Source of the DNA: Bacteroidota bacterium
GTDB taxonomy: Bacteria > Bacteroidota > Ignavibacteria > SZUA-365
Assembly (NCBI GenBank): GCA_029907355.1
Contig: JARYLZ010000006.1
Coordinates: 1-64,000, forward strand
DNA length: 64,000 bases
Reading direction: 5' to 3'
Shown here piece by piece: positions 1-64,000 of the stretch; the first letter of the stretch is position 1; each line of letters begins with the position of its first letter. The position numbers and the translations under genes were made by a program. The notes below the pieces were generated by a model. That model had not been told where the DNA came from. It saw only the letters and a program-made list of their open reading frames with translations, and searched no databases.

Positions 1-2
1 AT

Positions 3-3000
3 ATCTCGGAACTCTCCGCCATCTACGAGGATATCTTCATGGACGTGGCAGGGATCCAAAAATGCGAGATCACGTACCGCAGTGCTTGCGCCGACGGGAG
101 CACGCGGCGCGTCGACCTATCGCTCCTGGATTTCTGCGGCGGCAGCGATGCGCGCTCGCGGACATACACCGCTCCGTTCTATCACGAGACGCCTACATTC
201 ATCCACGTCGCCCCGCGAGGGGGATCCGTCCGTGAGGAGGAGTCGTTCATCGTCCCCGTTGAGCTGGAGTCGCCTGTTCCACGCTCTGTTATCACGCCCT
301 CGCGGATCTCGGTGCGTTACGATACGTCGATGTTCATCTTCGAAGGGCTCGGCCCCCTCGAAGGGTGTCTCCTCCATGACGCCCGGTTAACCGCCTCGAC
401 AGCCGCCGACGTCGTCCTCGTCACGACGAACCGCAACGTCGTCGTCGAAGGGGCGGGAACATTATTCCGATTGAGGTTCCGGGCGAAAACGGTCGACAAA
501 CCTGCCTGCGGTTTCATCTCGGTCGACGCATGGAACTTCAATGCCGGCTGCGTGTCGGCAATCACGAAATACGACACGGTTTGTATTTCAGCCTTGACAC
601 CCGACCTTCGTTGCATGATCGACAAGCCTCCCGATCCGTGCTGGGATAGGGCGCGGGGGAGCTATACGCCGGACACGATACGGCTCGAGGCAGCGTTTTT
701 CAATGCGGGTGCCAAGAGGGCGAAAAACCTCCGTTTCCGGCTCTCTTACGATGCGGCGGATGTCGAGCTCATCGAACCGCTGTCCTCCATCCAAGCATAC
801 CCGGAGCCGGACCTGGCACCGGGCGACAGCATACGCGTTGCGTGGTTGCTCCGTGCGCTGCCGCGCTCGTCGCCTGCTACGTTCACCCTGTGCATCGAGG
901 CGCAATGCGAGAACCAGTTGCCGGTGTCCTGCTGTGTTTCCCTCAATGTTTCCGAAGCCGACCCTTGGCTGGCCTGTTCCGTGGGCGTTCCCCCGCTCTC
1001 GGCGGACTCTCTGAACATGTGTTACCTCCCTACTCCGTTGCCTTGCACGGTAACCGTTCGGAACACAGGGGGGAAGCGGGCCGACTCGGTCATGGTCCGA
1101 TTCGCACTTCCGCCGGGCGTCATGATGTATGCCGGCGGCAAAGACACCCACCCTCTGAACCCGTTTTCACTCGAACCGGGGGAGAGCGGTACCTGTTTCG
1201 TGCCCCTTCGCGTCCTGCCGAGGACAATGGGTGGAGTGGAACGCATTTCCATTCACGTAGAAAGCCCGACCGCGCCGCCCTCGGAATGCTCCGTCCCGCT
1301 CGTCGTCCCCCCACTCCATGCGCCCGTGGTCGTTGCGGAGTGTTCGGTCCCCGACGTTCTGCATGCAGATACCCTCACAGGGACGTATGCGCAGAACCCA
1401 TTTCCCGTCGAAATCCGCGTACGGAATGTCGGCGACCGACCTGCGGAAAACGCCGCGGCTACCATAACCCTGCCGGACGGTGTCGTCCTGCAACCAGGGG
1501 AACAGCGCGTCAAATCATTCACGCCATCGACTCTTTCGCCTCAGGGGGAGGGAGGGAAAGAGACCGTACTTTCCTGGCGGGTTCTCTACACGAGGCGTTC
1601 GACCGCCCCCGTGAAACTTCCGTTCCGCTGGCTGATCAGTACGACAGGTTCGAACACCACCCGGAAAGACTCGATCTACGTCGTCTGCATGACGGATGTG
1701 GAGGCGTTCCCACCGGACTTCACGTGCACATTGGAAGCCCCTTCCGAAATCCGCGTGGACACGGTGACAGGATCCCTCTCCCCGGATCCCCTGACTGTCC
1801 GTTATACCCTTCGTCACATGGGGAAACGCCCTGTGCATCTGCGTTTCATCGAAGCCAGTGCCAAGGGAGACGGTCTCCGTTTCTCGCCGGCGACTCCCCC
1901 CGTGCGATTGGTGGATCGGGTCTTCTCCGCAGGCGATTCGCTCGTCGTCACTTGGTCGCTGCTCATCGAACGACGTTCCAGCCCGCGGGAGATCACCGTT
2001 TTCGTTTCCGCCGTAGACGATGACGAGAACAGGACGACATGCCTTGCCGGCGTGAACGTGGAAGCCGTTCAGTCGGACCTCGCATGCACGCTCGCTGCGG
2101 ACGTCGACAGCGTGATGTACGACATCGAAACGGGGCATTGCTCTCCCGGTGCCTGGATCTTGAGCGGGACGGTGTCGAACATCTCCAGCCGGGTGATCGC
2201 CGACGTCGAGGTACGTCCCCGTGCGACGACAAGCGCGAGCGGTTCCACCGTCGTATTCACGGAAGGGAGCGACACCTCCGCGGTTCGGAAGATTCCCTTG
2301 TTCTTTCCCGGCCAATCGAAGGAATTCGTCTGGGAAATCCGTTACAGAGGCGCTCCGAGCTGCTGTACGCCTGACACCGTCTCGTTCTCCCTCGAATTGA
2401 GCGGGGCCGGTGCGGGCACGCAAAGGAGTGCCTGCGTGACACGCGTTCTCGTGGTTCCCGTCCAGACTGCCCGCCCACTGCTTCTCTGTTCCCTCGCCGC
2501 CACCGACACCGTTTCGTTCTTCGACACGAGTTTCGTACCGCCGTTCGTGGGCCTGGACGTCCGCATCGAGAACCGCGGGACCGCAACAGCGCACAACATC
2601 CGGGCGTTTCTCCTCCAGAACACGGGATTCACAGTCCTGGGGGACGCCGTTCATTCCATCGATCGTCTCGGACCAGGCGAGGTGGTAAATCTGACGGGAC
2701 CGGAAGGGTTCATCCTGCGCCCTCACCCGACGGGCTGGGCCCGTTGCGACACTCTGGTGGTGCGTATCGTCGCGGAGGACGCGGATGCCGTCTCGTGCGA
2801 AAAGAGAACGATCGTCCAGCGTGCAGGGGAACCGCTCCTTCACATGTCCTGCATGCTTTCACCGGACACCGTACGCATCGGTCCCGGCGGCTTTGCCGAG
2901 CCGAGCCGCGTTCGCATGGAAGTTCTCGTGAGGAACGACGGCGACGCACCTGCGCATGAATGCACCGTGTTCTGTGCGGGATCTGCGCGTTTCGTCCCGG

Positions 3001-5060
3001 CAGACAGCGTCGTGGGCATCACACTCGGCGATCTCGAGCCCGGTGCGAGCGCACGTGCATCATGGGATCTGGTTCCTCTCCCCGCAGGGGGGGAGTTCAC
3101 AGACACTCTCACGGCGACCGCGATCGCTTCCGGCGGAATCGGAAACCGGCTTCAGAGCGCACGATGCCAGGCTGTGATACACGCCGTAGGCTCGGCGAAA
3201 GGCCCCATCTCCCTTTCTTGTTCCGTTCCCGATACGATCGGGCTCGACCAGGAAGGCTCTTCACCCCTGTTCCGTTTCACCGCGACGATATCCAATACGG
3301 GAGCCGTCGAAACAAGACCCGGCGAGATCACCATTCATCTTCCGGCAGAAATCCTCCTCTCGAGCGGCGATGCAGTCATTGCATACCCGTCGCTCAGCCC
3401 CGGCGCGTCCATGGATTTCTCGTGGGTCCTGCGCGCAGACCGCGTCGCAGCTGGGAGAAAACGAATCTGCTGTGCGTGTGTCTCCGCAGAAGGTGAAATC
3501 GCTGCATGCTGCGCGGAGTCCGAAGCAGTTCGCGAGGGAAACATCGCGATGTCGGTCGCATGTTCGGGACCGGACACTATCCGGTATGGTAGGAATGAGG
3601 CATGGGATTTTTGCCTGACGATTGCCAACAATGCACCGACGATTCTGAAAGGCGTGCACGGGGTCGTCAAGTTCGAACCGGCAGGTATCTTCCTTCCCGT
3701 CGCAGAGGATTCCCTGTACATCGCCCGCATCGAGCCCGGCACCACCTCCGGCCCCGTCTGCATCAGAGCTTTCATGTCGATGCCTGTTTACACGGGACGT
3801 GTTTCCGCCCGCTGGTCGGTCCGTTCACCCACCGGCGATACGGTGGAATGTGTCTCGAGCACCGTTCTCCTGCCTCCGTTATCCACACGTCTGGGTATCG
3901 AGGCGCGGACCGAACCGTCCGATACCCTCCATTTCGATCGCACCCGCAGAGTGTTCGAAGGCGAGGAGATCGCCGCGGGCATCACCGTGTTCCGCCTTCA
4001 TGCCGACGTGCGGAATTTGGGGGATTCCACGGCGCGTGATGTCCGTGTCCAGGTTCTCCCGCCCGAAGGGGTCTTCTTCGACGATGGGGAAACGGCGGAA
4101 AAAGGCTTAGACGGCATCGACGTGTTGAAGGGAAGTTTCGGTACGGTTTCCTGGCGTTTCCGAGCGGCACGGAGAAGAGAAGGGGCGCTTCGTCGGTTCA
4201 TCGTCCGGGCATGGGCCGCGAACGCGGCGGAAGTCGAGGGAACCGCGAATCTCTTCATCCAAGGGGCTCCCCGTGTCGCACAGGTACGCCTCCCCCAGAA
4301 CGTCATCATCCCGGCCGGGATGCATACTCCTGTTCCCATCGAATTGGACGCTCGTGAGTGGGGCGATGTCCGGTCGTATTCGTTTCTCCTGGCATTCGAT
4401 GAGCGCCTCCTCACGCTTGCGGGTGTGCGTCCGACGGAGCGTACCGCATTCGGCTGGGTGGGGCCGAAGGTCGAAAAGATTTTTTCCACCCCGACAGGCG
4501 ATGCGATATGGTCGGTCCGCGACACGTCCGTATATCTGCCGTTCCGTCGTGAGCCGCCCGGTGCGGTCGTCAACGTCGTTTTCGATGCCGTGTTCGGTTT
4601 CGGCGAGGAGAATATGGCGATCGAGGGGACGCCGCTGCGGTTCGTGCGATCCGTTCCCTTCCTGGATGGGTGGCAGTATACGAGCTCTCTGGACGGTGTT
4701 TCGGCCGCCGAGACCCCGGATGCCGAGGCTGTGATCGAATTCTCGGACGGTTTCGCCACGATATCCGGTGATTGCCTGCATCCGGTAGAGTGGACAGCCG
4801 TTCCCGTTCTCGGCCGGAACAGGCCCAATCCTTTCAATCCCTCGACCCGTATTCCCTTTACCCTCGAGCATGATGCCGCCATCGCCGTGACCGTTCGCGA
4901 CATGCTGGGACGGACGGTCTGGTCGATGCCCCGGACGGTATATATGGCCGGGAGTCATGAGATCATCTTCGACGGTTCCGGTCTCCCGGCCGGGCATTAC
5001 CGATGTACGCTCGAAACCGCTTCCGCAACCGTCGGGGTGACGATGACCCTTCTGAAATGA
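3..5060 (+). CDS. Giant repeat-containing T9SS-exported surface protein (5' partial)
   Basis: The frame is open from the window edge, so the true start lies upstream; 1685 residues are visible. Numbering from the first internal Met (position 39), the order is a cohesin-like beta domain (about 60-160), then ten beta-sandwich repeats of about 120 residues beginning near 190, 311, 434, 561, 681, 815, 935, 1057, 1171 and 1283. Each repeat opens with a Cys followed by a 'PDT/DT' signature, then an 'xVRNxGxxxA' strand and an 'LxPGxxxxxxW' strand, like CARDB/DUF11 modules. A second cohesin-like domain lies near 1400-1560. The last 75 residues, starting at 'NRPNPFNPSTRIPF', are a type IX secretion sorting domain, removed when the protein is anchored or released. 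The protein is therefore inferred to be extracellular, as adhesin or scaffold; the ligand is unknown. Confidence 0.85.
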   Translation: MSELSAIYEDIFMDVAGIQKCEITYRSACADGSTRRVDLSLLDFCGGSDARSRTYTAPFYHETPTFIHVAPRGGSVREEESFIVPVELESPVPRSVITPSRISVRYDTSMFIFEGLGPLEGCLLHDARLTASTAADVVLVTTNRNVVVEGAGTLFRLRFRAKTVDKPACGFISVDAWNFNAGCVSAITKYDTVCISALTPDLRCMIDKPPDPCWDRARGSYTPDTIRLEAAFFNAGAKRAKNLRFRLSYDAADVELIEPLSSIQAYPEPDLAPGDSIRVAWLLRALPRSSPATFTLCIEAQCENQLPVSCCVSLNVSEADPWLACSVGVPPLSADSLNMCYLPTPLPCTVTVRNTGGKRADSVMVRFALPPGVMMYAGGKDTHPLNPFSLEPGESGTCFVPLRVLPRTMGGVERISIHVESPTAPPSECSVPLVVPPLHAPVVVAECSVPDVLHADTLTGTYAQNPFPVEIRVRNVGDRPAENAAATITLPDGVVLQPGEQRVKSFTPSTLSPQGEGGKETVLSWRVLYTRRSTAPVKLPFRWLISTTGSNTTRKDSIYVVCMTDVEAFPPDFTCTLEAPSEIRVDTVTGSLSPDPLTVRYTLRHMGKRPVHLRFIEASAKGDGLRFSPATPPVRLVDRVFSAGDSLVVTWSLLIERRSSPREITVFVSAVDDDENRTTCLAGVNVEAVQSDLACTLAADVDSVMYDIETGHCSPGAWILSGTVSNISSRVIADVEVRPRATTSASGSTVVFTEGSDTSAVRKIPLFFPGQSKEFVWEIRYRGAPSCCTPDTVSFSLELSGAGAGTQRSACVTRVLVVPVQTARPLLLCSLAATDTVSFFDTSFVPPFVGLDVRIENRGTATAHNIRAFLLQNTGFTVLGDAVHSIDRLGPGEVVNLTGPEGFILRPHPTGWARCDTLVVRIVAEDADAVSCEKRTIVQRAGEPLLHMSCMLSPDTVRIGPGGFAEPSRVRMEVLVRNDGDAPAHECTVFCAGSARFVPADSVVGITLGDLEPGASARASWDLVPLPAGGEFTDTLTATAIASGGIGNRLQSARCQAVIHAVGSAKGPISLSCSVPDTIGLDQEGSSPLFRFTATISNTGAVETRPGEITIHLPAEILLSSGDAVIAYPSLSPGASMDFSWVLRADRVAAGRKRICCACVSAEGEIAACCAESEAVREGNIAMSVACSGPDTIRYGRNEAWDFCLTIANNAPTILKGVHGVVKFEPAGIFLPVAEDSLYIARIEPGTTSGPVCIRAFMSMPVYTGRVSARWSVRSPTGDTVECVSSTVLLPPLSTRLGIEARTEPSDTLHFDRTRRVFEGEEIAAGITVFRLHADVRNLGDSTARDVRVQVLPPEGVFFDDGETAEKGLDGIDVLKGSFGTVSWRFRAARRREGALRRFIVRAWAANAAEVEGTANLFIQGAPRVAQVRLPQNVIIPAGMHTPVPIELDAREWGDVRSYSFLLAFDERLLTLAGVRPTERTAFGWVGPKVEKIFSTPTGDAIWSVRDTSVYLPFRREPPGAVVNVVFDAVFGFGEENMAIEGTPLRFVRSVPFLDGWQYTSSLDGVSAAETPDAEAVIEFSDGFATISGDCLHPVEWTAVPVLGRNRPNPFNPSTRIPFTLEHDAAIAVTVRDMLGRTVWSMPRTVYMAGSHEIIFDGSGLPAGHYRCTLETASATVGVTMTLLK

Positions 5061-5097
5061 TAGCGCAGCGACGTCGCGCGGAGGAGGGTAAAACGTT

Positions 5098-5415
5098 CTA
5101 GTGGAGAGGGGTCCCCGGCGGCGTGCCCATGAACATCTGCCCGGGGTCGCCGCTGGTTTTAATCTCGCCGAATTTCCGCTCGTACTTCTCGATATTCTCG
5201 TGCATGGCGTTGAGGAAAAGCTTAGCGTGCACGGGGGTCATGATGATTCGCGAGAGGACGCGCGCTTTGGGAATACCGGGGAGAATGCGCGTGAAATCGA
5301 GGACGAACTCGGCATTGGAATGCGTAATGATGGCGAGGTTCGAGTAAATGCCCTCGGCTTCCTTTTCACCGAGCTCGATGTTCACTTGCTGGGTTTGTTC
5401 AGGTGGAGGATTCAT
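5098..5415 (-). CDS. DUF3467 family protein
   Basis: A 105-residue soluble protein of the DUF3467 family, common in Bacteroidota and Chlorobiota; its molecular role is unknown. The family signature is visible as 'GIYSNLAIITHSNAEFVLDF' followed by 'PGIPKARVLSRIIMTPVHAK'. The start was placed at the Met beginning MNPPPEQ because GGAGAA lies about five bases upstream; an in-frame ATG at 5454 overlaps the stop of the preceding TPR gene as ATGA, so a 118-residue form is possible. It is probably co-transcribed with, and translationally coupled to, the TPR lipoprotein gene. Confidence 0.85.
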   Translation of the reverse strand: MNPPPEQTQQVNIELGEKEAEGIYSNLAIITHSNAEFVLDFTRILPGIPKARVLSRIIMTPVHAKLFLNAMHENIEKYERKFGEIKTSGDPGQMFMGTPPGTPLH

Positions 5416-5450
5416 CGGCTTCTCCATGACTCGTACACGGCCGCGCCGGT

Positions 5451-6632
5451 TCATTTGCTGCGGAGCTCATCGGCTTTCCTGTAAGCTTCTTCCGCTTCAT
5501 TGGTCATGCCGAGGGAGGCGTATATCTTCCCCGCGAGTTCCCAGTTCGCAAGAACGTCCGGTTTCATTTCCAGGAGAGTTTTCAGATTCGGGAGTGCCTT
5601 TTCGAGGATTTGTTTGTACTTGACCGGTTGTTTTTCCGGGTTGGCTGCGGATTCCTCGTCGCGCACCTTTATACCCCACCGCAGGTATGCGACGCAGGAG
5701 TTGTACAGGGCATTCTCGAATTTCGGGTCGAGGTCGATCGCTTTCTGGAGATAGCCCGCTGCCGCTTCGTATTCCTTCGTTTCGAGCAAAACGGTCCCGT
5801 ATGCGTACTGTGCCATTTTATCCTTGGGGTTGTTATCCGCGAAAGCGTGGAAACGCTCTTTCGCCTCGACGATTCTCCCCGCCGCGACGTATGCGTTCAG
5901 CATTTCCTGGTTGAGTTCGCTGTGGTTGGGGAACGAGAGAACAGCCGTGTTGAGATAGTTGATCGCTTCGCTGTACGCGTTTTCCGCTTCCTTGGTTTTC
6001 CCCTCGTTCTTCAGGCGATTTGCTTTCGTGACCATGAGCTGTCCCAAGAACCGGTGCGCTTCGGGGTGCGGCTTGTGCATATTTTGTTTCTCCAGTGCCT
6101 TGACAGCCCCTTCCTCGTCACCGGCCTGCAGGCGTGCATAGGCTTCGATGATGAACGCTTCGTATTTGGCCGATGTGTCCGGTGCGAGTGCGCCTGCTGC
6201 CTGGAGGGTTTCGGCGGCTTCCCGGAAAAGCGATTTATCTTTTTTCAACCCCGCCTTTTTATACGTCGTCGTTCCCTGCAGGTAGGCCTGCTGCCAGAAA
6301 TAGGGGGTGTTGTTCGATATTTCCGAAGCCATGGCAGGGCCTAACGATTTGGATTTTTTCCAAGCCTGCTCGAGACGGATGTAGTCTTTCTTGATCCCGT
6401 ATGCGAAACCGAGCCAATACCAACCCTCGGCGCTGTTCGGTTTTTCCGTCACTTCTCTCTGGAACGCCTCGATGGCAAGGTTCAATTTCGCTGTGTCCCG
6501 GGAGTTCTGGTATTGCTGAAAATACATCTTCCCGCTGGTGATGTTCGGCGATGAGCACTGGAAACCGGTCGTGGCCAGCAAGACGAGCGCGAACACGACA
6601 GCGGAGAAAACGGTGTAGTGCGTGCGTTTCAT
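5451..6632 (-). CDS. TPR-repeat lipoprotein
   Basis: A 393-residue protein with an N-terminal lipoprotein signal: basic MKRTH, a hydrophobic core, then Cys26 as the likely lipidated residue. The rest is tetratricopeptide repeats, with units such as 'AEGWYWLGFAYG', 'AQYAYGTVLLETKEYEAAAG' and 'ANWELAGKIYASLGMTNEAE'. TPR proteins are protein-protein scaffolds; here it would sit on the periplasmic face of a membrane. The start at 6632 is chosen because the signal peptide begins there and GAGG precedes it; in-frame codons upstream encode nothing signal-like. The stop overlaps the possible start of the DUF3467 gene. Partners are unknown. Confidence 0.85.
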   Translation of the reverse strand: MKRTHYTVFSAVVFALVLLATTGFQCSSPNITSGKMYFQQYQNSRDTAKLNLAIEAFQREVTEKPNSAEGWYWLGFAYGIKKDYIRLEQAWKKSKSLGPAMASEISNNTPYFWQQAYLQGTTTYKKAGLKKDKSLFREAAETLQAAGALAPDTSAKYEAFIIEAYARLQAGDEEGAVKALEKQNMHKPHPEAHRFLGQLMVTKANRLKNEGKTKEAENAYSEAINYLNTAVLSFPNHSELNQEMLNAYVAAGRIVEAKERFHAFADNNPKDKMAQYAYGTVLLETKEYEAAAGYLQKAIDLDPKFENALYNSCVAYLRWGIKVRDEESAANPEKQPVKYKQILEKALPNLKTLLEMKPDVLANWELAGKIYASLGMTNEAEEAYRKADELRSK

Positions 6633-7119
6633 CGAATCCTCGGCATTGAGACGGGTATATATGGGTGAGAGAGGCGCTTGGAACGCGCCGAAGGCAAAAT
6701 ATTCATCACTTGAGGGAGAAACAACACTCCCGCAGACAGATAGCCTGTGTAAAAACCCCTGTCTTATGGAGGTTGGACCTTGATTCGGCCGTGATGCCAT
6801 CCTCTCAGGCTGTCCGCTTGAGGATCGGGTATTTTCCCTTTGCGGTGAAATGCCGGGCGATCGAGGGATAGGTATGGAGTGTCATTCCGCGCAGGCAGCA
6901 GGGAATTCGCCGATCACGGCGCTCACTCGGCGTGGATGACTCACGTCGTGCTGGAACCGATCTTTCACCATTCTCGAGACCGGTTCCCATTCGCAATTTT
7001 CTCTGTGCGAATACCTGTACGATGGTGCCAATGGAAAAAGAGAGCGTTGTGCTTCAAGAGACACGTCGCATCTGGTTTTGGTCCCTCGGGGTCCATCTCC
7101 CTGTCTCGGGTTCGGCGCT
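6633..7119. other. Gene-free stretch upstream of the TPR lipoprotein gene
   Basis: About 490 bases with no convincing reading frame on either strand; open stretches here are Arg-rich and show no family signature. The half next to 6633 should carry the promoter of the TPR lipoprotein gene. The far half borders the hydrolase pseudogene and may hold more of its eroded 3' flank. No RNA gene or repeat was recognised. Confidence 0.5.
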
Positions 7120-7937
7120 TCGTGCATTATTTCGAGCATGAGCGCATACAGCGGCTCTTTCCGTTCCGAGATGAAATCGCTGTGACCTCCATTCTCGATT
7201 CCCTTCCGACGCACCCATCCCGCGAAATCGTTCGCCGGCGAGGGGACCATCCCTCTGGGAACGATTTAGTCCCTTTCCCCTGGAGAATCGTGACGGCAGG
7301 AAATCGAGCATACCCGGGGATCGTGGCGAGGCGCCGGCCGTCGTCATACCGATGCAGGAGGAAAGCCGAGAGGATTTTCCCGACGCGGAGACTTGCCATT
7401 CCCTGCATGCTCGTGAAGGGTGCGAGGAGCATGATGCCACGCAGGTTCCGGCGTGCGGCGAGGTCGAGGGCAGCCTCTGCACACCGAGCGAGTGGCCGAC
7501 GAGGAAAAGGTATTCGATCAAGTCCTTTCTCTCGAGGGTCAGTGACGACGCCTATGCCGCGAGGAGAGCGCGTGCGAAGCGGCGTATGCGGGCAGGCGAT
7601 GGAGCTGATCACGTCGAAACCAGTATACTCGACAAAGCGAAAGGCAGTGTAGGGTCGGGGAAGTCGCGGAAGAATGAGACCCAGTAAGCGGCGAGCGGTG
7701 CATTGCCCCGAAGACGAACCACACGGCGCGCGGCGTGCTGTTTCGGTCTTCATGCGGCGGGAGGAGACACGCCATGGATCGATTCCCCATGACACTCACC
7801 GCCGACGGGACGATTCCCGGATTCTCGGTCGGTTCCTCACCCTGAACATAATGCGGGCGGCAATAGGCGAGCCGACTTTGGGAGAAGACTCCGGCGGTGC
7901 AGGCGGCGAGAAACGAGGAGAGCCAAATCATGGACAC
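7120..7937 (-). pseudogene. Frameshifted alpha/beta-hydrolase pseudogene (ABHD13/BEM46-like)
   Basis: Pieces of one alpha/beta-hydrolase occur in the expected order but in three frames of the minus strand. From 7937 down, one frame gives an N-terminal hydrophobic segment and 'PRAVWFVFGAMH' (normally FxHGNA). A second frame gives 'LGLILPRLPRPY' and 'FVEYTGF' (the LxxxYRGxG region). A third gives 'LERKDLIEYLFLVGHSLG' (nucleophile elbow GHSLG, about 7485-7540). The second frame resumes with 'AALDLAARRNLRGIMLLAP' and 'FTSM' (about 7400-7480). The first frame returns with 'GIENGGHSDFIS' (catalytic His loop, about 7170-7205). The strand bearing the catalytic Asp is not recognisable. At least four frame changes are needed and a TAG lies in frame just before the elbow, so this is a decayed gene rather than one sequencing error. 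Fragment order and identity are solid; exact shift points are not resolved. Confidence 0.8.
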
Positions 7938-8048
7938 GGAGTCGATACCGATGAAGTGTTGCCCACGAAACGGACGCCCCTTCCGAACGCCGGGACGGTC
8001 GTGTTCTCTTGCCCGGTGTAGAGAACCGTCGTTCCCTTGTCGGATCCC

Positions 8049-8759
8049 TCAGAGATAGAGAATGATGCCGATCGAAAAGCTTTGGTAATTGTCCCTGTCC
8101 TGGGATACCCACCCGTCCAAGTTATCCGTCGTGCTGATGGTTTTCGTGAACCGGTAATAGAAGTCGTACGATTCCCCCAATGTCCACAGAATTCCTATGG
8201 TAATGGGGATCGCGAGGGCTGATTTCGCGGTACCACGGAATCGCGGGTAGAGCGCTTCGGTTTCCGGCGATTTGATCGTGACGGTGGGTGAGAAGAGGAG
8301 CACACCGCCCGATCCCGAAGCGTACAAGCGGAGAGGAAAGCGCGGGAAAAATTCGAATTTGATTCCCGCCGACACTTGGAAAGCCCGGGTACGGAAATCG
8401 TACACGTCGGATTTCCCCTGGAAGGAACCGTACTCGCTTTCCGTGATCGCAACGACGTCCAACCATTCCGCAGGCGTGAAGACCAATGTCTGGAAGGCGA
8501 GATGCACGCACGGCTTCCAATAATGATCGCCATTCGGGAACAGACCGACTCGATCGACATCGCCGCTGTACGTCACGAGTCCGGGACCGGCCGTTATGGC
8601 GAAGTGATACTCGTGCAGCCTTCGCGAAGAGCTGAACGCCGTTTGCGGCACGACCGGTGTTCCCACTGCATGCACGAGCTGTGCAGCGGAACGAGGCGTG
8701 ATAAAAAGCGGAATGAAGAGGAGGAGAAACAGGGGAAGGAGATGTCTCAACGGTTTCAT
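8049..8759 (-). CDS. Secreted outer-membrane beta-barrel-like protein
   Basis: A 236-residue protein beginning MKPLRHLLPLFLLLFIPLF with a signal peptide, probably cut after 'PRSAAQ'. The mature part alternates short hydrophobic strands and polar turns ('YHFAITAGPGLVTYSGDVDR', 'AFQVSAGIKFEFFPR', 'LRLYASGSGGVLLFSP'), and ends in a final strand 'YQSFSIGIILYL'. This is the pattern of small outer-membrane barrels. No specific family or cargo was recognised. It is followed 26 bases downstream of the rhomboid gene on the same strand, so the two may be co-transcribed. Confidence 0.75.
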   Translation of the reverse strand: MKPLRHLLPLFLLLFIPLFITPRSAAQLVHAVGTPVVPQTAFSSSRRLHEYHFAITAGPGLVTYSGDVDRVGLFPNGDHYWKPCVHLAFQTLVFTPAEWLDVVAITESEYGSFQGKSDVYDFRTRAFQVSAGIKFEFFPRFPLRLYASGSGGVLLFSPTVTIKSPETEALYPRFRGTAKSALAIPITIGILWTLGESYDFYYRFTKTISTTDNLDGWVSQDRDNYQSFSIGIILYL

Positions 8760-8785
8760 GTTTCAATCTAAACAACGGTGATCGG

Positions 8786-9415
8786 TCATTCAACCGGCGG
8801 TATCCCGGAGAGGATATCGATGAAACGGGCTAGGACATCGGGCCGGAGAATGACGGTCAACAGCATCCCCGCGATCCCGCCGGCGAGATGGATGGCGTGA
8901 GCGATGTTCCCCATGTTCCGGCGGGCTCCGTACCAGCTCACGACGAGGAATATGGCACAGAAAAGAGGATAAGGAATCGCGAAGGGCAAAAAGGCAAGGT
9001 ATATCCGCCCCTCGGGGAAGAACAGCATCCCGCTGAACAACAGGCCGGCAATGGCACCGGACGCGCCGACCGCGTAGTACCTGGGATTCGATCTGTTTTT
9101 CCACGCCGAGGGCAGTGCCCCGAGGACAAGGCTCCCGAAGTACACGGTGAGGAAATCGACGGGACCGAGAAATCCATCGACGTCGAACGCGATGGCGGTA
9201 TATGAAACCGTGTTGAAAAGCAGGTGGGCAACATTCGCGTGTACGAACCCATGCGTGACGAGGAGATAGTATTTCCTTTCGCGGGCGATAGAGACCGGGT
9301 GCAGCATCAATCGCGAGAAGAGCGCCTGCGATGAGAAAGCCGCCATGCTCACCGCGAGGATCGCGAAGAGAATGCAGGCGGCGGCGGGATGTTCGAGCGG
9401 AGAGGATGGGAACAT
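8786..9415 (-). CDS. Rhomboid-family intramembrane serine protease
   Basis: A 209-residue polytopic membrane protein. Rhomboid landmarks are present: an H-x3-H-x3-N type helix 'VHANVAHLLFN' (about 58-68), the nucleophile motif 'GASGAIAG' (Ser119) and the catalytic His region 'IAHAIHLAGGIAG', probably His176. Six hydrophobic segments are visible. The enzyme should cut single-span membrane proteins within the bilayer; substrates are unknown. The start at 9415 begins the first hydrophobic stretch, but no clear ribosome site precedes it, and an in-frame ATG at 9505 could add 30 residues. The next gene downstream is the small barrel protein. Confidence 0.85.
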   Translation of the reverse strand: MFPSSPLEHPAAACILFAILAVSMAAFSSQALFSRLMLHPVSIARERKYYLLVTHGFVHANVAHLLFNTVSYTAIAFDVDGFLGPVDFLTVYFGSLVLGALPSAWKNRSNPRYYAVGASGAIAGLLFSGMLFFPEGRIYLAFLPFAIPYPLFCAIFLVVSWYGARRNMGNIAHAIHLAGGIAGMLLTVILRPDVLARFIDILSGIPPVE

Positions 9416-9792
9416 GAATGGGGAATCGACGTTACAAGCGCGCGGAAGTGCACGGAACCCTGGCCGCCAATGCGGAATGGGAACGAACTTCCGTGAGGCA
9501 TTCATCGAGAGAACCGACGGGTTCGTCTCGAGAAGTCGCGAAACGCTTCCCGCCGTGTTCACCGTGGATGGCGATCGTGGGGCTGAGCGGTTTCGAACTC
9601 ACGCGTTTAGGATCGAAGGTATTCATGCTGTATCGCCACCGTCGTATGAGCGCATAGTATCGAGAGAACGGCTCACCCGAAATCTCTCGACAACGGCGAT
9701 GGCGTGCAAGGCATGACAAGGGGTTGTCGAAAGAGACTCTCTTTCCTCGAAGGCGTCACGAAACAGCGAAAGATGATCCGCGGGCATGCGCG
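9416..9792. other. Intergenic region between metallophosphoesterase and rhomboid genes
   Basis: About 375 bases without a convincing gene. A hairpin with arms CGAGAGAACC (9506-9515) and GGTTC-g-TCTCG (9520-9530) is present, without a T-tract; it falls in the possible N-terminal extension of the rhomboid frame. The promoter of the rhomboid/barrel pair is expected here, but no box was identified with confidence. Confidence 0.4.
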
Positions 9793-10644
9793 TCAAGGTC
9801 GATCTTCGCAGCGCAGTGTCAGGAGGGTGATTTCGGGTGGGCAATTGAATCGGGGCAAGAAAACTGTCCCAATACCGCGCGTGACGTAGAGGCGTGTGGC
9901 ATCGAGCCGATACAGTCCCGCGATGTAGGGCGTGACGGCCGCTGCCGGAGCGAACACGGTACCGAATACCTTTCCCAGAACGATCTGCCCGCCGTGCGTA
10001 TGACCGCTCACCATCAAAGGCACGCCCCACAGCGCGGCATCTTCGAGCGGGTAGGGTTTGTGGCACAGGACGATACTCGGGACCGATGGATCGAGACCGG
10101 ACACGGCCACAGGGAACGATGCATCGAACGGAAGGGACGGCGTGACATCGTCGACACCGATGATGGCAAGACAGGCACGATCGATCCGGAGCACGGCATG
10201 GCGATTCCGGAGAATGTGCACACCGGCAGCATTGAGACGGCGCGTAACCATTTCCGAATCGACGATGAAATCGTGATTCCCCAGACAACCGAATATGCCG
10301 TGTTTCGCCCGCAAACCTCGGAGCGCTTCACAGACAGGGGGAATTTCAGACACGGAAGAGGTGACGAAATCCCCGGGGAGAAAAATCATGTCGGGGTTCA
10401 GGCTGTTGACGAGATCGACGTACTCGGCGATTTCGTCGCCGGACATGAACGGTCCCGCGTGGATATCGGAGATCACCGCGGCGCGAAGACCGTCGAGGGC
10501 TCTCGGCAGATAGGGCATGGTCACATCGAATCGCGTGATTTCACAACCTCCCGTCATGCCGGCGAACGCTTTCCCCGACCCGGCAATGAAGGCGAGGACG
10601 GACATCGTCATGCCCGAACAAAAACGGCGGCGGCCGAGGTTCAC
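9793..10644 (-). CDS. Tat-exported metallophosphoesterase (YkuE-like)
   Basis: A calcineurin-like phosphoesterase of about 283 residues. The full set of metal-binding motifs is present: 'SDIHAG' (D60, H62), 'GDFVTS' (91-96), 'GNHDF' (122-126), 'CHKPYP' and 'GHTHGGQ' (214-220). The N terminus carries a twin-arginine signal 'LGRRRFCSG' plus a hydrophobic segment, so it is probably folded in the cytoplasm and exported by Tat. I start at the GTG just before this signal because the frame stays open to 10851 and would otherwise place 69 low-quality residues ahead of the RR motif; that longer form cannot be excluded. YkuE-type enzymes act on phosphoesters or lipid headgroups; the substrate is unknown. 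Confidence 0.85.
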   Translation of the reverse strand: MNLGRRRFCSGMTMSVLAFIAGSGKAFAGMTGGCEITRFDVTMPYLPRALDGLRAAVISDIHAGPFMSGDEIAEYVDLVNSLNPDMIFLPGDFVTSSVSEIPPVCEALRGLRAKHGIFGCLGNHDFIVDSEMVTRRLNAAGVHILRNRHAVLRIDRACLAIIGVDDVTPSLPFDASFPVAVSGLDPSVPSIVLCHKPYPLEDAALWGVPLMVSGHTHGGQIVLGKVFGTVFAPAAAVTPYIAGLYRLDATRLYVTRGIGTVFLPRFNCPPEITLLTLRCEDRP

Positions 10645-11061
10645 ATGCAAAGGGGAAGAGGGAACATTCCACTCACGGTTCCGATCGACCAGCCGGTGTA
10701 TCGCTTTCGCCTCGTTCGGCGATCGCGAGGGCGGTTGTGATGAATCAGGTTCGCCCCCCTCGGGCCTTGGTGCGGGGTCTTGTTCGCGTGCGGGGACGCT
10801 CTTCGTACGATAAAAACCGCGGCAGTCGGTCATCTCCATTGACTTTTTCACTTCCCTTTCATCCGTTAGGCGTTTCTCTGACGCAAAATACGGTATTATC
10901 TCTCACCGTCACGGGGACTGGGTGTGGCGAACGGTGTTGGTGCGAAAGATGCACGGCCGTAGTGAAGAACGCGAACGGTGCGGGAGCGGGATCGTCGTAT
11001 TGTTTTTTCCTTCGAATATTTCATTCTTTACATCGTATCGACATTTCCACAGAAGGACACG
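10645..11061. other. Divergent intergenic region between phosphoesterase and Lrp/AsnC genes
   Basis: About 415 bases, of which 10645-10851 could instead encode an N-terminal extension of the phosphoesterase. The part nearer 11061 is AT-richer ('TTGTTTTTTCC', 'GAATATTTCATTC' around 10998-11031) and probably carries the promoter of the Lrp/AsnC gene, whose start is preceded by AGAAGGA. No further gene is seen. Confidence 0.4.
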
Positions 11062-11535
11062 ATGCTGGACGCCACCGATATCGCCATTCTGAAAGCCCTG
11101 CAGGAAAATGGGCGGATCCGTCGGAAGGACATCGCTGCCGCAACAGGCTTGTCTCAGCCCGCCGTGAACGGCAGGTTGAAAAAACTCGAGGACAAAGGCT
11201 ACATCCTCGGTTACACCGTGCTCCTCAACCCGACAGGTTTCGGGAAAAACGTCACGGCGTTCATTTCCGTCTGTCTCGACACACGGAAACACGGGGAAGA
11301 CTTTTTCCGCCGCGTGGATTCGCAAGGCGATATTCTCGAGTGCCACGCCGTGACGGGCGAATCGACACACCTGCTGAAGGTGCGGACCGACTCCCTGCGC
11401 ACCCTCGAGGCGTTGATCGGCGTGATCGGCGCGTGGCCGGGGGTGAAATCTCTGTGCACGAGTGTCGTGCTCGCGACGCGAAAGGAAACATTGAGCTTCC
11501 CGATCGAAGAGCACGTCATGCAAGGCGGCGGTTGA
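11062..11535 (+). CDS. Lrp/AsnC-family transcriptional regulator
   Basis: A 157-residue regulator with the standard Lrp layout: an N-terminal winged helix-turn-helix ('LDATDIAILKALQENGRIRR' through 'LSQPAVNGRLKKLEDKGYIL', residues 1-50), then an alpha/beta RAM ligand-binding domain ('VTAFISVCLDTRK', 'ILECHAVTGESTHLLKVRT'). Such proteins form octamers that sense amino acids or related small molecules; the effector is not predictable here. The start at 11062 is supported by AGAAGGA at the right spacing; the frame is open further upstream but encodes nothing conserved. It converges on the DUF5683 gene. Confidence 0.92.
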   Translation: MLDATDIAILKALQENGRIRRKDIAAATGLSQPAVNGRLKKLEDKGYILGYTVLLNPTGFGKNVTAFISVCLDTRKHGEDFFRRVDSQGDILECHAVTGESTHLLKVRTDSLRTLEALIGVIGAWPGVKSLCTSVVLATRKETLSFPIEEHVMQGGG

Positions 11536-11544
11536 GAACGGGGA

Positions 11545-11570
11545 AGCGAGGGCGGAAGAGCCCTTTCGCT
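11545..11570. terminator. Hairpin between convergent Lrp/AsnC and DUF5683 genes
   Basis: Arms AGCGA+GGGC (11545-11553) and GCCC+TCGCT (11560-11570, with a TT bulge) enclose a six-base loop ten bases after the regulator stop. There is no T-run, so a role as a bidirectional terminator is only inferred from its position. Confidence 0.4.
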
Positions 11571-11659
11571 GTACAGTGCGGCTTCTCACGTCCCTGGTCA
11601 TCGCACGAGGCGACGGGAGAAATCGGCCGGTGCGGCGGAATGCGGGTTCAAATGCGGGC

Positions 11660-12196
11660 TCAGAAGCGAAGGGAAAGAGTCAGCGTCATTCCCGGCATGA
11701 GGGGAGATGCTCCGGCAAGATCATTGCTGACAGAAAAATCGAAGAGGTGAGCATCCACGTACGCATCCGCGATCTGCACGAGATAGAGAACGAGGAACCA
11801 CCATGCGTACGTGTCCCGGTTGTTCCGGTAATACTCGCGGAACTGTTTCAGGCGAAGATCGCCCGCAGGATTGGTCGGTGTTATGGAAGCGGCGTACCGG
11901 TCACGATACGCGACGTAATCGGCGTTCTCGACGATGACGCCCCGCACGAGGAACGCGCCGAGACCGAGCACGATGGGGATTTTCCAGTACGATTCGTTAT
12001 AGAACTGTCCGAAGCCCGGAAACACCGCCGATCGCAGAGCGGCTCCCCAAGGTGATTTCGACATGATGAAACTCTCCGTCCGTCGTTCCGCAACAACCGT
12101 GTCGCGGCTTTTTTCCTGTCCTTCCGCAGGGATGGGGTGCGCGGACAGTGCGACAAAGACCGTGAGGGCGACTCCCATCGCACGGGACCGTTTCAT
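11660..12196 (-). CDS. DUF5683 domain membrane protein
   Basis: A 178-residue protein with a signal peptide (MKRSRAMGVALTVFVALSAH...). The DUF5683 signature 'AALRSAVFPGFGQFYNESYW' lies near residues 55-75, followed by two hydrophobic segments ('IPIVLGLGAFLVRGVIV' and 'WWFLVLYLVQIADAYVDAHL') and a C-terminal beta-like strand 'GMTLTLSLRF'. The family is widespread in Bacteroidota and Chlorobiota and its function is unknown. The start at 12196 is the Met directly before the signal peptide. It is divergent from ddl. Confidence 0.85.
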   Translation of the reverse strand: MKRSRAMGVALTVFVALSAHPIPAEGQEKSRDTVVAERRTESFIMSKSPWGAALRSAVFPGFGQFYNESYWKIPIVLGLGAFLVRGVIVENADYVAYRDRYAASITPTNPAGDLRLKQFREYYRNNRDTYAWWFLVLYLVQIADAYVDAHLFDFSVSNDLAGASPLMPGMTLTLSLRF

Positions 12197-12315
12197 GCGG
12201 TCAACATAGGCGTGGGAAGGGAACGGCGCAAACGGGAAGTTCACGGGACTCGGCCGCGATTGGATTCCAGGTGCCCCGTCGCTATGTTCATCGCACGAAA
12301 TTGCTCGTATTCACC

Positions 12316-13467
12316 ATGGGTGCGCTGCGTCTCGGTGTCGTCTTCGGAGGTCGTTCGGGAGAGCACGAAGTGTCTCTCGTTTCGGCTGCGTCCGTTCTCC
12401 ATGCTCTCGACCCGGCGAAGTACGTGATCGTCCCCATCGGGATAGAAAAAAACGGGCGATGGAGAACAGGTCCGTCAGCGCTGGCATACCTCGCGGGGGA
12501 AATCACGGATGTCCCCGCACTCTGTTATCTCCCGCCCGACCCGTTCGTGCGAGGTCTTCTCGTGGAAGACGGTCACGGCAGTTTCAGGCATGAGCCGTTG
12601 GATGTCGTTTTCCCTGTTCTTCACGGTCCGCTCGGCGAGGACGGCTGTGTTCAGGGATTACTCGAACTGGCATCCATCCCATACGTGGGATCGGGTGTTC
12701 TCGGTTCGGCGGTCGGGATGGATAAGATCGCGCAGAAACGCCTGTTCGCAGCTGCCGGCCTGCCCGTTGTCGAAACGGTTTCGTTTCGGTCCGAGGAGTA
12801 CTACACGGAAAGCGGGGGGATTATCCATCGCATCGAAACCGCGCTCGGTTACCCGGTCTTCGTGAAACCCGCAAACCTCGGCTCCAGTGTCGGGATTTCC
12901 CGTGCGACGGGGCGCGCGGAACTGCACGATTCCATCGCGCTCGCCGCGCTGTACGACCGGTGGGTCATCGTCGAACGCGCGGTGCATAACGCGCGGGAGA
13001 TCGAGGTCGCGGTGCTCGGGAATGCAAGCCCGGAAGCTTCCGTGCCCGGTGAAATCGTGCCGGGGAACGAGTTCTACGATTACGCAGCGAAGTACATGGA
13101 CGGCACATCCCGCTGCGTGATCCCGGCGGAACTCCCATCCGACATCGCAGGCCGCTTACGCACCCTCGCCGTGGAAGCGTTTCTCGCGGCCTTTTGTGAA
13201 GGCATGGCAAGGGTGGATTTCCTGCTGTCGAGGGAAGACGGCGCCCTCTTCGTCAATGAAGTAAACACGATACCGGGCTTTACTGGCATCAGCATGTATC
13301 CCAAACTATTCGAAGCGGCCGGGATAGCATACCCCCGACTGCTCGACCGACTCATCGAACTGGCGCTGGAACGGGAGAGGGAAAAGGCCGCGCTACGGCG
13401 GACATTCGAACCGCCTGACCGCTGGTACACCCAAGGAGCCGAAGGGAGCGAACGGGAAACTCGTTGA
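12316..13467 (+). CDS. ddl: D-alanine--D-alanine ligase
   Basis: An ATP-grasp enzyme of 383 residues that makes D-Ala-D-Ala for peptidoglycan. Family motifs run in order: 'GVVFGGRSGEHEVSLVSA' at the N terminus, 'FPVLHGPLGEDGCVQG' (about 98-113), 'YVGSGVLGSAVGMDK', 'VFVKPANLGSSVGISRA' in the ATP-binding half, and 'FVNEVNTIPGFTGISMYPKL' near the end, with the Glu/Asn magnesium ligands and substrate loop. Length and motif order are normal. The start at 12316 begins directly at the conserved fold. It lies 36 bases upstream of the transglutaminase/HET-C-like gene, so a bicistronic unit is likely. Confidence 0.95.
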   Translation: MGALRLGVVFGGRSGEHEVSLVSAASVLHALDPAKYVIVPIGIEKNGRWRTGPSALAYLAGEITDVPALCYLPPDPFVRGLLVEDGHGSFRHEPLDVVFPVLHGPLGEDGCVQGLLELASIPYVGSGVLGSAVGMDKIAQKRLFAAAGLPVVETVSFRSEEYYTESGGIIHRIETALGYPVFVKPANLGSSVGISRATGRAELHDSIALAALYDRWVIVERAVHNAREIEVAVLGNASPEASVPGEIVPGNEFYDYAAKYMDGTSRCVIPAELPSDIAGRLRTLAVEAFLAAFCEGMARVDFLLSREDGALFVNEVNTIPGFTGISMYPKLFEAAGIAYPRLLDRLIELALEREREKAALRRTFEPPDRWYTQGAEGSERETR

Positions 13468-13503
13468 CGTTCGCACCTGCCGAGGTGAAGCAAGGAGAGC
13501 GAA

Positions 13504-14991
13504 ATGTGTTTCACGTATTCACGCGTCCGTACGGCAGGGCCATGGAATTGGGATGGTGACGAGATCATCAACCCCCCTGTGCTCGAGGGGGCACGGAAAG
13601 TCCCGGGGACGAAATCCACCTATGCGATCGACATCCGGTCGTTCGTCCTGTCCCTGGACAATGCCGTGCTCGCCGAAGCGGTTCGTCGGATGCTGGACCG
13701 CCTGCCTGTCGGGAAGCGGGAGTTCTTCCGTTCGACGAAGCCCGGCTCATTCGATTTTCGCGTCCAAACCGTTATGGAATTCATGGGCAGGGAGACGCGG
13801 TATATCCCTTCCCAGCGGCGCTCGTTCGATTCCTGGCTGTTTCCCGACGAGACGCTTCGAAAAGGCGGGGGCGATTGCGAGGACCGGGCGTTTCTCCTCG
13901 CGGCTCTGCTCCGCGCGGCGGGCGTCAGCGGGTATGCCGTACGCGTCGTTCTCGGCAAACTCTACGCCGTCGAAACGGGTGCGGATTCGGGTGAATCGCG
14001 CGATCACGTATGGGTGATGTACCGCAACGAGGCGGGCCGCTGGATGTGCCTGGAACCGCTTCTCCTCACCGAGGAGGCTGCCCGGAAAGGCGATTCCCTG
14101 GCATGTCTTCCGCGCCGCCCCGCCATACCGTCTTACGAATACGTCCCCTACTACGCCTTCAACGACGCACACCTCTGGCATATCCGTTCGAACATTCGCC
14201 CCCCCACGCCTTTCAGCACGATCGTCGAATGGCGCAAGTTCTGGCGGCATTACGACCCCGTGTACGCCGCCGGCGTGCATGACCACATCTTCGACCGCGC
14301 CCTACCGGAACTCCCGTGGACGGACCGGCAGTTCATGAAGTCGGTGAGCCTGGCGATGGACGCGTGGGCACCGGGTTATGACCCGTGCGAGCATTTCGAC
14401 AACGGCTACATCCGGGAAAGCTGGCAACTGGCCATGTCGCGCCTCGCTTTCGGGACGCTGACCGGCCTGGCACAAGCGGCGCATGCGGTGGCGGATTTCT
14501 ACGCGCACACGTCGTACGCATCCTTCGCGAATCTCGTCGACGGGCGACTCCCCCTCTTCGACGGGAAAACGCCTGCAGGCTGGAAGGCGACGTATGATCG
14601 CGGCGACTTCGACCTTATGGACGTATCGCGTTTTTCGGTCAACGAACATTACCATCGCGGCATCGACCGTGAGGAGGCGGTGAGGGAATGCCGGAAACGG
14701 CGGATCATATCCGGCCGCTATGCACAACCCGGCGACCAGGCGCAGAGTTTTCTGGAACGGACCTTTGTCGCGATTCCCTATGTGTTGAGAAAAGCGCATG
14801 ATTTCCCGGCTCGAGGTCTGTTCCCCCACCACGATGAGATCGCGGTCGACGCACCGCCTGAGGGAAACACAATCCCTCCACGGCATGCCGTATACCGCTC
14901 CGTCGAGGATTACCGCCGCCAGTTCACACTGCGTTTCGATGCAGCGGTGAGGCATGTGCACGCGCTGTACGAGCACTGGATAGAGTCGTAG
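13504..14991 (+). CDS. Transglutaminase-like / HET-C-like two-domain protein
   Basis: A 495-residue protein without signal peptide, behind a strong ribosome site (AAGGAGAGCGAA then ATG). The N half is a papain-fold transglutaminase-like domain: Cys125 in 'GGGDCEDRAFLLAALLRAAG', His168 in 'ESRDHVWVMY' and an acidic Glu184 in 'WMCLEPLL' form a plausible triad. The C half (about 245-400) resembles the zinc-dependent phospholipase C/HET-C fold: 'CEHFDNGY' (296-303) and 'AAHAVADFYAHTSYASF' (326-342), where His328, Asp332 and His336 would bind metal. I know of neither a standard function nor a standard name for this pairing. It follows ddl closely and may act on peptides, cell wall or lipid. The transglutaminase call is firm; the HET-C call is by motif only. 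Confidence 0.75.
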   Translation: MCFTYSRVRTAGPWNWDGDEIINPPVLEGARKVPGTKSTYAIDIRSFVLSLDNAVLAEAVRRMLDRLPVGKREFFRSTKPGSFDFRVQTVMEFMGRETRYIPSQRRSFDSWLFPDETLRKGGGDCEDRAFLLAALLRAAGVSGYAVRVVLGKLYAVETGADSGESRDHVWVMYRNEAGRWMCLEPLLLTEEAARKGDSLACLPRRPAIPSYEYVPYYAFNDAHLWHIRSNIRPPTPFSTIVEWRKFWRHYDPVYAAGVHDHIFDRALPELPWTDRQFMKSVSLAMDAWAPGYDPCEHFDNGYIRESWQLAMSRLAFGTLTGLAQAAHAVADFYAHTSYASFANLVDGRLPLFDGKTPAGWKATYDRGDFDLMDVSRFSVNEHYHRGIDREEAVRECRKRRIISGRYAQPGDQAQSFLERTFVAIPYVLRKAHDFPARGLFPHHDEIAVDAPPEGNTIPPRHAVYRSVEDYRRQFTLRFDAAVRHVHALYEHWIES

Positions 14992-15030
14992 TCTGCAGGA
15001 CAGACGCGGAGACGGGCATCGTCACCGGCT

Positions 15031-15056
15031 GGGTGAGTGTATTCGATTCCTCACCC
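15031..15056. terminator. Hairpin between convergent fusion-protein and phosphatase genes
   Basis: Perfect 7-base arms GGGTGAG (15031-15037) and CTCACCC (15050-15056) lie between two genes that end facing each other. There is no T-run, so the terminator role is inferred from position. Confidence 0.35.
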
Positions 15057-15083
15057 GCGCGCGTCGCGCATGAGAGCGTTCAT

Positions 15084-16145
15084 TCACAGGAGAGAAAATA
15101 GGATCCGACCGATCTCATCATGAGTCTTCACACCCGCGAAACGTGTCGCCCCGGATCCGAACGCACACATGGCGATGAGCGAAGCGGTATGCCATGTGCC
15201 CGTCCATGAACCCCTGATATCCGACCCTCGCGGATCCTTTCCGCTTACCGACAGCCCGCCGGTTTCATGGTCGGCGGTGACGATGACGAGCGTGCGCCTG
15301 TCTTCTCCGGCAAAGCGCAGCGCAGCGTCCACGGCTGCGTCGAAATCCCGCATCTTCCGCAAGAGACCGGGGAAGTCATTGTCATGGCAAGCCCAATCGA
15401 TCTGCGACCCTTCCACGACGCAGAGAAAACCTGTGTCGTCGCGGGCGAGTGAGGCGAGGGCGCATTGGACGAGGTCGGCCAAGGAGTAATCGCGTCGACC
15501 GGCGGGGGGGAGTGCATCGCGTTCGACGAGGAGAGCTTTCTTTCCTTCCCCATCCGGGCATTCGTGGTTCGTCCTGATGGTGTACCTCGTGCTCTCCATG
15601 AGAGCGAGCAGGTTTTCCCGATCATGGCGCACCCCGCCCAGCGATTTTGGGAAGAAATGTTTCCACCCCCCGCCGATGAGGACATCGATATTCGAAGAAG
15701 CGATCTGTCGTGCGATTTCGTCTTCGTCTTTCGTGGAGGTCGTGTGAGCGACGAATGCGGCGGGCGTCTTATCCGTTACCGAGCTCGTGACGATAAGCCC
15801 TGTCTTTTTACCCAAGGAATGTGCTCGTTCGAAGAGGGTTTCGGCGAGGTTGCCCGACGAGTCGACGGCTATGAAGCCGTTCCGAGTTCGCATTCCCGTG
15901 CTCAGCGCCGTCCCACTGGCGGCCGATTCGGTGACGAGCGAGGATTTCGACGGTGTTTTCACGAGCCCGACCACAGGGAACCGTGCGAGTGCGGCGTTGG
16001 AGTCCGTCAGGAGCAGCGAGCTCAACTGGCCGATTCCCATGCCGTCGCCGATGCAGAGGATGATATTGGTCGGCTTATCCTGTGCCCACGTTCCTGCGAT
16101 GAGGAGGAAGAACATCAGGACTAGCGTTTTTCGCATGAGCGGCAT
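15084..16145 (-). CDS. Secreted alkaline phosphatase (PhoA family)
   Basis: A 353-residue enzyme with a signal peptide ending near 'GTWA-Q'. PhoA motifs are all recognisable: 'CIGDGMGIGQ' (first metal Asp, 31-40), 'VTESAASGTALSTG' with nucleophile Ser74, 'VTDKTPAAFVAH', 'EGSQIDWACHDND' (Glu, Asp and His metal ligands), 'TADHETGG' and 'WHTA'. It should hydrolyse phosphomonoesters in the periplasm or outside the cell, scavenging phosphate. The residue before the nucleophile is Glu, where the family usually has Asp. The start at 16145 is backed by AGGAGAGG upstream; 16136 or 16175 are alternatives. It is shorter than E. coli PhoA because crown insertions are absent. Confidence 0.9.
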   Translation of the reverse strand: MPLMRKTLVLMFFLLIAGTWAQDKPTNIILCIGDGMGIGQLSSLLLTDSNAALARFPVVGLVKTPSKSSLVTESAASGTALSTGMRTRNGFIAVDSSGNLAETLFERAHSLGKKTGLIVTSSVTDKTPAAFVAHTTSTKDEDEIARQIASSNIDVLIGGGWKHFFPKSLGGVRHDRENLLALMESTRYTIRTNHECPDGEGKKALLVERDALPPAGRRDYSLADLVQCALASLARDDTGFLCVVEGSQIDWACHDNDFPGLLRKMRDFDAAVDAALRFAGEDRRTLVIVTADHETGGLSVSGKDPRGSDIRGSWTGTWHTASLIAMCAFGSGATRFAGVKTHDEIGRILFSLL

Positions 16146-16203
16146 TGCACGTCCTCTCCTGTGCCGATTGTGCATAAGTAATCTATCGGATTCCCCATAA
16201 AAG

Positions 16204-16222
16204 GCATGAAGAGGTTTCATGC
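16204..16222. repeat. Short inverted repeat upstream of the alkaline phosphatase gene
   Basis: Perfect arms GCATGAA (16204-16210) and TTCATGC (16216-16222) around a five-base loop, about 60 bases upstream of the phosphatase start. It could be an operator or an RNA hairpin in the leader; the sequence alone does not decide. Confidence 0.45.
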
Positions 16223-16323
16223 GGTCCTCGACGGAGATTTGCCGAGCGGTGTTGCCGAGGAAAGATCACGTGCAAAGGGCACCGTTCCGCCCCAGTGGTC
16301 TTTGGGAGGCAACGTTCCGAGCG

Positions 16324-16352
16324 ATGCACGGATACGTTTTCGATCCGTGCAT
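16324..16352. repeat. Long perfect inverted repeat in the phosphatase/methyltransferase gap
   Basis: Perfect 10-base arms ATGCACGGAT (16324-16333) and ATCCGTGCAT (16343-16352) with a nine-base spacer whose CG/CG pair can extend the stem around a TTTT loop. No T-run follows on either strand, so a simple intrinsic terminator is not obvious; an operator, a protein-bound hairpin, or a Rho-independent end with weak tail are all possible. Confidence 0.6.
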
Positions 16353-16525
16353 ATGGGGAGTGGAAGGATTCTACCGTTGTCTGGAAAGACCGTCTTTCGA
16401 AGCGTCGGCTTGTACCGCCGTCGCACATGGACCGGGACCGTCTGTCCTTCTCGTGTTCATCCCAGCTCCCCCGTCGATTTCCCTCTTTTCGTCGGTCGGG
16501 CTCGCGGTAGCGGTCCCTCGTCGAT

Positions 16526-17068
16526 TCAACGGGAACCGGCCTCGAGGACACGGACGCATTCATAGAGTGCAACGCCTGCAGCGACGGCTACATTCAGGGA
16601 CTGTTTCATCCCATACATGGGGATTTCGATCGCCATGTCGCAATGTTCCAAGGCGCGCGCCGATACTCCTACAACCTCGTTGCCCACGACGATGACGAGG
16701 GGGAACGCCGAAGCAGCGAGGTCGAATACGGGGATGCTCCGGTCCGTGTGTTCGAGAGCCGCGATGGTTTTCCCCTGCTTCTTGAGGAAGGAGAGAGCTT
16801 CTGCGATGTCCCAAACATATTCCCATGGGACGCTGTCCTCCGCGCCGAGTGCTGTTTTCGAGATTTCTTTCCGGGGTGGGTGCGGAGTGAAACCGCAGAG
16901 ATACAATTTTTCGACGAGCGCACCATCGCAGGTTCGAAAGAGCGACCCCACGTTGTACAACGATCGGACATTATCCGCGACGAGTGTGATCGGGTGCCTT
17001 CCTCGCGCGGTGGGTCGTCCCCCCGACATGCGGGCGATTTCATCGTGTGTCAATTTTCGTAAGGACAT
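16526..17068 (-). CDS. SpoU/TrmH-family RNA 2'-O-methyltransferase
   Basis: A 180-residue SPOUT-fold methyltransferase. The three SpoU motifs are clear: 'NVRSLYNVGSLFRTCDG' (motif 1, about 33-49), 'LVIVVGNEVVGVS' (motif 2) and 'IPMYGMKQSLNVAVAAGVAL' (motif 3), which forms the knotted S-adenosylmethionine site. It lacks the N-terminal substrate-binding domain of RlmB, so it resembles stand-alone enzymes of the TrmL/TrmH group that methylate tRNA or rRNA ribose; the target base is not determined. It lies 88 bases downstream of an rlmB-like gene on the same strand. Confidence 0.9.
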   Translation of the reverse strand: MSLRKLTHDEIARMSGGRPTARGRHPITLVADNVRSLYNVGSLFRTCDGALVEKLYLCGFTPHPPRKEISKTALGAEDSVPWEYVWDIAEALSFLKKQGKTIAALEHTDRSIPVFDLAASAFPLVIVVGNEVVGVSARALEHCDMAIEIPMYGMKQSLNVAVAAGVALYECVRVLEAGSR

Positions 17069-17156
17069 ACGGGGAGAACGGGTTCAGGGATACCGAGTCG
17101 GGTGAAGCGTTGGGAAACGGCTTCGGCCGAGTGGAGGGTTCGGCAGGTGGGGTGTT

Positions 17157-17876
17157 TCATATGCGCTGTCTTCTGACCTCATAGAACGCCAGGGCGGCAG
17201 CGACGGACACGTTCAGGGAGTCGATCGCCCCCCACATGGGAATGCGCACCGTTTCATCGCACGCGTCGCGCACGGCGGGCCGCATCCCGTGTTCACCGCC
17301 GAAAACGAGGCACAATGGGCGCGTCCCGGAGAAAGCGAAGAGATCGGTCTCCCCCTCCGAGCAGAGCCCCACTACATGGATCCCGCGCCTCTTGGCGACT
17401 TCGAGAGCCGCCGGCAACGACGTGACACGCGCGACGGGAAGAAGCGAAGCGGCTCCCGCCGAGGTTTTCATCACGGTGCTGGTGATCATTGCGGTGTCCC
17501 GCTGAGCGAGAATAAGCCCGTGGACGCCTGCACAGACGGCGGAACGCATCATGGCGCCCAGGTTGTGCGGGTCGGTGAGGCCTGCCGCGGCGGCGAAGAA
17601 AGGGGGATCCTGTTCGATGTGCCGTGCCAACAACTGATCGAGCGTGAGGACGGACGCTTCCTCGGCCAGTGCAGCGACACCCTGCGCGTGACGCACGTCC
17701 CCGAGCCGGTCGAATTTCGCTTTGGAAATCGTGATGCAGGGAATGCGGAGCGCGCGTGCCGCCTGCCGGATCTCGTTGAGGGTCGGACCGTGTGTACCGA
17801 CGCGAATATATATTTTTGCGATTGTCGTACCGGCGCGCAATGATTCACGAACGGCGTTTCGTCCAACGATCAGCAT
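17157..17876 (-). CDS. rlmB: 23S rRNA (guanosine-2'-O-)-methyltransferase RlmB-like
   Basis: A 239-residue SpoU-family enzyme with the two-domain RlmB layout. Residues 1-75 are the small L30-like RNA-binding domain ('LIVGRNAVRESLRAGTTIAK', 'RLGDVRHAQGVAAL'). The SPOUT domain follows, with motif 1 'DPHNLGAMMRSAVCAGVHGL', motif 2 'LCLVFGGEHGMRP' and motif 3 'IPMWGAIDSLNVSVAAALAF'. RlmB methylates the peptidyl-transferase loop of 23S rRNA; members of this group are hard to separate by eye from TrmH-like relatives, so the exact target is inferred. The start at 17876 has GGAGG eight bases upstream. recG ends 184 bases before it on the same strand. Confidence 0.88.
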   Translation of the reverse strand: MLIVGRNAVRESLRAGTTIAKIYIRVGTHGPTLNEIRQAARALRIPCITISKAKFDRLGDVRHAQGVAALAEEASVLTLDQLLARHIEQDPPFFAAAAGLTDPHNLGAMMRSAVCAGVHGLILAQRDTAMITSTVMKTSAGAASLLPVARVTSLPAALEVAKRRGIHVVGLCSEGETDLFAFSGTRPLCLVFGGEHGMRPAVRDACDETVRIPMWGAIDSLNVSVAAALAFYEVRRQRI

Positions 17877-18060
17877 GGAATGATCCTCCCGGAGCGAAGA
17901 CGGGGTCGTGGATACTCGGCGGTATCGACGTCCCCCTCGCCGGATTCGATTTGCAGGAATCGGACGATGGGGAATGTGTTTTCGGAATGAAAGGAACACG
18001 GGCAGGGGAACCCACACCTCGATGCTCTCGTCCCCCATGCGTTCCGTTTCATGGCTTTCC

Positions 18061-20217
18061 TCACGCCGTCGTCGAGATTTCCATGTCTTCTCGGAAGGTC
18101 TCGACCGTCAATTCCCGCAGTCCCGCGTGTTCCGGTGCGCGGAGGTGCGGGTCGCGCGCGACGATGCGAAAAGCCTCGTCTCGTGCCTCGCGAAGGATAT
18201 CGCCGTGGAGCCGGAGATCGGCTACGCGGAATTGAGGGAATCCGCTCTGTTGCGTTCCCCAGAGATCGCCCGGTCCGCGTATCGTGAAATCCGCCTCCGC
18301 GATACGGAACCCGTCCAGCGTGTCCCGTATGGTTTCGAGCCGAAGCCGGGCGGCGCGGCACTCGATCTGTTCGTCGGGTGTGGATTTTCCCCTCGAAAAG
18401 ATCCGTTTGTCCGTCATCAGGATACAGTAGCCTTGCTTCTCGCTCCGTCCGACGCGGCCGCGGAGCTGGTGGAGCTGCGCCAGCCCGAAGCGCTCCGCAT
18501 GTTCGATGACCATGACGGTGGCGTCCGGAACATCGACGCCGACTTCCACCACCGAGGTCGTTACAAGGATATCGATTTCTCCCCGCACGAAACGTTCCAT
18601 GGTCTCGTCTTTCTCCCTGCTCGGCATTTGGCCGTGCAGGAGCCCCACACGGAGATCGCGGAACTCACCGGCCGCCAGCATTTCATATTCCTGCGTCGCG
18701 GCTTTCAGGTCCAGTTTTTCGGACTCGGAAACGAGGGGGAGGACGATATACGCCCGATTGCCGCGTTTCACCTCGCTCCGGATGAAATTCCAAACACGGG
18801 GGCGGTCTTCCTCGAATCGAACGGCGGTCGTGATATTGCGCCGGTTCGCCGGGAGTTCATCGATGACCGAGACGTCGAGATCGCCGTACAACGTCATGGT
18901 CAGCGTCCGCGGAATGGGCGTTGCGGTCATGACGAGGACGTCGGGAGCGGGGCCCTTTCGGCGAAGCGCGGCGCGCTGCAGGACGCCGAAACGATGTTGT
19001 TCATCGATGACGGCAAGGCCGAGCCTGCCGAAGACAACACCGCTCTCGATGAGCGCATGTGTCCCGATGACGATGCACGGTATACCGGCTGCGAGAGCTT
19101 CCATGACCCGTGCGCGATACGACGGCGGCTGCTGTCCGACGAGGAGGTGAACGGGGACGCCAAGACCCTCGGTGAGTTTCACGACCGTCCGCATGTGTTG
19201 TTCGGCCAGTATTTCGGTCGGCACCATCATCGCCGCCTGATAACCGTTATCGACGACGAGGAGCATGGCGAGAAGGGCGACGACGGTTTTTCCGCTGCCG
19301 ACATCGCCTTGCAAGAGGCGGTTCATCGGGGCGGATCGGGCGAGGTCCGAGATGATTTCATGCAGGACTTTCCGTTGGGCGCGTGTCAGGGTGAACGGCA
19401 GCCGCTCGACGAGGGCGCGCGCCGTGGGGCTGGAAGGCTGGAAAGCGATCCCAGGGGTCGATTCGGTATGGCGTTTCCGGAGCGCCTGTCGAAGGGCGAG
19501 CGCGAAAAACTCATCGAACACCAGACGTCTCCGAGCGTCCGTGAGGGCTTCGTGCGAAGGTGGTCTGTGGATATGCGTGATGGCGGTCCGAAGCGGGACC
19601 AGCGCGTGCCGTGCCCTGATGCCGTCCGGAGAGTGGCTCTCGAGAGGGTCCTCGACAGCTTCTGCGAAGCGGTTGAGCGCCTCGCGGATGATTCGCCGGA
19701 AACCCGCCCGGCGGTTGAGACCGACCCGCTCGAGCTCCGCACTGGAAGGGTAGACGGGGATGATGCCGCCGGTATTGATGAACTCGAAAGATTCCTCGTC
19801 TTGCAAGCGGTCGATTTCTGGATGGACCATGTTGGGCCGTCTACCGTATTGTGTGATCGTCCCCGAGACCGCGATCACCTCGTCGTGGGAGAACGCTTCT
19901 TTCCAGTAAGGAAGGCCGTGGAAGAAAACGATATCCATGGATCCGTGCTCGTCGCGGAGTGTGACGACGAGACGCAGGCGTGTCCGCCCCATGAGCAGCA
20001 TGCCGGAGACGCGGCCGATGCACGTGACGTTCTGGTTCAGGCAGCGGTGGAGATCCGTCATCGGTACGATGGTACTGCGGTCGAGGTAGCGGCGCGGGAC
20101 ATAATAGAGGAGATCCCGGATGGTGCGAATCCCCACCGTTTCCAAGGCTTTTGCACGGTGTTTCCCAATGGCGGGCAGAACCGTCGGCGGTTGGAGCAAT
20201 CGGGAGGATGTTGGCAT
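18061..20217 (-). CDS. recG: ATP-dependent DNA helicase RecG
   Basis: A 718-residue helicase that remodels stalled replication forks and branch-migrates Holliday junctions. The N-terminal wedge/OB domain is present ('IGKHRAKALETVGIRTIRDL', 'VTCIGRVSGMLLMGRTRLRL'), followed by the motor: Walker A 'LLQGDVGSGKTVVALLAML', the DEQH box 'VIDEQHRFGVLQR', the 'TATPIPRTLTMTLYGDLDVS' motif III region and the C-terminal 'GRVGRSEKQGYCIL' motif VI, then the TRG region. Length is normal. The start at 20217 is chosen because AGGAGAGA precedes it; the open frame continues to 20343 but without conserved sequence. It is divergent from the permease gene, and heads a run including rlmB and the second methyltransferase. 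Confidence 0.95.
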   Translation of the reverse strand: MPTSSRLLQPPTVLPAIGKHRAKALETVGIRTIRDLLYYVPRRYLDRSTIVPMTDLHRCLNQNVTCIGRVSGMLLMGRTRLRLVVTLRDEHGSMDIVFFHGLPYWKEAFSHDEVIAVSGTITQYGRRPNMVHPEIDRLQDEESFEFINTGGIIPVYPSSAELERVGLNRRAGFRRIIREALNRFAEAVEDPLESHSPDGIRARHALVPLRTAITHIHRPPSHEALTDARRRLVFDEFFALALRQALRKRHTESTPGIAFQPSSPTARALVERLPFTLTRAQRKVLHEIISDLARSAPMNRLLQGDVGSGKTVVALLAMLLVVDNGYQAAMMVPTEILAEQHMRTVVKLTEGLGVPVHLLVGQQPPSYRARVMEALAAGIPCIVIGTHALIESGVVFGRLGLAVIDEQHRFGVLQRAALRRKGPAPDVLVMTATPIPRTLTMTLYGDLDVSVIDELPANRRNITTAVRFEEDRPRVWNFIRSEVKRGNRAYIVLPLVSESEKLDLKAATQEYEMLAAGEFRDLRVGLLHGQMPSREKDETMERFVRGEIDILVTTSVVEVGVDVPDATVMVIEHAERFGLAQLHQLRGRVGRSEKQGYCILMTDKRIFSRGKSTPDEQIECRAARLRLETIRDTLDGFRIAEADFTIRGPGDLWGTQQSGFPQFRVADLRLHGDILREARDEAFRIVARDPHLRAPEHAGLRELTVETFREDMEISTTA

Positions 20218-20356
20218 TCTCTCCTGAAAATCTTTTCTTCGCAAAAGGTAACGATGCCCGTGCGGAGGAGCAACGCCCGTGGGTGGAGTCACCGCGGCAG
20301 TGATCCCTCGATCGCGGGCTGCATGAAGGACCTGCAAGCCCACCTTTCACCTTCCC

Positions 20357-21682
20357 ATGTCGCATGCATTCCGCCGATCGCTCGGCGTTTTCGATCTCAC
20401 CATGATCGTCGTGGGTGCGATCATCGGATCGGGGATTTTCCTGACCCCTTCCATGATCATGCGTCATCTGGGCGACCCTTCCACCGTCATCGGCGTGTGG
20501 GTCCTCGGCGGCCTCATGGCGATTGCGGGGGCATTGACATTCACGGAACTCGCGCATGCCCGGCCGCATGTCGGGGGGATGTACGCGTGGTTGAGCGCGG
20601 CGTTCTCGCCGTTCGCAGGGTTCGCGTACGGATGGTGTATGCTCCTCGTCATGAATTCCGGATCGCTCGCAGCACTCTTCACCGCCTGCGTTACCTACCT
20701 CGCCGTCTTCGTTCCCATGTCCGGTCCTCTCCAAAAGGTGGTGGCGATAGGACTATGCCTATCTTTGACCGTCGTCAATATTCTCGGTGTCAAACAGGGG
20801 AGCGTCGTTTCGAATCTTTTCTCACTGGCGAAAATCGTCGGCCTTGCCGCGTTGATCCTGGGTGCCTTGTTTTTCGCACCGTCTTCCCCGCCTCCCCAAA
20901 GCGTCAGTCTACCTCCCCCCGGGAATCTCATCGCAGCCGTTGCGATGGCGATGGTCGGCGTTCTCTGGTCTTACGGAGGCTGGCAGTACGCTACATTCCC
21001 GGCAGGCGAGGCGCGGCGTGCCGAATGGAACATTCCCGTGAGCATTCTCGTGGGGGTCGCCATCGTCGTTCTCCTTTACATCGGCGCGAACCTCTCGTAC
21101 CTATCCGTGCTGAGCCCCGCGGAAATCGCGGCCGAGGAACGCGTCGCTTCTCTGACTGCGGAGAGGATCGCGGGGCGAGCGGGTGCAGGGATCATCTCCG
21201 CCCTCATCGCCGTCTCGACTTTCGGAACGGCCAGCGTTTACACGCTCGCTGCCCCGCGCATTTATTACGCCATGGCGCATGACGGCGTGTTCTTCCGGTC
21301 CGTGGCCATTTTGCACCCCCGTTGGGGGACACCGGCGACCGCTCTCATGATCCAGGCGGGGGTCGTCTGTGTGCTCATCCTCTCCGGGACATTCGAGGAA
21401 CTCATTTCGTACGTGGCCTTCATCGACTGGGTTTTCTATGCTCTGGCGGCGGCCAGCGTGTTCGTGTTCCGCAGACGGCCCCAGGAAGGCGGAAGGCGTT
21501 TCCTCACACCCGGCTACCCTCTTACCCCCGCTTTGTTCATCCTCGTTTCGATCTGGTTCGTCGTGTACCTGTTCTACAACGAACCGGTGAAATCCGGCAT
21601 CGGTCTTACGATCCTGGCGGCTTCCGTTCCCGCTTACGTGTTGTGGTCCCGGCGGGCGGGGAAAGCGACATCACGGATTTAA
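20357..21682 (+). CDS. APC-superfamily amino-acid permease
   Basis: A 441-residue integral membrane transporter with about twelve hydrophobic helices. The APC-family first helix 'LTMIVVGAIIGSGIFLTPS' contains the unwound GSGIF motif that contacts substrate, and helix 6 'VGVLWSYGGWQYATFPAGE' carries the usual aromatic/glycine pattern. It is probably an amino-acid/proton symporter or exchanger of the LAT/YfnA type; the substrate is not predictable. It is divergent from recG and 61 bases upstream of the glycosyltransferase-TPR gene. Confidence 0.9.
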   Translation: MSHAFRRSLGVFDLTMIVVGAIIGSGIFLTPSMIMRHLGDPSTVIGVWVLGGLMAIAGALTFTELAHARPHVGGMYAWLSAAFSPFAGFAYGWCMLLVMNSGSLAALFTACVTYLAVFVPMSGPLQKVVAIGLCLSLTVVNILGVKQGSVVSNLFSLAKIVGLAALILGALFFAPSSPPPQSVSLPPPGNLIAAVAMAMVGVLWSYGGWQYATFPAGEARRAEWNIPVSILVGVAIVVLLYIGANLSYLSVLSPAEIAAEERVASLTAERIAGRAGAGIISALIAVSTFGTASVYTLAAPRIYYAMAHDGVFFRSVAILHPRWGTPATALMIQAGVVCVLILSGTFEELISYVAFIDWVFYALAAASVFVFRRRPQEGGRRFLTPGYPLTPALFILVSIWFVVYLFYNEPVKSGIGLTILAASVPAYVLWSRRAGKATSRI

Positions 21683-21743
21683 ATCCGACGAGGGATTCCC
21701 CCCGCACGGGACGAACGAAAACCATGTATTTTATCGTATCCAT

Positions 21744-23774
21744 ATGTTGAGGCGGTTATCGAATATGAAAGCGAAAGCCGATAAGACGAAACCCCGTGAA
21801 CAGGGGCATGATGCGGAGAAGGGGAAATTCACGGACACGGAGGCAGCAGGGAAGCGCCCGTTCATGTGGGCGGCTATCGGGACAGCGGCTCTTGCGATCG
21901 CCTTGTCGGCCCTGTACGTCCTTCCCATGCCTTCGCGGCTCGGGAGTGTGGGTTTCCCGACCGATGGCGCGTACATTCATCTCACGTACGCCCATAATCT
22001 CGCCGAGAACGGCACTTACGCGTACGATCGAAGCGCAGTGGCGACATCGGGAAGTACATCACCGGCATACGTGTTCCTGATCGCCGCCCTTCATCTGCTT
22101 ACTCTGGGGGAAGTCAAGTCGGCTTTGCTGATCGGGGCCCTGTCGTTTGCGGCATCCGGGGTCTTCCTCCTCCTCATCGCGGCCAAGCTTTTCGAGACGA
22201 AGTCGTGGTGGGTCGCCCTCCCCACCGTCCTGTTCCTCTGCATGCCTCGAATGGCAGGGACGTCCGCAGCGGGCATGGGGACGATGCTGTACACGGCGTG
22301 TTCCCTCGCTGCAGTGTATTTCTTTCTCGTCCGCAGGACCGGCGCCGCAGTCGTTCTCATTGCCGTCGCCCTCTGGGTACGTCCCGATGCGTTGGTGCTC
22401 GCATCCGCCTTCCTTTTGCACAGCCTGTATCACCGCCGGATTCACGTATCGGGGGCGATGGCGAGGGATCGGCAGGTTTCGGCGGGATGGGCGTTGTTGC
22501 CATGGGCGGGAGGCATTCTTGTCGCCATAGGCTATGTCGTCTTCAATCTCGTTCTCAACGGCACGGTGTTCCCGAACTCGCTCGCGGCGAGAGTCGCGGC
22601 CGCCCAGGCGGCGGGGGACCAGCCGTTCCTTCGGGCTCTCCTTGCGTATTACGAGTCCCCTCAGAGTGCCGTGCTTTTCCCCTTCACCGTTCTCGGTCTC
22701 ATCCTCGCGGTCGTGCAGGTGGTGAAGAAACGCCCCTGCCCCACGCTCTTCGCCGTTCTTGCCCTTCTCGGGACCATTGTGGCATACGGTCTCCTACTTC
22801 CCATGCTCCCCGATGACGGTCGATACTTGACGCCGACTTACCCGTTTTTCCTTCTCATCGCGATATGGGCGATGAGGGAGACGTTCGCTCTGCTCGGCCT
22901 CATCCTGCCGATCGCGAAAGCGGAGCGTTGGGCGTTCGGTCTGCTCGTCGTCGCCTGCGGTGCCGCTCTCGCCGCCGGCCTTGCGGTGTGGGAGCGGACA
23001 CGCGCCGACTACTACGCGTCCGTGCGCTACGTCCTCGACCGCCACGTGACGGGAGCGCAATGGGTGCGTTCGTACACACCGCCCGGCAGCAAGGTCGCGA
23101 CGGTTCTCCCTGGGACATTCGGGTACTACGGCAATAGACCGCTGGTCGACTTGACGGGCACGGTTTCGCCCCAAGTCACCCCCGCCGTCGGTTTCCCCGC
23201 AAAGCTCGAAGCGGTGCTCTCGGCGGAAAACGCCGATTATCTCGCGACATTTCGCGAACGGCTCGAGGCCGTAAATCTCAACCCCGTGTTCACGACGAAC
23301 CCCCGCATCCCCGAAGTGCTCGAAATATTCCGCATTGAGAGGCATAAAATACACCTCGTCCCGAAAGCGGCGTCCGTGCTCAACACGCGCGCCGCATATT
23401 TCATGTCGAGGAAATTGTACGGGGACGCTCTCGCGGAAATCCGGCGTTCGCTTGTCATCGACCCGAACTCAGCGAGGACACACACGCTGGCGGGTATCTG
23501 CCTTCTCGAAACGGGTGACACGGCACAGGCGAAAACATTCCTCGAACGTGCCCTCGAGATCCAGGAAGACTACGCTCCCGCTATGGTCCCGCTCGGCGAT
23601 ATCCACGCTTCACGGAAGGAGTACACAACGGCCTTGCGGCTCCTCGAGAATGCCATGAGGCTCAACCCCGACTCGCCCACCGTCCGCACCTCGTACAACC
23701 GCACCTACGAAGCCTACATGCGGGACTCCCTCAAGGCGAGCGGTTTCCGTTTCATGAAATTCCGCGAACGGTGA
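21744..23774 (+). CDS. Membrane glycosyltransferase-like protein with C-terminal TPRs
   Basis: A 676-residue protein. After a charged N-terminal tail of about 40 residues come roughly ten transmembrane helices in the style of GT-C (family 39-like) enzymes. The first periplasmic loop carries 'FPTDGAYIHLTYAHNLAENG', the position where GT-C enzymes place catalytic acidic residues; Asp and Tyr are conserved in kind, but the canonical DE pair is not obvious. A periplasmic segment (about 430-550) and then three tetratricopeptide repeats follow ('YFMSRKLYGDALAEIRRSLV', 'LLETGDTAQAKTFLERALEI', 'EYTTALRLLENAMRLNPDSP'). GT-C enzymes move sugars from polyprenyl-phosphate donors outside the membrane. A second in-frame ATG at 21765 is also possible. 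The stop overlaps the next start. Confidence 0.75.
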   Translation: MLRRLSNMKAKADKTKPREQGHDAEKGKFTDTEAAGKRPFMWAAIGTAALAIALSALYVLPMPSRLGSVGFPTDGAYIHLTYAHNLAENGTYAYDRSAVATSGSTSPAYVFLIAALHLLTLGEVKSALLIGALSFAASGVFLLLIAAKLFETKSWWVALPTVLFLCMPRMAGTSAAGMGTMLYTACSLAAVYFFLVRRTGAAVVLIAVALWVRPDALVLASAFLLHSLYHRRIHVSGAMARDRQVSAGWALLPWAGGILVAIGYVVFNLVLNGTVFPNSLAARVAAAQAAGDQPFLRALLAYYESPQSAVLFPFTVLGLILAVVQVVKKRPCPTLFAVLALLGTIVAYGLLLPMLPDDGRYLTPTYPFFLLIAIWAMRETFALLGLILPIAKAERWAFGLLVVACGAALAAGLAVWERTRADYYASVRYVLDRHVTGAQWVRSYTPPGSKVATVLPGTFGYYGNRPLVDLTGTVSPQVTPAVGFPAKLEAVLSAENADYLATFRERLEAVNLNPVFTTNPRIPEVLEIFRIERHKIHLVPKAASVLNTRAAYFMSRKLYGDALAEIRRSLVIDPNSARTHTLAGICLLETGDTAQAKTFLERALEIQEDYAPAMVPLGDIHASRKEYTTALRLLENAMRLNPDSPTVRTSYNRTYEAYMRDSLKASGFRFMKFRER

Positions 23775-25519
23775 TGGATCCGGCAGGAGAAATTGTCTCC
23801 CGGTGTGCCGCACGGGTTCTCACCGCCATCGTCGCCATCCTTTGCGCTGCCGCACCCGCCGCCGGGTACGCCCAGCCCAGGCCGCCTCGAGAGTACCGTG
23901 CCGTATGGCTTACCACGTTGCGAAACCACGATTGGCCCGATCCGTCTTCGGAAGGCGACCCGATCGCCCAGCGACGCGCCCTGGGACGCATTCTCGACAC
24001 GCTGAAAGCTCTCCATTTCAACACGGTGTTCCTGCAGGTCCGATCGCAGGGGAACGCATTCTATCGGTCGGACGTCGAGCCGTGGGCGGCAGAGTTGACG
24101 GGCCGGCTGGGAGGCGACCCAGGCTGGGATCCTCTGGCTTGGGCGGTGGAACAAGCCCATGAACGCGGACTCGAGGTCCACGCCTGGGTGAATGTCTTCA
24201 AAGCGTGGAACGGGGAATCGCCACCGCCTGCCACGGTCCCCGCCCACCCCGTCCGGGCGCATCCCCATTGGGTCAAACGTTACATGGGTCAGTACTGGTT
24301 CGATCCCGGTATCCCGGCGGTGCGCGACTATCATGCGCGCCTTCTCGTCGACTTGGCGTCCCGTTACGATATCGATGCGATCCACCTCGATTACGTGCGG
24401 TACCCTGGTCCTGATTTCGATGATACCGATACGTGGCGGAAATACGGACATGGTGCCGAGAGGGCGGTTTGGAGACGGAAAAACATCGACAGCTTCGTCG
24501 GTGAACTCGCCTCCAGGTTACGAGCGGTCAAGCCAACCCTGCGCATCGGTGCGGCACCGATCGGCATCTATCGTAACATTCCCAGGGCGCGAGGCCAGCA
24601 GGGGTACGTCGAGCTGGCTCAAGACGCGCGTGCTTGGCTGAAAAACGGCTGGGTCGATTACCTCGCCCCACAGATCTACTGGGGTCTCACGGAACACGGC
24701 AGCAGAATCGATTTCCGTGCTCTCGTGACGGACTGGGTCGAAGAGTCCGCAGGCAAGCATATCGTCATCGGAATCGCTGCGTACAAGGAAGAGGTACGCC
24801 CGCAAATCGGGCAAATGATCGATGTGTGCAGGGGATTGAACGCGCACGGTGAGGCGTATTTCCGCTATCGATTCATCGAGGACGGCCTGGCCTTCACCGG
24901 CAGATACGAGGCACAGGCTATCCCGCCCGCGTCGATGTGGCTCGACCCCGTCCCTCCGAACCCCCCTTCAGGATTCGAAACCAGACCGGACGAAGAGGGG
25001 GTCATTCTTTCTTGGCGTCCGCCGGAACGCGCCCTCGACGGAGAAACGGTTCGCCGTTTCGTCGTGTATCGGCGTCTCCGGGGGCAGGACGGGCGGTTCG
25101 GTCTGCCCGTCGTAGCAGCCGTTCTCCCCGGCCATGCCCTATCGTGGCGCGACAACACGCCGGTTGGCGCAGCGTTGTATGAAATAACGGCCCTCGATCG
25201 ATGCAACAACGAGAGTGCACCCGCCGTTGTCGCACCGGCGGGACAGCCCCCGGCTATCTCCGTCTTCACACCCACGCTGTCGGACCCTGTCATGTACGAC
25301 GAGGAATTGGCCCTTGTCGGGTATGCCATACCCGCTCGTATGAACGTCCGCATAAGGCTTCTCGAAGAGAGCGGGGCGGAATGTGCGGTTCTCGTGGATG
25401 GCGAACAGGAAGCGGGAACCTACATCGTGGGTATCCGGCGCAAGGAAATTCCGTGTCCCACAGCACGGGTCATGCTCGAGGCTGGCGACCGTCGTACCAT
25501 TCGACCCATGCCCCGCTGA
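23774..25519 (+). CDS. GH10-like (GHL10/YngK-type) secreted glycoside hydrolase
   Basis: A 581-residue secreted protein with a signal peptide ending near 'APAAGYAQ'. The catalytic domain matches the glycosyl-hydrolase-like 10 (DUF187, YngK) family: 'EYRAVWLTTLRNHDWP', 'HFNTVFLQVRSQGNAFYRSD', 'RGLEVHAWVNVFKAWNGE', 'WFDPGIPAVRDYHARLLVDL', 'IDAIHLDYVRYPG' and 'WVDYLAPQIYWGL'. A fibronectin-III-like domain follows ('PPNPPSGFETRP' to 'ALYEITALDRCNNES') and a short beta C terminus. Relatives of this family include enzymes that act on peptidoglycan stripped of peptides; the substrate here is inferred, not shown. The ATG at 23774 overlaps the previous stop as TGATG, implying coupling; a GTG at 23771 is also possible. 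Confidence 0.88.
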   Translation: MDPAGEIVSRCAARVLTAIVAILCAAAPAAGYAQPRPPREYRAVWLTTLRNHDWPDPSSEGDPIAQRRALGRILDTLKALHFNTVFLQVRSQGNAFYRSDVEPWAAELTGRLGGDPGWDPLAWAVEQAHERGLEVHAWVNVFKAWNGESPPPATVPAHPVRAHPHWVKRYMGQYWFDPGIPAVRDYHARLLVDLASRYDIDAIHLDYVRYPGPDFDDTDTWRKYGHGAERAVWRRKNIDSFVGELASRLRAVKPTLRIGAAPIGIYRNIPRARGQQGYVELAQDARAWLKNGWVDYLAPQIYWGLTEHGSRIDFRALVTDWVEESAGKHIVIGIAAYKEEVRPQIGQMIDVCRGLNAHGEAYFRYRFIEDGLAFTGRYEAQAIPPASMWLDPVPPNPPSGFETRPDEEGVILSWRPPERALDGETVRRFVVYRRLRGQDGRFGLPVVAAVLPGHALSWRDNTPVGAALYEITALDRCNNESAPAVVAPAGQPPAISVFTPTLSDPVMYDEELALVGYAIPARMNVRIRLLEESGAECAVLVDGEQEAGTYIVGIRRKEIPCPTARVMLEAGDRRTIRPMPR

Positions 25520-25765
25520 GTGCAGGGGAAGCGGACCCGTCCGACACCTGCGTTTTCCCGGGCATTTCGGGTTGCCTACTTTTTTCTTCGGACACCCATC
25601 ACCCCTATCGTGCCACGCCGCCATTTACGCCGTAGAATCGTCGTTGCACCATGTTCCCGGGATGGGGACGTCGTCTCGCTTCATGACGAACGGAAGATAC
25701 CGGTCACGCAAAGACCCCGGCCATTCCAGATTCTGTCGCATATCTGTATACGCGGTCTCGTCTCC

Positions 25766-27853
25766 TTGAAACTCGCGAGCATCTCGGTTTTTCTGTCGAC
25801 CCTCCTGTCCCCGTATGCGAACGGGGATCCGCAGGAGCTGGGAATGGCGCCGCACAAAGGAACAAGGGACCCGACAACGCGTCAGCCATCCTCTACAGTC
25901 CGGCTCGGCGGCCGTTATATACCGTCCATCACCCGCAGATCGCCGTTCCGCGTGCTGGTGGTCTTCGTGCGATTCCATGGGGACACCCTCCGAACCCCCA
26001 TCTGGCCTGAACCCGATGCGCTCCCGGAATGGGCTTCGTCGATTCTCTCTCGACGCGCGAGCGACGTCACCCGATACCCCGAGAATCTCAGTCGATTCTT
26101 CTTCGAGAATTCATGCGGTCTCTTCACGATCGTGGGCGATGTGTATCTCGTCACGACCGATTCCACCGAGGACTATTTCCACGAACGGGTACAAGGGACC
26201 GACGAAGACATACGGGCCGCGATCATACGGGAGGTACTCGGGAAACTCGACGACCCCGACGGTCCGTACCGGGTGGACTTCCGGCGTTACGACAATTGGA
26301 GTACGAGTGCCGATTTCCGCCATGAACCGACCCCCGATGGGTGGATCGACATGGTATGGATCATCACGCGGACGTTTCACGGCAACCCGTACGCACCGAC
26401 GGACCCACGGTTCAAACGGTTCCGTCATTTCGGGAGGGTCTCTGCCGACTTCAATGTCGGGAGGACGCCCTTGGTGCTCGACGGTGTGCGTGTCGGCACG
26501 ACGAGCGGCGTCGTCCGCGGTCGGGGTAGCGGTATCATGGTTTTCGATCACACGGCGGGAAACCGTGCAAAGCTCCTCGATACGTCACGATCCGTCTCGG
26601 GGCGCACGCACCTGTACGGCGAAATCATTCACGAGATCTCCCATTACCTGTTCGGCTCGGGACATTTCGGTAACAGCGATATCGCACTATCGCCGGTGCG
26701 GTACACGAGCTACTTCAGTGGGTATAGCATCACGAACGGCAATGCGTACGGCAACCTTCTCGGATATGAACGTATGCGCTTGGGGTGGGTCTCGGAGAAG
26801 GAAAGGACGCTCCGGGTAGTCCGTCCGAGAGAAAACGATGTGACCGTGACGCTGAAGGACTGCGCACTGTCGAAGCGCGGGTCCCTCCAGGTCGTGAAGG
26901 TGGCAGTCCCGAACTCCGACCAGTTCTTTCTTCTCGAGTATCGGGGTTGGAAGGGACCTTTCGAACCCCGCATCGCCCCCTATAACGGTTTGCACGCGGT
27001 CCTGCGACCGGGTCTGCTCGTGACGCACGTCATCGAGGAAAAAGAACACTTCGCCTCGACACCCGCGAAGATTCTCTGTGCCGATGGAAGGTACCGTTGG
27101 AGGGTCGTCCGGCTGGCCGATATTCCCGGCGACAGGGATGCAGGGGAGTATATCGAGCGGGGCGAGGCTGACCCCGTGGAGGGATATGACGAAAGGGAAA
27201 AGATCTTTGCCGAAGGCGCCGCGTCGAATCCGTATCTCGCGGGTTTTTGGCCGCGCCCTTCGGGGAAGCCGCAAGCGGTCGGTCCCTACCCTTCCTGCAC
27301 GAATTGTGTGGATCCCCTGACAGAGGCGGCGGATAACGTGGGCGACCGGTACGATCTTTTCGGGGAAGGGGACGTGATCACGCCGTGGTCGAACCCCTCT
27401 CTCCTGGTTTGGACCCCGCCGACGTTCTCGCATCCTGAAGGACTGCCGATCGGGGTGCACGTCATAGACGTCGATCCGCAGAAGGGTACGTGCACGGTGA
27501 GAATTACCCGAGGACGTTTTCAGGGGTTTCCGCCTGCGCGTCCGACCGGCGTGCGGGTAGAATCAAGAACGGATTCCGGCTGGGTGTTTCGCTGGTCCCC
27601 CAACCGTGATCCTCTTATTGCTGACCCGCATCGCCATGGCCGTTACATCGTGGAAAGGTCTTTCGACGGCGAACGGTATTCGCCGATCGGGGAAACCGAG
27701 CATCCGTCCTGTATTTTCGTCGACCGCGAGAAGACAGATGCAACGGTGCCGTTTTCGCCTTTCTATCGCGTCCGTGCAGTGAGCCGCGATGGAACGAAAT
27801 CACGGCCGTCCGAACCCGCGCGATTCTGGAACGTTCACGGGCGAGAGCGCTGA
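25766..27853 (+). CDS. Secreted M6-like metalloprotease with fibronectin-III domain
   Basis: A secreted zinc peptidase of about 695 residues. The metal site 'EIIHEISHYLFGSGHFG' has HExxH with a further His, as in M6 (immune-inhibitor-A-like) peptidases. An upstream M6-type segment ('FRVLVVFVRFHGD', 'DVYLVTTDSTEDYFHERVQG') supports this. The C terminus holds a fibronectin-III-like domain ('PPARPTGVRVES' to 'FYRVRAVSRDGTKSRPSEPA'), like the neighbouring glycosidase. The start is uncertain: a TTG at 25766 begins a good signal peptide (LKLASISVFLSTLLSPYANG), whereas the frame stays open back to a GTG at 25520 through 82 Arg/Pro-rich residues unlike coding sequence. Probable role: extracellular protein degradation. 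Confidence 0.82.
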   Translation: MKLASISVFLSTLLSPYANGDPQELGMAPHKGTRDPTTRQPSSTVRLGGRYIPSITRRSPFRVLVVFVRFHGDTLRTPIWPEPDALPEWASSILSRRASDVTRYPENLSRFFFENSCGLFTIVGDVYLVTTDSTEDYFHERVQGTDEDIRAAIIREVLGKLDDPDGPYRVDFRRYDNWSTSADFRHEPTPDGWIDMVWIITRTFHGNPYAPTDPRFKRFRHFGRVSADFNVGRTPLVLDGVRVGTTSGVVRGRGSGIMVFDHTAGNRAKLLDTSRSVSGRTHLYGEIIHEISHYLFGSGHFGNSDIALSPVRYTSYFSGYSITNGNAYGNLLGYERMRLGWVSEKERTLRVVRPRENDVTVTLKDCALSKRGSLQVVKVAVPNSDQFFLLEYRGWKGPFEPRIAPYNGLHAVLRPGLLVTHVIEEKEHFASTPAKILCADGRYRWRVVRLADIPGDRDAGEYIERGEADPVEGYDEREKIFAEGAASNPYLAGFWPRPSGKPQAVGPYPSCTNCVDPLTEAADNVGDRYDLFGEGDVITPWSNPSLLVWTPPTFSHPEGLPIGVHVIDVDPQKGTCTVRITRGRFQGFPPARPTGVRVESRTDSGWVFRWSPNRDPLIADPHRHGRYIVERSFDGERYSPIGETEHPSCIFVDREKTDATVPFSPFYRVRAVSRDGTKSRPSEPARFWNVHGRER

Positions 27854-27961
27854 TATTCCATAAGTGCATGACAAGAGAATAGACCCTGGAAACATCATGC
27901 AGTGCGTGAGGGATATAGACCCGATGGGTTTCATTCAGAAACGCACAGAAAGGAGATCACC

Positions 27962-28999
27962 ATGAGGTACAAGCTTTTCGGCAGGAGCGGCCTGAGAGTT
28001 TCCGAGCTGGGACTCGGGACGATGACGTTCGGAGAGGAGTGGGGATGGGGCGCTTCGAAGGAGGAATGCAGGAAGATATTCGATGCTTTCGCCGAAGCCG
28101 GCGGGAATTTCATCGACACGGCCAACCGTTACACAGAGGGAACGAGCGAACGCTTCGTCGGCGAGTTCATCGGAGCGGACCGGGATGCATTCGTCGTGGC
28201 GACGAAATACACGCTCTTCTCGCGAAGGGATCATCCCAACGCCAGCGGCAATCACCGGAAGAACATGGTAACCTCCCTCGAGGGGAGTCTCCGGCGCTTG
28301 AGGACGGACTACATCGACCTGCTCTGGGTCCACGCCTGGGATTTCCTCACCCCGACCGATGAGGTTCTACGCGGACTCGACGATCTCGTCCGCGCGGGTA
28401 AAGTTCTCTATATCGGGGTTTCGGACACCCCGGCATGGGTGGTTTCCCACGCCAACACCCTGGCGGAACTTCGGGGGTGGACGCGTTTCGTGGGGCTCCA
28501 GATCAAGTACGGGCTCATCGAGCGAACGCCCGAGCAAGACCTGCTCCCGATGGCCCGGTGCTTCGATCTCGCCGTCGTTCCCTGGGGAGTGCTCGGGGGC
28601 GGTCTTCTCACCGGCAAGTACAATCGCGACCCCGATGCGAAAGGACGCATCGCAGGGACGAAAACCCTCAACGAGAGGAACCTCCGCATTGCGGAAGAGG
28701 TATCGGCGGTTGCGGAGGAGCACGGGTGCACACCGTCGCAGGCGGCCATCTCCTGGGTGCGTGTACAACCCGGCGTCATCGTGCCGCTAATCGGGGCTCG
28801 GACGGAAGCTCAGCTGAGAGATGCCCTCGGGGCGCTCGACATCTCGCTGAGCGAGGTACACCTGCGCCGGTTGAGCGAAGTGAGTGCCGTCCAACCGGCG
28901 TTCCCCCATAACTTCCTGAGCTCGCCGAACATCCGCGAACTCGTTTACGGCGGCTTCGCGGATCGCATCGACGACCACAGGGGAGGTCGGACGCTTTGA
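27962..28999 (+). CDS. Aldo/keto reductase
   Basis: A 345-residue TIM-barrel NAD(P)H oxidoreductase. The motifs are 'GLGTMTFGEEWGWG', 'FIDTANRYTEGTSERFVGEF' (catalytic Asp and Tyr), 'VVATKYTLFSRRD' (catalytic Lys), 'YIDLLWVHAWDFLTP' (the usual LxxxHxxD, giving catalytic His) and the cofactor-binding end 'VIVPLIGARTEAQLRDALGA'. Class: AKR of the 'general stress/YccK-like' type; the substrate is unknown. The start at 27962 has a textbook AAGGAGATCACC site. A hairpin with A/T-rich arms at 29026 follows, so it is probably a single-gene transcript. Confidence 0.93.
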   Translation: MRYKLFGRSGLRVSELGLGTMTFGEEWGWGASKEECRKIFDAFAEAGGNFIDTANRYTEGTSERFVGEFIGADRDAFVVATKYTLFSRRDHPNASGNHRKNMVTSLEGSLRRLRTDYIDLLWVHAWDFLTPTDEVLRGLDDLVRAGKVLYIGVSDTPAWVVSHANTLAELRGWTRFVGLQIKYGLIERTPEQDLLPMARCFDLAVVPWGVLGGGLLTGKYNRDPDAKGRIAGTKTLNERNLRIAEEVSAVAEEHGCTPSQAAISWVRVQPGVIVPLIGARTEAQLRDALGALDISLSEVHLRRLSEVSAVQPAFPHNFLSSPNIRELVYGGFADRIDDHRGGRTL

Positions 29000-29025
29000 C
29001 CTCCATGAACCACGGATGAGCCGAA

Positions 29026-29044
29026 AAAAGCGACGGTCGCTTTT
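29026..29044 (+). terminator. Intrinsic terminator after the aldo/keto reductase gene
   Basis: Arms AAAAGCGA (29026-29033) and TCGCTTTT (29037-29044) around a three-base loop lie 27 bases after the stop. The A-tract and T-tract on either side give the form of a bidirectional Rho-independent terminator. Confidence 0.65.
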
Positions 29045-29179
29045 CGTGCGACGGGACGAACGTTGCCGAACAGGTTGTTCGCTTACGCGCGGGAATGTGC
29101 TTTCCCCGCATCCGATGTCGTAACGGCATGTTTGACGCCGTCCCGTTTTCGGCTACATTTTGCAACGACGTCAACGGAA

Positions 29180-30541
29180 ATGCCTCTCGAACCCGGACTT
29201 TGGGATCTTTCGATATCGGAAGGCGCTCTCGCGTGGCACGGTGTACCCCTCGAGCGCATCGCGGAACGTTTCGGGACACCCGTGTTCGCGGTATCCGCAG
29301 ACCGCCTGCGGTCGGATGCCGGGCGATGGGTCGAATCGGCGGTACGCGCGGGTTTCCCTTGCAGGATGTTCTTCTCGTTCAAAACGTGCCCTGTCCCGGC
29401 TCTCGCTCCCATCATCGGTGCATTCGGGTTCGGGATGGAGGTGTCGGCATGCCACGAGTTGGAAGCGGTGCTCGCCGCAGGGATCCCCCCTGCTCGTATC
29501 ATCGTCGGGGGGACGGGCTGGAGCATCGAAGAGTACACGCTCGCGCTCCGAGAAGGCGTCGCCCTCATCATGATCGACACGCGGGAGGATGCGAAGAAGC
29601 TCGTGGAGGCGGCGGCGCGGCAACCCATGGGGGGGAACGTCGGTCTCCGTTTCGCTCTGGGCGTGAAACCGCGTGGCACGGCCCGCCTCACGGCATCCAG
29701 CGTTCGTTCGAACCGGTTCGGTCTCGAGCCGGGCGGTGAGGAGTGCCGTGAAATTCTCTCCTTGCTCCGCTCCAGGTCTTCCCTCCGGTTGACGACTGTG
29801 CATTCCCACATCGGAACCGGTCTCACGGACCTGTCGGCGTTCCGGAGGAATTTCACCGTCCTTGCGGGCGTATACAAACAACTCGTTTCCATGGGTTTCC
29901 CGCTGGAATCCATGGATGTCGGCGGTGGGCTTGGTGTCCCGACGGTCCGGGTGTTCTCGAGCTTCGAGTTCCTTGTATATGCGGGCGGGTTGAGACGGCC
30001 GCCTCCACCGCGCGCCGTCGGGCGTGATCTCGTCTCGGCATACTTCTCGGTGTTGCAGAGGGCATGGCGGGAGGAATTCGGCGCGGGCAGGAGACCCCCG
30101 GAAATACTCCTCGAGCCGGGGAGGGCCGTTGTGAGCGCGTCGGTTCTCCTCCTCCTCCGCGTTCTCCATGTCCGCATGCGCTCCGGACGCCGCATCGCGG
30201 TTGCCGACGGCGGCGCGCTGTCCACCGGACTCTCCGTCCTCGCCGAGTACCACGAGGTTTTTCGTGTCCATGCGCCCCGGGAAAAGGTCCGGTATCTCTA
30301 CGACATCGTCGGTCGCATCCCGACGCCGCTCGATATTCTCTACCGGAAAAAGTGGATGCCGGAACTTCGAGAGGGCGATCTCATCGCGGTGATGGATGCA
30401 GGGGCATACATGATCCCGACCATCACAGGTTTCGCGTCGCTCCGACCGCCTATCGTGTTGATCGAGGATGGGGAGCTCCGCTGCATCGTCTCGAGGGAAC
30501 GTGGGAACGGAAGCCAGTCGGGGGGGGCATATGATGTTTGA
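29180..30541 (+). CDS. Fold-type III PLP enzyme, decarboxylase-like but lacking the catalytic Cys
   Basis: A 453-residue protein with the alanine-racemase/diaminopimelate-decarboxylase fold. The PLP lysine is Lys68 in 'FSFKTCPVP'; 'HSHIGTG' (208-214), 'DVGGGLG' (246-252) and 'LLEPGRAVV' (311-319) hold the cofactor, and 'DAGAYM' (406-411) is the usual C-terminal tyrosine loop. The dimer-contributed Cys motif (CESxD in lysine/ornithine decarboxylases) is replaced by 'GRIPTPLDIL' (378-387), with the Asp kept but no Cys. Normal decarboxylation chemistry therefore cannot be assumed; a racemase-like, epimerase-like or altered decarboxylase role is possible. The start at 29180 begins the conserved sequence. 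Its end overlaps truA by eleven bases. Confidence 0.8.
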   Translation: MPLEPGLWDLSISEGALAWHGVPLERIAERFGTPVFAVSADRLRSDAGRWVESAVRAGFPCRMFFSFKTCPVPALAPIIGAFGFGMEVSACHELEAVLAAGIPPARIIVGGTGWSIEEYTLALREGVALIMIDTREDAKKLVEAAARQPMGGNVGLRFALGVKPRGTARLTASSVRSNRFGLEPGGEECREILSLLRSRSSLRLTTVHSHIGTGLTDLSAFRRNFTVLAGVYKQLVSMGFPLESMDVGGGLGVPTVRVFSSFEFLVYAGGLRRPPPPRAVGRDLVSAYFSVLQRAWREEFGAGRRPPEILLEPGRAVVSASVLLLLRVLHVRMRSGRRIAVADGGALSTGLSVLAEYHEVFRVHAPREKVRYLYDIVGRIPTPLDILYRKKWMPELREGDLIAVMDAGAYMIPTITGFASLRPPIVLIEDGELRCIVSRERGNGSQSGGAYDV

Positions 30542-31352
30542 GACGCGCCGTTACAGGATGACCCTCGAGTACGACGGGACCGGTTTCGTCGGCTGGCAAA
30601 TTCAATCGAACGGACGGAGCGTCCAGGAAGTGCTCGAAACCGCATTGGCGGATCTATTTGGCATCCCCGTCCGCGTGACGGGCGCCGGCAGGACCGATGC
30701 CGGTGTCCATGCGGCAGGGCAAGCGGCGCATTTCGATGTCGCCACGAAACTTTCCCCGACAACGATCCACCGCGCCGTCAATGCGCGTCTCCCCGCCGAC
30801 GTGACCGTGCTCTCGCTCGACGAGGCCCCCGAGGGATTCCATGCGCGTTTCTCGGCATCGTCCCGCACGTATATCTACACCGTCCGGAGGCGATACTCGC
30901 CGCTCCGGAGGCATGTCTCGTGGTACGTCTGCGGAAGGCTCGACCGCGCGAGGATGCAGGATGCCGCCGCACTCATTCCCGGCACGCATCGGTTCACCGC
31001 GCTTTCCAAACACAGAGATGCGCGTGATGCCGGTTATTGCCATGTGTTCGAAGCGGTGTGGATCGAACAGGGTGAAGAGTTGGTGTTTCGGATCCGTGCG
31101 AACCGTTTCCTCCACGGGATGGTGCGCGCGATCGTCGGTGCGCTCGTGCGGGTGGGACGCGGGAAATTCGGTGTCGACGCATTCCGCACCGTACTGGAAG
31201 GAAAAAATGCCGTCGACGTTCCCCTCGTCGCTCCGGCGCAAGGGCTCGTCTTGCTCGAGGTCCGCTACGACATGGAGGAACGCGAGCTCGTCCGCGTGCG
31301 CATGGAACAGCTGGGAAAAACGATGGGGGGAAATGCCTCGATGTCCTGTTAA
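30531..31352 (+). CDS. truA: tRNA pseudouridine synthase A
   Basis: A 273-residue TruA enzyme, which makes pseudouridine at positions 38-40 of the tRNA anticodon arm. Motifs: 'YDGTGFVGWQIQSNGRSVQE' near the start, 'VTGAGRTDAGVHAAGQAAHF' holding the catalytic Asp, and 'FLHGMVRAIVGALVRVGRG' near the C terminus. Length is normal. The start lies inside the last codons of the PLP-enzyme gene, so translation is probably coupled; ATG ATG at 30531/30534 are both usable. Confidence 0.95.
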   Translation: MMFETRRYRMTLEYDGTGFVGWQIQSNGRSVQEVLETALADLFGIPVRVTGAGRTDAGVHAAGQAAHFDVATKLSPTTIHRAVNARLPADVTVLSLDEAPEGFHARFSASSRTYIYTVRRRYSPLRRHVSWYVCGRLDRARMQDAAALIPGTHRFTALSKHRDARDAGYCHVFEAVWIEQGEELVFRIRANRFLHGMVRAIVGALVRVGRGKFGVDAFRTVLEGKNAVDVPLVAPAQGLVLLEVRYDMEERELVRVRMEQLGKTMGGNASMSC

Positions 31353-31367
31353 TGAAGGAGAACGAAC

Positions 31368-32387
31368 ATGCGGCGTCACATCTTCTGGCACGAGACCAGG
31401 TCGATGAGCGCTCGGATGGAGAAGCGGGAGGCGGGTATGCCGCTCGCTGTCCTCCTCACGGGTTTACTCTTCTCCATGCCAGCCGGGGTGGTGAAAGCCC
31501 AGTATGGTCGCGTGGAAAACCCGCACCCGATCCCGCCGTTCGATGCGACCGAACGGCTCGCTCCCCCTGCCTTGTCGTTCTTCGTTATCGGGTCTTGGGG
31601 ATGCGGCGGGGCAGAGCAACGAAACGTGGCAGAAGCCATTCGTCGCCGCCATGAACAGGAAGCCGCGGCGGCCGTGTTGACCACGGGGAATAATTTCCTC
31701 GACGAGGGGGTCGCCGGTTTGGACGACCCACAATGGCACTCCAAGTTCGAGGCCGTCTTCAAAGGGGCTGGCGCATACCCCCCGTTTTATCCGACTCTCG
31801 GCATTTCCGATGCGAAAGGAAAAGCGGATGCGCAGATCCTTTATTCATCCGTGCACGGCGAATCGGACCACCCGAAGTGGGTCATGCCGGGCAGGTGTTG
31901 GACGGCGCTGTTCCGTGCCAACGCTTCGTCCCTCGCCGTCCGTGTCACGGGAATCGATACCCCTCTCATCATGGAAGGGACACCGATGGAACGAAAGGAA
32001 GTTCTCCGGGTCATCGATTCGCTCCTCGGTCTGAACGATGCGGCATGGAAGATCGTCGTGGGGCACCACCCGGTTTACTCGAACGGCCGTGGGGGGAACA
32101 CGCTCGGCATGATACTCTCTGTCCAGCCGCTTCTGGAAAAGCACGGCGTCCAGGCGTATTTCGCAGGGCGCGACAACGATTTGCAGATTCTCGCCCCTGT
32201 CCGGGGAGTCCGCTACGCGGTGAGCGGCGCCGCTTGCAGGACGAGCGACACACGGTGGGCCGACAACACGCTCTTCACGGACTCGCGTTTCGGCTTCCTC
32301 TGGTTCCAGGTCAACGAGCGGGAAATGCTGATCCAGGCGGTCGCCTCCGACGGCACGGTCTTGTTCGCCGTTAAGAGCCCGCGCTGA
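31368..32387 (+). CDS. Secreted purple-acid-phosphatase-like protein with degenerate metal site
   Basis: A 339-residue protein with a long n-region and a signal peptide (about residues 24-45). The order of motifs matches tartrate-resistant acid phosphatase type 5, but ligands are lost: GDWG is 'GSWG' (75-78), GDNFY is 'GNNFL' (107-111), GNHD is 'GISD' (145-148) and the final GHDH is 'GRDN' (267-270). Only 'VVGHHPVYSNG' (231-240), the 'GIDT' strand and the 'NDLQIL' tail are kept. With most of the two-metal site gone, phosphatase activity is unlikely; a binding or structural pseudoenzyme is inferred. The ribosome site AAGGAGAACGAAC supports the start. It follows truA by 15 bases. Confidence 0.8.
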   Translation: MRRHIFWHETRSMSARMEKREAGMPLAVLLTGLLFSMPAGVVKAQYGRVENPHPIPPFDATERLAPPALSFFVIGSWGCGGAEQRNVAEAIRRRHEQEAAAAVLTTGNNFLDEGVAGLDDPQWHSKFEAVFKGAGAYPPFYPTLGISDAKGKADAQILYSSVHGESDHPKWVMPGRCWTALFRANASSLAVRVTGIDTPLIMEGTPMERKEVLRVIDSLLGLNDAAWKIVVGHHPVYSNGRGGNTLGMILSVQPLLEKHGVQAYFAGRDNDLQILAPVRGVRYAVSGAACRTSDTRWADNTLFTDSRFGFLWFQVNEREMLIQAVASDGTVLFAVKSPR

Positions 32388-32611
32388 TCGCTTGCCCCTG
32401 TGATTTCGATCGACTGACTCTGGTGGTTGTACCGCTGCGGTCGTAACACGGGTTTGGAAAACGGCGAATGCCCGTGAGGGCCGGCTCACTCTTTGGCCGC
32501 CGTTCGAAGAAACGCGTGGTGCCCTCTCGGTCTCGTCCCATGTGCAACCGGCGGCCCGTTCTCTCGTCCTTCCGCAGGGAAGTTCCCGTGCACCGTCGGA
32601 CGGCACCATCC

Positions 32612-32639
32612 TTGACATTGTTGATAAATCCTTTATATT
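32612..32639 (+). promoter_or_regulatory. Probable promoter of the RSH gene
   Basis: TTGACA (32612-32617) and TATATT (32634-32639) stand 16 bases apart, 21 bases before the ATG. The TATATT box resembles both the sigma-70 consensus and the Bacteroidota TAnnTTTG style. Confidence 0.6.
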
Positions 32640-32659
32640 CAAGAATTGGATAAGCCGCG

Positions 32660-34945
32660 ATGATCTTTTTCAAAGAAGGGAAAAAACGTCAGCCGCGCGC
32701 AGGTGATGAACCGCTCGAACGGGGTTTGCCTGAGCATCACCGGGAAATGCTCGATGCGCTGCTCACCGCATGCCGGAACACCCTCAGGACGGTCGACGCC
32801 GACTTGATCACGAAAGCATTCCTGGTCGCGCGGGAAGCCCACGAAGGGCAGTTCCGCGCGAATGGTGATGAGTATCTCACGCATCCCCACGCCGTGGCGA
32901 TGATCGCGACGCAGGAAATTCCCGTCGACGATGTGACCGTCGCTGCGGCTCTCCTGCACGATGTCATCGAGGGAAACGAACAGTTCACGTACGAACGGAT
33001 CCAGGCAGAGTTCGGATCGACCATCGCAGATATCGTCGACGGGGCGACCAAGATCATCAATGTCCTCCAGAGCCGCGAAGTGACGACGGCTGCGAGCTAC
33101 CGGAAACTTCTCGGCTCCATGCTCCAAGACGCCCGCGTGATCCTCGTGAAGTTTGCGGACCGCCTGCACAACATGCGGACCCTCGAGTTCGTGTCCGAGG
33201 AGAAACGGAAACGTATCGCCCACGAGACGCTCGAGATCTACGCCCCTCTGGCGCATCGGCTCGGGCTGGCTCGGTTGAAATGCGAATTCGAGGACTTGTC
33301 GTTCAAGTACCTCTACCCCTCGGAGTACGAGAAGGTCAAAGAACAGATTGCTCTGCGGAGGAGGGAACGCGAAGAGTACATCGCCCGTTTCACGAAGCCG
33401 ATCCGCCTTGCTCTCGCGCGGGAAAATCTCCCGGCGGAAGTGAGCGGGAGGCCGAAACACCTCTGGAGCATTTACCGGAAGATGACCGAGCAGCAGAAGA
33501 GCATAGACGAGATCTACGACCTCTTCGCCGTCCGCATCATCCTCGACTCCGATGAAGAAAAGGATTGCTACCGTGCCTATGCGACGGTGTGCAGCGTCTA
33601 TACGCCCATCCCCGAGCGGTACAAGAATTTCATCGCCCTCCCGAAACAGAACGGTTACAAATCGATTCACACCACCGTGCTCGGGCCGGAGGGTAAAATG
33701 GTCGAAGTGCAGATCCGCACGCGGCGCATGCACGAGATCGCCGAGAAAGGGATCGCCGCCCACTGGGCGTACAAGGAGGGGAAGCATCGCGACGAAAGCG
33801 CTTTCGAGCACTGGGCGATGTGGGTTCGCGAACTCCTCGAAGCGCAGACCGGTTCGCCCGCGGGTGAGGAAGGGGCGAGGGAGCTGATCGACACGTTCAA
33901 GAGTTCCCTCTACCAGGATGAGATCGCCGTATTCACTCCCAAGGGAGATGTCATCGTCCTTCCCCGCGGCGCGACGCCTGTGGATTTCGCGTTCGCCATC
34001 CATTCTGAGATCGGTCTCCACTGTATCGGGGCGAAGGTCAACGGCCGCATCGTCCCCTTGAACCGTTCCCTTCGGAGCGGAGATCGCGTGGAGATCATCA
34101 CGTCGCGCAACCAGTTCATCAGCCCCGACTTGGAACAGTCCGTCGTGACGGGGAAAGCGCGTGTCGGAATCCGCCGTTTCATCGACGACAGGACCAAACT
34201 TCAACAGCAGCGCGGCAAAGAACAGTGGGAACGCAAGACGAGGCGGCTGCGCCGGACGGTATCGGACGAGAATCTCCAGCATGTCGCGTCACGCCTCGGT
34301 TTTACGAGCCCCGCCAAAATGTTCGTCGCTCTCGGCGACGGCGAGCTTTCGGTCGAGGAGATTCTCCACGTGCTCGACGCACCGGATGCGGCGCAAGGGG
34401 AAGCAACGCGGGGTAAGTTCACGGGAAACGGGTCGACGCAGGAATCGCCGGGGCCGGAGGAACATGCCATTACCGTCGAAGGCGTTACGGAAGCCGTGCC
34501 CTATGATTTCGCTCGCTGCTGCAATCCTCTTCCCGGAGATCATGTCGTCGCCTATGTCACACCGGGGAGCGGTATCAAGATTCACCGGCGCTCGTGCCGG
34601 AATATCCAACGGGTACTCCTCGATACGGGCGAGACCGGCCGCACCATGCGCGAGCGCATCCGGGACGCCGCGTGGGTACCGACGTCGTCGGGGGAATACC
34701 TCGGCGGGATCCGGATCGAGGGGATCGACAGGCCCGGTCTTCTCCAGGAAATCGCTCTCGCGGTATCGAGTTGCGATAATACGAGCATTCGGAGCATCCG
34801 TCTCGAGACACGCCCGGAAACAGGGACCTTCCACGGCAGCATACTCATGAGCGTCCACGATCTCGGTCACCTCGAACGCCTCATCGAGCGCGTTCGCGGG
34901 GTCCAGGGGGTCACGATCGCCGAACGTTCCATGGACGTCGAATAA
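32660..34945 (+). CDS. Bifunctional-type (p)ppGpp synthetase/hydrolase (RSH, RelA/SpoT homologue)
   Basis: A 761-residue long RSH protein. The N-terminal HD domain has 'YLTHPHAVAMI' (His75), 'LLHDVIEGNE' (100-107) and 'LVKFADRLHNMRTL'. The synthetase domain has 'GRPKHLWSIYRKM', 'IYDLFAVRII', 'GYKSIHTTVLGPEGKMVEVQ' and 'AEKGIAAHWAYKEG'. TGS ('VIVLPRGATPVDFAFAIHSE'), a zinc-finger segment ('CCNPLPGDHVV' to 'HRRSCRN') and a C-terminal ACT domain follow. It makes, and may degrade, the stringent-response alarmone. The hydrolase motif HDxxED reads HDVIEG here, so hydrolysis may be weakened. It is transcribed from a clear promoter at 32612 and followed by an HU-family gene 22 bases on. Confidence 0.93.
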   Translation: MIFFKEGKKRQPRAGDEPLERGLPEHHREMLDALLTACRNTLRTVDADLITKAFLVAREAHEGQFRANGDEYLTHPHAVAMIATQEIPVDDVTVAAALLHDVIEGNEQFTYERIQAEFGSTIADIVDGATKIINVLQSREVTTAASYRKLLGSMLQDARVILVKFADRLHNMRTLEFVSEEKRKRIAHETLEIYAPLAHRLGLARLKCEFEDLSFKYLYPSEYEKVKEQIALRRREREEYIARFTKPIRLALARENLPAEVSGRPKHLWSIYRKMTEQQKSIDEIYDLFAVRIILDSDEEKDCYRAYATVCSVYTPIPERYKNFIALPKQNGYKSIHTTVLGPEGKMVEVQIRTRRMHEIAEKGIAAHWAYKEGKHRDESAFEHWAMWVRELLEAQTGSPAGEEGARELIDTFKSSLYQDEIAVFTPKGDVIVLPRGATPVDFAFAIHSEIGLHCIGAKVNGRIVPLNRSLRSGDRVEIITSRNQFISPDLEQSVVTGKARVGIRRFIDDRTKLQQQRGKEQWERKTRRLRRTVSDENLQHVASRLGFTSPAKMFVALGDGELSVEEILHVLDAPDAAQGEATRGKFTGNGSTQESPGPEEHAITVEGVTEAVPYDFARCCNPLPGDHVVAYVTPGSGIKIHRRSCRNIQRVLLDTGETGRTMRERIRDAAWVPTSSGEYLGGIRIEGIDRPGLLQEIALAVSSCDNTSIRSIRLETRPETGTFHGSILMSVHDLGHLERLIERVRGVQGVTIAERSMDVE

Positions 34946-34967
34946 CCTTCCATCGGAGGAAGAACGC

Positions 34968-35375
34968 ATGAAGGACAAACTCCCGACACTGACCCGCAAG
35001 GATATCGCGAAACGCGTGTCCGAAACACGTTCCATACGGATTCAGGAGGCCGACTTCTGGGTCGACACCGTCCTCACCGCCGTTCGGGAACTTCTCATGA
35101 CGGCGGACCCGGAGGTCCGTCTCGAAGTCCGTGATTTCGGGGTGTTCGAGGTCAAACTCACGAGAGCGAAACCGCGCGCGCGGAACCCGAAAACGGGCGC
35201 CAAGGTATACGTCCCCCCCCGCCGAAAAACTCATTTCAAGCCGAGCAAACTCTTGAAGTCCTTCCTCACGCAACCCCTTGCAGGCGATATCGCTTCCCGT
35301 CTCGACGAGAATGTGGAACGGGAGCCGAACGTTTTTGCCATGTCCCACGCACCGGAAAACCTCTTTCCCCGTTGA
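34968..35375 (+). CDS. HU/IHF-family DNA-binding protein with C-terminal tail
   Basis: A 135-residue protein whose first 95 residues are an HU/IHF fold: 'LTRKDIAKRVSETRSIRIQE' dimer helices, 'VRDFGVFEVKLTRAKPRARN' and 'PKTGAKVYVPPRRKTHFKPS' for the DNA-embracing arm. HU proteins bend and compact DNA. The last 35-40 residues ('LAGDIASRLDENVEREP...') are an extra acidic-basic tail absent from typical HU, with no known fold. GGAGGAAG precedes the start. It lies 22 bases after the RSH gene and shares its transcript, presumably. Confidence 0.9.
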   Translation: MKDKLPTLTRKDIAKRVSETRSIRIQEADFWVDTVLTAVRELLMTADPEVRLEVRDFGVFEVKLTRAKPRARNPKTGAKVYVPPRRKTHFKPSKLLKSFLTQPLAGDIASRLDENVEREPNVFAMSHAPENLFPR

Positions 35376-35430
35376 TATCAGCATCGACGAACCTGGCGTT
35401 ATCGGGTCGTACCGTCGTAGAGGGTGCGTC

Positions 35431-35865
35431 ATGAGAGGGGTTGTGCTCGCCGTCGATTACGGTGCGGTACGCATCGGCTTGGCGCTTAGTGATCCGCTGG
35501 GTATCGCAGTGCGCGGCGCGGGGACGGTGGCGGGCGGCGAAGGTGCCGTCGAGCGGGTGGCCCGGTTTGCCCTCGAGAACGATGTAGCGCACATCGTCGT
35601 GGGGCTTCCCCTCACGCTGAAAGGGAATATGGGGGAGGCGGCCGACCGGGTGCGGGCATTCGTAGAACGCCTCCGCGCGGCAGTCCATCTCCCCGTCGAC
35701 ATGTACGATGAACGGTTCACGTCCTCCATCGCCGAACGCACCATCCGGGAACTCGGGATATCCCGAATGAAGCGCAGGAGCAAGGAACGAGTCGATGAAA
35801 TGTCCGCAGTCCTCCTGCTCCAGGATTATCTCAGGAAGGAGGGGAATTCGTACCGCCGAAATTGA
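35431..35865 (+). CDS. ruvX: YqgF/RuvX-family RNase H-fold nuclease
   Basis: A 144-residue protein: 'VLAVDYGAVRIGLALSDPLG' (catalytic Asp of the RNase H fold), 'ENDVAHIVVGLPLTLKGNMG' and 'VDMYDERFTSSIAERTI' followed by 'RVDEMSAVLLLQDYL' (remaining acidic residues). YqgF proteins process the 5' end of pre-16S rRNA; the older name is putative Holliday-junction resolvase. Length is normal. The start at 35431 begins the fold. It is 55 bases after the HU gene and converges on the M28 peptidase gene. Confidence 0.93.
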   Translation: MRGVVLAVDYGAVRIGLALSDPLGIAVRGAGTVAGGEGAVERVARFALENDVAHIVVGLPLTLKGNMGEAADRVRAFVERLRAAVHLPVDMYDERFTSSIAERTIRELGISRMKRRSKERVDEMSAVLLLQDYLRKEGNSYRRN

Positions 35866-35866
35866 G

Positions 35867-35891
35867 GCTTTTTCCTGCGGCCGGAGAAAGC
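35867..35891. terminator. Hairpin between convergent ruvX and M28 peptidase genes
   Basis: Arms GCTTTTTCC (35867-35875) and GGAGAAAGC (35883-35891) pair over nine positions with one G-T wobble and a seven-base loop. It begins directly after the ruvX stop. The T/A-rich arms suit a bidirectional terminator, although no separate T-run follows. Confidence 0.45.
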
Positions 35892-35937
35892 GAGCGGCAT
35901 GCGCGGCGTCAGGACGCTGCCGGGGAACCTGCAGATC

Positions 35938-37749
35938 CTATTTCTTTTCGAGGTGGACCGTTACCGTGAGCGTTTCCTCGCCTCGGAGGACGACGACGGG
36001 GACGCTCTCGCCCGCCTTGTGGAGACTCAACGCGTTCATGTAATCGTAGATGTTCTTGACGTTCGTGTCTCCGAAGGCGACGATGACGTCGCCCGCCTTC
36101 AGTCCCGCTTTCTCCGCTGGACTCCCGGGACTGACACCTGAGATTTTGAACCCCTCCACGGTGGATCCGAAATCCGGAATGGTCCCGACGTATACAGCGG
36201 CCGGGCGCACCGGCCGCCGTTCCTTGCTCTCGACGCGCGTGTATGCGGGTTTTTCATCCGTGGAATCGAGTGCGCGGAGGACATCCGAAACGTAACGGAC
36301 GACGGTCTCCGTTCCAGGCAGGTTGATCTTCTCGAAATCGTCGCTCGGGAGATGGTAGTCCGTGTGCAGGTCGGTAAAGAAAAAGAGGACGGGAATACCG
36401 CGAAGGCAAAAGGGAGACTGGTCGCTGGAACCCGTCCCGCCGGCTATCGTTGTCACCGTGAAACCGAACCGCCGGTTCGCCCGCCGCACGATTCCCTCGA
36501 AGCCGGGCGAAGTTCCCACCCCTTGAATGTTGAGATGGCGCGTGCTGTCATTGAGATGTCCGATCATGTCGAGGTTCACCATGGACGCGATCCGTTCGGT
36601 CGGGATGGTCGGGTGTTCCAACCAGTAGGTTGAGCCGAGCGCACCCATCTCTTCGGCGGCGAATCCCACGAACAGGACGCTTCGCCGCAGCGGGTGCCGG
36701 GAGAAATACTGCGCGATCTCGAGCATCCCGGAAGTACCCGAGGCGTTATCGTCCGCGCCGTTATGGATCATCGGCACGCTGTCCCGGAGGCGGGAATTCT
36801 CGTTCCCCCACCCGAGATGGTCGAAATGCGCCCCGACAACGAAGACCTGTTGTCGCAAGACCGTGTCCGTTCCCTCGACGAGGCCGAGAACGTTGGCGGT
36901 TCCCGACACGCGCCGGGCGAGGTGGACCGTCAGTTCGCAGCTGAAACCCTCGAGTGCGAATGAACGCGGGCTTTTCGTCGCGCGAATCGAGTCGAGCACG
37001 GGTAGGTATCCTTTCCCTGCGGCGGACAACAGCGACTCCGCAATGTTTCGCGCGATACGCACGGCAAGGATGCCCGCATCCTGCGGCGAGTTGTCGTAGC
37101 GAAGGGAAAAGGGTCCGTGTCCGGTTTCCACGATCAAGAGAGCCACCGCCCCCGCTTCACGGGCGAAAAGTGCTTTCCCGCGCGCGGTAGCTATTGCAGT
37201 GAACGGCGATGTCGTATCGTCTCCGCCCGGGTGCCCATCCGCGACGATGACGATTTTCCCCCGCACGTCGATGCCGCGGTAGTCGTCATACCCCATGCGA
37301 GGGAGGGAAAGGCCGTATCCGGCAAAGACGATCCCACCCTTTGCCGATCCCGACGCGGAAAAGCCGCAGGGAACGTAATCCTCATACACGCTCAAGCGTC
37401 CTTGGGAAGCACCGCCGGATATGGCGAGGGAATTCTCCCCCCGGAGTTCCACCGATGTCACCACCTGGAATGCTTGCTCGAATGCGCCGTTCTCGCCTGC
37501 CGGTTTCAAGCCGTAGTGTGCGAATTCCCGCGCGATGTACGACCTCGCGAGGGAATCGCCGACCGTTCCCGTCCCGCGTCCCTCGAGATCGTCCGAGGCG
37601 AGCCAATGCAGATGGACGGCGAGGTCCTCCGCCGTAATGTCGATCGTCGAGGCGGTGTTTACGGGTGGGAGGGTCTGGCCGTGGAGAAGCGGGATTCCGT
37701 AGAGAAGGGCGACGGTGAAACAGAGGAAAAGCCGTTTTCTGTGTGTCAT
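35938..37749 (-). CDS. Secreted M28-family zinc peptidase with PA-like insert and PDZ domain
   Basis: A 603-residue secreted peptidase with a signal peptide (MTHRKRLFLCFTVALLYGIP...). The N part holds 'VHLHWLASDDLEGRGTGTVG', typical of this family, then a protease-associated insert ('KGGIVFAGYGLSLP', 'RGKIVIVADGHPGG'). The catalytic domain supplies the co-catalytic zinc ligands: 'VVGAHFDHLGWG', 'HNGADDNASGT', 'GFAAEEMGALGS', 'MVNLDMIGHL' and 'DLHTDYHLPSDD'. A C-terminal PDZ domain ('FKISGVSPGSPAEKAGLKAG') may bind substrate tails. It is probably an aminopeptidase acting outside the cytoplasm. It lies 73 bases downstream of an ECF sigma-factor gene. Confidence 0.92.
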   Translation of the reverse strand: MTHRKRLFLCFTVALLYGIPLLHGQTLPPVNTASTIDITAEDLAVHLHWLASDDLEGRGTGTVGDSLARSYIAREFAHYGLKPAGENGAFEQAFQVVTSVELRGENSLAISGGASQGRLSVYEDYVPCGFSASGSAKGGIVFAGYGLSLPRMGYDDYRGIDVRGKIVIVADGHPGGDDTTSPFTAIATARGKALFAREAGAVALLIVETGHGPFSLRYDNSPQDAGILAVRIARNIAESLLSAAGKGYLPVLDSIRATKSPRSFALEGFSCELTVHLARRVSGTANVLGLVEGTDTVLRQQVFVVGAHFDHLGWGNENSRLRDSVPMIHNGADDNASGTSGMLEIAQYFSRHPLRRSVLFVGFAAEEMGALGSTYWLEHPTIPTERIASMVNLDMIGHLNDSTRHLNIQGVGTSPGFEGIVRRANRRFGFTVTTIAGGTGSSDQSPFCLRGIPVLFFFTDLHTDYHLPSDDFEKINLPGTETVVRYVSDVLRALDSTDEKPAYTRVESKERRPVRPAAVYVGTIPDFGSTVEGFKISGVSPGSPAEKAGLKAGDVIVAFGDTNVKNIYDYMNALSLHKAGESVPVVVLRGEETLTVTVHLEKK

Positions 37750-37822
37750 ATCGGTACCCGACCGTTCGAATATGTAGACGAGGTGTGTCTGTGTGGTGGG
37801 GGGAAAGATGCCACTCCGGTCG

Positions 37823-38464
37823 TTATTCCCCATCGGTGTATCCGCGTGAGCGGGCATATGCCGCGAGTTTTTTTCGCAGCATACTGCGCCCCCGATGCAG
37901 CCGTGAACGGACGGTGCCGATGGGGCTGTCGATGAATTCCGCGATTTCCTCGTAGGTGAACCCTTCGATGTCGGAAAGGATGACGACGGTCCGGAATTCC
38001 TCCGGCAGGGAGTCGAGGGCGCGGGTGAGTTCGTCGTCGAGCAGAGACGAGAACACTTTCTCCTCAAGGTCGTTCGAGTCGGTCGATTCCGCGCGGATCG
38101 TGTGGTAGAACTCCTCGATATCGTCGTATCCGACCTTATCCGGTTCCTTGGAGACTTTCCGATACATGTTGATGAAGGAATTCTTCATGATGCGAAACAG
38201 CCATGCCTTGCTGTTCGTTCCCGATTCGAACGACTCGAAGAACCGGTATGCCTTGAGATACGTTTCCTGCAGCAGATCATCCGCTTCGTCGGGATCGCCG
38301 GTCATGCGCAGAGCGTAATGGTACAACGCTTTCATATGGGGGAGCGTCTCGCGCTCGAATTCCGCGTGGCGGTTTTTCAACGAGCTGGCACCAACATGCA
38401 CGGTATCCGCCCCCGTTCCGGCGGATTCGATTTCCATACCTTTGTGTCGTGCGCTATTCCCCAT
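37823..38464 (-). CDS. ECF-type RNA polymerase sigma factor
   Basis: A 213-residue sigma factor. Region 2 is 'ALYHYALRMTGDPDEADDLL' with 'ETYLKAYRFFESF' and 'NSKAWLFRIMKNSFINMYRK'; region 4 is 'LPEEFRTVVILSDIEGFTYE' and 'IGTVRSRLHRGRSMLRKKLA'. It should direct RNA polymerase to a stress- or envelope-related regulon. No anti-sigma gene is adjacent, unlike many ECF loci; an M28 peptidase gene follows. The N terminus carries about 35 residues before region 2, and an ATG at 38437 is an alternative start. Confidence 0.93.
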   Translation of the reverse strand: MGNSARHKGMEIESAGTGADTVHVGASSLKNRHAEFERETLPHMKALYHYALRMTGDPDEADDLLQETYLKAYRFFESFESGTNSKAWLFRIMKNSFINMYRKVSKEPDKVGYDDIEEFYHTIRAESTDSNDLEEKVFSSLLDDELTRALDSLPEEFRTVVILSDIEGFTYEEIAEFIDSPIGTVRSRLHRGRSMLRKKLAAYARSRGYTDGE

Positions 38465-38691
38465 GTTCGACGGCGGACGATATGATCACAACGAGATGAA
38501 AGGGAACACCTTGCTTCGTATGCAGAGAATTTAAGATAGCTTTTCACCGCTTTCCCTCCCAAAGGATTCCGGTTCGAACAGGGGGACTGGCCCGGAAGAC
38601 GTCGATTTCTTCGACGATTTTCACTATGTTCATACGTGCGGGGAAAAATGCAGGATTACCGCGAAGTGACCTCTTTCCGGAAGGGAGCGCC

Positions 38692-39330
38692 GTGAGCAAA
38701 CATTATCACCCCTGGTTGCGACCATTGAACGTCCCTGCCGTGTGCCCGAAATGCGGCGCACCGGAATTGCGAAGGAGCCATGCCAAAACAAGGCTGGAGA
38801 AATTCCGCCGCGATCACTCGACCAAACGGCTCTTCCGCTGCCATGCTTGCGGATGGCGCGGCTGGTTGAACGAACACACGATCACGTACACGGCGAGGGG
38901 CATCACGGAATTTTCGGTGCCCGAGACCGGCGATATCCCTGTCCCCGACGTGAAACTCGACGAACTGGGTACGGGTACCCTCATCGGTGACGCACATGCG
39001 GGGGAAACAAGCGGCCGATGGCCGGAAACCGGGGAGCGCGGTGAAGAACTCCCTCCTTCTTTCCGTGCACCGCCCGTGAAATCGGATTCTGATGCCGGTG
39101 GTGGAACGGTGTCGGAAGAACCGCTTCCCATCGAGCGCCAGCCTGCACCGGAAGAGACGGCACGATTATTCCGGCATGTCGGAAAACCATGCCCTGCCTG
39201 CGGCGCACAGAAATTGCACCGTTCCCGTCATCGTACGGTTTTCGAACGTTTGCGGAAGGCTCTGTCGGGTAAGCGCCCCTACCGTTGCCATGCATGCGGT
39301 TGGCGGGGATGGCTCCCGAAAGAGTATTGA
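38692..39330 (+). CDS. Tandem zinc-ribbon protein
   Basis: A 212-residue protein with the same zinc-ribbon module at both ends. The N copy has 'CPKCGAPELRRSHAKTRLEK' then 'FRCHACGWRGWL'; the C copy has 'CPACGAQKLHRSRHRTVFER' then 'YRCHACGWRGWLP'. Each has two CxxC knuckles about 25 residues apart with basic residues between. The link between them (about 80-170) is low-complexity, acidic and proline-rich, probably disordered. This suggests a nucleic-acid- or protein-binding adaptor; no known family was recognised. The start is a GTG with GGGAG upstream, although the frame stays open to 38626. Confidence 0.75.
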   Translation: MSKHYHPWLRPLNVPAVCPKCGAPELRRSHAKTRLEKFRRDHSTKRLFRCHACGWRGWLNEHTITYTARGITEFSVPETGDIPVPDVKLDELGTGTLIGDAHAGETSGRWPETGERGEELPPSFRAPPVKSDSDAGGGTVSEEPLPIERQPAPEETARLFRHVGKPCPACGAQKLHRSRHRTVFERLRKALSGKRPYRCHACGWRGWLPKEY

Positions 39331-39371
39331 AATCGGCACGGCTCGCGGAGAAGAGTGCCGATGTATGCGCA

Positions 39372-39414
39372 TATTTCGGGCAAGTTTTTCGATAATCTCC
39401 GAAATACCTATATT
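39372..39414 (+). promoter_or_regulatory. Candidate operator/promoter of the Rrf2 gene
   Basis: An inverted repeat TATTTCGG (39372-39379) / CCGAAATA (39399-39406) lies directly before a TATATT box (39409-39414) in an AT-rich island, 45 bases ahead of the Rrf2 start. Rrf2 regulators often bind such sites in their own promoters; binding here is inferred. Confidence 0.45.
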
Positions 39415-39458
39415 CTTTTTTTATCCAACGAACCTTTTGCTTCGAGGGGAAAAGAATC

Positions 39459-39902
39459 ATGCATATATCGAAATCCGCCGGCTATGCCGTTCATGGACTC
39501 GTTTACGTTGCGACAAAAGGGCAGGACAAGCCTGTCCAGATTTCGGAAATCGCCGAGTTCCAGGATGTGTCACGGACATACCTGGCGAAGATCTTCCAGC
39601 AGTTGAGCGTCGCCTCTCTCATTATCGGCCAGCGAGGGATAGCCGGGGGGTACTACCTTGCCCGCGACCCCTCCGAAATCACGATGCTCGACATTGTGGA
39701 AGCCGTCGATGGCCCAGTCATCAAGCGCCATTGTTGTCTCGGTTTGATCGATTGCAAGCTGAAACCGAATTGTGCCGTGCTCGATGCATTCATGGATGCG
39801 AATGAACAATTCGCCGCTTCCTTGAGGAAAGTCACACTCGCCGAGGTCATCGAGAAACATAAGCGCCTCAAAGCTCCCTACATCTACAAGAGCAGACGCT
39901 GA
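39459..39902 (+). CDS. Rrf2-family transcriptional regulator, probably Fe-S containing
   Basis: A 147-residue winged-helix regulator. The N part is the Rrf2 signature: 'KSAGYAVHGLVYVAT', 'VQISEIAEFQDVSRTYLAKI', 'GQRGIAGGYYLARDPSEITM'. Cys92, Cys93, Cys99 and Cys105 in 'HCCLGLIDCKLKPNC' stand where IscR and NsrR bind a [2Fe-2S] or [4Fe-4S] cluster, so it is likely a redox, nitric-oxide or iron-sulphur status sensor. No iron-sulphur assembly genes are adjacent; tgt follows 24 bases downstream. The upstream inverted repeat hints at self-regulation. Confidence 0.92.
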   Translation: MHISKSAGYAVHGLVYVATKGQDKPVQISEIAEFQDVSRTYLAKIFQQLSVASLIIGQRGIAGGYYLARDPSEITMLDIVEAVDGPVIKRHCCLGLIDCKLKPNCAVLDAFMDANEQFAASLRKVTLAEVIEKHKRLKAPYIYKSRR

Positions 39903-39926
39903 GAGAGAGCCCTCCTCGGGAAAACG

Positions 39927-41129
39927 TTGAGCGAACCGCAATCGCATTCGCAGCACCGGCTGGAGATGGGGGAAGGGTTCTTCGAACTCGAGCATAGGGA
40001 CCGGAACGGCAGAGCGCGTGCAGGTCTGCTCCGAACGGGGCACGGAATCGTGGAGACGCCGGTTTTCATGCCTGTCGGGACACAGGGTGCCGTGAAAGCG
40101 GTCGAGCATCGCGAGTTGGACGATATCGGCGCTCGGCTGATTTTGGCCAATACGTATCACCTCGCCTTACGACCCGGCATACAGGTGATCCGCGACCTCG
40201 GGGGGCTTCACCGTTTCATGAATTGGCAGGGGAGCATCCTCACCGACAGCGGGGGATACCAGGTCTACAGCCTGTCCCAGCTTCGCAGGATCGAGCCGGA
40301 CGGTGTGGTGTTCCGGTCCCATATCGACGGGTCCATCCATCGCTTCACGCCCTCGATGGTGATCGATGTTCAACGCGTGCTCGGCTCGGACATCATGATG
40401 GTTCTCGACGAGTGCCCGCCGGCGGACTGCGGGGAGGAGTATGCGCGCCGCAGCGCCGCTCTTACGCTCCGCTGGGCACGGGAGTCCCGGGAGCATGCCC
40501 AGCGGACATCACCGCTCTACGGTCATCCCCAGTTCCTCTTCGGCATCGTCCAGGGCGGGGTTCATGAACACCTGCGCGTGCGGAATGCCGAAGATATCGT
40601 CGCCGTGGGCTTCGACGGCTATGCCATCGGCGGCGTGTCTGTCGGCGAGCCGCCGGAAGTCATGTACCGCGTGACGGAGGTCACGGCTTCCGTTCTCCCC
40701 TGGAACGCTCCACGGTACCTGATGGGAGTCGGCACGCCGCGCGACATCGTGGAAGCGATCGGGCGCGGGATCGACATGTTCGATTGCGTTCTCCCCACGA
40801 GGAACGGGCGAAACGGGATGGTCTTCACGCGGCAGGGCCCGCTTTCCATCGCAAAAGAGCGCTATCAACGCGATCATCGGCCCGTGGACGAAGCGTGTTC
40901 CTGTTACACCTGCTCCACGTTCAGCAGGGCATACCTCTGCATGCTGTTCCGGACCCGTGAGATCCTGGCCCTCCAGCTGGCATCCCTGCACAATCTGGCG
41001 TTTTATCTCCGATTGACGCGCGAGGCGCGAACAGCTATTTTAGAAGATCGTTTCGATGAATGGAGTCGCTCCTTCATCGAGCAATACAGCGGGGGCGAAG
41101 ACGGCGTGTACCAACCCGCGGAGCAATAG
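39927..41129 (+). CDS. tgt: Queuine tRNA-ribosyltransferase
   Basis: A 400-residue TGT enzyme that swaps guanine-34 of tRNAs with GUN anticodons for the queuosine precursor. Motifs: 'ANTYHLALRPG', 'ILTDSGGYQVYSL' (substrate Asp), 'FGIVQGGVHEHLR', 'GYAIGGVSVGEP', 'DMFDCVLPTRNGRNG' (nucleophile Asp) and the zinc site 'CSCYTCSTFSRAYL' with 'HNLAFY'. The chosen start is a TTG; an ATG at 39966, nearer the conserved fold, is a real alternative. yajC follows 25 bases later, the common tgt-yajC order. Confidence 0.95.
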   Translation: MSEPQSHSQHRLEMGEGFFELEHRDRNGRARAGLLRTGHGIVETPVFMPVGTQGAVKAVEHRELDDIGARLILANTYHLALRPGIQVIRDLGGLHRFMNWQGSILTDSGGYQVYSLSQLRRIEPDGVVFRSHIDGSIHRFTPSMVIDVQRVLGSDIMMVLDECPPADCGEEYARRSAALTLRWARESREHAQRTSPLYGHPQFLFGIVQGGVHEHLRVRNAEDIVAVGFDGYAIGGVSVGEPPEVMYRVTEVTASVLPWNAPRYLMGVGTPRDIVEAIGRGIDMFDCVLPTRNGRNGMVFTRQGPLSIAKERYQRDHRPVDEACSCYTCSTFSRAYLCMLFRTREILALQLASLHNLAFYLRLTREARTAILEDRFDEWSRSFIEQYSGGEDGVYQPAEQ

Positions 41130-41154
41130 ACGGAACATCAGACAGGAGTCCTTC

Positions 41155-41478
41155 GTGAACCTTCTTTTCGCATTCGGCGCACCGTCTCCAGGGGGGGCCG
41201 GCGGCAACAACATGATGAGCACGCTGATCTTTCTCGGCTTGCTCATGCTCATTTTCTATTTCATGATTCTCCGACCTCAGCAGAAGCGTGCCAAGGAACG
41301 CGCAAAGATGCTCGAGAGCATCAAGAAAGGCGATCGGATCATCACATCCGGCGGCATTCACGGCAAGGTCGCCGGCATCGATGAAAAGACGATTCTCTTG
41401 GATGTCGGTGATAACGTTAAGCTCAAGGTCGAACGCTCCGCCATCGCCTCCGTCGCGCGCGAAGCCGCCACCGACTGA
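41155..41478 (+). CDS. yajC: Preprotein translocase subunit YajC
   Basis: A 107-residue inner-membrane protein: a short N-terminal segment, one transmembrane helix '[20 protein letters not shown]', then a cytoplasmic basic helix ('[20 protein letters not shown]') and the small beta domain '[20 protein letters not shown]'. YajC associates with SecDF at the Sec translocon. The start is a GTG behind AGGAG with six-base spacing. ribBA starts nine bases after its stop; secD and secF are not nearby. Confidence 0.95.
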
Positions 41479-41487
41479 CGGGCCAGC

Positions 41488-42711
41488 ATGGCAAGTCCGT
41501 TCCACACGATCGAAGAGGCGATCGAAGATATCCGGGCCGGGCGCGTCATCATCATCGTCGATGACGAGGACCGGGAGAACGAGGGGGACTTCGTCTGCGC
41601 CGCAGAGACGGTGACGCCCGATATCGTCAATTTCATGATCACCGAGGGGAGGGGGCTGGTCTGCGTCCCTCTCACCGAGGAACGGATGCGCGATCTCGGC
41701 CTCGACATGATGGTCGACACGAATACGGCGATTCACGGGACGAATTTCACCGTTTCCGTCGATGCCGTGCACGGTACGACGACCGGCATTTCGGCGACCG
41801 ACCGTACGGTCACGATCCGTGCCCTGGCCGACCCCGCGACGAAACCGCGCGACCTTGCCCGGCCGGGGCACATCTTTCCGCTCCGCGCCGTGGACGGCGG
41901 GGTATTACGCCGCGCCGGGCATACGGAAGCCGTGGTCGACCTAGCCCGTCTCGCAGGTCTCAGGCCTGTCGGCGTACTCTGCGAGATCCTGAACCCCGAC
42001 GGGACCATGGCGCGTGTCCCGCAACTCCTGGAAATTTCCGAGCGATTCGGATTGAAGATCATCTCGGTGCAGGACCTGATCGCATACCGGGTCCGAAAGG
42101 AAAAGTTGGTGCGCAAGCAGACGTCCGCGCGCCTCCCGACGCGTTACGGGAATTTCGTCATCCATCTCTACGAGAGCATCCTCGACGGGAAGGAGCATCT
42201 CGCCCTCGTCCGCGGCGATCTCTCCACCGACGAACCGGTCCTCGTCCGCGTGCACTCCGAGTGTATCACGGGAGATACCTTCGGTTCCCTCCGATGCGAC
42301 TGCAAGGACCAATTGAATTCCGCGATGATGATGGTCGAGCGCGAAGGACGGGGCGTGATCCTGTACATGCGGCAGGAAGGGCGCGGCATCGGCCTCGCGA
42401 ACAAACTGCGCGCATACAATCTCCAGGACGAAGGACTCGACACCGTCGAGGCGAACCGTGAGCTCGGTTTCCGTGACGATTTGCGCGATTACGGCATCGG
42501 TGCCCAGATTCTCGCGGATCTCGGAGTCAGGAAAATGCGCCTCCTGACGAATAACCCGAAGAAAATCGTCGGTCTCCAGAGTTACGGATTGGAAATCGTG
42601 GAGCGGGTCCCGATCGAAACCATCCCCACTCCTGCCAACGAGTTCTACCTGCGGACGAAACGCGATAAAATGGGACATCTCATCGACTTTCACCGTCACG
42701 AACATCCCTGA
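41488..42711 (+). CDS. ribBA: Bifunctional DHBP synthase / GTP cyclohydrolase II
   Basis: A 407-residue fusion for riboflavin synthesis. Residues 1-205 are 3,4-dihydroxy-2-butanone-4-phosphate synthase: '[17 protein letters not shown]', '[20 protein letters not shown]', '[20 protein letters not shown]'. Residues 210-400 are GTP cyclohydrolase II: zinc site '[18 protein letters not shown]', '[20 protein letters not shown]' and '[20 protein letters not shown]'. Both active sites look intact. It closes the tgt-yajC-ribBA run; no FMN-riboswitch pattern is seen upstream. Confidence 0.96.
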
Positions 42712-43664
42712 TCGCAGAGGCCGAAGAGAGATATTTCCTGACGCGCATGCGGGGAAACGTCGAATCGTCGGTCTCCAAGCGCAAGTCGTAGGTTTCGCCT
42801 CAACGGCTTCAGCGGAAGCGTTTCGATGTCGCACTGCACTTGCGGCGTACGTCTTCGAAGAAGGAAGGGATGAAACGTGGCACCTGCAGAAGCGGACCTT
42901 CCGCTGCCGAGGCAAGTGCACGCACAGTGCACACGCCCAGCGGAAGGGCTCGGTGATCCAAGTGCCCTGCCACAACATCCCGTCGAGCTTTCAGCTCTGC
43001 AGGTATTGAGAAATGTCGGGAGTCCAACGGCAAGAGGGATGTATCGCCGAGTTTCGTGCCTCACGTGGCGTAAAGACATGGACACGAGCAGGCTTTCTCG
43101 TGCGTGTCTGTGCCGTCGTTTGTCGGTGATGAACCCGGAATGAACACCCCTCCACACCAGTGGTATTTGACCCCCCTCGAGGTGACACTTCCGCACAACC
43201 TGGGCGTTTCATCGCCATTGCGTAAAGGGGAGAACACTGTGATGAAGTGCGCATGTTCGCAGTGGGGGAATGGTTCGAGAACTTCGGTCCCAAGGTTGCC
43301 CAACGGACCGGCATACCCCTGCGTCCGAGAACCTGCCACTGCGATGTGGCACCGGCGAACGTGAATGCGCGTCGAAGGAATCGCTTCACGGGTGCTGACG
43401 GCGCACTCTCCTCGACCCGGCGGGAATTCGTGCACCTGATCGATCCCCGACGGGTCCCATGGCCGGGGAATTGTTCTTTATCAACCCATCGAGGAATCTC
43501 GAGCCGAGCCGGCTTGTTCTATCCCCATTTCTCTCGACCTCGCACCCAGACCTCTCCCATCCTTCTGCCGGAAAAAACAGCGTGGTGTCGCATTTCCCTT
43601 CGACCGTACACCCTGACATTCCTCACGCAGCCATACCCTGATCGGGCTTAACCGGGATGTCCCA
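42712..43664. other. Gene-free block of about 950 bases between ribBA and greA
   Basis: No open stretch on either strand shows a protein-family signature. Inverted repeats are dense: besides the structured patch at 42802-42966 listed separately, there are GACACGAG (43081-43088) with CTCGTG-cg-TGTC (43097-43108), CGGTCC (43285-43290) with GGACCG (43305-43310), TGCCAC (43334-43339) with GTGGCA (43346-43351), and TCCCCG (43444-43449) with CGGGGA (43464-43469). Several may be chance in GC-rich DNA. It could be a decayed gene, an unrecognised structured RNA, or both. Confidence 0.5.
42802..42966. ncRNA. Candidate structured RNA element downstream of ribBA (unassigned)
   Basis: Perfect complementary arms cluster here: CCTTCCGCTG (42897-42906) with CAGCGGAAGG (42938-42947); TGCACTTGC (42835-42843) with GCAAGTGCA (42912-42920); an outer pair GGCAC (42879-42883) with GTGCC (42962-42966); and a local hairpin AACGGCTTC-AGCG-GAAGCGTT (42802-42821). 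A second copy of CAGCGGAAG at 42810-42818 could pair with CTTCCGCTG instead, giving alternative folds and a possible pseudoknot. The coding strand of such an RNA is not determined, and no known family was recognised; function is not claimed. Confidence 0.35.
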
Positions 43665-43696
43665 CTTGCCATCGAATGGATAAAAATGTACTTTTG
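43665..43696 (+). promoter_or_regulatory. Bacteroidota-type promoter of greA
   Basis: CTTG (43665-43668) and TACTTTTG (43689-43696) match the superphylum's -33 TTTG / -7 TAnnTTTG pattern at 20-base spacing. The -7 box overlaps a palindrome TGTAC-TTTT-GTACA (43687-43700) that could serve as an operator. Transcription would begin near 43702, at the first base of the leader hairpin. Confidence 0.6.
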
Positions 43697-43701
43697 TACA
43701 C

Positions 43702-43741
43702 CATAGCCAGTTTTCCGGCCGGAACGCTGGCTATGTTTTTT
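43702..43741 (+). terminator. Leader hairpin with T-run before greA (terminator/attenuator)
   Basis: Perfect 9-base arms CATAGCCAG (43702-43710) and CTGGCTATG (43727-43735) enclose a loop that itself contains TTTTCCGGCCGGAA; TTTTTT follows at once. This is a textbook intrinsic terminator in form. It lies 37 bases before the greA start and immediately after its predicted promoter, so it would form the 5' end of the greA message. Confidence 0.75.
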
Positions 43742-43777
43742 ATTCATTTTTAAGCTGAAAGGACGGAGGCCGTATCC

Positions 43778-44257
43778 GTGGAACCGGGCGGAACGACATA
43801 CCTTACCCGCGAAAGGTTGCGGGAACTGGAGCAGGAACTGCACGAGATGAAAACCAAGGGCCGTGCAGAGATCGCCGCGAAAATCGCGGAAGCGCGTTCG
43901 CACGGCGACCTCATGGAAAACGCGGAGTACGATGCCGCGAAAGAGGAACAGAATCTCTTCGAGATGCGCATCAAAAAGCTCGAGCAGATCCTTGCCCGGG
44001 CTCGCGTTATCGATTCCAAGGATTTGCCGAACGACGCCGTCTACATCCTGAGCAACGTCACCCTCGAGAATATGAATACAGGTGAACGTGTCACGTACAC
44101 TCTCGTTTCAGCGGACGAAGCGGATTTCGAACGGAACAAGCTCTCCGTCACCTCGCCCGTCGGCAAGGCGCTCCTGAAGAAAAAGGTCGGCGACCACGTG
44201 AAAATCGTCGTCCCTGCCGGGACGATCGAGTATCGTATCCTTGAAATCACCCGTTGA
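43778..44257 (+). CDS. greA: Transcription elongation factor GreA
   Basis: A 159-residue GreA protein that rescues backtracked RNA polymerase by stimulating transcript cleavage. The N-terminal coiled-coil hairpin is clear ('RERLRELEQELHEMKTKGRA', 'IAEARSHGDLMENAEYDAAK'), with the acidic tip Asp/Glu in 'GDLMENAEYD', and the C-terminal FKBP-like domain ('FERNKLSVTSPVGKALLKKK') follows. The start is a GTG eight bases after GGAGG. A terminator-like hairpin stands between its promoter and the start codon, which suggests leader control. Confidence 0.95.
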   Translation: MEPGGTTYLTRERLRELEQELHEMKTKGRAEIAAKIAEARSHGDLMENAEYDAAKEEQNLFEMRIKKLEQILARARVIDSKDLPNDAVYILSNVTLENMNTGERVTYTLVSADEADFERNKLSVTSPVGKALLKKKVGDHVKIVVPAGTIEYRILEITR

Positions 44258-44315
44258 GCTTTCTCGTTTTCCCCACTGAGGAGGGCCGTGTCCCTCGAAG
44301 CAGCTGGGGCACCTG

Positions 44316-47045
44316 TCAGCGGACAACCAACAACATTTTCGCGGCACGGTGTTTCACGGAAGAGAGCACGCAGAGGTACGTGCCTTCCGTGAAGCGCGAA
44401 GCGTCGAAGTGCACGCTGTGCAGGCCGGGAGGCATCATCTGGTCGAGGAGCGTCGCCGTTTCCCGACCGAGGAGATCGTGGATTTTCAACATGACGCTCT
44501 GTGGGGTTACACCTCCCACGGAGAACAGGATTTCCGCATCCGGAGAGCGGCGCGTATCGATGGGGTGTGGCGAGCTCGCGAGGATGTGGAGGCCGTCGTC
44601 GGGAAGAGGGACGGCAGATGCACGTGAAACGGCTGTGCACGGGATGCGGTCGAGAATCGCCTGCATGGCGCGTTTGAGATCCCCCCGATCGACGCGGTAC
44701 GGTCTCATGGAGAGGAACACCATCGAACCGGTGAACCGGCCTTCCGTTTCGATCGGCTTCGCGAGGACCCCGACGCCGACTTCGCCGGCGGGGTTCCCGT
44801 TCGGATCGGAATAGAGCAGTTCGTTCTCCTGCCGCGTCAACGTGGTCGCGAATGTATGGACGAGGGTCTGTTCCCCGGTGATGGCGATATCCGCCAGCCA
44901 GGGGACACGGGCGGAAATGGTTTGGAGGGGCTGTTCCGTTGTCGTCCATGTCACACCGAGGAACTGCTGCATCTCGGAGGTGGTAATGAAGGATCGACCG
45001 TATCGCGTGAGGAGAACGACGTTCCCCCCCGCTTTGAGATATTCCCAGATGTTGGAGTTCTGCCAGACGGTCTCGTCGCCGTTGTACGCATTGCCGACCC
45101 AGACGACCGGGCAGTAGCGCCCGAGAATGTCGGCAGGGATGGATCCGGAACCACTGGGGGCCGGTGTGTTTCCCGGGTAGCCTGCGCGCGGGTTGGGGAA
45201 GATATCCCAAAGCGTGTACGGTTTGCCGCCGGTGAAGACGGAATCTTCATATGCAAGCTTGAGATCGGCGGTGTACGCCTCGACATCCCAGTCGACTCCG
45301 TTCACGAGGAGAATACCCCTGTCGAACGTCGGGTTCGTTATCGGTTGAACGACACGCTTGAGGATCCAGTCGTCTTTGTCGAGCAACACGGATTCGGGCT
45401 TCTCGGCGAAGTGGAAAACGTATGTCGTATCAGGGGAAGCATTGCGGACAACGAGCGTGCTGTCCCGCCCGCCGAAGCGGAAGGTGAGGTCGATCGGCAT
45501 GTCGAACACCTGGCGTTGGGGCGTATAGAGTTGTTCGACATGCACCTCCACACGCATATCCCCCCCGGATGCGTTCGCCGCCCACGTCAGCCGGTACGTC
45601 GGGTAGTACTCCCCGTAGATCCACTGCCGAAAGAAGGTTTCGAGGTCCATTCCGCTCTCCTCTTCGTAGAAGCGGCGGAACTCGTCCGTCGTGACGCTGC
45701 GGTAACGGTCCGGCGTGTCACCGCCGAGATACTTTCTCGCCGCCCGGAAGAACGTGCTGTCCCCCACGACGTGGCGCAACATGTGCAGAACCCACGATGC
45801 CTTGTTGTAACTGAGATTCCCGTTGAAGATTTGCCCCATCCCCTTGTTCAGGGCGTCATAGACGAATATCGTTCCCGGGCCGTAGTAAGCATTTGCGGCC
45901 ATCTCGCTCTTCAGCGCTTGGCGGCCTCCGGTACTCTCCGCGAAGAGCGCTTCGCAGTACGTCGCCCACCCTTCGTTCAGCCAGATGTGTCCGAAATCGG
46001 CGCAGGTCACCTTATCGCCGAACCATTGGTGGGACAACTCGTGGACAACGACACTGGTCCCGTAAAAGCCCATCGAGGAAACCGTCTGGTGTTCCATGGC
46101 GCCGCCGAACGCCTCGTACTCCGCCATGCCGTATTTCTCGCGCATAAACGGGTATGTCCCGAACAGGTCCGAGTACACTTGGAGTCCCTGCAGCATCGCG
46201 GTCTCGTTCGGGGCCATCTGGCCGGGAGTCATGCCGTAGAACCAGTTGCCCACGGGCATCGTCGTCCCGCCGTGTGAGAAGGCGTGCTCCCGGTACGCGT
46301 ACCGCGCCGCCGCCATGGACACGAGGTACGTCGCGATCGGGTATCGTGTCTTCCAGTGGAACGTCCGCGTACCGTCCGGCCGCTTCATGTCGGAGACCAG
46401 GATCCCGTTGCCCACGCAGAAGAGGGAAGAATCGGCGGTGAACATGCAATCCATGGAATCCGCTTTGTCGGCGGGATCGTCCTTGCAGGGCCACCATCTC
46501 CGCGCATCATAGGGTTCGGCTTGGGATGAGATGGACGGGGTCGTACCGCCGAGAGCGGCGTTCGGGACGGAGCGGTGTGTGATCGCGCTTCCCGCGTACG
46601 GCGATGAATACGCGATGACGAGCGTGAAGAATTCCCCACGCCCGTAAGGACGGGGGAGTGTGACGGTGAGCGTGTCCCCCGCGTGCGAGAATGCGAGGGG
46701 GACGCCGTCCATCGTGACAGCGGAAATCGTCAGGTTGTCGCCGGCATTGATCGCCGCCGCCGTCAAGGCGTCGGTCGCCGATCGTGCCGTCATCGTGACC
46801 GTGCCGCGGAAAACGGAATCGACACCGGGGAACGACACTTCAAGTCGGTAATACGTCACGTCGTAATCCAACGCCGCCGCGATGGTGTATGCAGCGCGCT
46901 TCGAGAGGCGCTCGAGACGGCGCATCTCTGCAGCGCGGTAGGCTTGTATCTCACCGCTCTGCTGGGCGAGTGCGGAAAAGGCACTCGAGAACATGTACAG
47001 GAAGCATATCGCCGGTGTTCGAAATCGCACGGGGAGAGATAGCAT
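44316..47045 (-). CDS. T9SS-exported M1-family aminopeptidase
   Basis: A 909-residue secreted zinc peptidase. A signal peptide (MLSLPVRFRTPAICFLYMFS...) precedes an M1 beta domain ('AEPYDARRWWPCKDDPADKA'), the exopeptidase motif region 'FGGAMEHQ' (GxMEN-like, with His in place of Asn) and the zinc site 'HELSHQWFGD' plus 'NEGWATYCE' near residues 335-360. A long C-terminal region follows, and the last 75 residues ('PDAEILFSVGG' to 'HRAAKMLLVVR') look like a T9SS sorting domain, so it is probably displayed on or released from the cell surface. GGAG precedes the start. Expected role: trimming of external peptides. Confidence 0.9.
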   Translation of the reverse strand: MLSLPVRFRTPAICFLYMFSSAFSALAQQSGEIQAYRAAEMRRLERLSKRAAYTIAAALDYDVTYYRLEVSFPGVDSVFRGTVTMTARSATDALTAAAINAGDNLTISAVTMDGVPLAFSHAGDTLTVTLPRPYGRGEFFTLVIAYSSPYAGSAITHRSVPNAALGGTTPSISSQAEPYDARRWWPCKDDPADKADSMDCMFTADSSLFCVGNGILVSDMKRPDGTRTFHWKTRYPIATYLVSMAAARYAYREHAFSHGGTTMPVGNWFYGMTPGQMAPNETAMLQGLQVYSDLFGTYPFMREKYGMAEYEAFGGAMEHQTVSSMGFYGTSVVVHELSHQWFGDKVTCADFGHIWLNEGWATYCEALFAESTGGRQALKSEMAANAYYGPGTIFVYDALNKGMGQIFNGNLSYNKASWVLHMLRHVVGDSTFFRAARKYLGGDTPDRYRSVTTDEFRRFYEEESGMDLETFFRQWIYGEYYPTYRLTWAANASGGDMRVEVHVEQLYTPQRQVFDMPIDLTFRFGGRDSTLVVRNASPDTTYVFHFAEKPESVLLDKDDWILKRVVQPITNPTFDRGILLVNGVDWDVEAYTADLKLAYEDSVFTGGKPYTLWDIFPNPRAGYPGNTPAPSGSGSIPADILGRYCPVVWVGNAYNGDETVWQNSNIWEYLKAGGNVVLLTRYGRSFITTSEMQQFLGVTWTTTEQPLQTISARVPWLADIAITGEQTLVHTFATTLTRQENELLYSDPNGNPAGEVGVGVLAKPIETEGRFTGSMVFLSMRPYRVDRGDLKRAMQAILDRIPCTAVSRASAVPLPDDGLHILASSPHPIDTRRSPDAEILFSVGGVTPQSVMLKIHDLLGRETATLLDQMMPPGLHSVHFDASRFTEGTYLCVLSSVKHRAAKMLLVVR

Positions 47046-47289
47046 GGGGTCTCCGTTTCTCGTGTTCCTGGTAATGGTTCCCTGATTCACGTCCGAAGAC
47101 ACGTATCGCTCGTGCGCGTGAAGTGCGCAACGGACGTGCCGAGGAAAACCCGTCGCCCGCCAGAGGCGGTTTTTTATCCCATCAATTTACGGGAGCGAAA
47201 TGGGATGATACAAAAGGCGGTGATAAAGTTTTTGAACTTCCATGGGGAAAATGGATTTTGCACCCGTCACAAACAGGCGGGATGGAGAT

Positions 47290-47982
47290 ATGACACGCAC
47301 GCTCTCGATGCCGTTCGCCCTGTTCATCATTGTCTGCGCAGGGTGTTCCTCCCATCACCTCGAGAAATACGATTTCCAGGGGGCGGGTTTTCTCTACCGC
47401 TCGACGGCGGATCCGGCCGCCGGTATGGTTCACATCCATATCGAGGGATTCACAGACACGCCTCACCCTGTCGTCGCCGCAGCGGCCGGCATCGGGTCGA
47501 ATATCCTCTCGGAGGAAGCCCGGCAAAAGCTCGATCGAGCCGTACGGCCGGCCGGCGTCGCGGCCGCCGTCGCGAAAGGGGTCGAACGGACCGTCAACAC
47601 GTACATGGGGGGGCGGACCGTCCCCGCCTTGGAGGACGATCCCCGGTTCATCGTCGAAACCGTTCTGCGCTCCTGCGAAATCCGTTCCCTCGCGAGCGGG
47701 CTCTTCCTCCACGTCTCGGCGAAATCTACGATCATCGACCGCGCGACGGGCCGATGCATCTGGGACGAGGTGGAGGCATCGTCCGTTCCTCTTCGCTATA
47801 CGCCGGGGGGCGATGTCCCTGTGGCGCTCGTGAGAACCGCGGCAAGCATCTACAATGCCGTCGAGTTCTTCAAGCTCACCGAGGGGGAAATCCAGGATGC
47901 CGTCCTGGAAGCGGCAGGCCGTGTCGGCGATCGAATCGGGGAGGAATTGCGGGACGATTACGCGGACTCGCGCGGTGACTGA
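47290..47982 (+). CDS. Predicted lipoprotein of unknown function
   Basis: A 230-residue protein starting MTRTLSMPFALFIIVCAGC, a lipoprotein signal with Cys19 as the likely lipidated residue. The mature part is mixed alpha/beta, with 'GFLYRSTADPAAGMVHIHIE' near the start, a middle helix-rich stretch ('EARQKLDRAVRPAGVAAAVA') and 'VSAKSTIIDRATGRCIWDEV' later, a pattern seen in envelope proteins that handle small ligands or assemble with others. No family was recognised. The start at 47290 is picked for the signal; the frame is open to 47242. It ends eleven bases from the convergent barrel gene. Confidence 0.75.
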   Translation: MTRTLSMPFALFIIVCAGCSSHHLEKYDFQGAGFLYRSTADPAAGMVHIHIEGFTDTPHPVVAAAAGIGSNILSEEARQKLDRAVRPAGVAAAVAKGVERTVNTYMGGRTVPALEDDPRFIVETVLRSCEIRSLASGLFLHVSAKSTIIDRATGRCIWDEVEASSVPLRYTPGGDVPVALVRTAASIYNAVEFFKLTEGEIQDAVLEAAGRVGDRIGEELRDDYADSRGD

Positions 47983-47993
47983 CGGCAAATCCG

Positions 47994-48770
47994 TCAGAAG
48001 CGCACGACGAGGCCGATCTGTCCCGTTATGTAATCGGTCTTCGACGTCGTGATGCGGTTTTCGTCGAAGCGGACGACATCGCCGACTCGATATACGGCGG
48101 ATTCCGTGTAGTACGAAACGTTCCCGCCGTAGAGGTATCGGACGCGTGCATCGATGTACACGGTCAGTGCCTGCTCCGATGCATCTTTTCGGTCGACCGT
48201 CGTCCCCGACCAGACGCGGACGAGCACGCCGCCGCTGCCGCCGTAACTGAACGCGGCATCCGTGTTCTTCGTCTCGCCCGCGATTTCCTCGTTGTTGTTC
48301 AGGTTCTTCGCGCTCATGCTCGTCGTGAAGATGTTCAGGCCGGCGAGCCCCTCGAAGTACGGGCGGACGTCGCCTTTCGGCGGGATCAGGCGGAGGAAGA
48401 CGTGAAGCGGGACGATGCTGTTCGTCGCGGTGACTTCCACGTTGATCGGGATCGTCCCGCTCAAGGGGGTACGGTAGGTTTCGCTCCCGTAGACGACATA
48501 CCCGCCTTGGAACCCAACGGCAATCGGCCACCCGGGGAAATCGTACCCGATGTCGCCGTTGAGCCCGAAACCGAGGTTATCGACTTTTTCCTTGAAATCG
48601 CCTTGCGGGAAAACCATCTGGAAATGGATACCGAGGAACACGTTGGTCCGTTTCGGTTCCATCTGCGCGGAGGCGGGCGAGGTGCCGAGGAACGTCGTGA
48701 GGAGGGTGGCGAGGAAAAACGCCGAGAGAGCGACACGGCTCACCTCGTTCCCGTGCTTTGGACGAAACAT
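47994..48770 (-). CDS. Outer-membrane beta-barrel protein
   Basis: A 258-residue protein with a signal peptide ending near 'SPASAQ'. Amphipathic strands follow ('TNVFLGIHFQMVFPQGDF', 'GYDFPGWPIAVGFQGGYVVY', 'AFSYGGSGGVLVRVWSG', 'LTVYIDARVRYLYGGNVSYY') and the protein ends in a classic C-terminal aromatic strand 'DYITGQIGLVVRF'. It fits small 8-stranded OmpA/OprF-N-like or PorT-like barrels; function is unknown. It stands alone on the minus strand, convergent with the lipoprotein gene and 134 bases downstream of the GT9 gene. Confidence 0.8.
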   Translation of the reverse strand: MFRPKHGNEVSRVALSAFFLATLLTTFLGTSPASAQMEPKRTNVFLGIHFQMVFPQGDFKEKVDNLGFGLNGDIGYDFPGWPIAVGFQGGYVVYGSETYRTPLSGTIPINVEVTATNSIVPLHVFLRLIPPKGDVRPYFEGLAGLNIFTTSMSAKNLNNNEEIAGETKNTDAAFSYGGSGGVLVRVWSGTTVDRKDASEQALTVYIDARVRYLYGGNVSYYTESAVYRVGDVVRFDENRITTSKTDYITGQIGLVVRF

Positions 48771-48904
48771 GGTTACACTCCTTTGATGCTATCGGCTCAA
48801 GGGACGGAATATCCCGAACGTGATGTTCATTGTCAACTTGCGGCTGATGCGGTTCGCGCTCCCGCCCCTGCCCATCGGCGGAAGCATGTTTTCGCGGCAC
48901 CGAT

Positions 48905-50056
48905 TCAAGAGTGGCGGGGATATTCCACAGCTTGCCTCTCCCGAGGCGGTGCGGAAGCGGCGAATGCGCGCAGCATGTCCGTCAGGACGTCCCAGACCTT
49001 CTCGACGGTGATGGAGTCGACCGACCCCCCCCGCCCGAGGATGAAACGGTGGCGACGGCCGTGCGGCGCCCATTGCAGAGGGTCGGTAGGGCCGAACAGG
49101 GAGAGTGTGGGTGTCCCGACCGCCGCGGAGACGTGCATGATCCCCGTGTCGTTCGTGACGAAGACGCTGCAATGCCGGATGACGGAGGCCGTGAAGCGGA
49201 TGGGTTCGTTGCGGAGCACAACATGGTCGTTCGGCATATGGACCGTCATCTCGTGCACGGGGTCGTCGTCGTCCGGTCCGGCTGTCACGACGATGAAGGC
49301 GCCGAGGATTTCCGCGCAGCGGTTCGCGATTTCCGCGAAGCGGAGGGCATCCCACCGGTTCGGCACCTTCGCCGCGCCGGGGTGAAAGCCGACGATGAGT
49401 TCGTGACCGCCGGTGCGTTTGTCGAGGAACGCCCGGCCTTTCTTGACTTCCTCATCGGTGAGGGCGATCTCGAGCTCGTGGGAGACGGGGTCCAACACGA
49501 GGATCGAGGCGATGTCGATGTTCCGCTGGGTCTGGTGCACGGAGGGGTCTCGGCGCCAGTCGAGGTCCACGCGGATGTTGTGGAGAAAGCCTGTCACGTT
49601 CCGTTTCCCGTTCAATGAGGCCGGACCGATGCGCCGCTTCGCCCCGGAGAGGAAAGCGATGACATCGCTCGTGACGGACATGGAAACCGTCGAGGGGACG
49701 ATGGCCAGGTCGAACCGTCGCTTCTTGAGAGCTCGTGCAAAGAGCCACACGGCGAAGGGCGAGCGGAGGAAGGTTTTCTTGTCGTAGACGATCACTTCGT
49801 CAAGGAATGACGCTCCTCGCAGGATCTCGCTGTTCAGGGGGCGTGCCAAGAGGGCGATTCGTGCGCGGGGATAGGTGGCACGGAGAGAACGAAGGAGAGG
49901 GACGGCGCAGAGCATATCCCCCAGCTGGTTGTGCTGGCGGATGACGAGGATGTTGTGCACCGAGTCCCGCGGGACGGCGACGACCTTGCGCACGTGGATG
50001 AACACGCGGAGAACACCGAACAGAAGGCGCGTGAAGGCTTTCTCGATTCGTCGCAT
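48905..50056 (-). CDS. Glycosyltransferase family 9 (heptosyltransferase-like)
   Basis: A 383-residue GT-B enzyme. The N domain has 'ILVIRQHNQLGDMLCAVPLL' with 'RSLRATYPRARIALLARPLN' (acceptor side) and the C domain has 'VGFHPGAAKVPNRWDALRFA', 'IRHCSVFVTNDTGIMHVSAA' and 'VGTPTLSLFGPTDPLQWAPH', the ADP-heptose-binding signature. Members transfer heptose to lipopolysaccharide inner core. It is the last gene of the folB-folK-dNK-DUF4834 run, 30 bases after the small membrane gene, with no functional link obvious. The start near 50056 overlaps no other gene. Confidence 0.9.
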   Translation of the reverse strand: MRRIEKAFTRLLFGVLRVFIHVRKVVAVPRDSVHNILVIRQHNQLGDMLCAVPLLRSLRATYPRARIALLARPLNSEILRGASFLDEVIVYDKKTFLRSPFAVWLFARALKKRRFDLAIVPSTVSMSVTSDVIAFLSGAKRRIGPASLNGKRNVTGFLHNIRVDLDWRRDPSVHQTQRNIDIASILVLDPVSHELEIALTDEEVKKGRAFLDKRTGGHELIVGFHPGAAKVPNRWDALRFAEIANRCAEILGAFIVVTAGPDDDDPVHEMTVHMPNDHVVLRNEPIRFTASVIRHCSVFVTNDTGIMHVSAAVGTPTLSLFGPTDPLQWAPHGRRHRFILGRGGSVDSITVEKVWDVLTDMLRAFAASAPPRERQAVEYPRHS

Positions 50057-50086
50057 CTCTCGGCGGGCGGGGGATAATGGTGCGGG

Positions 50087-50278
50087 TTATTGCCCGTCCT
50101 CGATGTCTTCGAACTCCGCGTCGATGATCCGTTCATCGTCTTCACGGTTGCGACCCTGCCGGTCGCCGCGGGATGGTGTTCCCCTCGTGACGGTTGGGCG
50201 CGACAGGAAAAACCGAAACAGTCGTACGATCACGTAGACAACCACGACAGCCAGGAGGATCCGGAACAGAGACATCAT
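50087..50278 (-). CDS. Small DUF4834-like membrane protein
   Basis: A 63-residue protein: one transmembrane helix 'MSLFRILLAVVVVYVIVRLF' and a basic then acidic cytoplasmic tail ('RGDRQGRNREDDERIIDAEF'). It resembles DUF4834 proteins of Bacteroidota. Its ATG overlaps the stop of the deoxynucleoside-kinase gene, a sign of translational coupling. Function is unknown. Confidence 0.75.
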   Translation of the reverse strand: MMSLFRILLAVVVVYVIVRLFRFFLSRPTVTRGTPSRGDRQGRNREDDERIIDAEFEDIEDGQ

Positions 50279-50934
50279 GCGTCCTTGCGTGTTCGTGCCA
50301 GGGGTGTGTAATACTCGACGGCGGCGTGGTTCCGTTTCAGGATCTGCTCGAGGAGATCCTCGAACTGTGTCTCGTCGTTCACGAAGTCGATTTCCGTCGC
50401 GTTGACGATGAGAAGAGGCGTCGCCTTGTACCGAAAGAAAAAGTAATTGTACGCGTCGTTGAGATCCGCGAGGTATTTCTTCGAAATGCCCCGCTCGAAA
50501 TCGCGGCCTCTCTGGCGGATGTTCTGCATGAGACGGTCGACCGTCGACTGGAGGTACACGACGAGATCCGGCCGGGGGAGCGTACGCTCGATGCTCGAAA
50601 CGAGCATCTCGTAGAGCTGCAATTCATCGTCTTGGAGGTTCAAATGCGCGAAGATCCTATCCTTCTCGAAAATGTAATCCACGATGACGTAGTCCTCGAA
50701 CAATTCCTGCTGGGCGAGTTGCTGGAGCTGTTTGAAACGCGTCAGCAGGAAGAAGATCTGCGTCTGGAACGCGTAGCGCTCGGGGTGCTGGTAGAAACGG
50801 GTGAGGAAGGGGTTCTCTTCGAACGACTCGAGCACGAGCTTCCCCCCCACGCGCCCGTGGAGAAGTCGTGCGAGGCTCGTTTTCCCGACCCCGATCACGC
50901 CCTCGACCGCGATGTACCGGATATCGCCTCTCAT
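50275..50934 (-). CDS. Deoxynucleoside kinase
   Basis: A 219-residue P-loop kinase of the dNK family that phosphorylates deoxyribonucleosides for salvage. Walker A is 'AVEGVIGVGKTSLARLL' (9-25); the substrate pocket shows 'LESFEENPFLTRFYQHPERY', and the 'DRI' arginine region 'IVDYIFEKDRIFAHLNL' and the lid 'RQRGRDFERGISKKYLADLN' are typical. The start at 50934 is the Met directly before the fold; the open frame upstream adds no conserved residues. It lies 75 bases after folK. Confidence 0.93.
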   Translation of the reverse strand: MRGDIRYIAVEGVIGVGKTSLARLLHGRVGGKLVLESFEENPFLTRFYQHPERYAFQTQIFFLLTRFKQLQQLAQQELFEDYVIVDYIFEKDRIFAHLNLQDDELQLYEMLVSSIERTLPRPDLVVYLQSTVDRLMQNIRQRGRDFERGISKKYLADLNDAYNYFFFRYKATPLLIVNATEIDFVNDETQFEDLLEQILKRNHAAVEYYTPLARTRKDA

Positions 50935-51009
50935 CGGCGGAAAGATACGGGAAATCGCCGTGATGAACGAGCGGGGCGTGCCTCGCTGCGGGAGCAAGCC
51001 GCCCGGTGC

Positions 51010-51525
51010 TCAGGGGTAAGGGCGGCACGACACGGCACGCAGAGCGCCGTGGTCTTCGCAGGCGGTGAGAAGTTCGCGGATCGTCTTTTTTTCGACGGGG
51101 TGAACGAGTGACGGTGCGAGGTCGCACAAGGGCTGAAGGACGAATCGCCGCCGCGCGAGCTCGGGATGGGGTACCGTCAGGTGTCCGCCGCCGATGACGA
51201 GATCGCCGTACAGGATAATGTCGATGTCTATGTGCCGAGGATGGTATCGCTCGGCCGGGAGACGCCCCAGGGAACGCTCGATACCCTTCAGGGCTTCGAA
51301 TAATTCATCCGCCGGCAAACGGGTGAGTACTGCTGCTGCGCAATTGAGGAAATCCGGCTGATCGCGGAAGCTCCAGGGTTCGGTTTCGTAGACGGGCGAG
51401 ACGCTCTCGATGGATGTGCCGGGCAGTTCGTCGATGCGCCGTAACGCATTCCGCAGGGCGGAACAGCGATCGCCGAGGTTGGAACCGAGGCCGAGATAAA
51501 CGCGGACTCCCTCAGCGGCTCTCAT
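51010..51525 (-). CDS. folK: 2-amino-4-hydroxy-6-hydroxymethyldihydropteridine pyrophosphokinase
   Basis: A 171-residue HPPK that transfers pyrophosphate from ATP to the pterin precursor of folate. Signatures: 'VYLGLGSNLGDRCSALRNAL', 'SPVYETEPWSFRDQPDFLNC', 'ALKGIERSLGRLPAERYHPR' and 'HIDIDIILYGDLVI'. Length is normal. The start at 51525 lies 14 bases inside the end of folB, a usual folB-folK coupling. Confidence 0.95.
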   Translation of the reverse strand: MRAAEGVRVYLGLGSNLGDRCSALRNALRRIDELPGTSIESVSPVYETEPWSFRDQPDFLNCAAAVLTRLPADELFEALKGIERSLGRLPAERYHPRHIDIDIILYGDLVIGGGHLTVPHPELARRRFVLQPLCDLAPSLVHPVEKKTIRELLTACEDHGALRAVSCRPYP

Positions 51526-51880
51526 CGACCTGCACTTCCACGTGATCGATGACGCCCTTGATCGGTGCACCGGGTTTGCGTACGCGCACACTGACACGGC
51601 GGACCATGGGCCAATCGGCGAGGATGGCATCGGCGATTTTCTTGGCGATCGTTTCGATGAGGTTGAATTTCTCCTCCGTGACGATCCCGTTGATCATGTC
51701 GTAGATGTCGGCGTAGTTGACGGTCTTTGCGAGGTTATCCGTGTCTGCCGCTTCCGTGAAGTCCGTTTCCATTTCCACGTCGACGTGAAATTTCCCCCCG
51801 AGGCGCCTTTCTTCGCGATGGTTACCATGGTAGGCGTAGAACACGGCGTTGTGCAAACGGATGAGATGGCGTTTTTCCAT
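51512..51880 (-). CDS. folB: Dihydroneopterin aldolase
   Basis: A 122-residue aldolase that cleaves 7,8-dihydroneopterin to the pterin used by FolK. It has '[20 protein letters not shown]' (catalytic region), '[20 protein letters not shown]' and '[14 protein letters not shown]', and '[14 protein letters not shown]' near the end. It overlaps folK by 14 bases and heads the minus-strand run folB-folK-dNK-DUF4834-GT9. Confidence 0.95.
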
Positions 51881-52206
51881 GCGGTGAAACTACGGTGCGG
51901 AAAAGGAAGGTCCAAAGACGACACTGTTCATATCACCTTCGCATGCGTCCTGATTGCCGTTCCCGCCGAGCCCGCTCGAACAATGCTCGCATGCTGTCGG
52001 TCGGTCGCATGCCTTTACCGTTCGGAGTGATAAGGTGGGACAACCAGCCGAACCCCTTGGATCGCGTCGCGGGGGATGCATGCGCCAACGAACGAGCCCT
52101 TTCATCCGCTGTTTCACAAAGGCTCCGGAAAAATGCGTACATTCCGTGCCGAAACCTTCCCTCTCCGGGAGTATGTTTTCGATTCGACCATGGGCATGAA
52201 GGAGAG
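51881..52206. other. Divergent intergenic region between folB and glnS
   Basis: About 325 bases carrying the promoters of the two divergent genes. The frame of glnS is open across it but reads Arg-rich and unconserved. No RNA gene, repeat or clear promoter boxes were recognised. Confidence 0.45.
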
Positions 52207-53925
52207 ATGACGGCCGATATTCCACAGGTGGGACAGACGAACGGGGAAAGCGCTTCGCCCGCGGCGTCGAATTTCATCGACGAAGTCATCCAGGAGCACA
52301 ACCGCTCGGGCAGATTCGGCGGTCGTGTCCACACCCGTTTTCCCCCCGAGCCGAACGGATATCTTCACATCGGCCACGCGAAATCCATCTGCCTCAATTT
52401 CGGTATCGCCGAGCGTTACGGCGGCTTGTGCAATCTTCGCTTCGACGACACGAATCCTGTCACGGAGGACGTCGAGTACGTCGATTCCATCCAGGAGGAT
52501 GTCCGCTGGCTGGGCTTTTCTTGGGATGATCGGCTCTACTTCGCATCGGATTACTTCGAGCGCCTGTACGAGTACGCGGTGGCGCTGATCCGAAAAGGGA
52601 AAGCGTACGTGTGCGACCTCACGGCGGAACAGATCGCCGCAGCCCGGGGCACGCCTACTCGCCCCGGTAGGGAAAGCCCGTACCGCAACCGGTCCGTCGA
52701 GGAAAATCTCGATCTCTTTGCTCGCATGCGCAACGGGGAGTTCCCCGACGGTTCCCGGACCCTGCGGGCGAAAATCGACATGGCGTCTCCAAATATGCAC
52801 ATGCGCGACCCCGTGCTCTACCGCATCGTTCACGTGAGGCACCACCGCACGGGGGATGCGTGGTGCATTTACCCGATGTACGATTTCGCACACTGCCTTT
52901 CCGACTCGATCGAAGGCATTACGCATTCCATTTGCACCCTCGAGTTCGAAGTACACCGGCCGCTGTACGATTGGATCCTCGACGAGCTCGGCGTCCATCA
53001 CCCCCAGCAGATCGAATTCGCCCGACTCAACATGAGTTACACGGTGATGAGCAAGCGGAAACTCCTCCGTCTCGTTCGGGAAGGGTACGTGCGGGGTTGG
53101 GACGACCCCCGCATGCCGACCATCTGCGGCTTGCGCCGTCGCGGCTACACGCCCGAGTCCATCCGTGCCTTCGCCGAACGTATCGGGGTCGCGAAACGAG
53201 ATACCGTCATCGATGTCGCACTCCTCGAGTACAGCGTGAGGGAAGATTTGAACAAGCGCGCGCCGCGACGGATGGTGGTTCTCCGTCCCTTGAAGCTCGT
53301 GATCGAAAACTATCCCGAGGGGCGTGTGGAAACGGTCCATGCGCTCAACAACCCCGAAGACCCCTCCGCGGGCACCCGCCCGGTAGAATTCTCCCGAACA
53401 TTATGGATCGAGCGGGACGATTTCATGGAGAACCCGCCGCGGAAATTCCACCGCCTCTCTCCCGGCTCGGAAGTCCGGCTCCGTTACGCGTACCTCGTCT
53501 CATGCACTGATATCGTGAAGGACGCGAAAGGGGACATCGTCGAGATTCGTTGCACATACGACCCGGAGAGCGGGCCGGGAGGGAAGAACGCCGATCGACG
53601 CGCCAGGGGGACGATCCACTGGGTGAGCGCAGGCCACGCCGTCGACGGGGAGGTGCGCCTCTACGACCGGTTGTTCAACGTGCCCGACCCGGCCGATGCC
53701 CCCGAGGGGGTGGATTTCGTGTCCTATCTCAATCCCGATTCCCTCGAGACGCTGATCGGTTGCAAACTCGAATCCTCCCTGGCCGGTGTCGTTCCCGGCG
53801 AACGTTTCCAGTTCGAACGTCTCGGGTATTTCTGCGTCGATCCCGACACGACGCCTGCCTTACCGGTGTTCAACAGAACCGTCGGGCTGAAAGACACCTG
53901 GGGGAAAATCGCAGGCAAAGCGTGA
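52207..53925 (+). CDS. glnS: Glutaminyl-tRNA synthetase
   Basis: A 572-residue class-I synthetase charging tRNA-Gln directly. The N-terminal catalytic domain has '[20 protein letters not shown]' (HIGH), '[20 protein letters not shown]' and '[12 protein letters not shown]' (KMSKR-like); '[20 protein letters not shown]' is the Gln-specific region, and the C-terminal beta-barrel anticodon domain follows ('LKDTWGKI'). AAGGAGAG precedes the start. The membrane glycosyltransferase gene begins on overlapping bases. Its presence alongside gltX means Gln-tRNA does not depend only on transamidation. Confidence 0.96.
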
Positions 53926-55253
53926 GCGGAGAAGGAGCCACGGCCGGGGGGGACGCAGCTTCGCCGCGGGCTGCCGACCCGACGCGCGCGGTCGCAGGGG
54001 TACAGGACGGCGGGAAGGGAACACGCGAATCGGGAAAAAGACGTAACACTCCGTTACTTTTCGCCTTGGCGGCGGTCTTTGCCTTCTCCCTCGGGGCCCG
54101 TATCGGTCTTGTCCTCCAGTTGCCGGCCGGGACCGCGACGACACCTCGCGGGCTCTACGGATTCGACGACGAGCCCGCCCATCTCGCCTACGCCGCATTC
54201 TTGCTCGAACACGGCCGTCTCCCCGTGCAAACGGCGCGCATCACGGACCCCGACGCTTTCACCCGCAACGAGTTCGAATACCATCAACCGCCGCTGTATT
54301 ACATCCTGACGGCTGCGCTCGCCCGCCTGACCGGCCTGGAACGGGGTTCCGGCCTCCTTGCACTCGGCCGCCTGTTGAACGTGTTCCTGTCCCTGGTGTC
54401 CGCCTGGGTGATCCTCCTTCTCCTGCGCGAACTGGGGGCGGGAACGCGGCTATCGGCGGGTGTGCTCATCGTGTACGCCCTTGTCGGCTCGTCGATTTAC
54501 CAGGGGACGGTATTCGGGAACGACGCGCTGTCGTGGTTCCTCTTGTGGTGGATCCTCCTGCTCACGACCCGCGGCATCGGCCGCAACACGACGGTCTTGA
54601 TCATCGCGCTCACGCTGGCCCATTACACGAAATCCACCGTGTTCATCGTCTACCCCGTGTTGGCATGGGCGGCTGTCGAGGAGATCCGGGGAGAACGGCG
54701 ACAGGGACATCTCGGCGGCTACTTCGCGGTGTTCATCGTTCCTCTCGTTTTCGCCGGGCCGTGGTACCTGCGGAATCTCCTCCTCTACGGGGGCGTGATT
54801 CCATTCTTCCCGTTCTTCGCTGAGCAGGGCTGGAAGACACCGGAAGCGTCGGCGCACGTGCTGGATCGGCTCATCCATCTCCCCCACCAGTTTTTCTTCG
54901 GTGTGTTCTTCAGCCCCCGGCGGAAGTTTTTCGACGTGGTGAACAAGCCGTTCTATCTCTGGAGCGCATGGGCGTGCGCATACGGCGTATTCCGATTCCG
55001 CGCCTGGTTGCGGAGGGGGCGTGCCGCACGGCTCGCTCTTGTGCTCCTGGCGACCACGGCAGGAGCCTTCCTTCTCTTCTCTGCATCTTTCGGGTATGTC
55101 GAAGCGCGCACACTCTTCCCCGCTTTGCCGGTTCTTCTCCTCCTCCTGGTTCGGAGCCTATGGGCAGGGCCAGGCGAACGTCAGGGGGAAATATCCCTCG
55201 CGTTCTTCGCTGTGCTCATGGCGGCGGGATGGGTACATGCGCTGTTCCTCTGA
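53922..55253 (+). CDS. GT39-like membrane glycosyltransferase
   Basis: A 443-residue integral membrane protein beginning with about 45 polar residues, then eleven or so helices. The first outer loop carries '[20 protein letters not shown]' and '[19 protein letters not shown]', the DDE/DEAxH and H/QPPLYY features of dolichyl-phosphate-mannose-type GT-C enzymes. It should transfer sugar from a polyprenyl carrier to an envelope acceptor. The GTG start overlaps the glnS stop (GTGA), so it is translationally coupled though unrelated in function. Confidence 0.8.
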
Positions 55254-55349
55254 GCGGGACGCGCGGGGCGGAAACCGTTTCCACCCTTCGAAGCCGTTGA
55301 CGGTCCGTGCGTCCGGTGTGCGGGAGGGGCGGTTGCCTTGAAAGAGTCC

Positions 55350-56768
55350 TCAGGCGGATGCTTCGATGGATTCGAGCGCTTTTCGAATCCGTCGTAGGCA
55401 TGTCTCCTTCCCGAGAACGGCCATCGTTTCGAAAATGCCGGGTGACGAGAGCCCACCCGTCAGGGCGAGGCGCAGGGCGTGGATCAGTTTTCCCGCCCCG
55501 ATTCCGGAACTCTCCGCGAAAGCGCGAATGCGCTTCTCGAGATCGGCGGCGTGAAAAGACGCATCCGCCAAGTCCGCAGCGATCATTCGGACGGCGGCGG
55601 CGGTTTCGTCGTTCCAGTACTTCGAAACCGCTTTCTCATCGTAGGATTCCGGGTCCTCGAGGAATATCCTCCCCCGCTCGAAAAAGTCGGGGAGGAGTTC
55701 CATGCGTTCGCGCAGCAGGGGGATCATGGCGCGGAGGTAGTCTGTCGGAACCTCTGCATGACGGGGAGGGATGAAGGGGCGCAGGGCTGCGAGCAATTCG
55801 TCATCGGACAGCATGCGGATGTGTTTCCCGTTCATCCAGCGGAGTTTCTCTTCGTCGAAGACCGAGCTTTTCTTCAGAAGGCGGCGCGCGTCGAAGACGA
55901 CGACGAGTTCTTCGCGGGTGAACAACTCACGGTCGTCGCCGGGACTCCACCCGAGGAGTGCGAGGTAGTTGAACAGCGCGGATGGAAGGTATCCTCGCGC
56001 CTGGTATTCGCCGACGGACGTCGCACCGTGCCTTTTGGAAAGCCGTTTCTTATCGGGTCCGAGGATGAGGGGGACATGGCCGAACATGGGGACTTCGTAC
56101 CCGAGCGCATGGTAGAGGAGGATCTGCTTGGGCGTGTTCGGGAGATGATCGTCCCCCCGGATGACATGGGTGACCCCCATGTCGTGATCATCCACGACGA
56201 CCGCTATCATATAGACGGGCGTCCCATCGGAGCGGAGAATGACGAAATCTTCGAGTTCCCGGTTGTCGAACGAGGTTTCCTCGTGCACGATGTCGTAGAA
56301 TTCCGTCACGCCTTCCGGGACGCGGAATCGGATGGTATAGGGGACGCCTGCTTCGATTCTGGACCGCCGTTCCGCATCGTCGAGCCGAAGACATGTCCTG
56401 TCGTATTTCGTATCGCCCTCTGCGGTCCCCGATGCGGCTCTCCTCGTGTCCAGTTCGGCCTGCGAACAAAAACAGGGGTACGCCTTGCCCTCCCGGAGGA
56501 GGCGGATGGCCTCTGCGCGGTGTCGTTCGATGCGTGACGACTGCAGGAGCGGCTCTTCGTCCCAATCGAGCCCCAACCAGCGCAAGCCGTCCAGGATCTC
56601 TCGTGTCATTTCCTCGCTCGAGCGCTCGCGGTCGGTGTCTTCGATGCGGAGGAGAAAGCGACCTCCCGTCCGTCGGGCGTAAAGCCAATTGAAGATCGCG
56701 GTGCGTGCGCCTCCGACGTGGAGATACCCGGTGGGGCTCGGGGCGAAGCGGAAAACGTTCATCGACAT
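55350..56768 (-). CDS. gltX: Glutamate--tRNA ligase
   Basis: A 472-residue class-I synthetase: 'RFAPSPTGYLHVGGARTAIF' with the HIGH-type motif, 'RIEDTDRERSSEEMTREILD', 'PMFGHVPLILGPDKKRLSKR' (KMSKR-type site), and a C-terminal anticodon-binding helical domain ('RIRAFAESSGIGAGKLIHAL'). Length is normal. AGGAA precedes the chosen ATG (MSMNV...); another ATG lies two codons on. It charges tRNA-Glu. It is the most downstream gene of the minus-strand run from 64 kb, separated by 305 bases from the M50-like gene. Confidence 0.96.
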   Translation of the reverse strand: MSMNVFRFAPSPTGYLHVGGARTAIFNWLYARRTGGRFLLRIEDTDRERSSEEMTREILDGLRWLGLDWDEEPLLQSSRIERHRAEAIRLLREGKAYPCFCSQAELDTRRAASGTAEGDTKYDRTCLRLDDAERRSRIEAGVPYTIRFRVPEGVTEFYDIVHEETSFDNRELEDFVILRSDGTPVYMIAVVVDDHDMGVTHVIRGDDHLPNTPKQILLYHALGYEVPMFGHVPLILGPDKKRLSKRHGATSVGEYQARGYLPSALFNYLALLGWSPGDDRELFTREELVVVFDARRLLKKSSVFDEEKLRWMNGKHIRMLSDDELLAALRPFIPPRHAEVPTDYLRAMIPLLRERMELLPDFFERGRIFLEDPESYDEKAVSKYWNDETAAAVRMIAADLADASFHAADLEKRIRAFAESSGIGAGKLIHALRLALTGGLSSPGIFETMAVLGKETCLRRIRKALESIEASA

Positions 56769-57073
56769 TGATTCCTGGTTGATGGACAAATACCGGCTAC
56801 GGGATCCCGCCGCCGTGTCATGTTCAGGACACTCGACTCACCCTGTTTCCGGAAAGTCGGCTCGCCTCTCATAACCGTTCACGTGCGGATCCCGCCGTGA
56901 ATAAACCGATGCGTTGCATCCCATGCTTCGTAGAGGCGTCCGCTATGGAAAAATACGGAAAGGCCACCCGCTTCGCATGCCGAGGGTATGGACGCGGCTG
57001 TTTCTCCGGCTTGTGCTCCGCTCCCGCGTATCCAACCGCATGCAGAGGGAAGCGCATGTCGATGGCTGTGCGC
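56769..57073. other. Intergenic region between the M50-like gene and gltX
   Basis: About 305 bases without a gene. An 11-base direct repeat GGATCCCGCCG occurs at 56802-56812 and 56887-56897. The gltX promoter is expected here; no box was assigned. Confidence 0.4.
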
Positions 57074-57769
57074 TCAGAGGGCCTTCGTGATGCGTTTCCA
57101 CATGCCGCGGATAATGCCGGCGAAGAGAAGCAGGGACATTGCACCCCAGAGGACGCTCCAGACAGTCGCAGGGATTCCCGTCATGCCCGAGAGAACGACA
57201 GCGTCCGTAGGGACGGTTTGCGGGCTGAAGAGGTCCTCGCGGATATCGATGAGCGCGTAAAGGCAGCACATGCCCCCCAGGTAGAGGATCGCCATCTGCA
57301 GCCAGACACCGCGAAGGAGATGAGATACCGCTGCGAGCGCGACCCCGAAGACGATGCAGAACACGAGCCCGAACGTGTTCCGGACGAAGGCAAGAGCCAC
57401 GACGATCGAGCCGAGCGCGATAGCCCATGCGACGAGACGCGCGCCGACCCGGTTTCGGGCGAGGGAGAGGATGCTCCCCCCAATGAGAAGACTCCCGATG
57501 TAGCCGCTGGACGCAATGAGGAACGCGTTGCCGCCGGAAGTCATGCAACTCCCGCCGATGCGAGGATCGATGTCGATCCGAACGATGGAGCCGCCCGTTG
57601 CAACCGCCGCGAGCCCGTGGCTGAGTTCATGCAGGAGAACGACGAAAAGCTTGACCGGTGCGATGACGATCGAGTTCCACACCGTGAGGGAAAGGGCGAT
57701 CAACACGATCGCCGACGCGACGGCGAAGAGGAACGACCGGCGATCCGAGGTGAGACGTGCCCATACCAT
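57074..57769 (-). CDS. M50-like membrane zinc peptidase
   Basis: A 231-residue protein with about six helices. The HExxH motif 'VVLLHELSHGLAAVATGG' (about 44-61) sits in the first helical hairpin, and 'SSGYIGSLLIGGSILSLARN' with later helices completes the M50B-like fold. Such proteases cut membrane-embedded substrates; partners are unknown. It starts 12 bases after comEC stops, so the two are probably co-transcribed. Confidence 0.85.
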   Translation of the reverse strand: MVWARLTSDRRSFLFAVASAIVLIALSLTVWNSIVIAPVKLFVVLLHELSHGLAAVATGGSIVRIDIDPRIGGSCMTSGGNAFLIASSGYIGSLLIGGSILSLARNRVGARLVAWAIALGSIVVALAFVRNTFGLVFCIVFGVALAAVSHLLRGVWLQMAILYLGGMCCLYALIDIREDLFSPQTVPTDAVVLSGMTGIPATVWSVLWGAMSLLLFAGIIRGMWKRITKAL

Positions 57770-57781
57770 TCGGAGTTTCCT

Positions 57782-60199
57782 TTACCATGTGACGCGGCGG
57801 ACGGAATCACCGCCCGATGCAAAGATAACAGCGCCGTCGATATCCGTCCGATGCACCCGTGCACCGCAGGATACCATGCGCCGCAGAGCGGCCGCTTTCG
57901 GATGCCCGAAGCGGTTGTGCCTGCCGCAGGAGACGACGATCTCGCGCGGCGCGGCAGTGCGCAGCAGCACATTCCCGTTGCTGGAGGCGCTGCCATGATG
58001 GCCAGCCTTGAAGACATCGCATCGAAGCGCATCCCCGAAACGCTCCACGATCAGACGCTCTACCGTCGTATCCGCGTCGCCCGTGAAGAGGTACGCCGTG
58101 CTCCCGTATCGGAGGAGAAGGCAGAGAGAACCGTTGTTCGCGTCGGAACGCGCGCAGGCCGGTCGTTCCGACGAGAGAACGTATAACCGAATGGAGGGAT
58201 CGACCGGGAGGGAAACGCCGGGATGCACACGGCGCACGGCGACCTTGCACGCATGCGACACGCTGTCGAGGGCACGGGCGGCGGGCGTCATGGGCCAACC
58301 GACGGGAAGCACGACGGAGTCGACCCCCATCGACGAAAGGAGAGAGCACGCCCCCCCGATGTGGTCATCGTCCGGGTGGGTGACGAAAAGCGCGTCGATA
58401 CGATGGATCCCGGCTCCCCGGAGGACCGGCACGATGGTTCTACGCCCAGCATCGCTCTCCCGGAAGGAAGGACCGCTGTCGATCACCAGGCATTTGCCGG
58501 CCGGGGTGCGGACGACCACGGCATCGCCCTGGCCGACATCGAGGAAAAGGACGAGGAGTTCCGTCTCTTTACTCGGCGTACCGACGGCGGAAACAACGGT
58601 GAGTACCGCAGTGAGAACGAGAGCGCAGAACAGCAAGCGTGCGCGGAAAGGTCGCGGCCGGAAAAAGAGCATCCAGAGGAAGAACACGTACAGGCAAGGG
58701 ACCCAGCCGGGCAGCGCCGGAATCCGGATGGACGCGAAAGAGAAACCTGCCAGCACGTCCGCACTGCCGGTGATCAGCCGCAGAGCCGCAGAGGATGCCG
58801 ATGCATAGCACAGCGATGGGAACGGTCCCACCCCGGACAGGAGAAGAGCGACCATGCCGCATGCGACGACGACGAACGCAAGGGGGACCGCAACGAGGTT
58901 TGCCACGAGAGAGATGAGGCTGATTTCCCCGAACAACGAGGCCAGAAAAGGTGCCGTCCCGAGTTGCGCCGCGACTGTCAGGGCGGAAAGGGAAACTACG
59001 GATCCGCTGAAGAAGTTTCCTTCGAGGACAGCGGGCAGAAGGCGCCGGATACATGACGCAATGCGCGGCTGGAAGAGAACAATGCCCGTGACGGCGGAAA
59101 ACGAGAGCTGGAAACCGGGGTCGAACAGGTAGGCAGGCGAAACGGCCAGAATGGCTATCCCCGCAGAGGCGAGTGTGTTCATCGTGTGCGCAGGGCGTTG
59201 GAAGCCGTACGCAGCGAGCACTGCGCTCGCCATGACGGCGGCGCGCATGACCGGCGGGGCCGCACCGGTGATGAACACGAAAGACCAGAGGGCAACCGAT
59301 GCGATTGGCGCGCGGATTCCGAACGGCAGCCGCCCTAACGGTACCCAGATGACGGTGAGGATGATCCCGACGTGCAGGCCGGAAAGGGCGATGATGTGAA
59401 CGATGCCGGCCCGCCGCAAGGAGAGGATGGTCTCCTCGTCGACGTACCCCCGTTCGCCGAGGAGAAAAGCTTTCATGAGCGGGACATCGGACGGGGGAAA
59501 CAACCGTTCGATCGACAAGGCGATTACGGAGCGAAGGCGACGGAGCGATGAGGCCGGGAATGAGCCCCCGTGTCCCCGCCCGCAGAGGGTGACGTCACGG
59601 CCTTGGGCGGTGAACGTCGTCGAGACGCCGATCCTGTTCAACCATGAGCGGTGGTCGAACGCCCCCGGGTTCCGGGCGGGCCGACCCGATGCCAACGTCC
59701 CGCGCAACGTCAGCGTATCCCCGACATCGATCCCCGGGGATGTTCCGGTGTCGAGATCGTACACCGTTACGTAGGTTTTCCCTGCGACGCATGTATCCCC
59801 GAGAGGTTGGTACGACAAGCCCGACACGCGCATGATGAACGTCATCCTGCCGGGACGGGAAACGGGTTGCTGGTCGACGATGCCGTGGATCACGATGTGC
59901 ATGCCGCTGTCCGACCATGAGAGGAGAGCGGTGTCGACATTCAACCATGCATCCCTTCCCGCGAGGAGACCTGTGGCCGTCGCGAGGGCAAGGAGAGAGG
60001 CGTCCCGCCAAGGCCGCCAGCGTGCCCTCTCGACGGAGAATACCACGAGGACGGACGCGATCCAGAGAACCAGGGCCGCCGCCCAGGTTATGTCGGCTGC
60101 ACGAATGCACGGATGTTCCGCACAGGCGATCCCCACTGCGAACGCCGGGAGTGTTTTCACAGCCGGTCTGTTGAGAAGCCGGTAGAGATCCGTTCCCAT
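57782..60199 (-). CDS. comEC: ComEC/Rec2 DNA-uptake channel
   Basis: An 805-residue membrane protein forming the inner-membrane pore for transforming DNA. It shows the N-terminal OB-like DUF4131 segment ('MTFIMRVSGLSYQPLGDTCV'), the competence helices ('GIVHIIALSGLHVGIILTVI', 'RAAVMASAVLAAYGFQRPAH') and a C-terminal metallo-beta-lactamase domain with 'LFLDVGQGDAVVVRTPAGKC', 'FVTHPDDDHIGG' and 'KAGHHGSASSNG', probably a nuclease that degrades the non-entering strand. Full length supports competence potential. No other competence gene is in the window. Confidence 0.94.
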   Translation of the reverse strand: MGTDLYRLLNRPAVKTLPAFAVGIACAEHPCIRAADITWAAALVLWIASVLVVFSVERARWRPWRDASLLALATATGLLAGRDAWLNVDTALLSWSDSGMHIVIHGIVDQQPVSRPGRMTFIMRVSGLSYQPLGDTCVAGKTYVTVYDLDTGTSPGIDVGDTLTLRGTLASGRPARNPGAFDHRSWLNRIGVSTTFTAQGRDVTLCGRGHGGSFPASSLRRLRSVIALSIERLFPPSDVPLMKAFLLGERGYVDEETILSLRRAGIVHIIALSGLHVGIILTVIWVPLGRLPFGIRAPIASVALWSFVFITGAAPPVMRAAVMASAVLAAYGFQRPAHTMNTLASAGIAILAVSPAYLFDPGFQLSFSAVTGIVLFQPRIASCIRRLLPAVLEGNFFSGSVVSLSALTVAAQLGTAPFLASLFGEISLISLVANLVAVPLAFVVVACGMVALLLSGVGPFPSLCYASASSAALRLITGSADVLAGFSFASIRIPALPGWVPCLYVFFLWMLFFRPRPFRARLLFCALVLTAVLTVVSAVGTPSKETELLVLFLDVGQGDAVVVRTPAGKCLVIDSGPSFRESDAGRRTIVPVLRGAGIHRIDALFVTHPDDDHIGGACSLLSSMGVDSVVLPVGWPMTPAARALDSVSHACKVAVRRVHPGVSLPVDPSIRLYVLSSERPACARSDANNGSLCLLLRYGSTAYLFTGDADTTVERLIVERFGDALRCDVFKAGHHGSASSNGNVLLRTAAPREIVVSCGRHNRFGHPKAAALRRMVSCGARVHRTDIDGAVIFASGGDSVRRVTW

Positions 60200-60313
60200 A
60201 CATTTTCCTCGCCACCCCGGTTCGATCCACCCGGGAGGTTTACACGTGTTGTGCGCCGAACGGGTTCCGGAAATTCACCGTTGCGAGGGCGGCGCGGGGA
60301 ACTTTCCTTTGGT

Positions 60314-61243
60314 TCACGTCCTTTCGAGGATACCCATCACGACGGGCATGATGTCGGTGAGGGATGCGATCCGGCCCGCTGCCTCCGCATGACCCCGCCC
60401 GAACAGGAGGACAAAGGCGGGGTTCCTCGTGTGCGATTTCGTCGAGAGGTCCTCGATATTCCCATGGTCGCCGCAGACGATTCCAAATATCGACGAACGA
60501 TGGAGGCGATCGAACACGCCGCCGAGGAATTCGTCGACGTCCTCGAGAAGGCGCACGGCGGCGTCCATGGCCCTGCGGTGCCCAGCCGTGTCCGTTTGGA
60601 AAAATTCGAAGAGCGTCAAACGGTGCGCGTTCGCAAGCGACGCGAGGACGTATCCCGCCTCGCGGGGCGAAACGACCGGTATATCGGGATGGCCGAGTTC
60701 TTTCCACCGCGTCCCCGTGATATCGGTGGAGACGGCCTGCCGTTGTCGGAGAAGGGAAGCGTCCCGAAACGGTATCCCCGAGGAACGGGCGGCGAACATG
60801 CCGGCGGCGAAGCGTCGTGCCCCGCTCTCGAGGTACTCGAAGAACCGCCGCGGGAAAGCATTCGCCAGGGTGATGCAGCGGCGGGGGATGCCGGCGCGGA
60901 GGGCCCGTGCGAAGAGATTGCACTCCGCGACGACGGGTTTCAGGTCCGACGGAAGGTAGGGACCGAAGTGTTTCCCGAGCAGCCGCGCGGTGTTGATCCC
61001 TGTGTACAGGGCGGATTGACCGGTGCCGCTCTGCGGAAGTCCGGGGACACCGAGGGCGGCATTGGCCGGTATGCAGGATGCGAAAGGACCCGACACGCGG
61101 CGTTTGCGCAGGGAAGGGAATTCGCCGCCGAGGATTTCCCGCAGGGACGCCAATCGCGCTCGGAAGAACGGGTTCCTCGCGGGGTCGGCCGGACCGATAC
61201 CGGCGCCGTCGATGAGGATCAGGAGGACCCGCGTCGGTACCAT
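60314..61243 (-). CDS. Alkaline-phosphatase-superfamily metalloenzyme (phosphomutase/phosphodiesterase-like)
   Basis: A 309-residue protein of the superfamily that includes phosphopentomutase, cofactor-independent phosphoglycerate mutase and related hydrolases. The metal and nucleophile pattern is present: 'LLILIDGAGIGPADP' (first Asp), 'GLPQSGTGQSALYTGINTAR' (Ser/Thr nucleophile region), 'FQTDTAGH' and 'CGDHGNIEDLSTKSHTRNPA' (final Asp/His and His). The cap region is small and different, so the substrate is not predictable. It lies 163 bases downstream of dtd on the same strand. Confidence 0.8.
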   Translation of the reverse strand: MVPTRVLLILIDGAGIGPADPARNPFFRARLASLREILGGEFPSLRKRRVSGPFASCIPANAALGVPGLPQSGTGQSALYTGINTARLLGKHFGPYLPSDLKPVVAECNLFARALRAGIPRRCITLANAFPRRFFEYLESGARRFAAGMFAARSSGIPFRDASLLRQRQAVSTDITGTRWKELGHPDIPVVSPREAGYVLASLANAHRLTLFEFFQTDTAGHRRAMDAAVRLLEDVDEFLGGVFDRLHRSSIFGIVCGDHGNIEDLSTKSHTRNPAFVLLFGRGHAEAAGRIASLTDIMPVVMGILERT

Positions 61244-61406
61244 GGCCGTGACGGAAGGAAGAGTGTCCGCAAGAGGGACTCTCGAATCGGTTGGGAGGAG
61301 CCCTGTCGTCGCATGGGAAGCGGGGAAACATTCATGAAGCGGAACGGGGCGCGAATGGCTCGCGGCGTAGCCCGAAGCGAAACGCCGAGAAGGGTTGAAA
61401 CGACGT

Positions 61407-61877
61407 TCACCCTTCGGGTTCCGCGTATTCGTCCTTGCTGCGGAGGAGGATGGTTACGGGTCCGTCATTGACGAGTTCCACCTGCATCATCGCACGGAAC
61501 ACGCCCGAGGCAACCCGTTCCGGCCCGAGCGTCCGCTTGAGTTCGTCGACGTACGCATCGATGAGCGGTTCCGCCCGTTCCGGTTCTTCCGCGAGGATGT
61601 AACTCGGCCTGTTCCCCTTGCGCGTGTCGGCGTGGAGCGTGAACTGGGAGACGACGAGCACAGACCCGCCCACGTCCTGCACCGAGAGGTTCATCTTGTC
61701 TTCGGCGTCGTTGAAAATGCGGAGTGCCGCCGTTCTCGCCGCGAGCATGCGGGCGTTCTTCTCGGTGTCGCCCCGGCGCACACCGATGAGGACGAGAAGG
61801 CCTCGGCCGATGGAACTCACCGTGCGATCGCCCACCACGACGGAGGCGCGGCGTACCCGCTGGATGAGCGCTCTCAT
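61407..61877 (-). CDS. dtd: D-aminoacyl-tRNA deacylase
   Basis: A 156-residue DTD enzyme that removes D-amino acids (and mischarged Gly) from tRNA. Motifs: '[14 protein letters not shown]' at the N terminus, '[20 protein letters not shown]' (active-site SQFTLxA) and '[15 protein letters not shown]' (the NxGPVT motif). Length is normal. It starts 16 bases after the HD-hydrolase stop, so the two are probably co-transcribed. Confidence 0.95.
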
Positions 61878-61893
61878 GCCGGTGACTTTCCCC

Positions 61894-62511
61894 TCATGCG
61901 AAGAGTTTGCCTTTCACTTTCTGCATTTCCTCGACGAGGTACCGCAGGGCGTTGTTTTTCTCGCTCGCCGCCATGGGGAAGTAATACCGCTCGGTTTCGT
62001 CGATATAGCGGAAGGGGTCCCTCTTGACACCGAATTCCATGCAACGGAAGTTGTCCAAGCGCTCCGCGAACTTCACAATGCGGCAGTCGATGCTGGCCCG
62101 GCGCAGGCGTTCGATATACTCGAGATCCTCCTGTTCGCCCGCTTCCCCCGTCAAGCGGATGTTCTTCGTGAGCACTTCGACGATGTAAGAGACGTAAGAC
62201 CCGAAATTGTACTTGATCACGTCCGCCGTGATGACGGTGGAGTCTTCGAGCACGTCATGGAGAAGGGAGGCGGCGATCACTTCGGCGTTGAAGATGCGCA
62301 GCTCCCGGATCAGGATGCGCGCGACGCGCGTGATGTGCCAGAAGTACGGGGTGGTGTCCGCTCTCCGTTGGTGCTCGTGGACGCTGGCCGCCATGTCGTA
62401 CGCCCCGAGAACCATCGTCAGGCCTGCCGGATCCGTTTCCGGCGCGAGGTCGGCGATCAATTCATCGCGCGTGTAGACGATCTGATTATAGAGCGGAAGG
62501 GAGGCATCCAT
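61894..62511 (-). CDS. Stand-alone HD-domain (p)ppGpp hydrolase-like protein
   Basis: A 205-residue single-domain protein of the MESH1/small-alarmone-hydrolase type. It has a His/Arg region '[17 protein letters not shown]' (44-60), an intact HDxxED motif '[10 protein letters not shown]' (82-91; His85, Asp86, Glu89, Asp90) and '[20 protein letters not shown]' (143-162), matching the hydrolase half of RSH enzymes without any synthetase domain. It may degrade (p)ppGpp or another phosphorylated nucleotide. The start at 62511 begins the fold; the frame is open to 62649. It is followed closely by dtd. Confidence 0.8.
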
Positions 62512-62582
62512 GTCGCGGTCGGGAACGGGATGCTGCCCGGCGCGTCGGTGGGCGACCCCCGCGGGAGCCCCGCTGCGACGGG

Positions 62583-64000
62583 CTATTTGATTTTCGCGAA
62601 GACGTCGTTGAGCGTCATCTTCTCCCCTTCGATCCGTACACGCCTCCACACTTCGGGGAACGCCTCGGTCCCTTCCCAGGTCCCTTGGCCGCCGCTGTTC
62701 GTGTACTTGTAGAGCAAATCCCCTTCCTCGAGGTCCACGACGAGCGTCCAGACATTGTTGCCGAAGACCTCGTCGCCGAATTCGCCGTTATCCCACATGC
62801 GGACGGTGTTGGGTTCCATGTTGGCGAGTTCCTTCCTGTTGCCGGCGATGAAGACGGATGTGATGGCCTCGCGATCGACGAGCTTGCAGAGGAAGGTGAC
62901 GCGCGTGGTCTTCTTGGGCTTTTCCCACACGGGGACGAGCGATTGCTCGGGGAGGAAGGGCGAGAGATCGGCACCCGAAACGCCCGCTTTTGCTGTTGCA
63001 CCGGCCAGCAGGGCGAGGAACAACTTCTCGTAAGGTTTCGGCTCGACGTTGAACACGGAACTGGAGGTGAACGTCTGGAACCAGTGTTCGCTCATGGCCC
63101 CGAAGAGGTACGTCCACGGAGACGATGTGAACGAGGCGTACACGGTGGCCGTATCGGGGGCTGCGACCCCCCGGAGAGCTTCCCGGGCGCTGCGCAAGCG
63201 GAGCCACGCCTCGTTGCCCGCAGGGGAACCGATCCACGCGTCGAAATTCCCGTTGAGCCGCGAACCCGCACCGAGCCGGTCGACCAAAGGGAACGACTCG
63301 CCCCCGTGGGGCGGGATTCCGCGTTCGCGGTTGCCGGTCATGTATTCTGTCATCGTCACCGAGATGACGGCACGGGATTCGAAGAGGGCATTGAGCTTCC
63401 GGTAGATCCCGTTGATCAGCCCTTTCCCGTCCGTGTCGCGCTGGTAATGCATCCATGCGTCGTCGTTGTCGATGACGACGGTGACGAGCACGCTCTGGTC
63501 CTTGTCGTCCGGCGCGAATGCGAGGAGGTTGCGGATGAAATCGTCGGCGGCGTTCTCTGCGTAGTAGTTCCGGTACACCCAATTGACGCGCGTCGTGAGG
63601 AGGGCGTTCGAGAACACGCCGTAGACCTCACCGCCTTCGCTGCTGAGGCGGTACGGGAACACCGACGAACGGAGTGAGGCCTCGCTCTTCCTCAGGACGG
63701 CTTCGTCGGAAGTGAACCACGTGAAACCGTTTTTCACGAGGTGCGGCAGCACATCCGCCGACATGGCGCCGTAAGGCGGCACATAGCCCGTCGGGGTCAC
63801 GTTGAAATACGTCCGGTAGGCTTTCATCGACATTTTCAACAGAGCGTCGACATCCTCAGGCTGCGAAAAAGTCGAGGGGAGAGTCACGTCGGGGTTCGCC
63901 GTCTTGGCCACGTCACTGTTCGCGATGAGAGGGAGGATGGCATCCGAGAAGGATGTCGCCGCCATCTCCATCTGACCGATCTTCGCGACAGGGTTGTACT
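62583..64000 (-). CDS. GH57-type glycoside hydrolase (5' partial)
   Basis: The frame runs off the right edge; 472 residues are visible, including 'KIGQMEMAATSFSDAILPLI', which matches the GH57 second conserved region, so the start is beyond 64000. Further GH57 features are 'GYVPPYGAMSADVLPHLVKN' and 'VLVTVVIDNDDAWMHYQRD', the usual acidic-aromatic strand. The last 100 residues ('TTRVTFLCKLVDREAITSVF' to the end) look like a starch-binding (CBM20-like) domain. GH57 enzymes are alpha-amylases, branching enzymes or amylopullulanases; the N terminus and any signal peptide are not visible. Confidence 0.8.
   Translation of the reverse strand, partial: YNPVAKIGQMEMAATSFSDAILPLIANSDVAKTANPDVTLPSTFSQPEDVDALLKMSMKAYRTYFNVTPTGYVPPYGAMSADVLPHLVKNGFTWFTSDEAVLRKSEASLRSSVFPYRLSSEGGEVYGVFSNALLTTRVNWVYRNYYAENAADDFIRNLLAFAPDDKDQSVLVTVVIDNDDAWMHYQRDTDGKGLINGIYRKLNALFESRAVISVTMTEYMTGNRERGIPPHGGESFPLVDRLGAGSRLNGNFDAWIGSPAGNEAWLRLRSAREALRGVAAPDTATVYASFTSSPWTYLFGAMSEHWFQTFTSSSVFNVEPKPYEKLFLALLAGATAKAGVSGADLSPFLPEQSLVPVWEKPKKTTRVTFLCKLVDREAITSVFIAGNRKELANMEPNTVRMWDNGEFGDEVFGNNVWTLVVDLEEGDLLYKYTNSGGQGTWEGTEAFPEVWRRVRIEGEKMTLNDVFAKIK

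Follow-up and report, generated by a model that had tools for sequence, protein, structure and literature searches.

A conserved hairpin between the predicted promoter and the start codon of greA is probably a promoter-proximal attenuator in Bacteroidota

The greA gene in the DNA analyzed here, a stretch of 64,000 nucleotides from a Bacteroidota bacterium (the window), is preceded by a hairpin and U tract that we interpret as a promoter-proximal intrinsic terminator attenuating greA, with a probability of roughly three in four. Because the same layout is found in relatives across the phylum, the hairpin is probably an inherent brake on GreA synthesis, not a chance structure or the end signal of a neighboring gene. 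The established part of this reading comprises the sequence features themselves, the conservation of promoter, hairpin, and U tract as a unit, and the specificity of this unit for greA.

The greA gene (43778–44257, + strand) begins with a GTG codon, is preceded by the Shine–Dalgarno-like sequence GGAGG (43765–43769), and encodes the transcription-rescue protein GreA, 159 amino acids long and carrying both GreA Pfam domains. It is the sole GreA/GreB-family gene of the genome, and its product is 46% identical to Escherichia coli GreA with the HGDLxENAEY tip residues kept. Since the next gene downstream lies on the opposite strand, greA is the only gene of its unit. Its upstream neighbor, ribBA (41488–42711, + strand), ends about 1 kb before the hairpin. 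The intervening region (42712–43664) is about 950 nt long and holds no recognizable gene, its open reading frames lacking Pfam matches; in other family members, the gap between the two genes is mostly about 100 to 270 nt.

The terminator hairpin (CATAGCCAG-TTTTCCGGCCGGAACG-CTGGCTATG, 43702–43735, + strand) is supported by its predicted fold, by conservation and covariation, and by covariance-model hits. Its outer stem of 9 bp pairs CATAGCCAG with CTGGCTATG (43702–43710 with 43727–43735), and an inner stem pairs TTCC with GGAA (43713–43716 with 43721–43724). The conserved U tract, TTTTTTATT (43736–43744), follows directly and consists of TTTTTT (43736–43741) and then ATT; the GTG codon at 43778 is located 36 nt downstream of the TTTTTT run. 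RNAfold assigns the stem −20.6 kcal/mol with 14 pairs in all, and the 46-nt segment from 43703 to 43748 scores −18.7 against a mean of −7.6 for dinucleotide shuffles (z = −5.2), a value equaled by none of 200 shuffles. The 9-base hairpin followed by TTTTTT that the original prediction placed ahead of the greA start codon is therefore present at 43702–43741 and folds far better than shuffled sequence.

Upstream of this hairpin is a candidate promoter. A −35/−33-like element, TTGCCA (43666–43671), is separated by a 17-bp spacer from a −10/−7 element, TACTTTTG (43689–43696), that conforms to TAnnTTTG. The spacing of these + strand elements predicts a transcription start at 43700–43703, a +1 that would coincide with the foot of the hairpin. 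The arrangement of a TAnnTTTG promoter with its start at the hairpin foot, as originally proposed, thus remains a prediction from sequence, and its layout is conserved in relatives. When positions are counted from TAGCCAG of the hairpin, the TA at −15/−14 and the TT at −11/−10 are present in 10 to 11 of 11 family genomes, and the −35-like element, which reads TTGAC in 10 family members, occupies −38 to −34 in most. The distance from promoter to hairpin is nearly constant in the family (TTGAC-N17-TAnnTT). Among loci of the class, TAnnTTTG directly precedes the greA hairpin in 49 of 86 cases (shuffle mean 17.8, maximum 30), most often 4 to 6 nt from the first G-C pair of the hairpin, versus 9 of 82 at a control site 120 nt upstream. 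The corresponding count in other classes of the phylum is 25 of 39 loci (shuffle mean 7.9, maximum 16). An intrinsic terminator therefore lies between the predicted greA promoter, with its predicted start, and the start codon.

A palindrome, TGTACTTTTGTACA (43687–43700), does overlap the −10 element, as the original prediction had also stated, but a role for it finds no support. It is missing from all 10 other family members, and the window contains one palindrome of this kind (5 bp with a 4-nt gap) per 761 nt, so that we rejected it as a conserved feature and regard it as probably incidental. The TGTAC-N4-GTACA pattern has one other copy in the genome (contig C101, position 16694).

The same hairpin is found upstream of greA in 10 other genomes of the family (n = 11 with the present one) and in 3 more genomes of the order. 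In pairwise comparisons of the 11 family genomes, the two hairpin arms average 0.93 and 0.94 identity, TTTTTTATT averages 0.94, and the inner part of the hairpin averages 0.73, compared with 0.29 for the promoter spacer, 0.27 for the upstream sequence, 0.38 for the rest of the leader, and 0.36 for the fourfold sites of greA. The fact that conservation so far exceeds that of the fourfold sites and flanks indicates that the hairpin is not a product of chance. Likewise, the U tract (TTTTTT then ATT) is invariant or nearly so in the 14 family and order members. A family-level covariance model, with which the best 150 first-look candidates per genome were scored, identifies one place per genome in these 14 genomes, always upstream of greA; the hit listed second is this place read on the opposite strand. 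As the model was built from those 14 sequences, only the uniqueness of the hits is informative. Conservation in relatives had been suggested as a check, and it extends to the promoter-then-terminator layout, the predicted start at the hairpin foot, and the association with greA.

Support from covariation comes from an alignment of 30 class hairpins drawn from many families, wherein GCC/GGC is invariant and the outer and inner pairs covary. Compensatory changes are observed in 8 of 12 pairs, 60 cells are changed on both sides versus 23.5 in shuffles, and the covariation score is 0.448, compared with 0.148 for shuffled and at most 0.097 for slid alignments. We ran a class-level covariance model on 149 genomes and matched its hits against greA positions. 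In genomes outside its training set, 14 of the 27 hits at E ≤ 0.002 sit 27 to 104 nt upstream of greA, where almost none are expected by chance. The off-target hits that were inspected resemble generic AAAAGCCA...TGGCTTTT terminators, and a shared regulon among them was rejected for this reason.

Within the class, 80 of 116 greA genes have a terminator-like hairpin in front of them, as do 35 of 40 from the phylum's other classes, whereas only 27 of 295 control genes (from 20 random 20-kb pieces and the window) carry one, a comparison in which control starts are approximate because they follow a simple longest-ORF rule, and in which the hairpin-to-start distance allowed was 15 to 125 nt for greA and 15 to 110 nt for controls. 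Restricting the controls to co-oriented genes with 60- to 250-nt gaps gives 10 of 62. The association of the hairpin with greA is thus conserved, and its stem sequences differ by lineage. In the other classes (loci L122–L161), nearly every sampled genome has a hairpin before greA whose stem is conserved per lineage, such as CAACGCC/GGCGTTG, AAAGTCAGC/GCTGACTTT, or AAACCTGG/CCAGGTTT, often directly after TAnnTTTG.

The closest known counterpart is the greA leader of E. coli, which yields the short RNA GraL (Potrykus 2010; Dylewski 2019, PMC6829880; Rfam RF01769). Both systems place a promoter and then an intrinsic terminator in the greA 5′ UTR, with a U tract a few tens of nucleotides after the start. 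The likeness drawn with E. coli in the original prediction is functional and does not extend to sequence. RF01769 recovers the E. coli greA leader used as a positive control (127.5 bits, E = 4e-23) but gives no match in the window or in the related loci scanned (E ≤ 1), and a permissive Rfam threshold returns nothing at the window. Conversely, the E. coli hairpin is without the GCCA/TGGC core found here. The E. coli leader also has 19 nt before its terminator and two promoters, whereas the present hairpin begins at the predicted +1 in a more compact arrangement. Judged by its sequence layout, the element is probably, in function, a greA-leader attenuator of the GraL type, and it falls outside RF01769.

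In E. coli, read-through of the greA leader terminator amounts to about one third of transcripts, and GreA with an intact cleavage function represses its own gene via the leader in cis (PMC6829880). This effect was observed only in vivo and not in vitro, for which reason a further factor is suspected, and it also needed sequence ahead of the terminator (PMC6829880). Such sequence is absent here, which counts against the parallel. The E. coli leader is itself hard to classify, according to its authors. Premature terminators before greA/rnk were likewise identified by comparative prediction in Proteobacteria, Bacilli, and Clostridia, with an antiterminator reported in each cluster (Naville and Gautheret 2010, PMC2965389), whereas the present leaders have no upstream RNA from which one could form. 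Bacteroidetes are not mentioned in that study, and our literature search for Bacteroidota greA leaders found none. Ordinary AAAAGCCA...TGGCTTTT terminators, which are the off-target model hits noted above, share the stem and U tract; those examined are mostly near gene ends and lack an adjacent promoter, in contrast to the greA element, which separates promoter from start codon and shows far stronger conservation. That this layout recurs, built from unrelated sequence, across a second phylum points to early termination as a widespread brake on greA.

In the mechanism we propose, RNA polymerase would start at 43700–43703, and the RNA would therefore fold from its first nucleotides. By the time polymerase arrives at the U tract (about +35 to +41), the hairpin would be complete, and many complexes would stop there and free an RNA of about 40 nt. 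Complexes that read through would produce an mRNA capped by a 5′ stem, with GreA translated from the GTG at 43778. Termination is presumably partial in the cell, and the extent of read-through probably depends on the state of the elongating polymerase. By analogy with E. coli, negative feedback by GreA itself is plausible and would most likely be part of this control.

Because nothing precedes the hairpin, no upstream antiterminator can form. A competing antiterminator fold was considered and rejected, as the hairpin starts at the predicted +1 and the leader fold leaves it intact; an earlier transcription start would alter this conclusion. Since the RNA would begin with the hairpin itself, control would have to operate via polymerase that pauses or backtracks, a factor recognizing the conserved stem, or a choice of start site that trims the stem foot; combined with stem conservation beyond pairing, this suggests that control lies with the state of the polymerase, with such a factor, or with the start site chosen. 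Indeed, the near-invariance of the stem exceeds what a plain terminator needs and counts against a simple attenuator reading. We also entertain, tentatively, a phylum-wide greA attenuator without an antiterminator, wherein a terminator folded from +1 carries a near-invariant stem that is read by the transcription machinery itself, such that polymerase state directly sets GreA supply. Jointly with that proposal, and just as tentatively, the stem readout could be promoter-proximal backtracking tuned by GreA, recognition by a dedicated factor, or trimming of the foot through start-site choice. Constraint on the stem sequence in excess of what pairing requires predicts a reader of the stem, and a terminator folded from +1 would offer a cleaner system for studying autoregulation by an elongation factor.

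Attenuation has to be weighed against other roles for the same structure. Protective stem-loops act at mRNA 5′ ends, which is where the hairpin is predicted to start, so it might shield greA mRNA from decay instead of terminating transcription; a stabilizer needs no U tract, however, whereas TTTTTTATT matches the stem in conservation (94%), and we consider this role improbable. Slightly less probable still is a main role for the freed short RNA as a trans-acting small RNA, control of greA being secondary. The trans effects of E. coli GraL (PMC6829880) and the stem conservation beyond pairing needs speak for this idea, but the predicted short RNA consists almost wholly of stem, leaving little sequence free, and its stem differs between classes. 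An inverted repeat that overlaps +1 and has conserved GCCA/TGGC half-sites could also be the DNA operator of a repressor. The spacing between those half-sites varies between species and across the class, as fits an RNA element and not an operator; moreover, the inner stem covaries and the U tract is conserved on one side only, leaving this the least probable reading by some way.

The alternative that deserves most attention is that the hairpin is a mere 3′ terminator of ribBA, located at the greA promoter by chance. It is serious because in many relatives ribBA is the gene directly upstream of greA, about 100 to 270 nt away, and because close spacing of the two genes is accompanied by loss of the hairpin. 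Specifically, the hairpin was not found in two families in which only a few tens of nucleotides separate ribBA from the greA behind it (f7 and f15), or in family f18, where greA is closely behind another gene. In the window, however, ribBA ends about 1 kb away and the hairpin stays beside greA. It also persists where other genes, opposite-strand ORFs, or no + strand ORF within about 450 nt lie upstream (L026, L027, L029, L034, L036, L040, L042, and L045). Families f11 and f13, with other genes or no nearby + strand ORF before greA, retain the hairpin, as does family f5 in weaker form behind an opposite-strand ORF. The hairpin thus follows greA and not its upstream gene, and a copy shifted ahead of ribBA was looked for in ribBA-greA families and not found. 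Its retention without ribBA upstream and its absence where greA comes directly after ribBA both speak for attenuation. Furthermore, the promoter sits at a nearly constant distance ahead of the hairpin, so that transcripts of greA have to pass through the hairpin. We therefore regard a ribBA terminator as unlikely and favor attenuation of greA, although in close relatives with gaps of 100 to 270 nt the same hairpin may also end ribBA transcripts.

Several families have further features of their own. In family f5, the greA hairpin is followed by only a weak U tract, and three genomes (G027, G045, and G054) encode, besides greA, a second diverged GreA-like protein that is 34 to 41% identical and partial in two of the three matches. 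In family f12 (L047, L053, and L054), the region between ribBA and greA holds a long hairpin of another kind, AGTGCTGAG...CTCAGCACT, that has a short T tract. Two genomes of family f7 (loci L182 and L185) have in common a conserved stretch, caggcggcaaacgttacaaaaatatagaatacgttttgctttaAAAGCCAC..., that ends in a terminator hairpin and lies upstream of an ORF of 350 to 365 amino acids.
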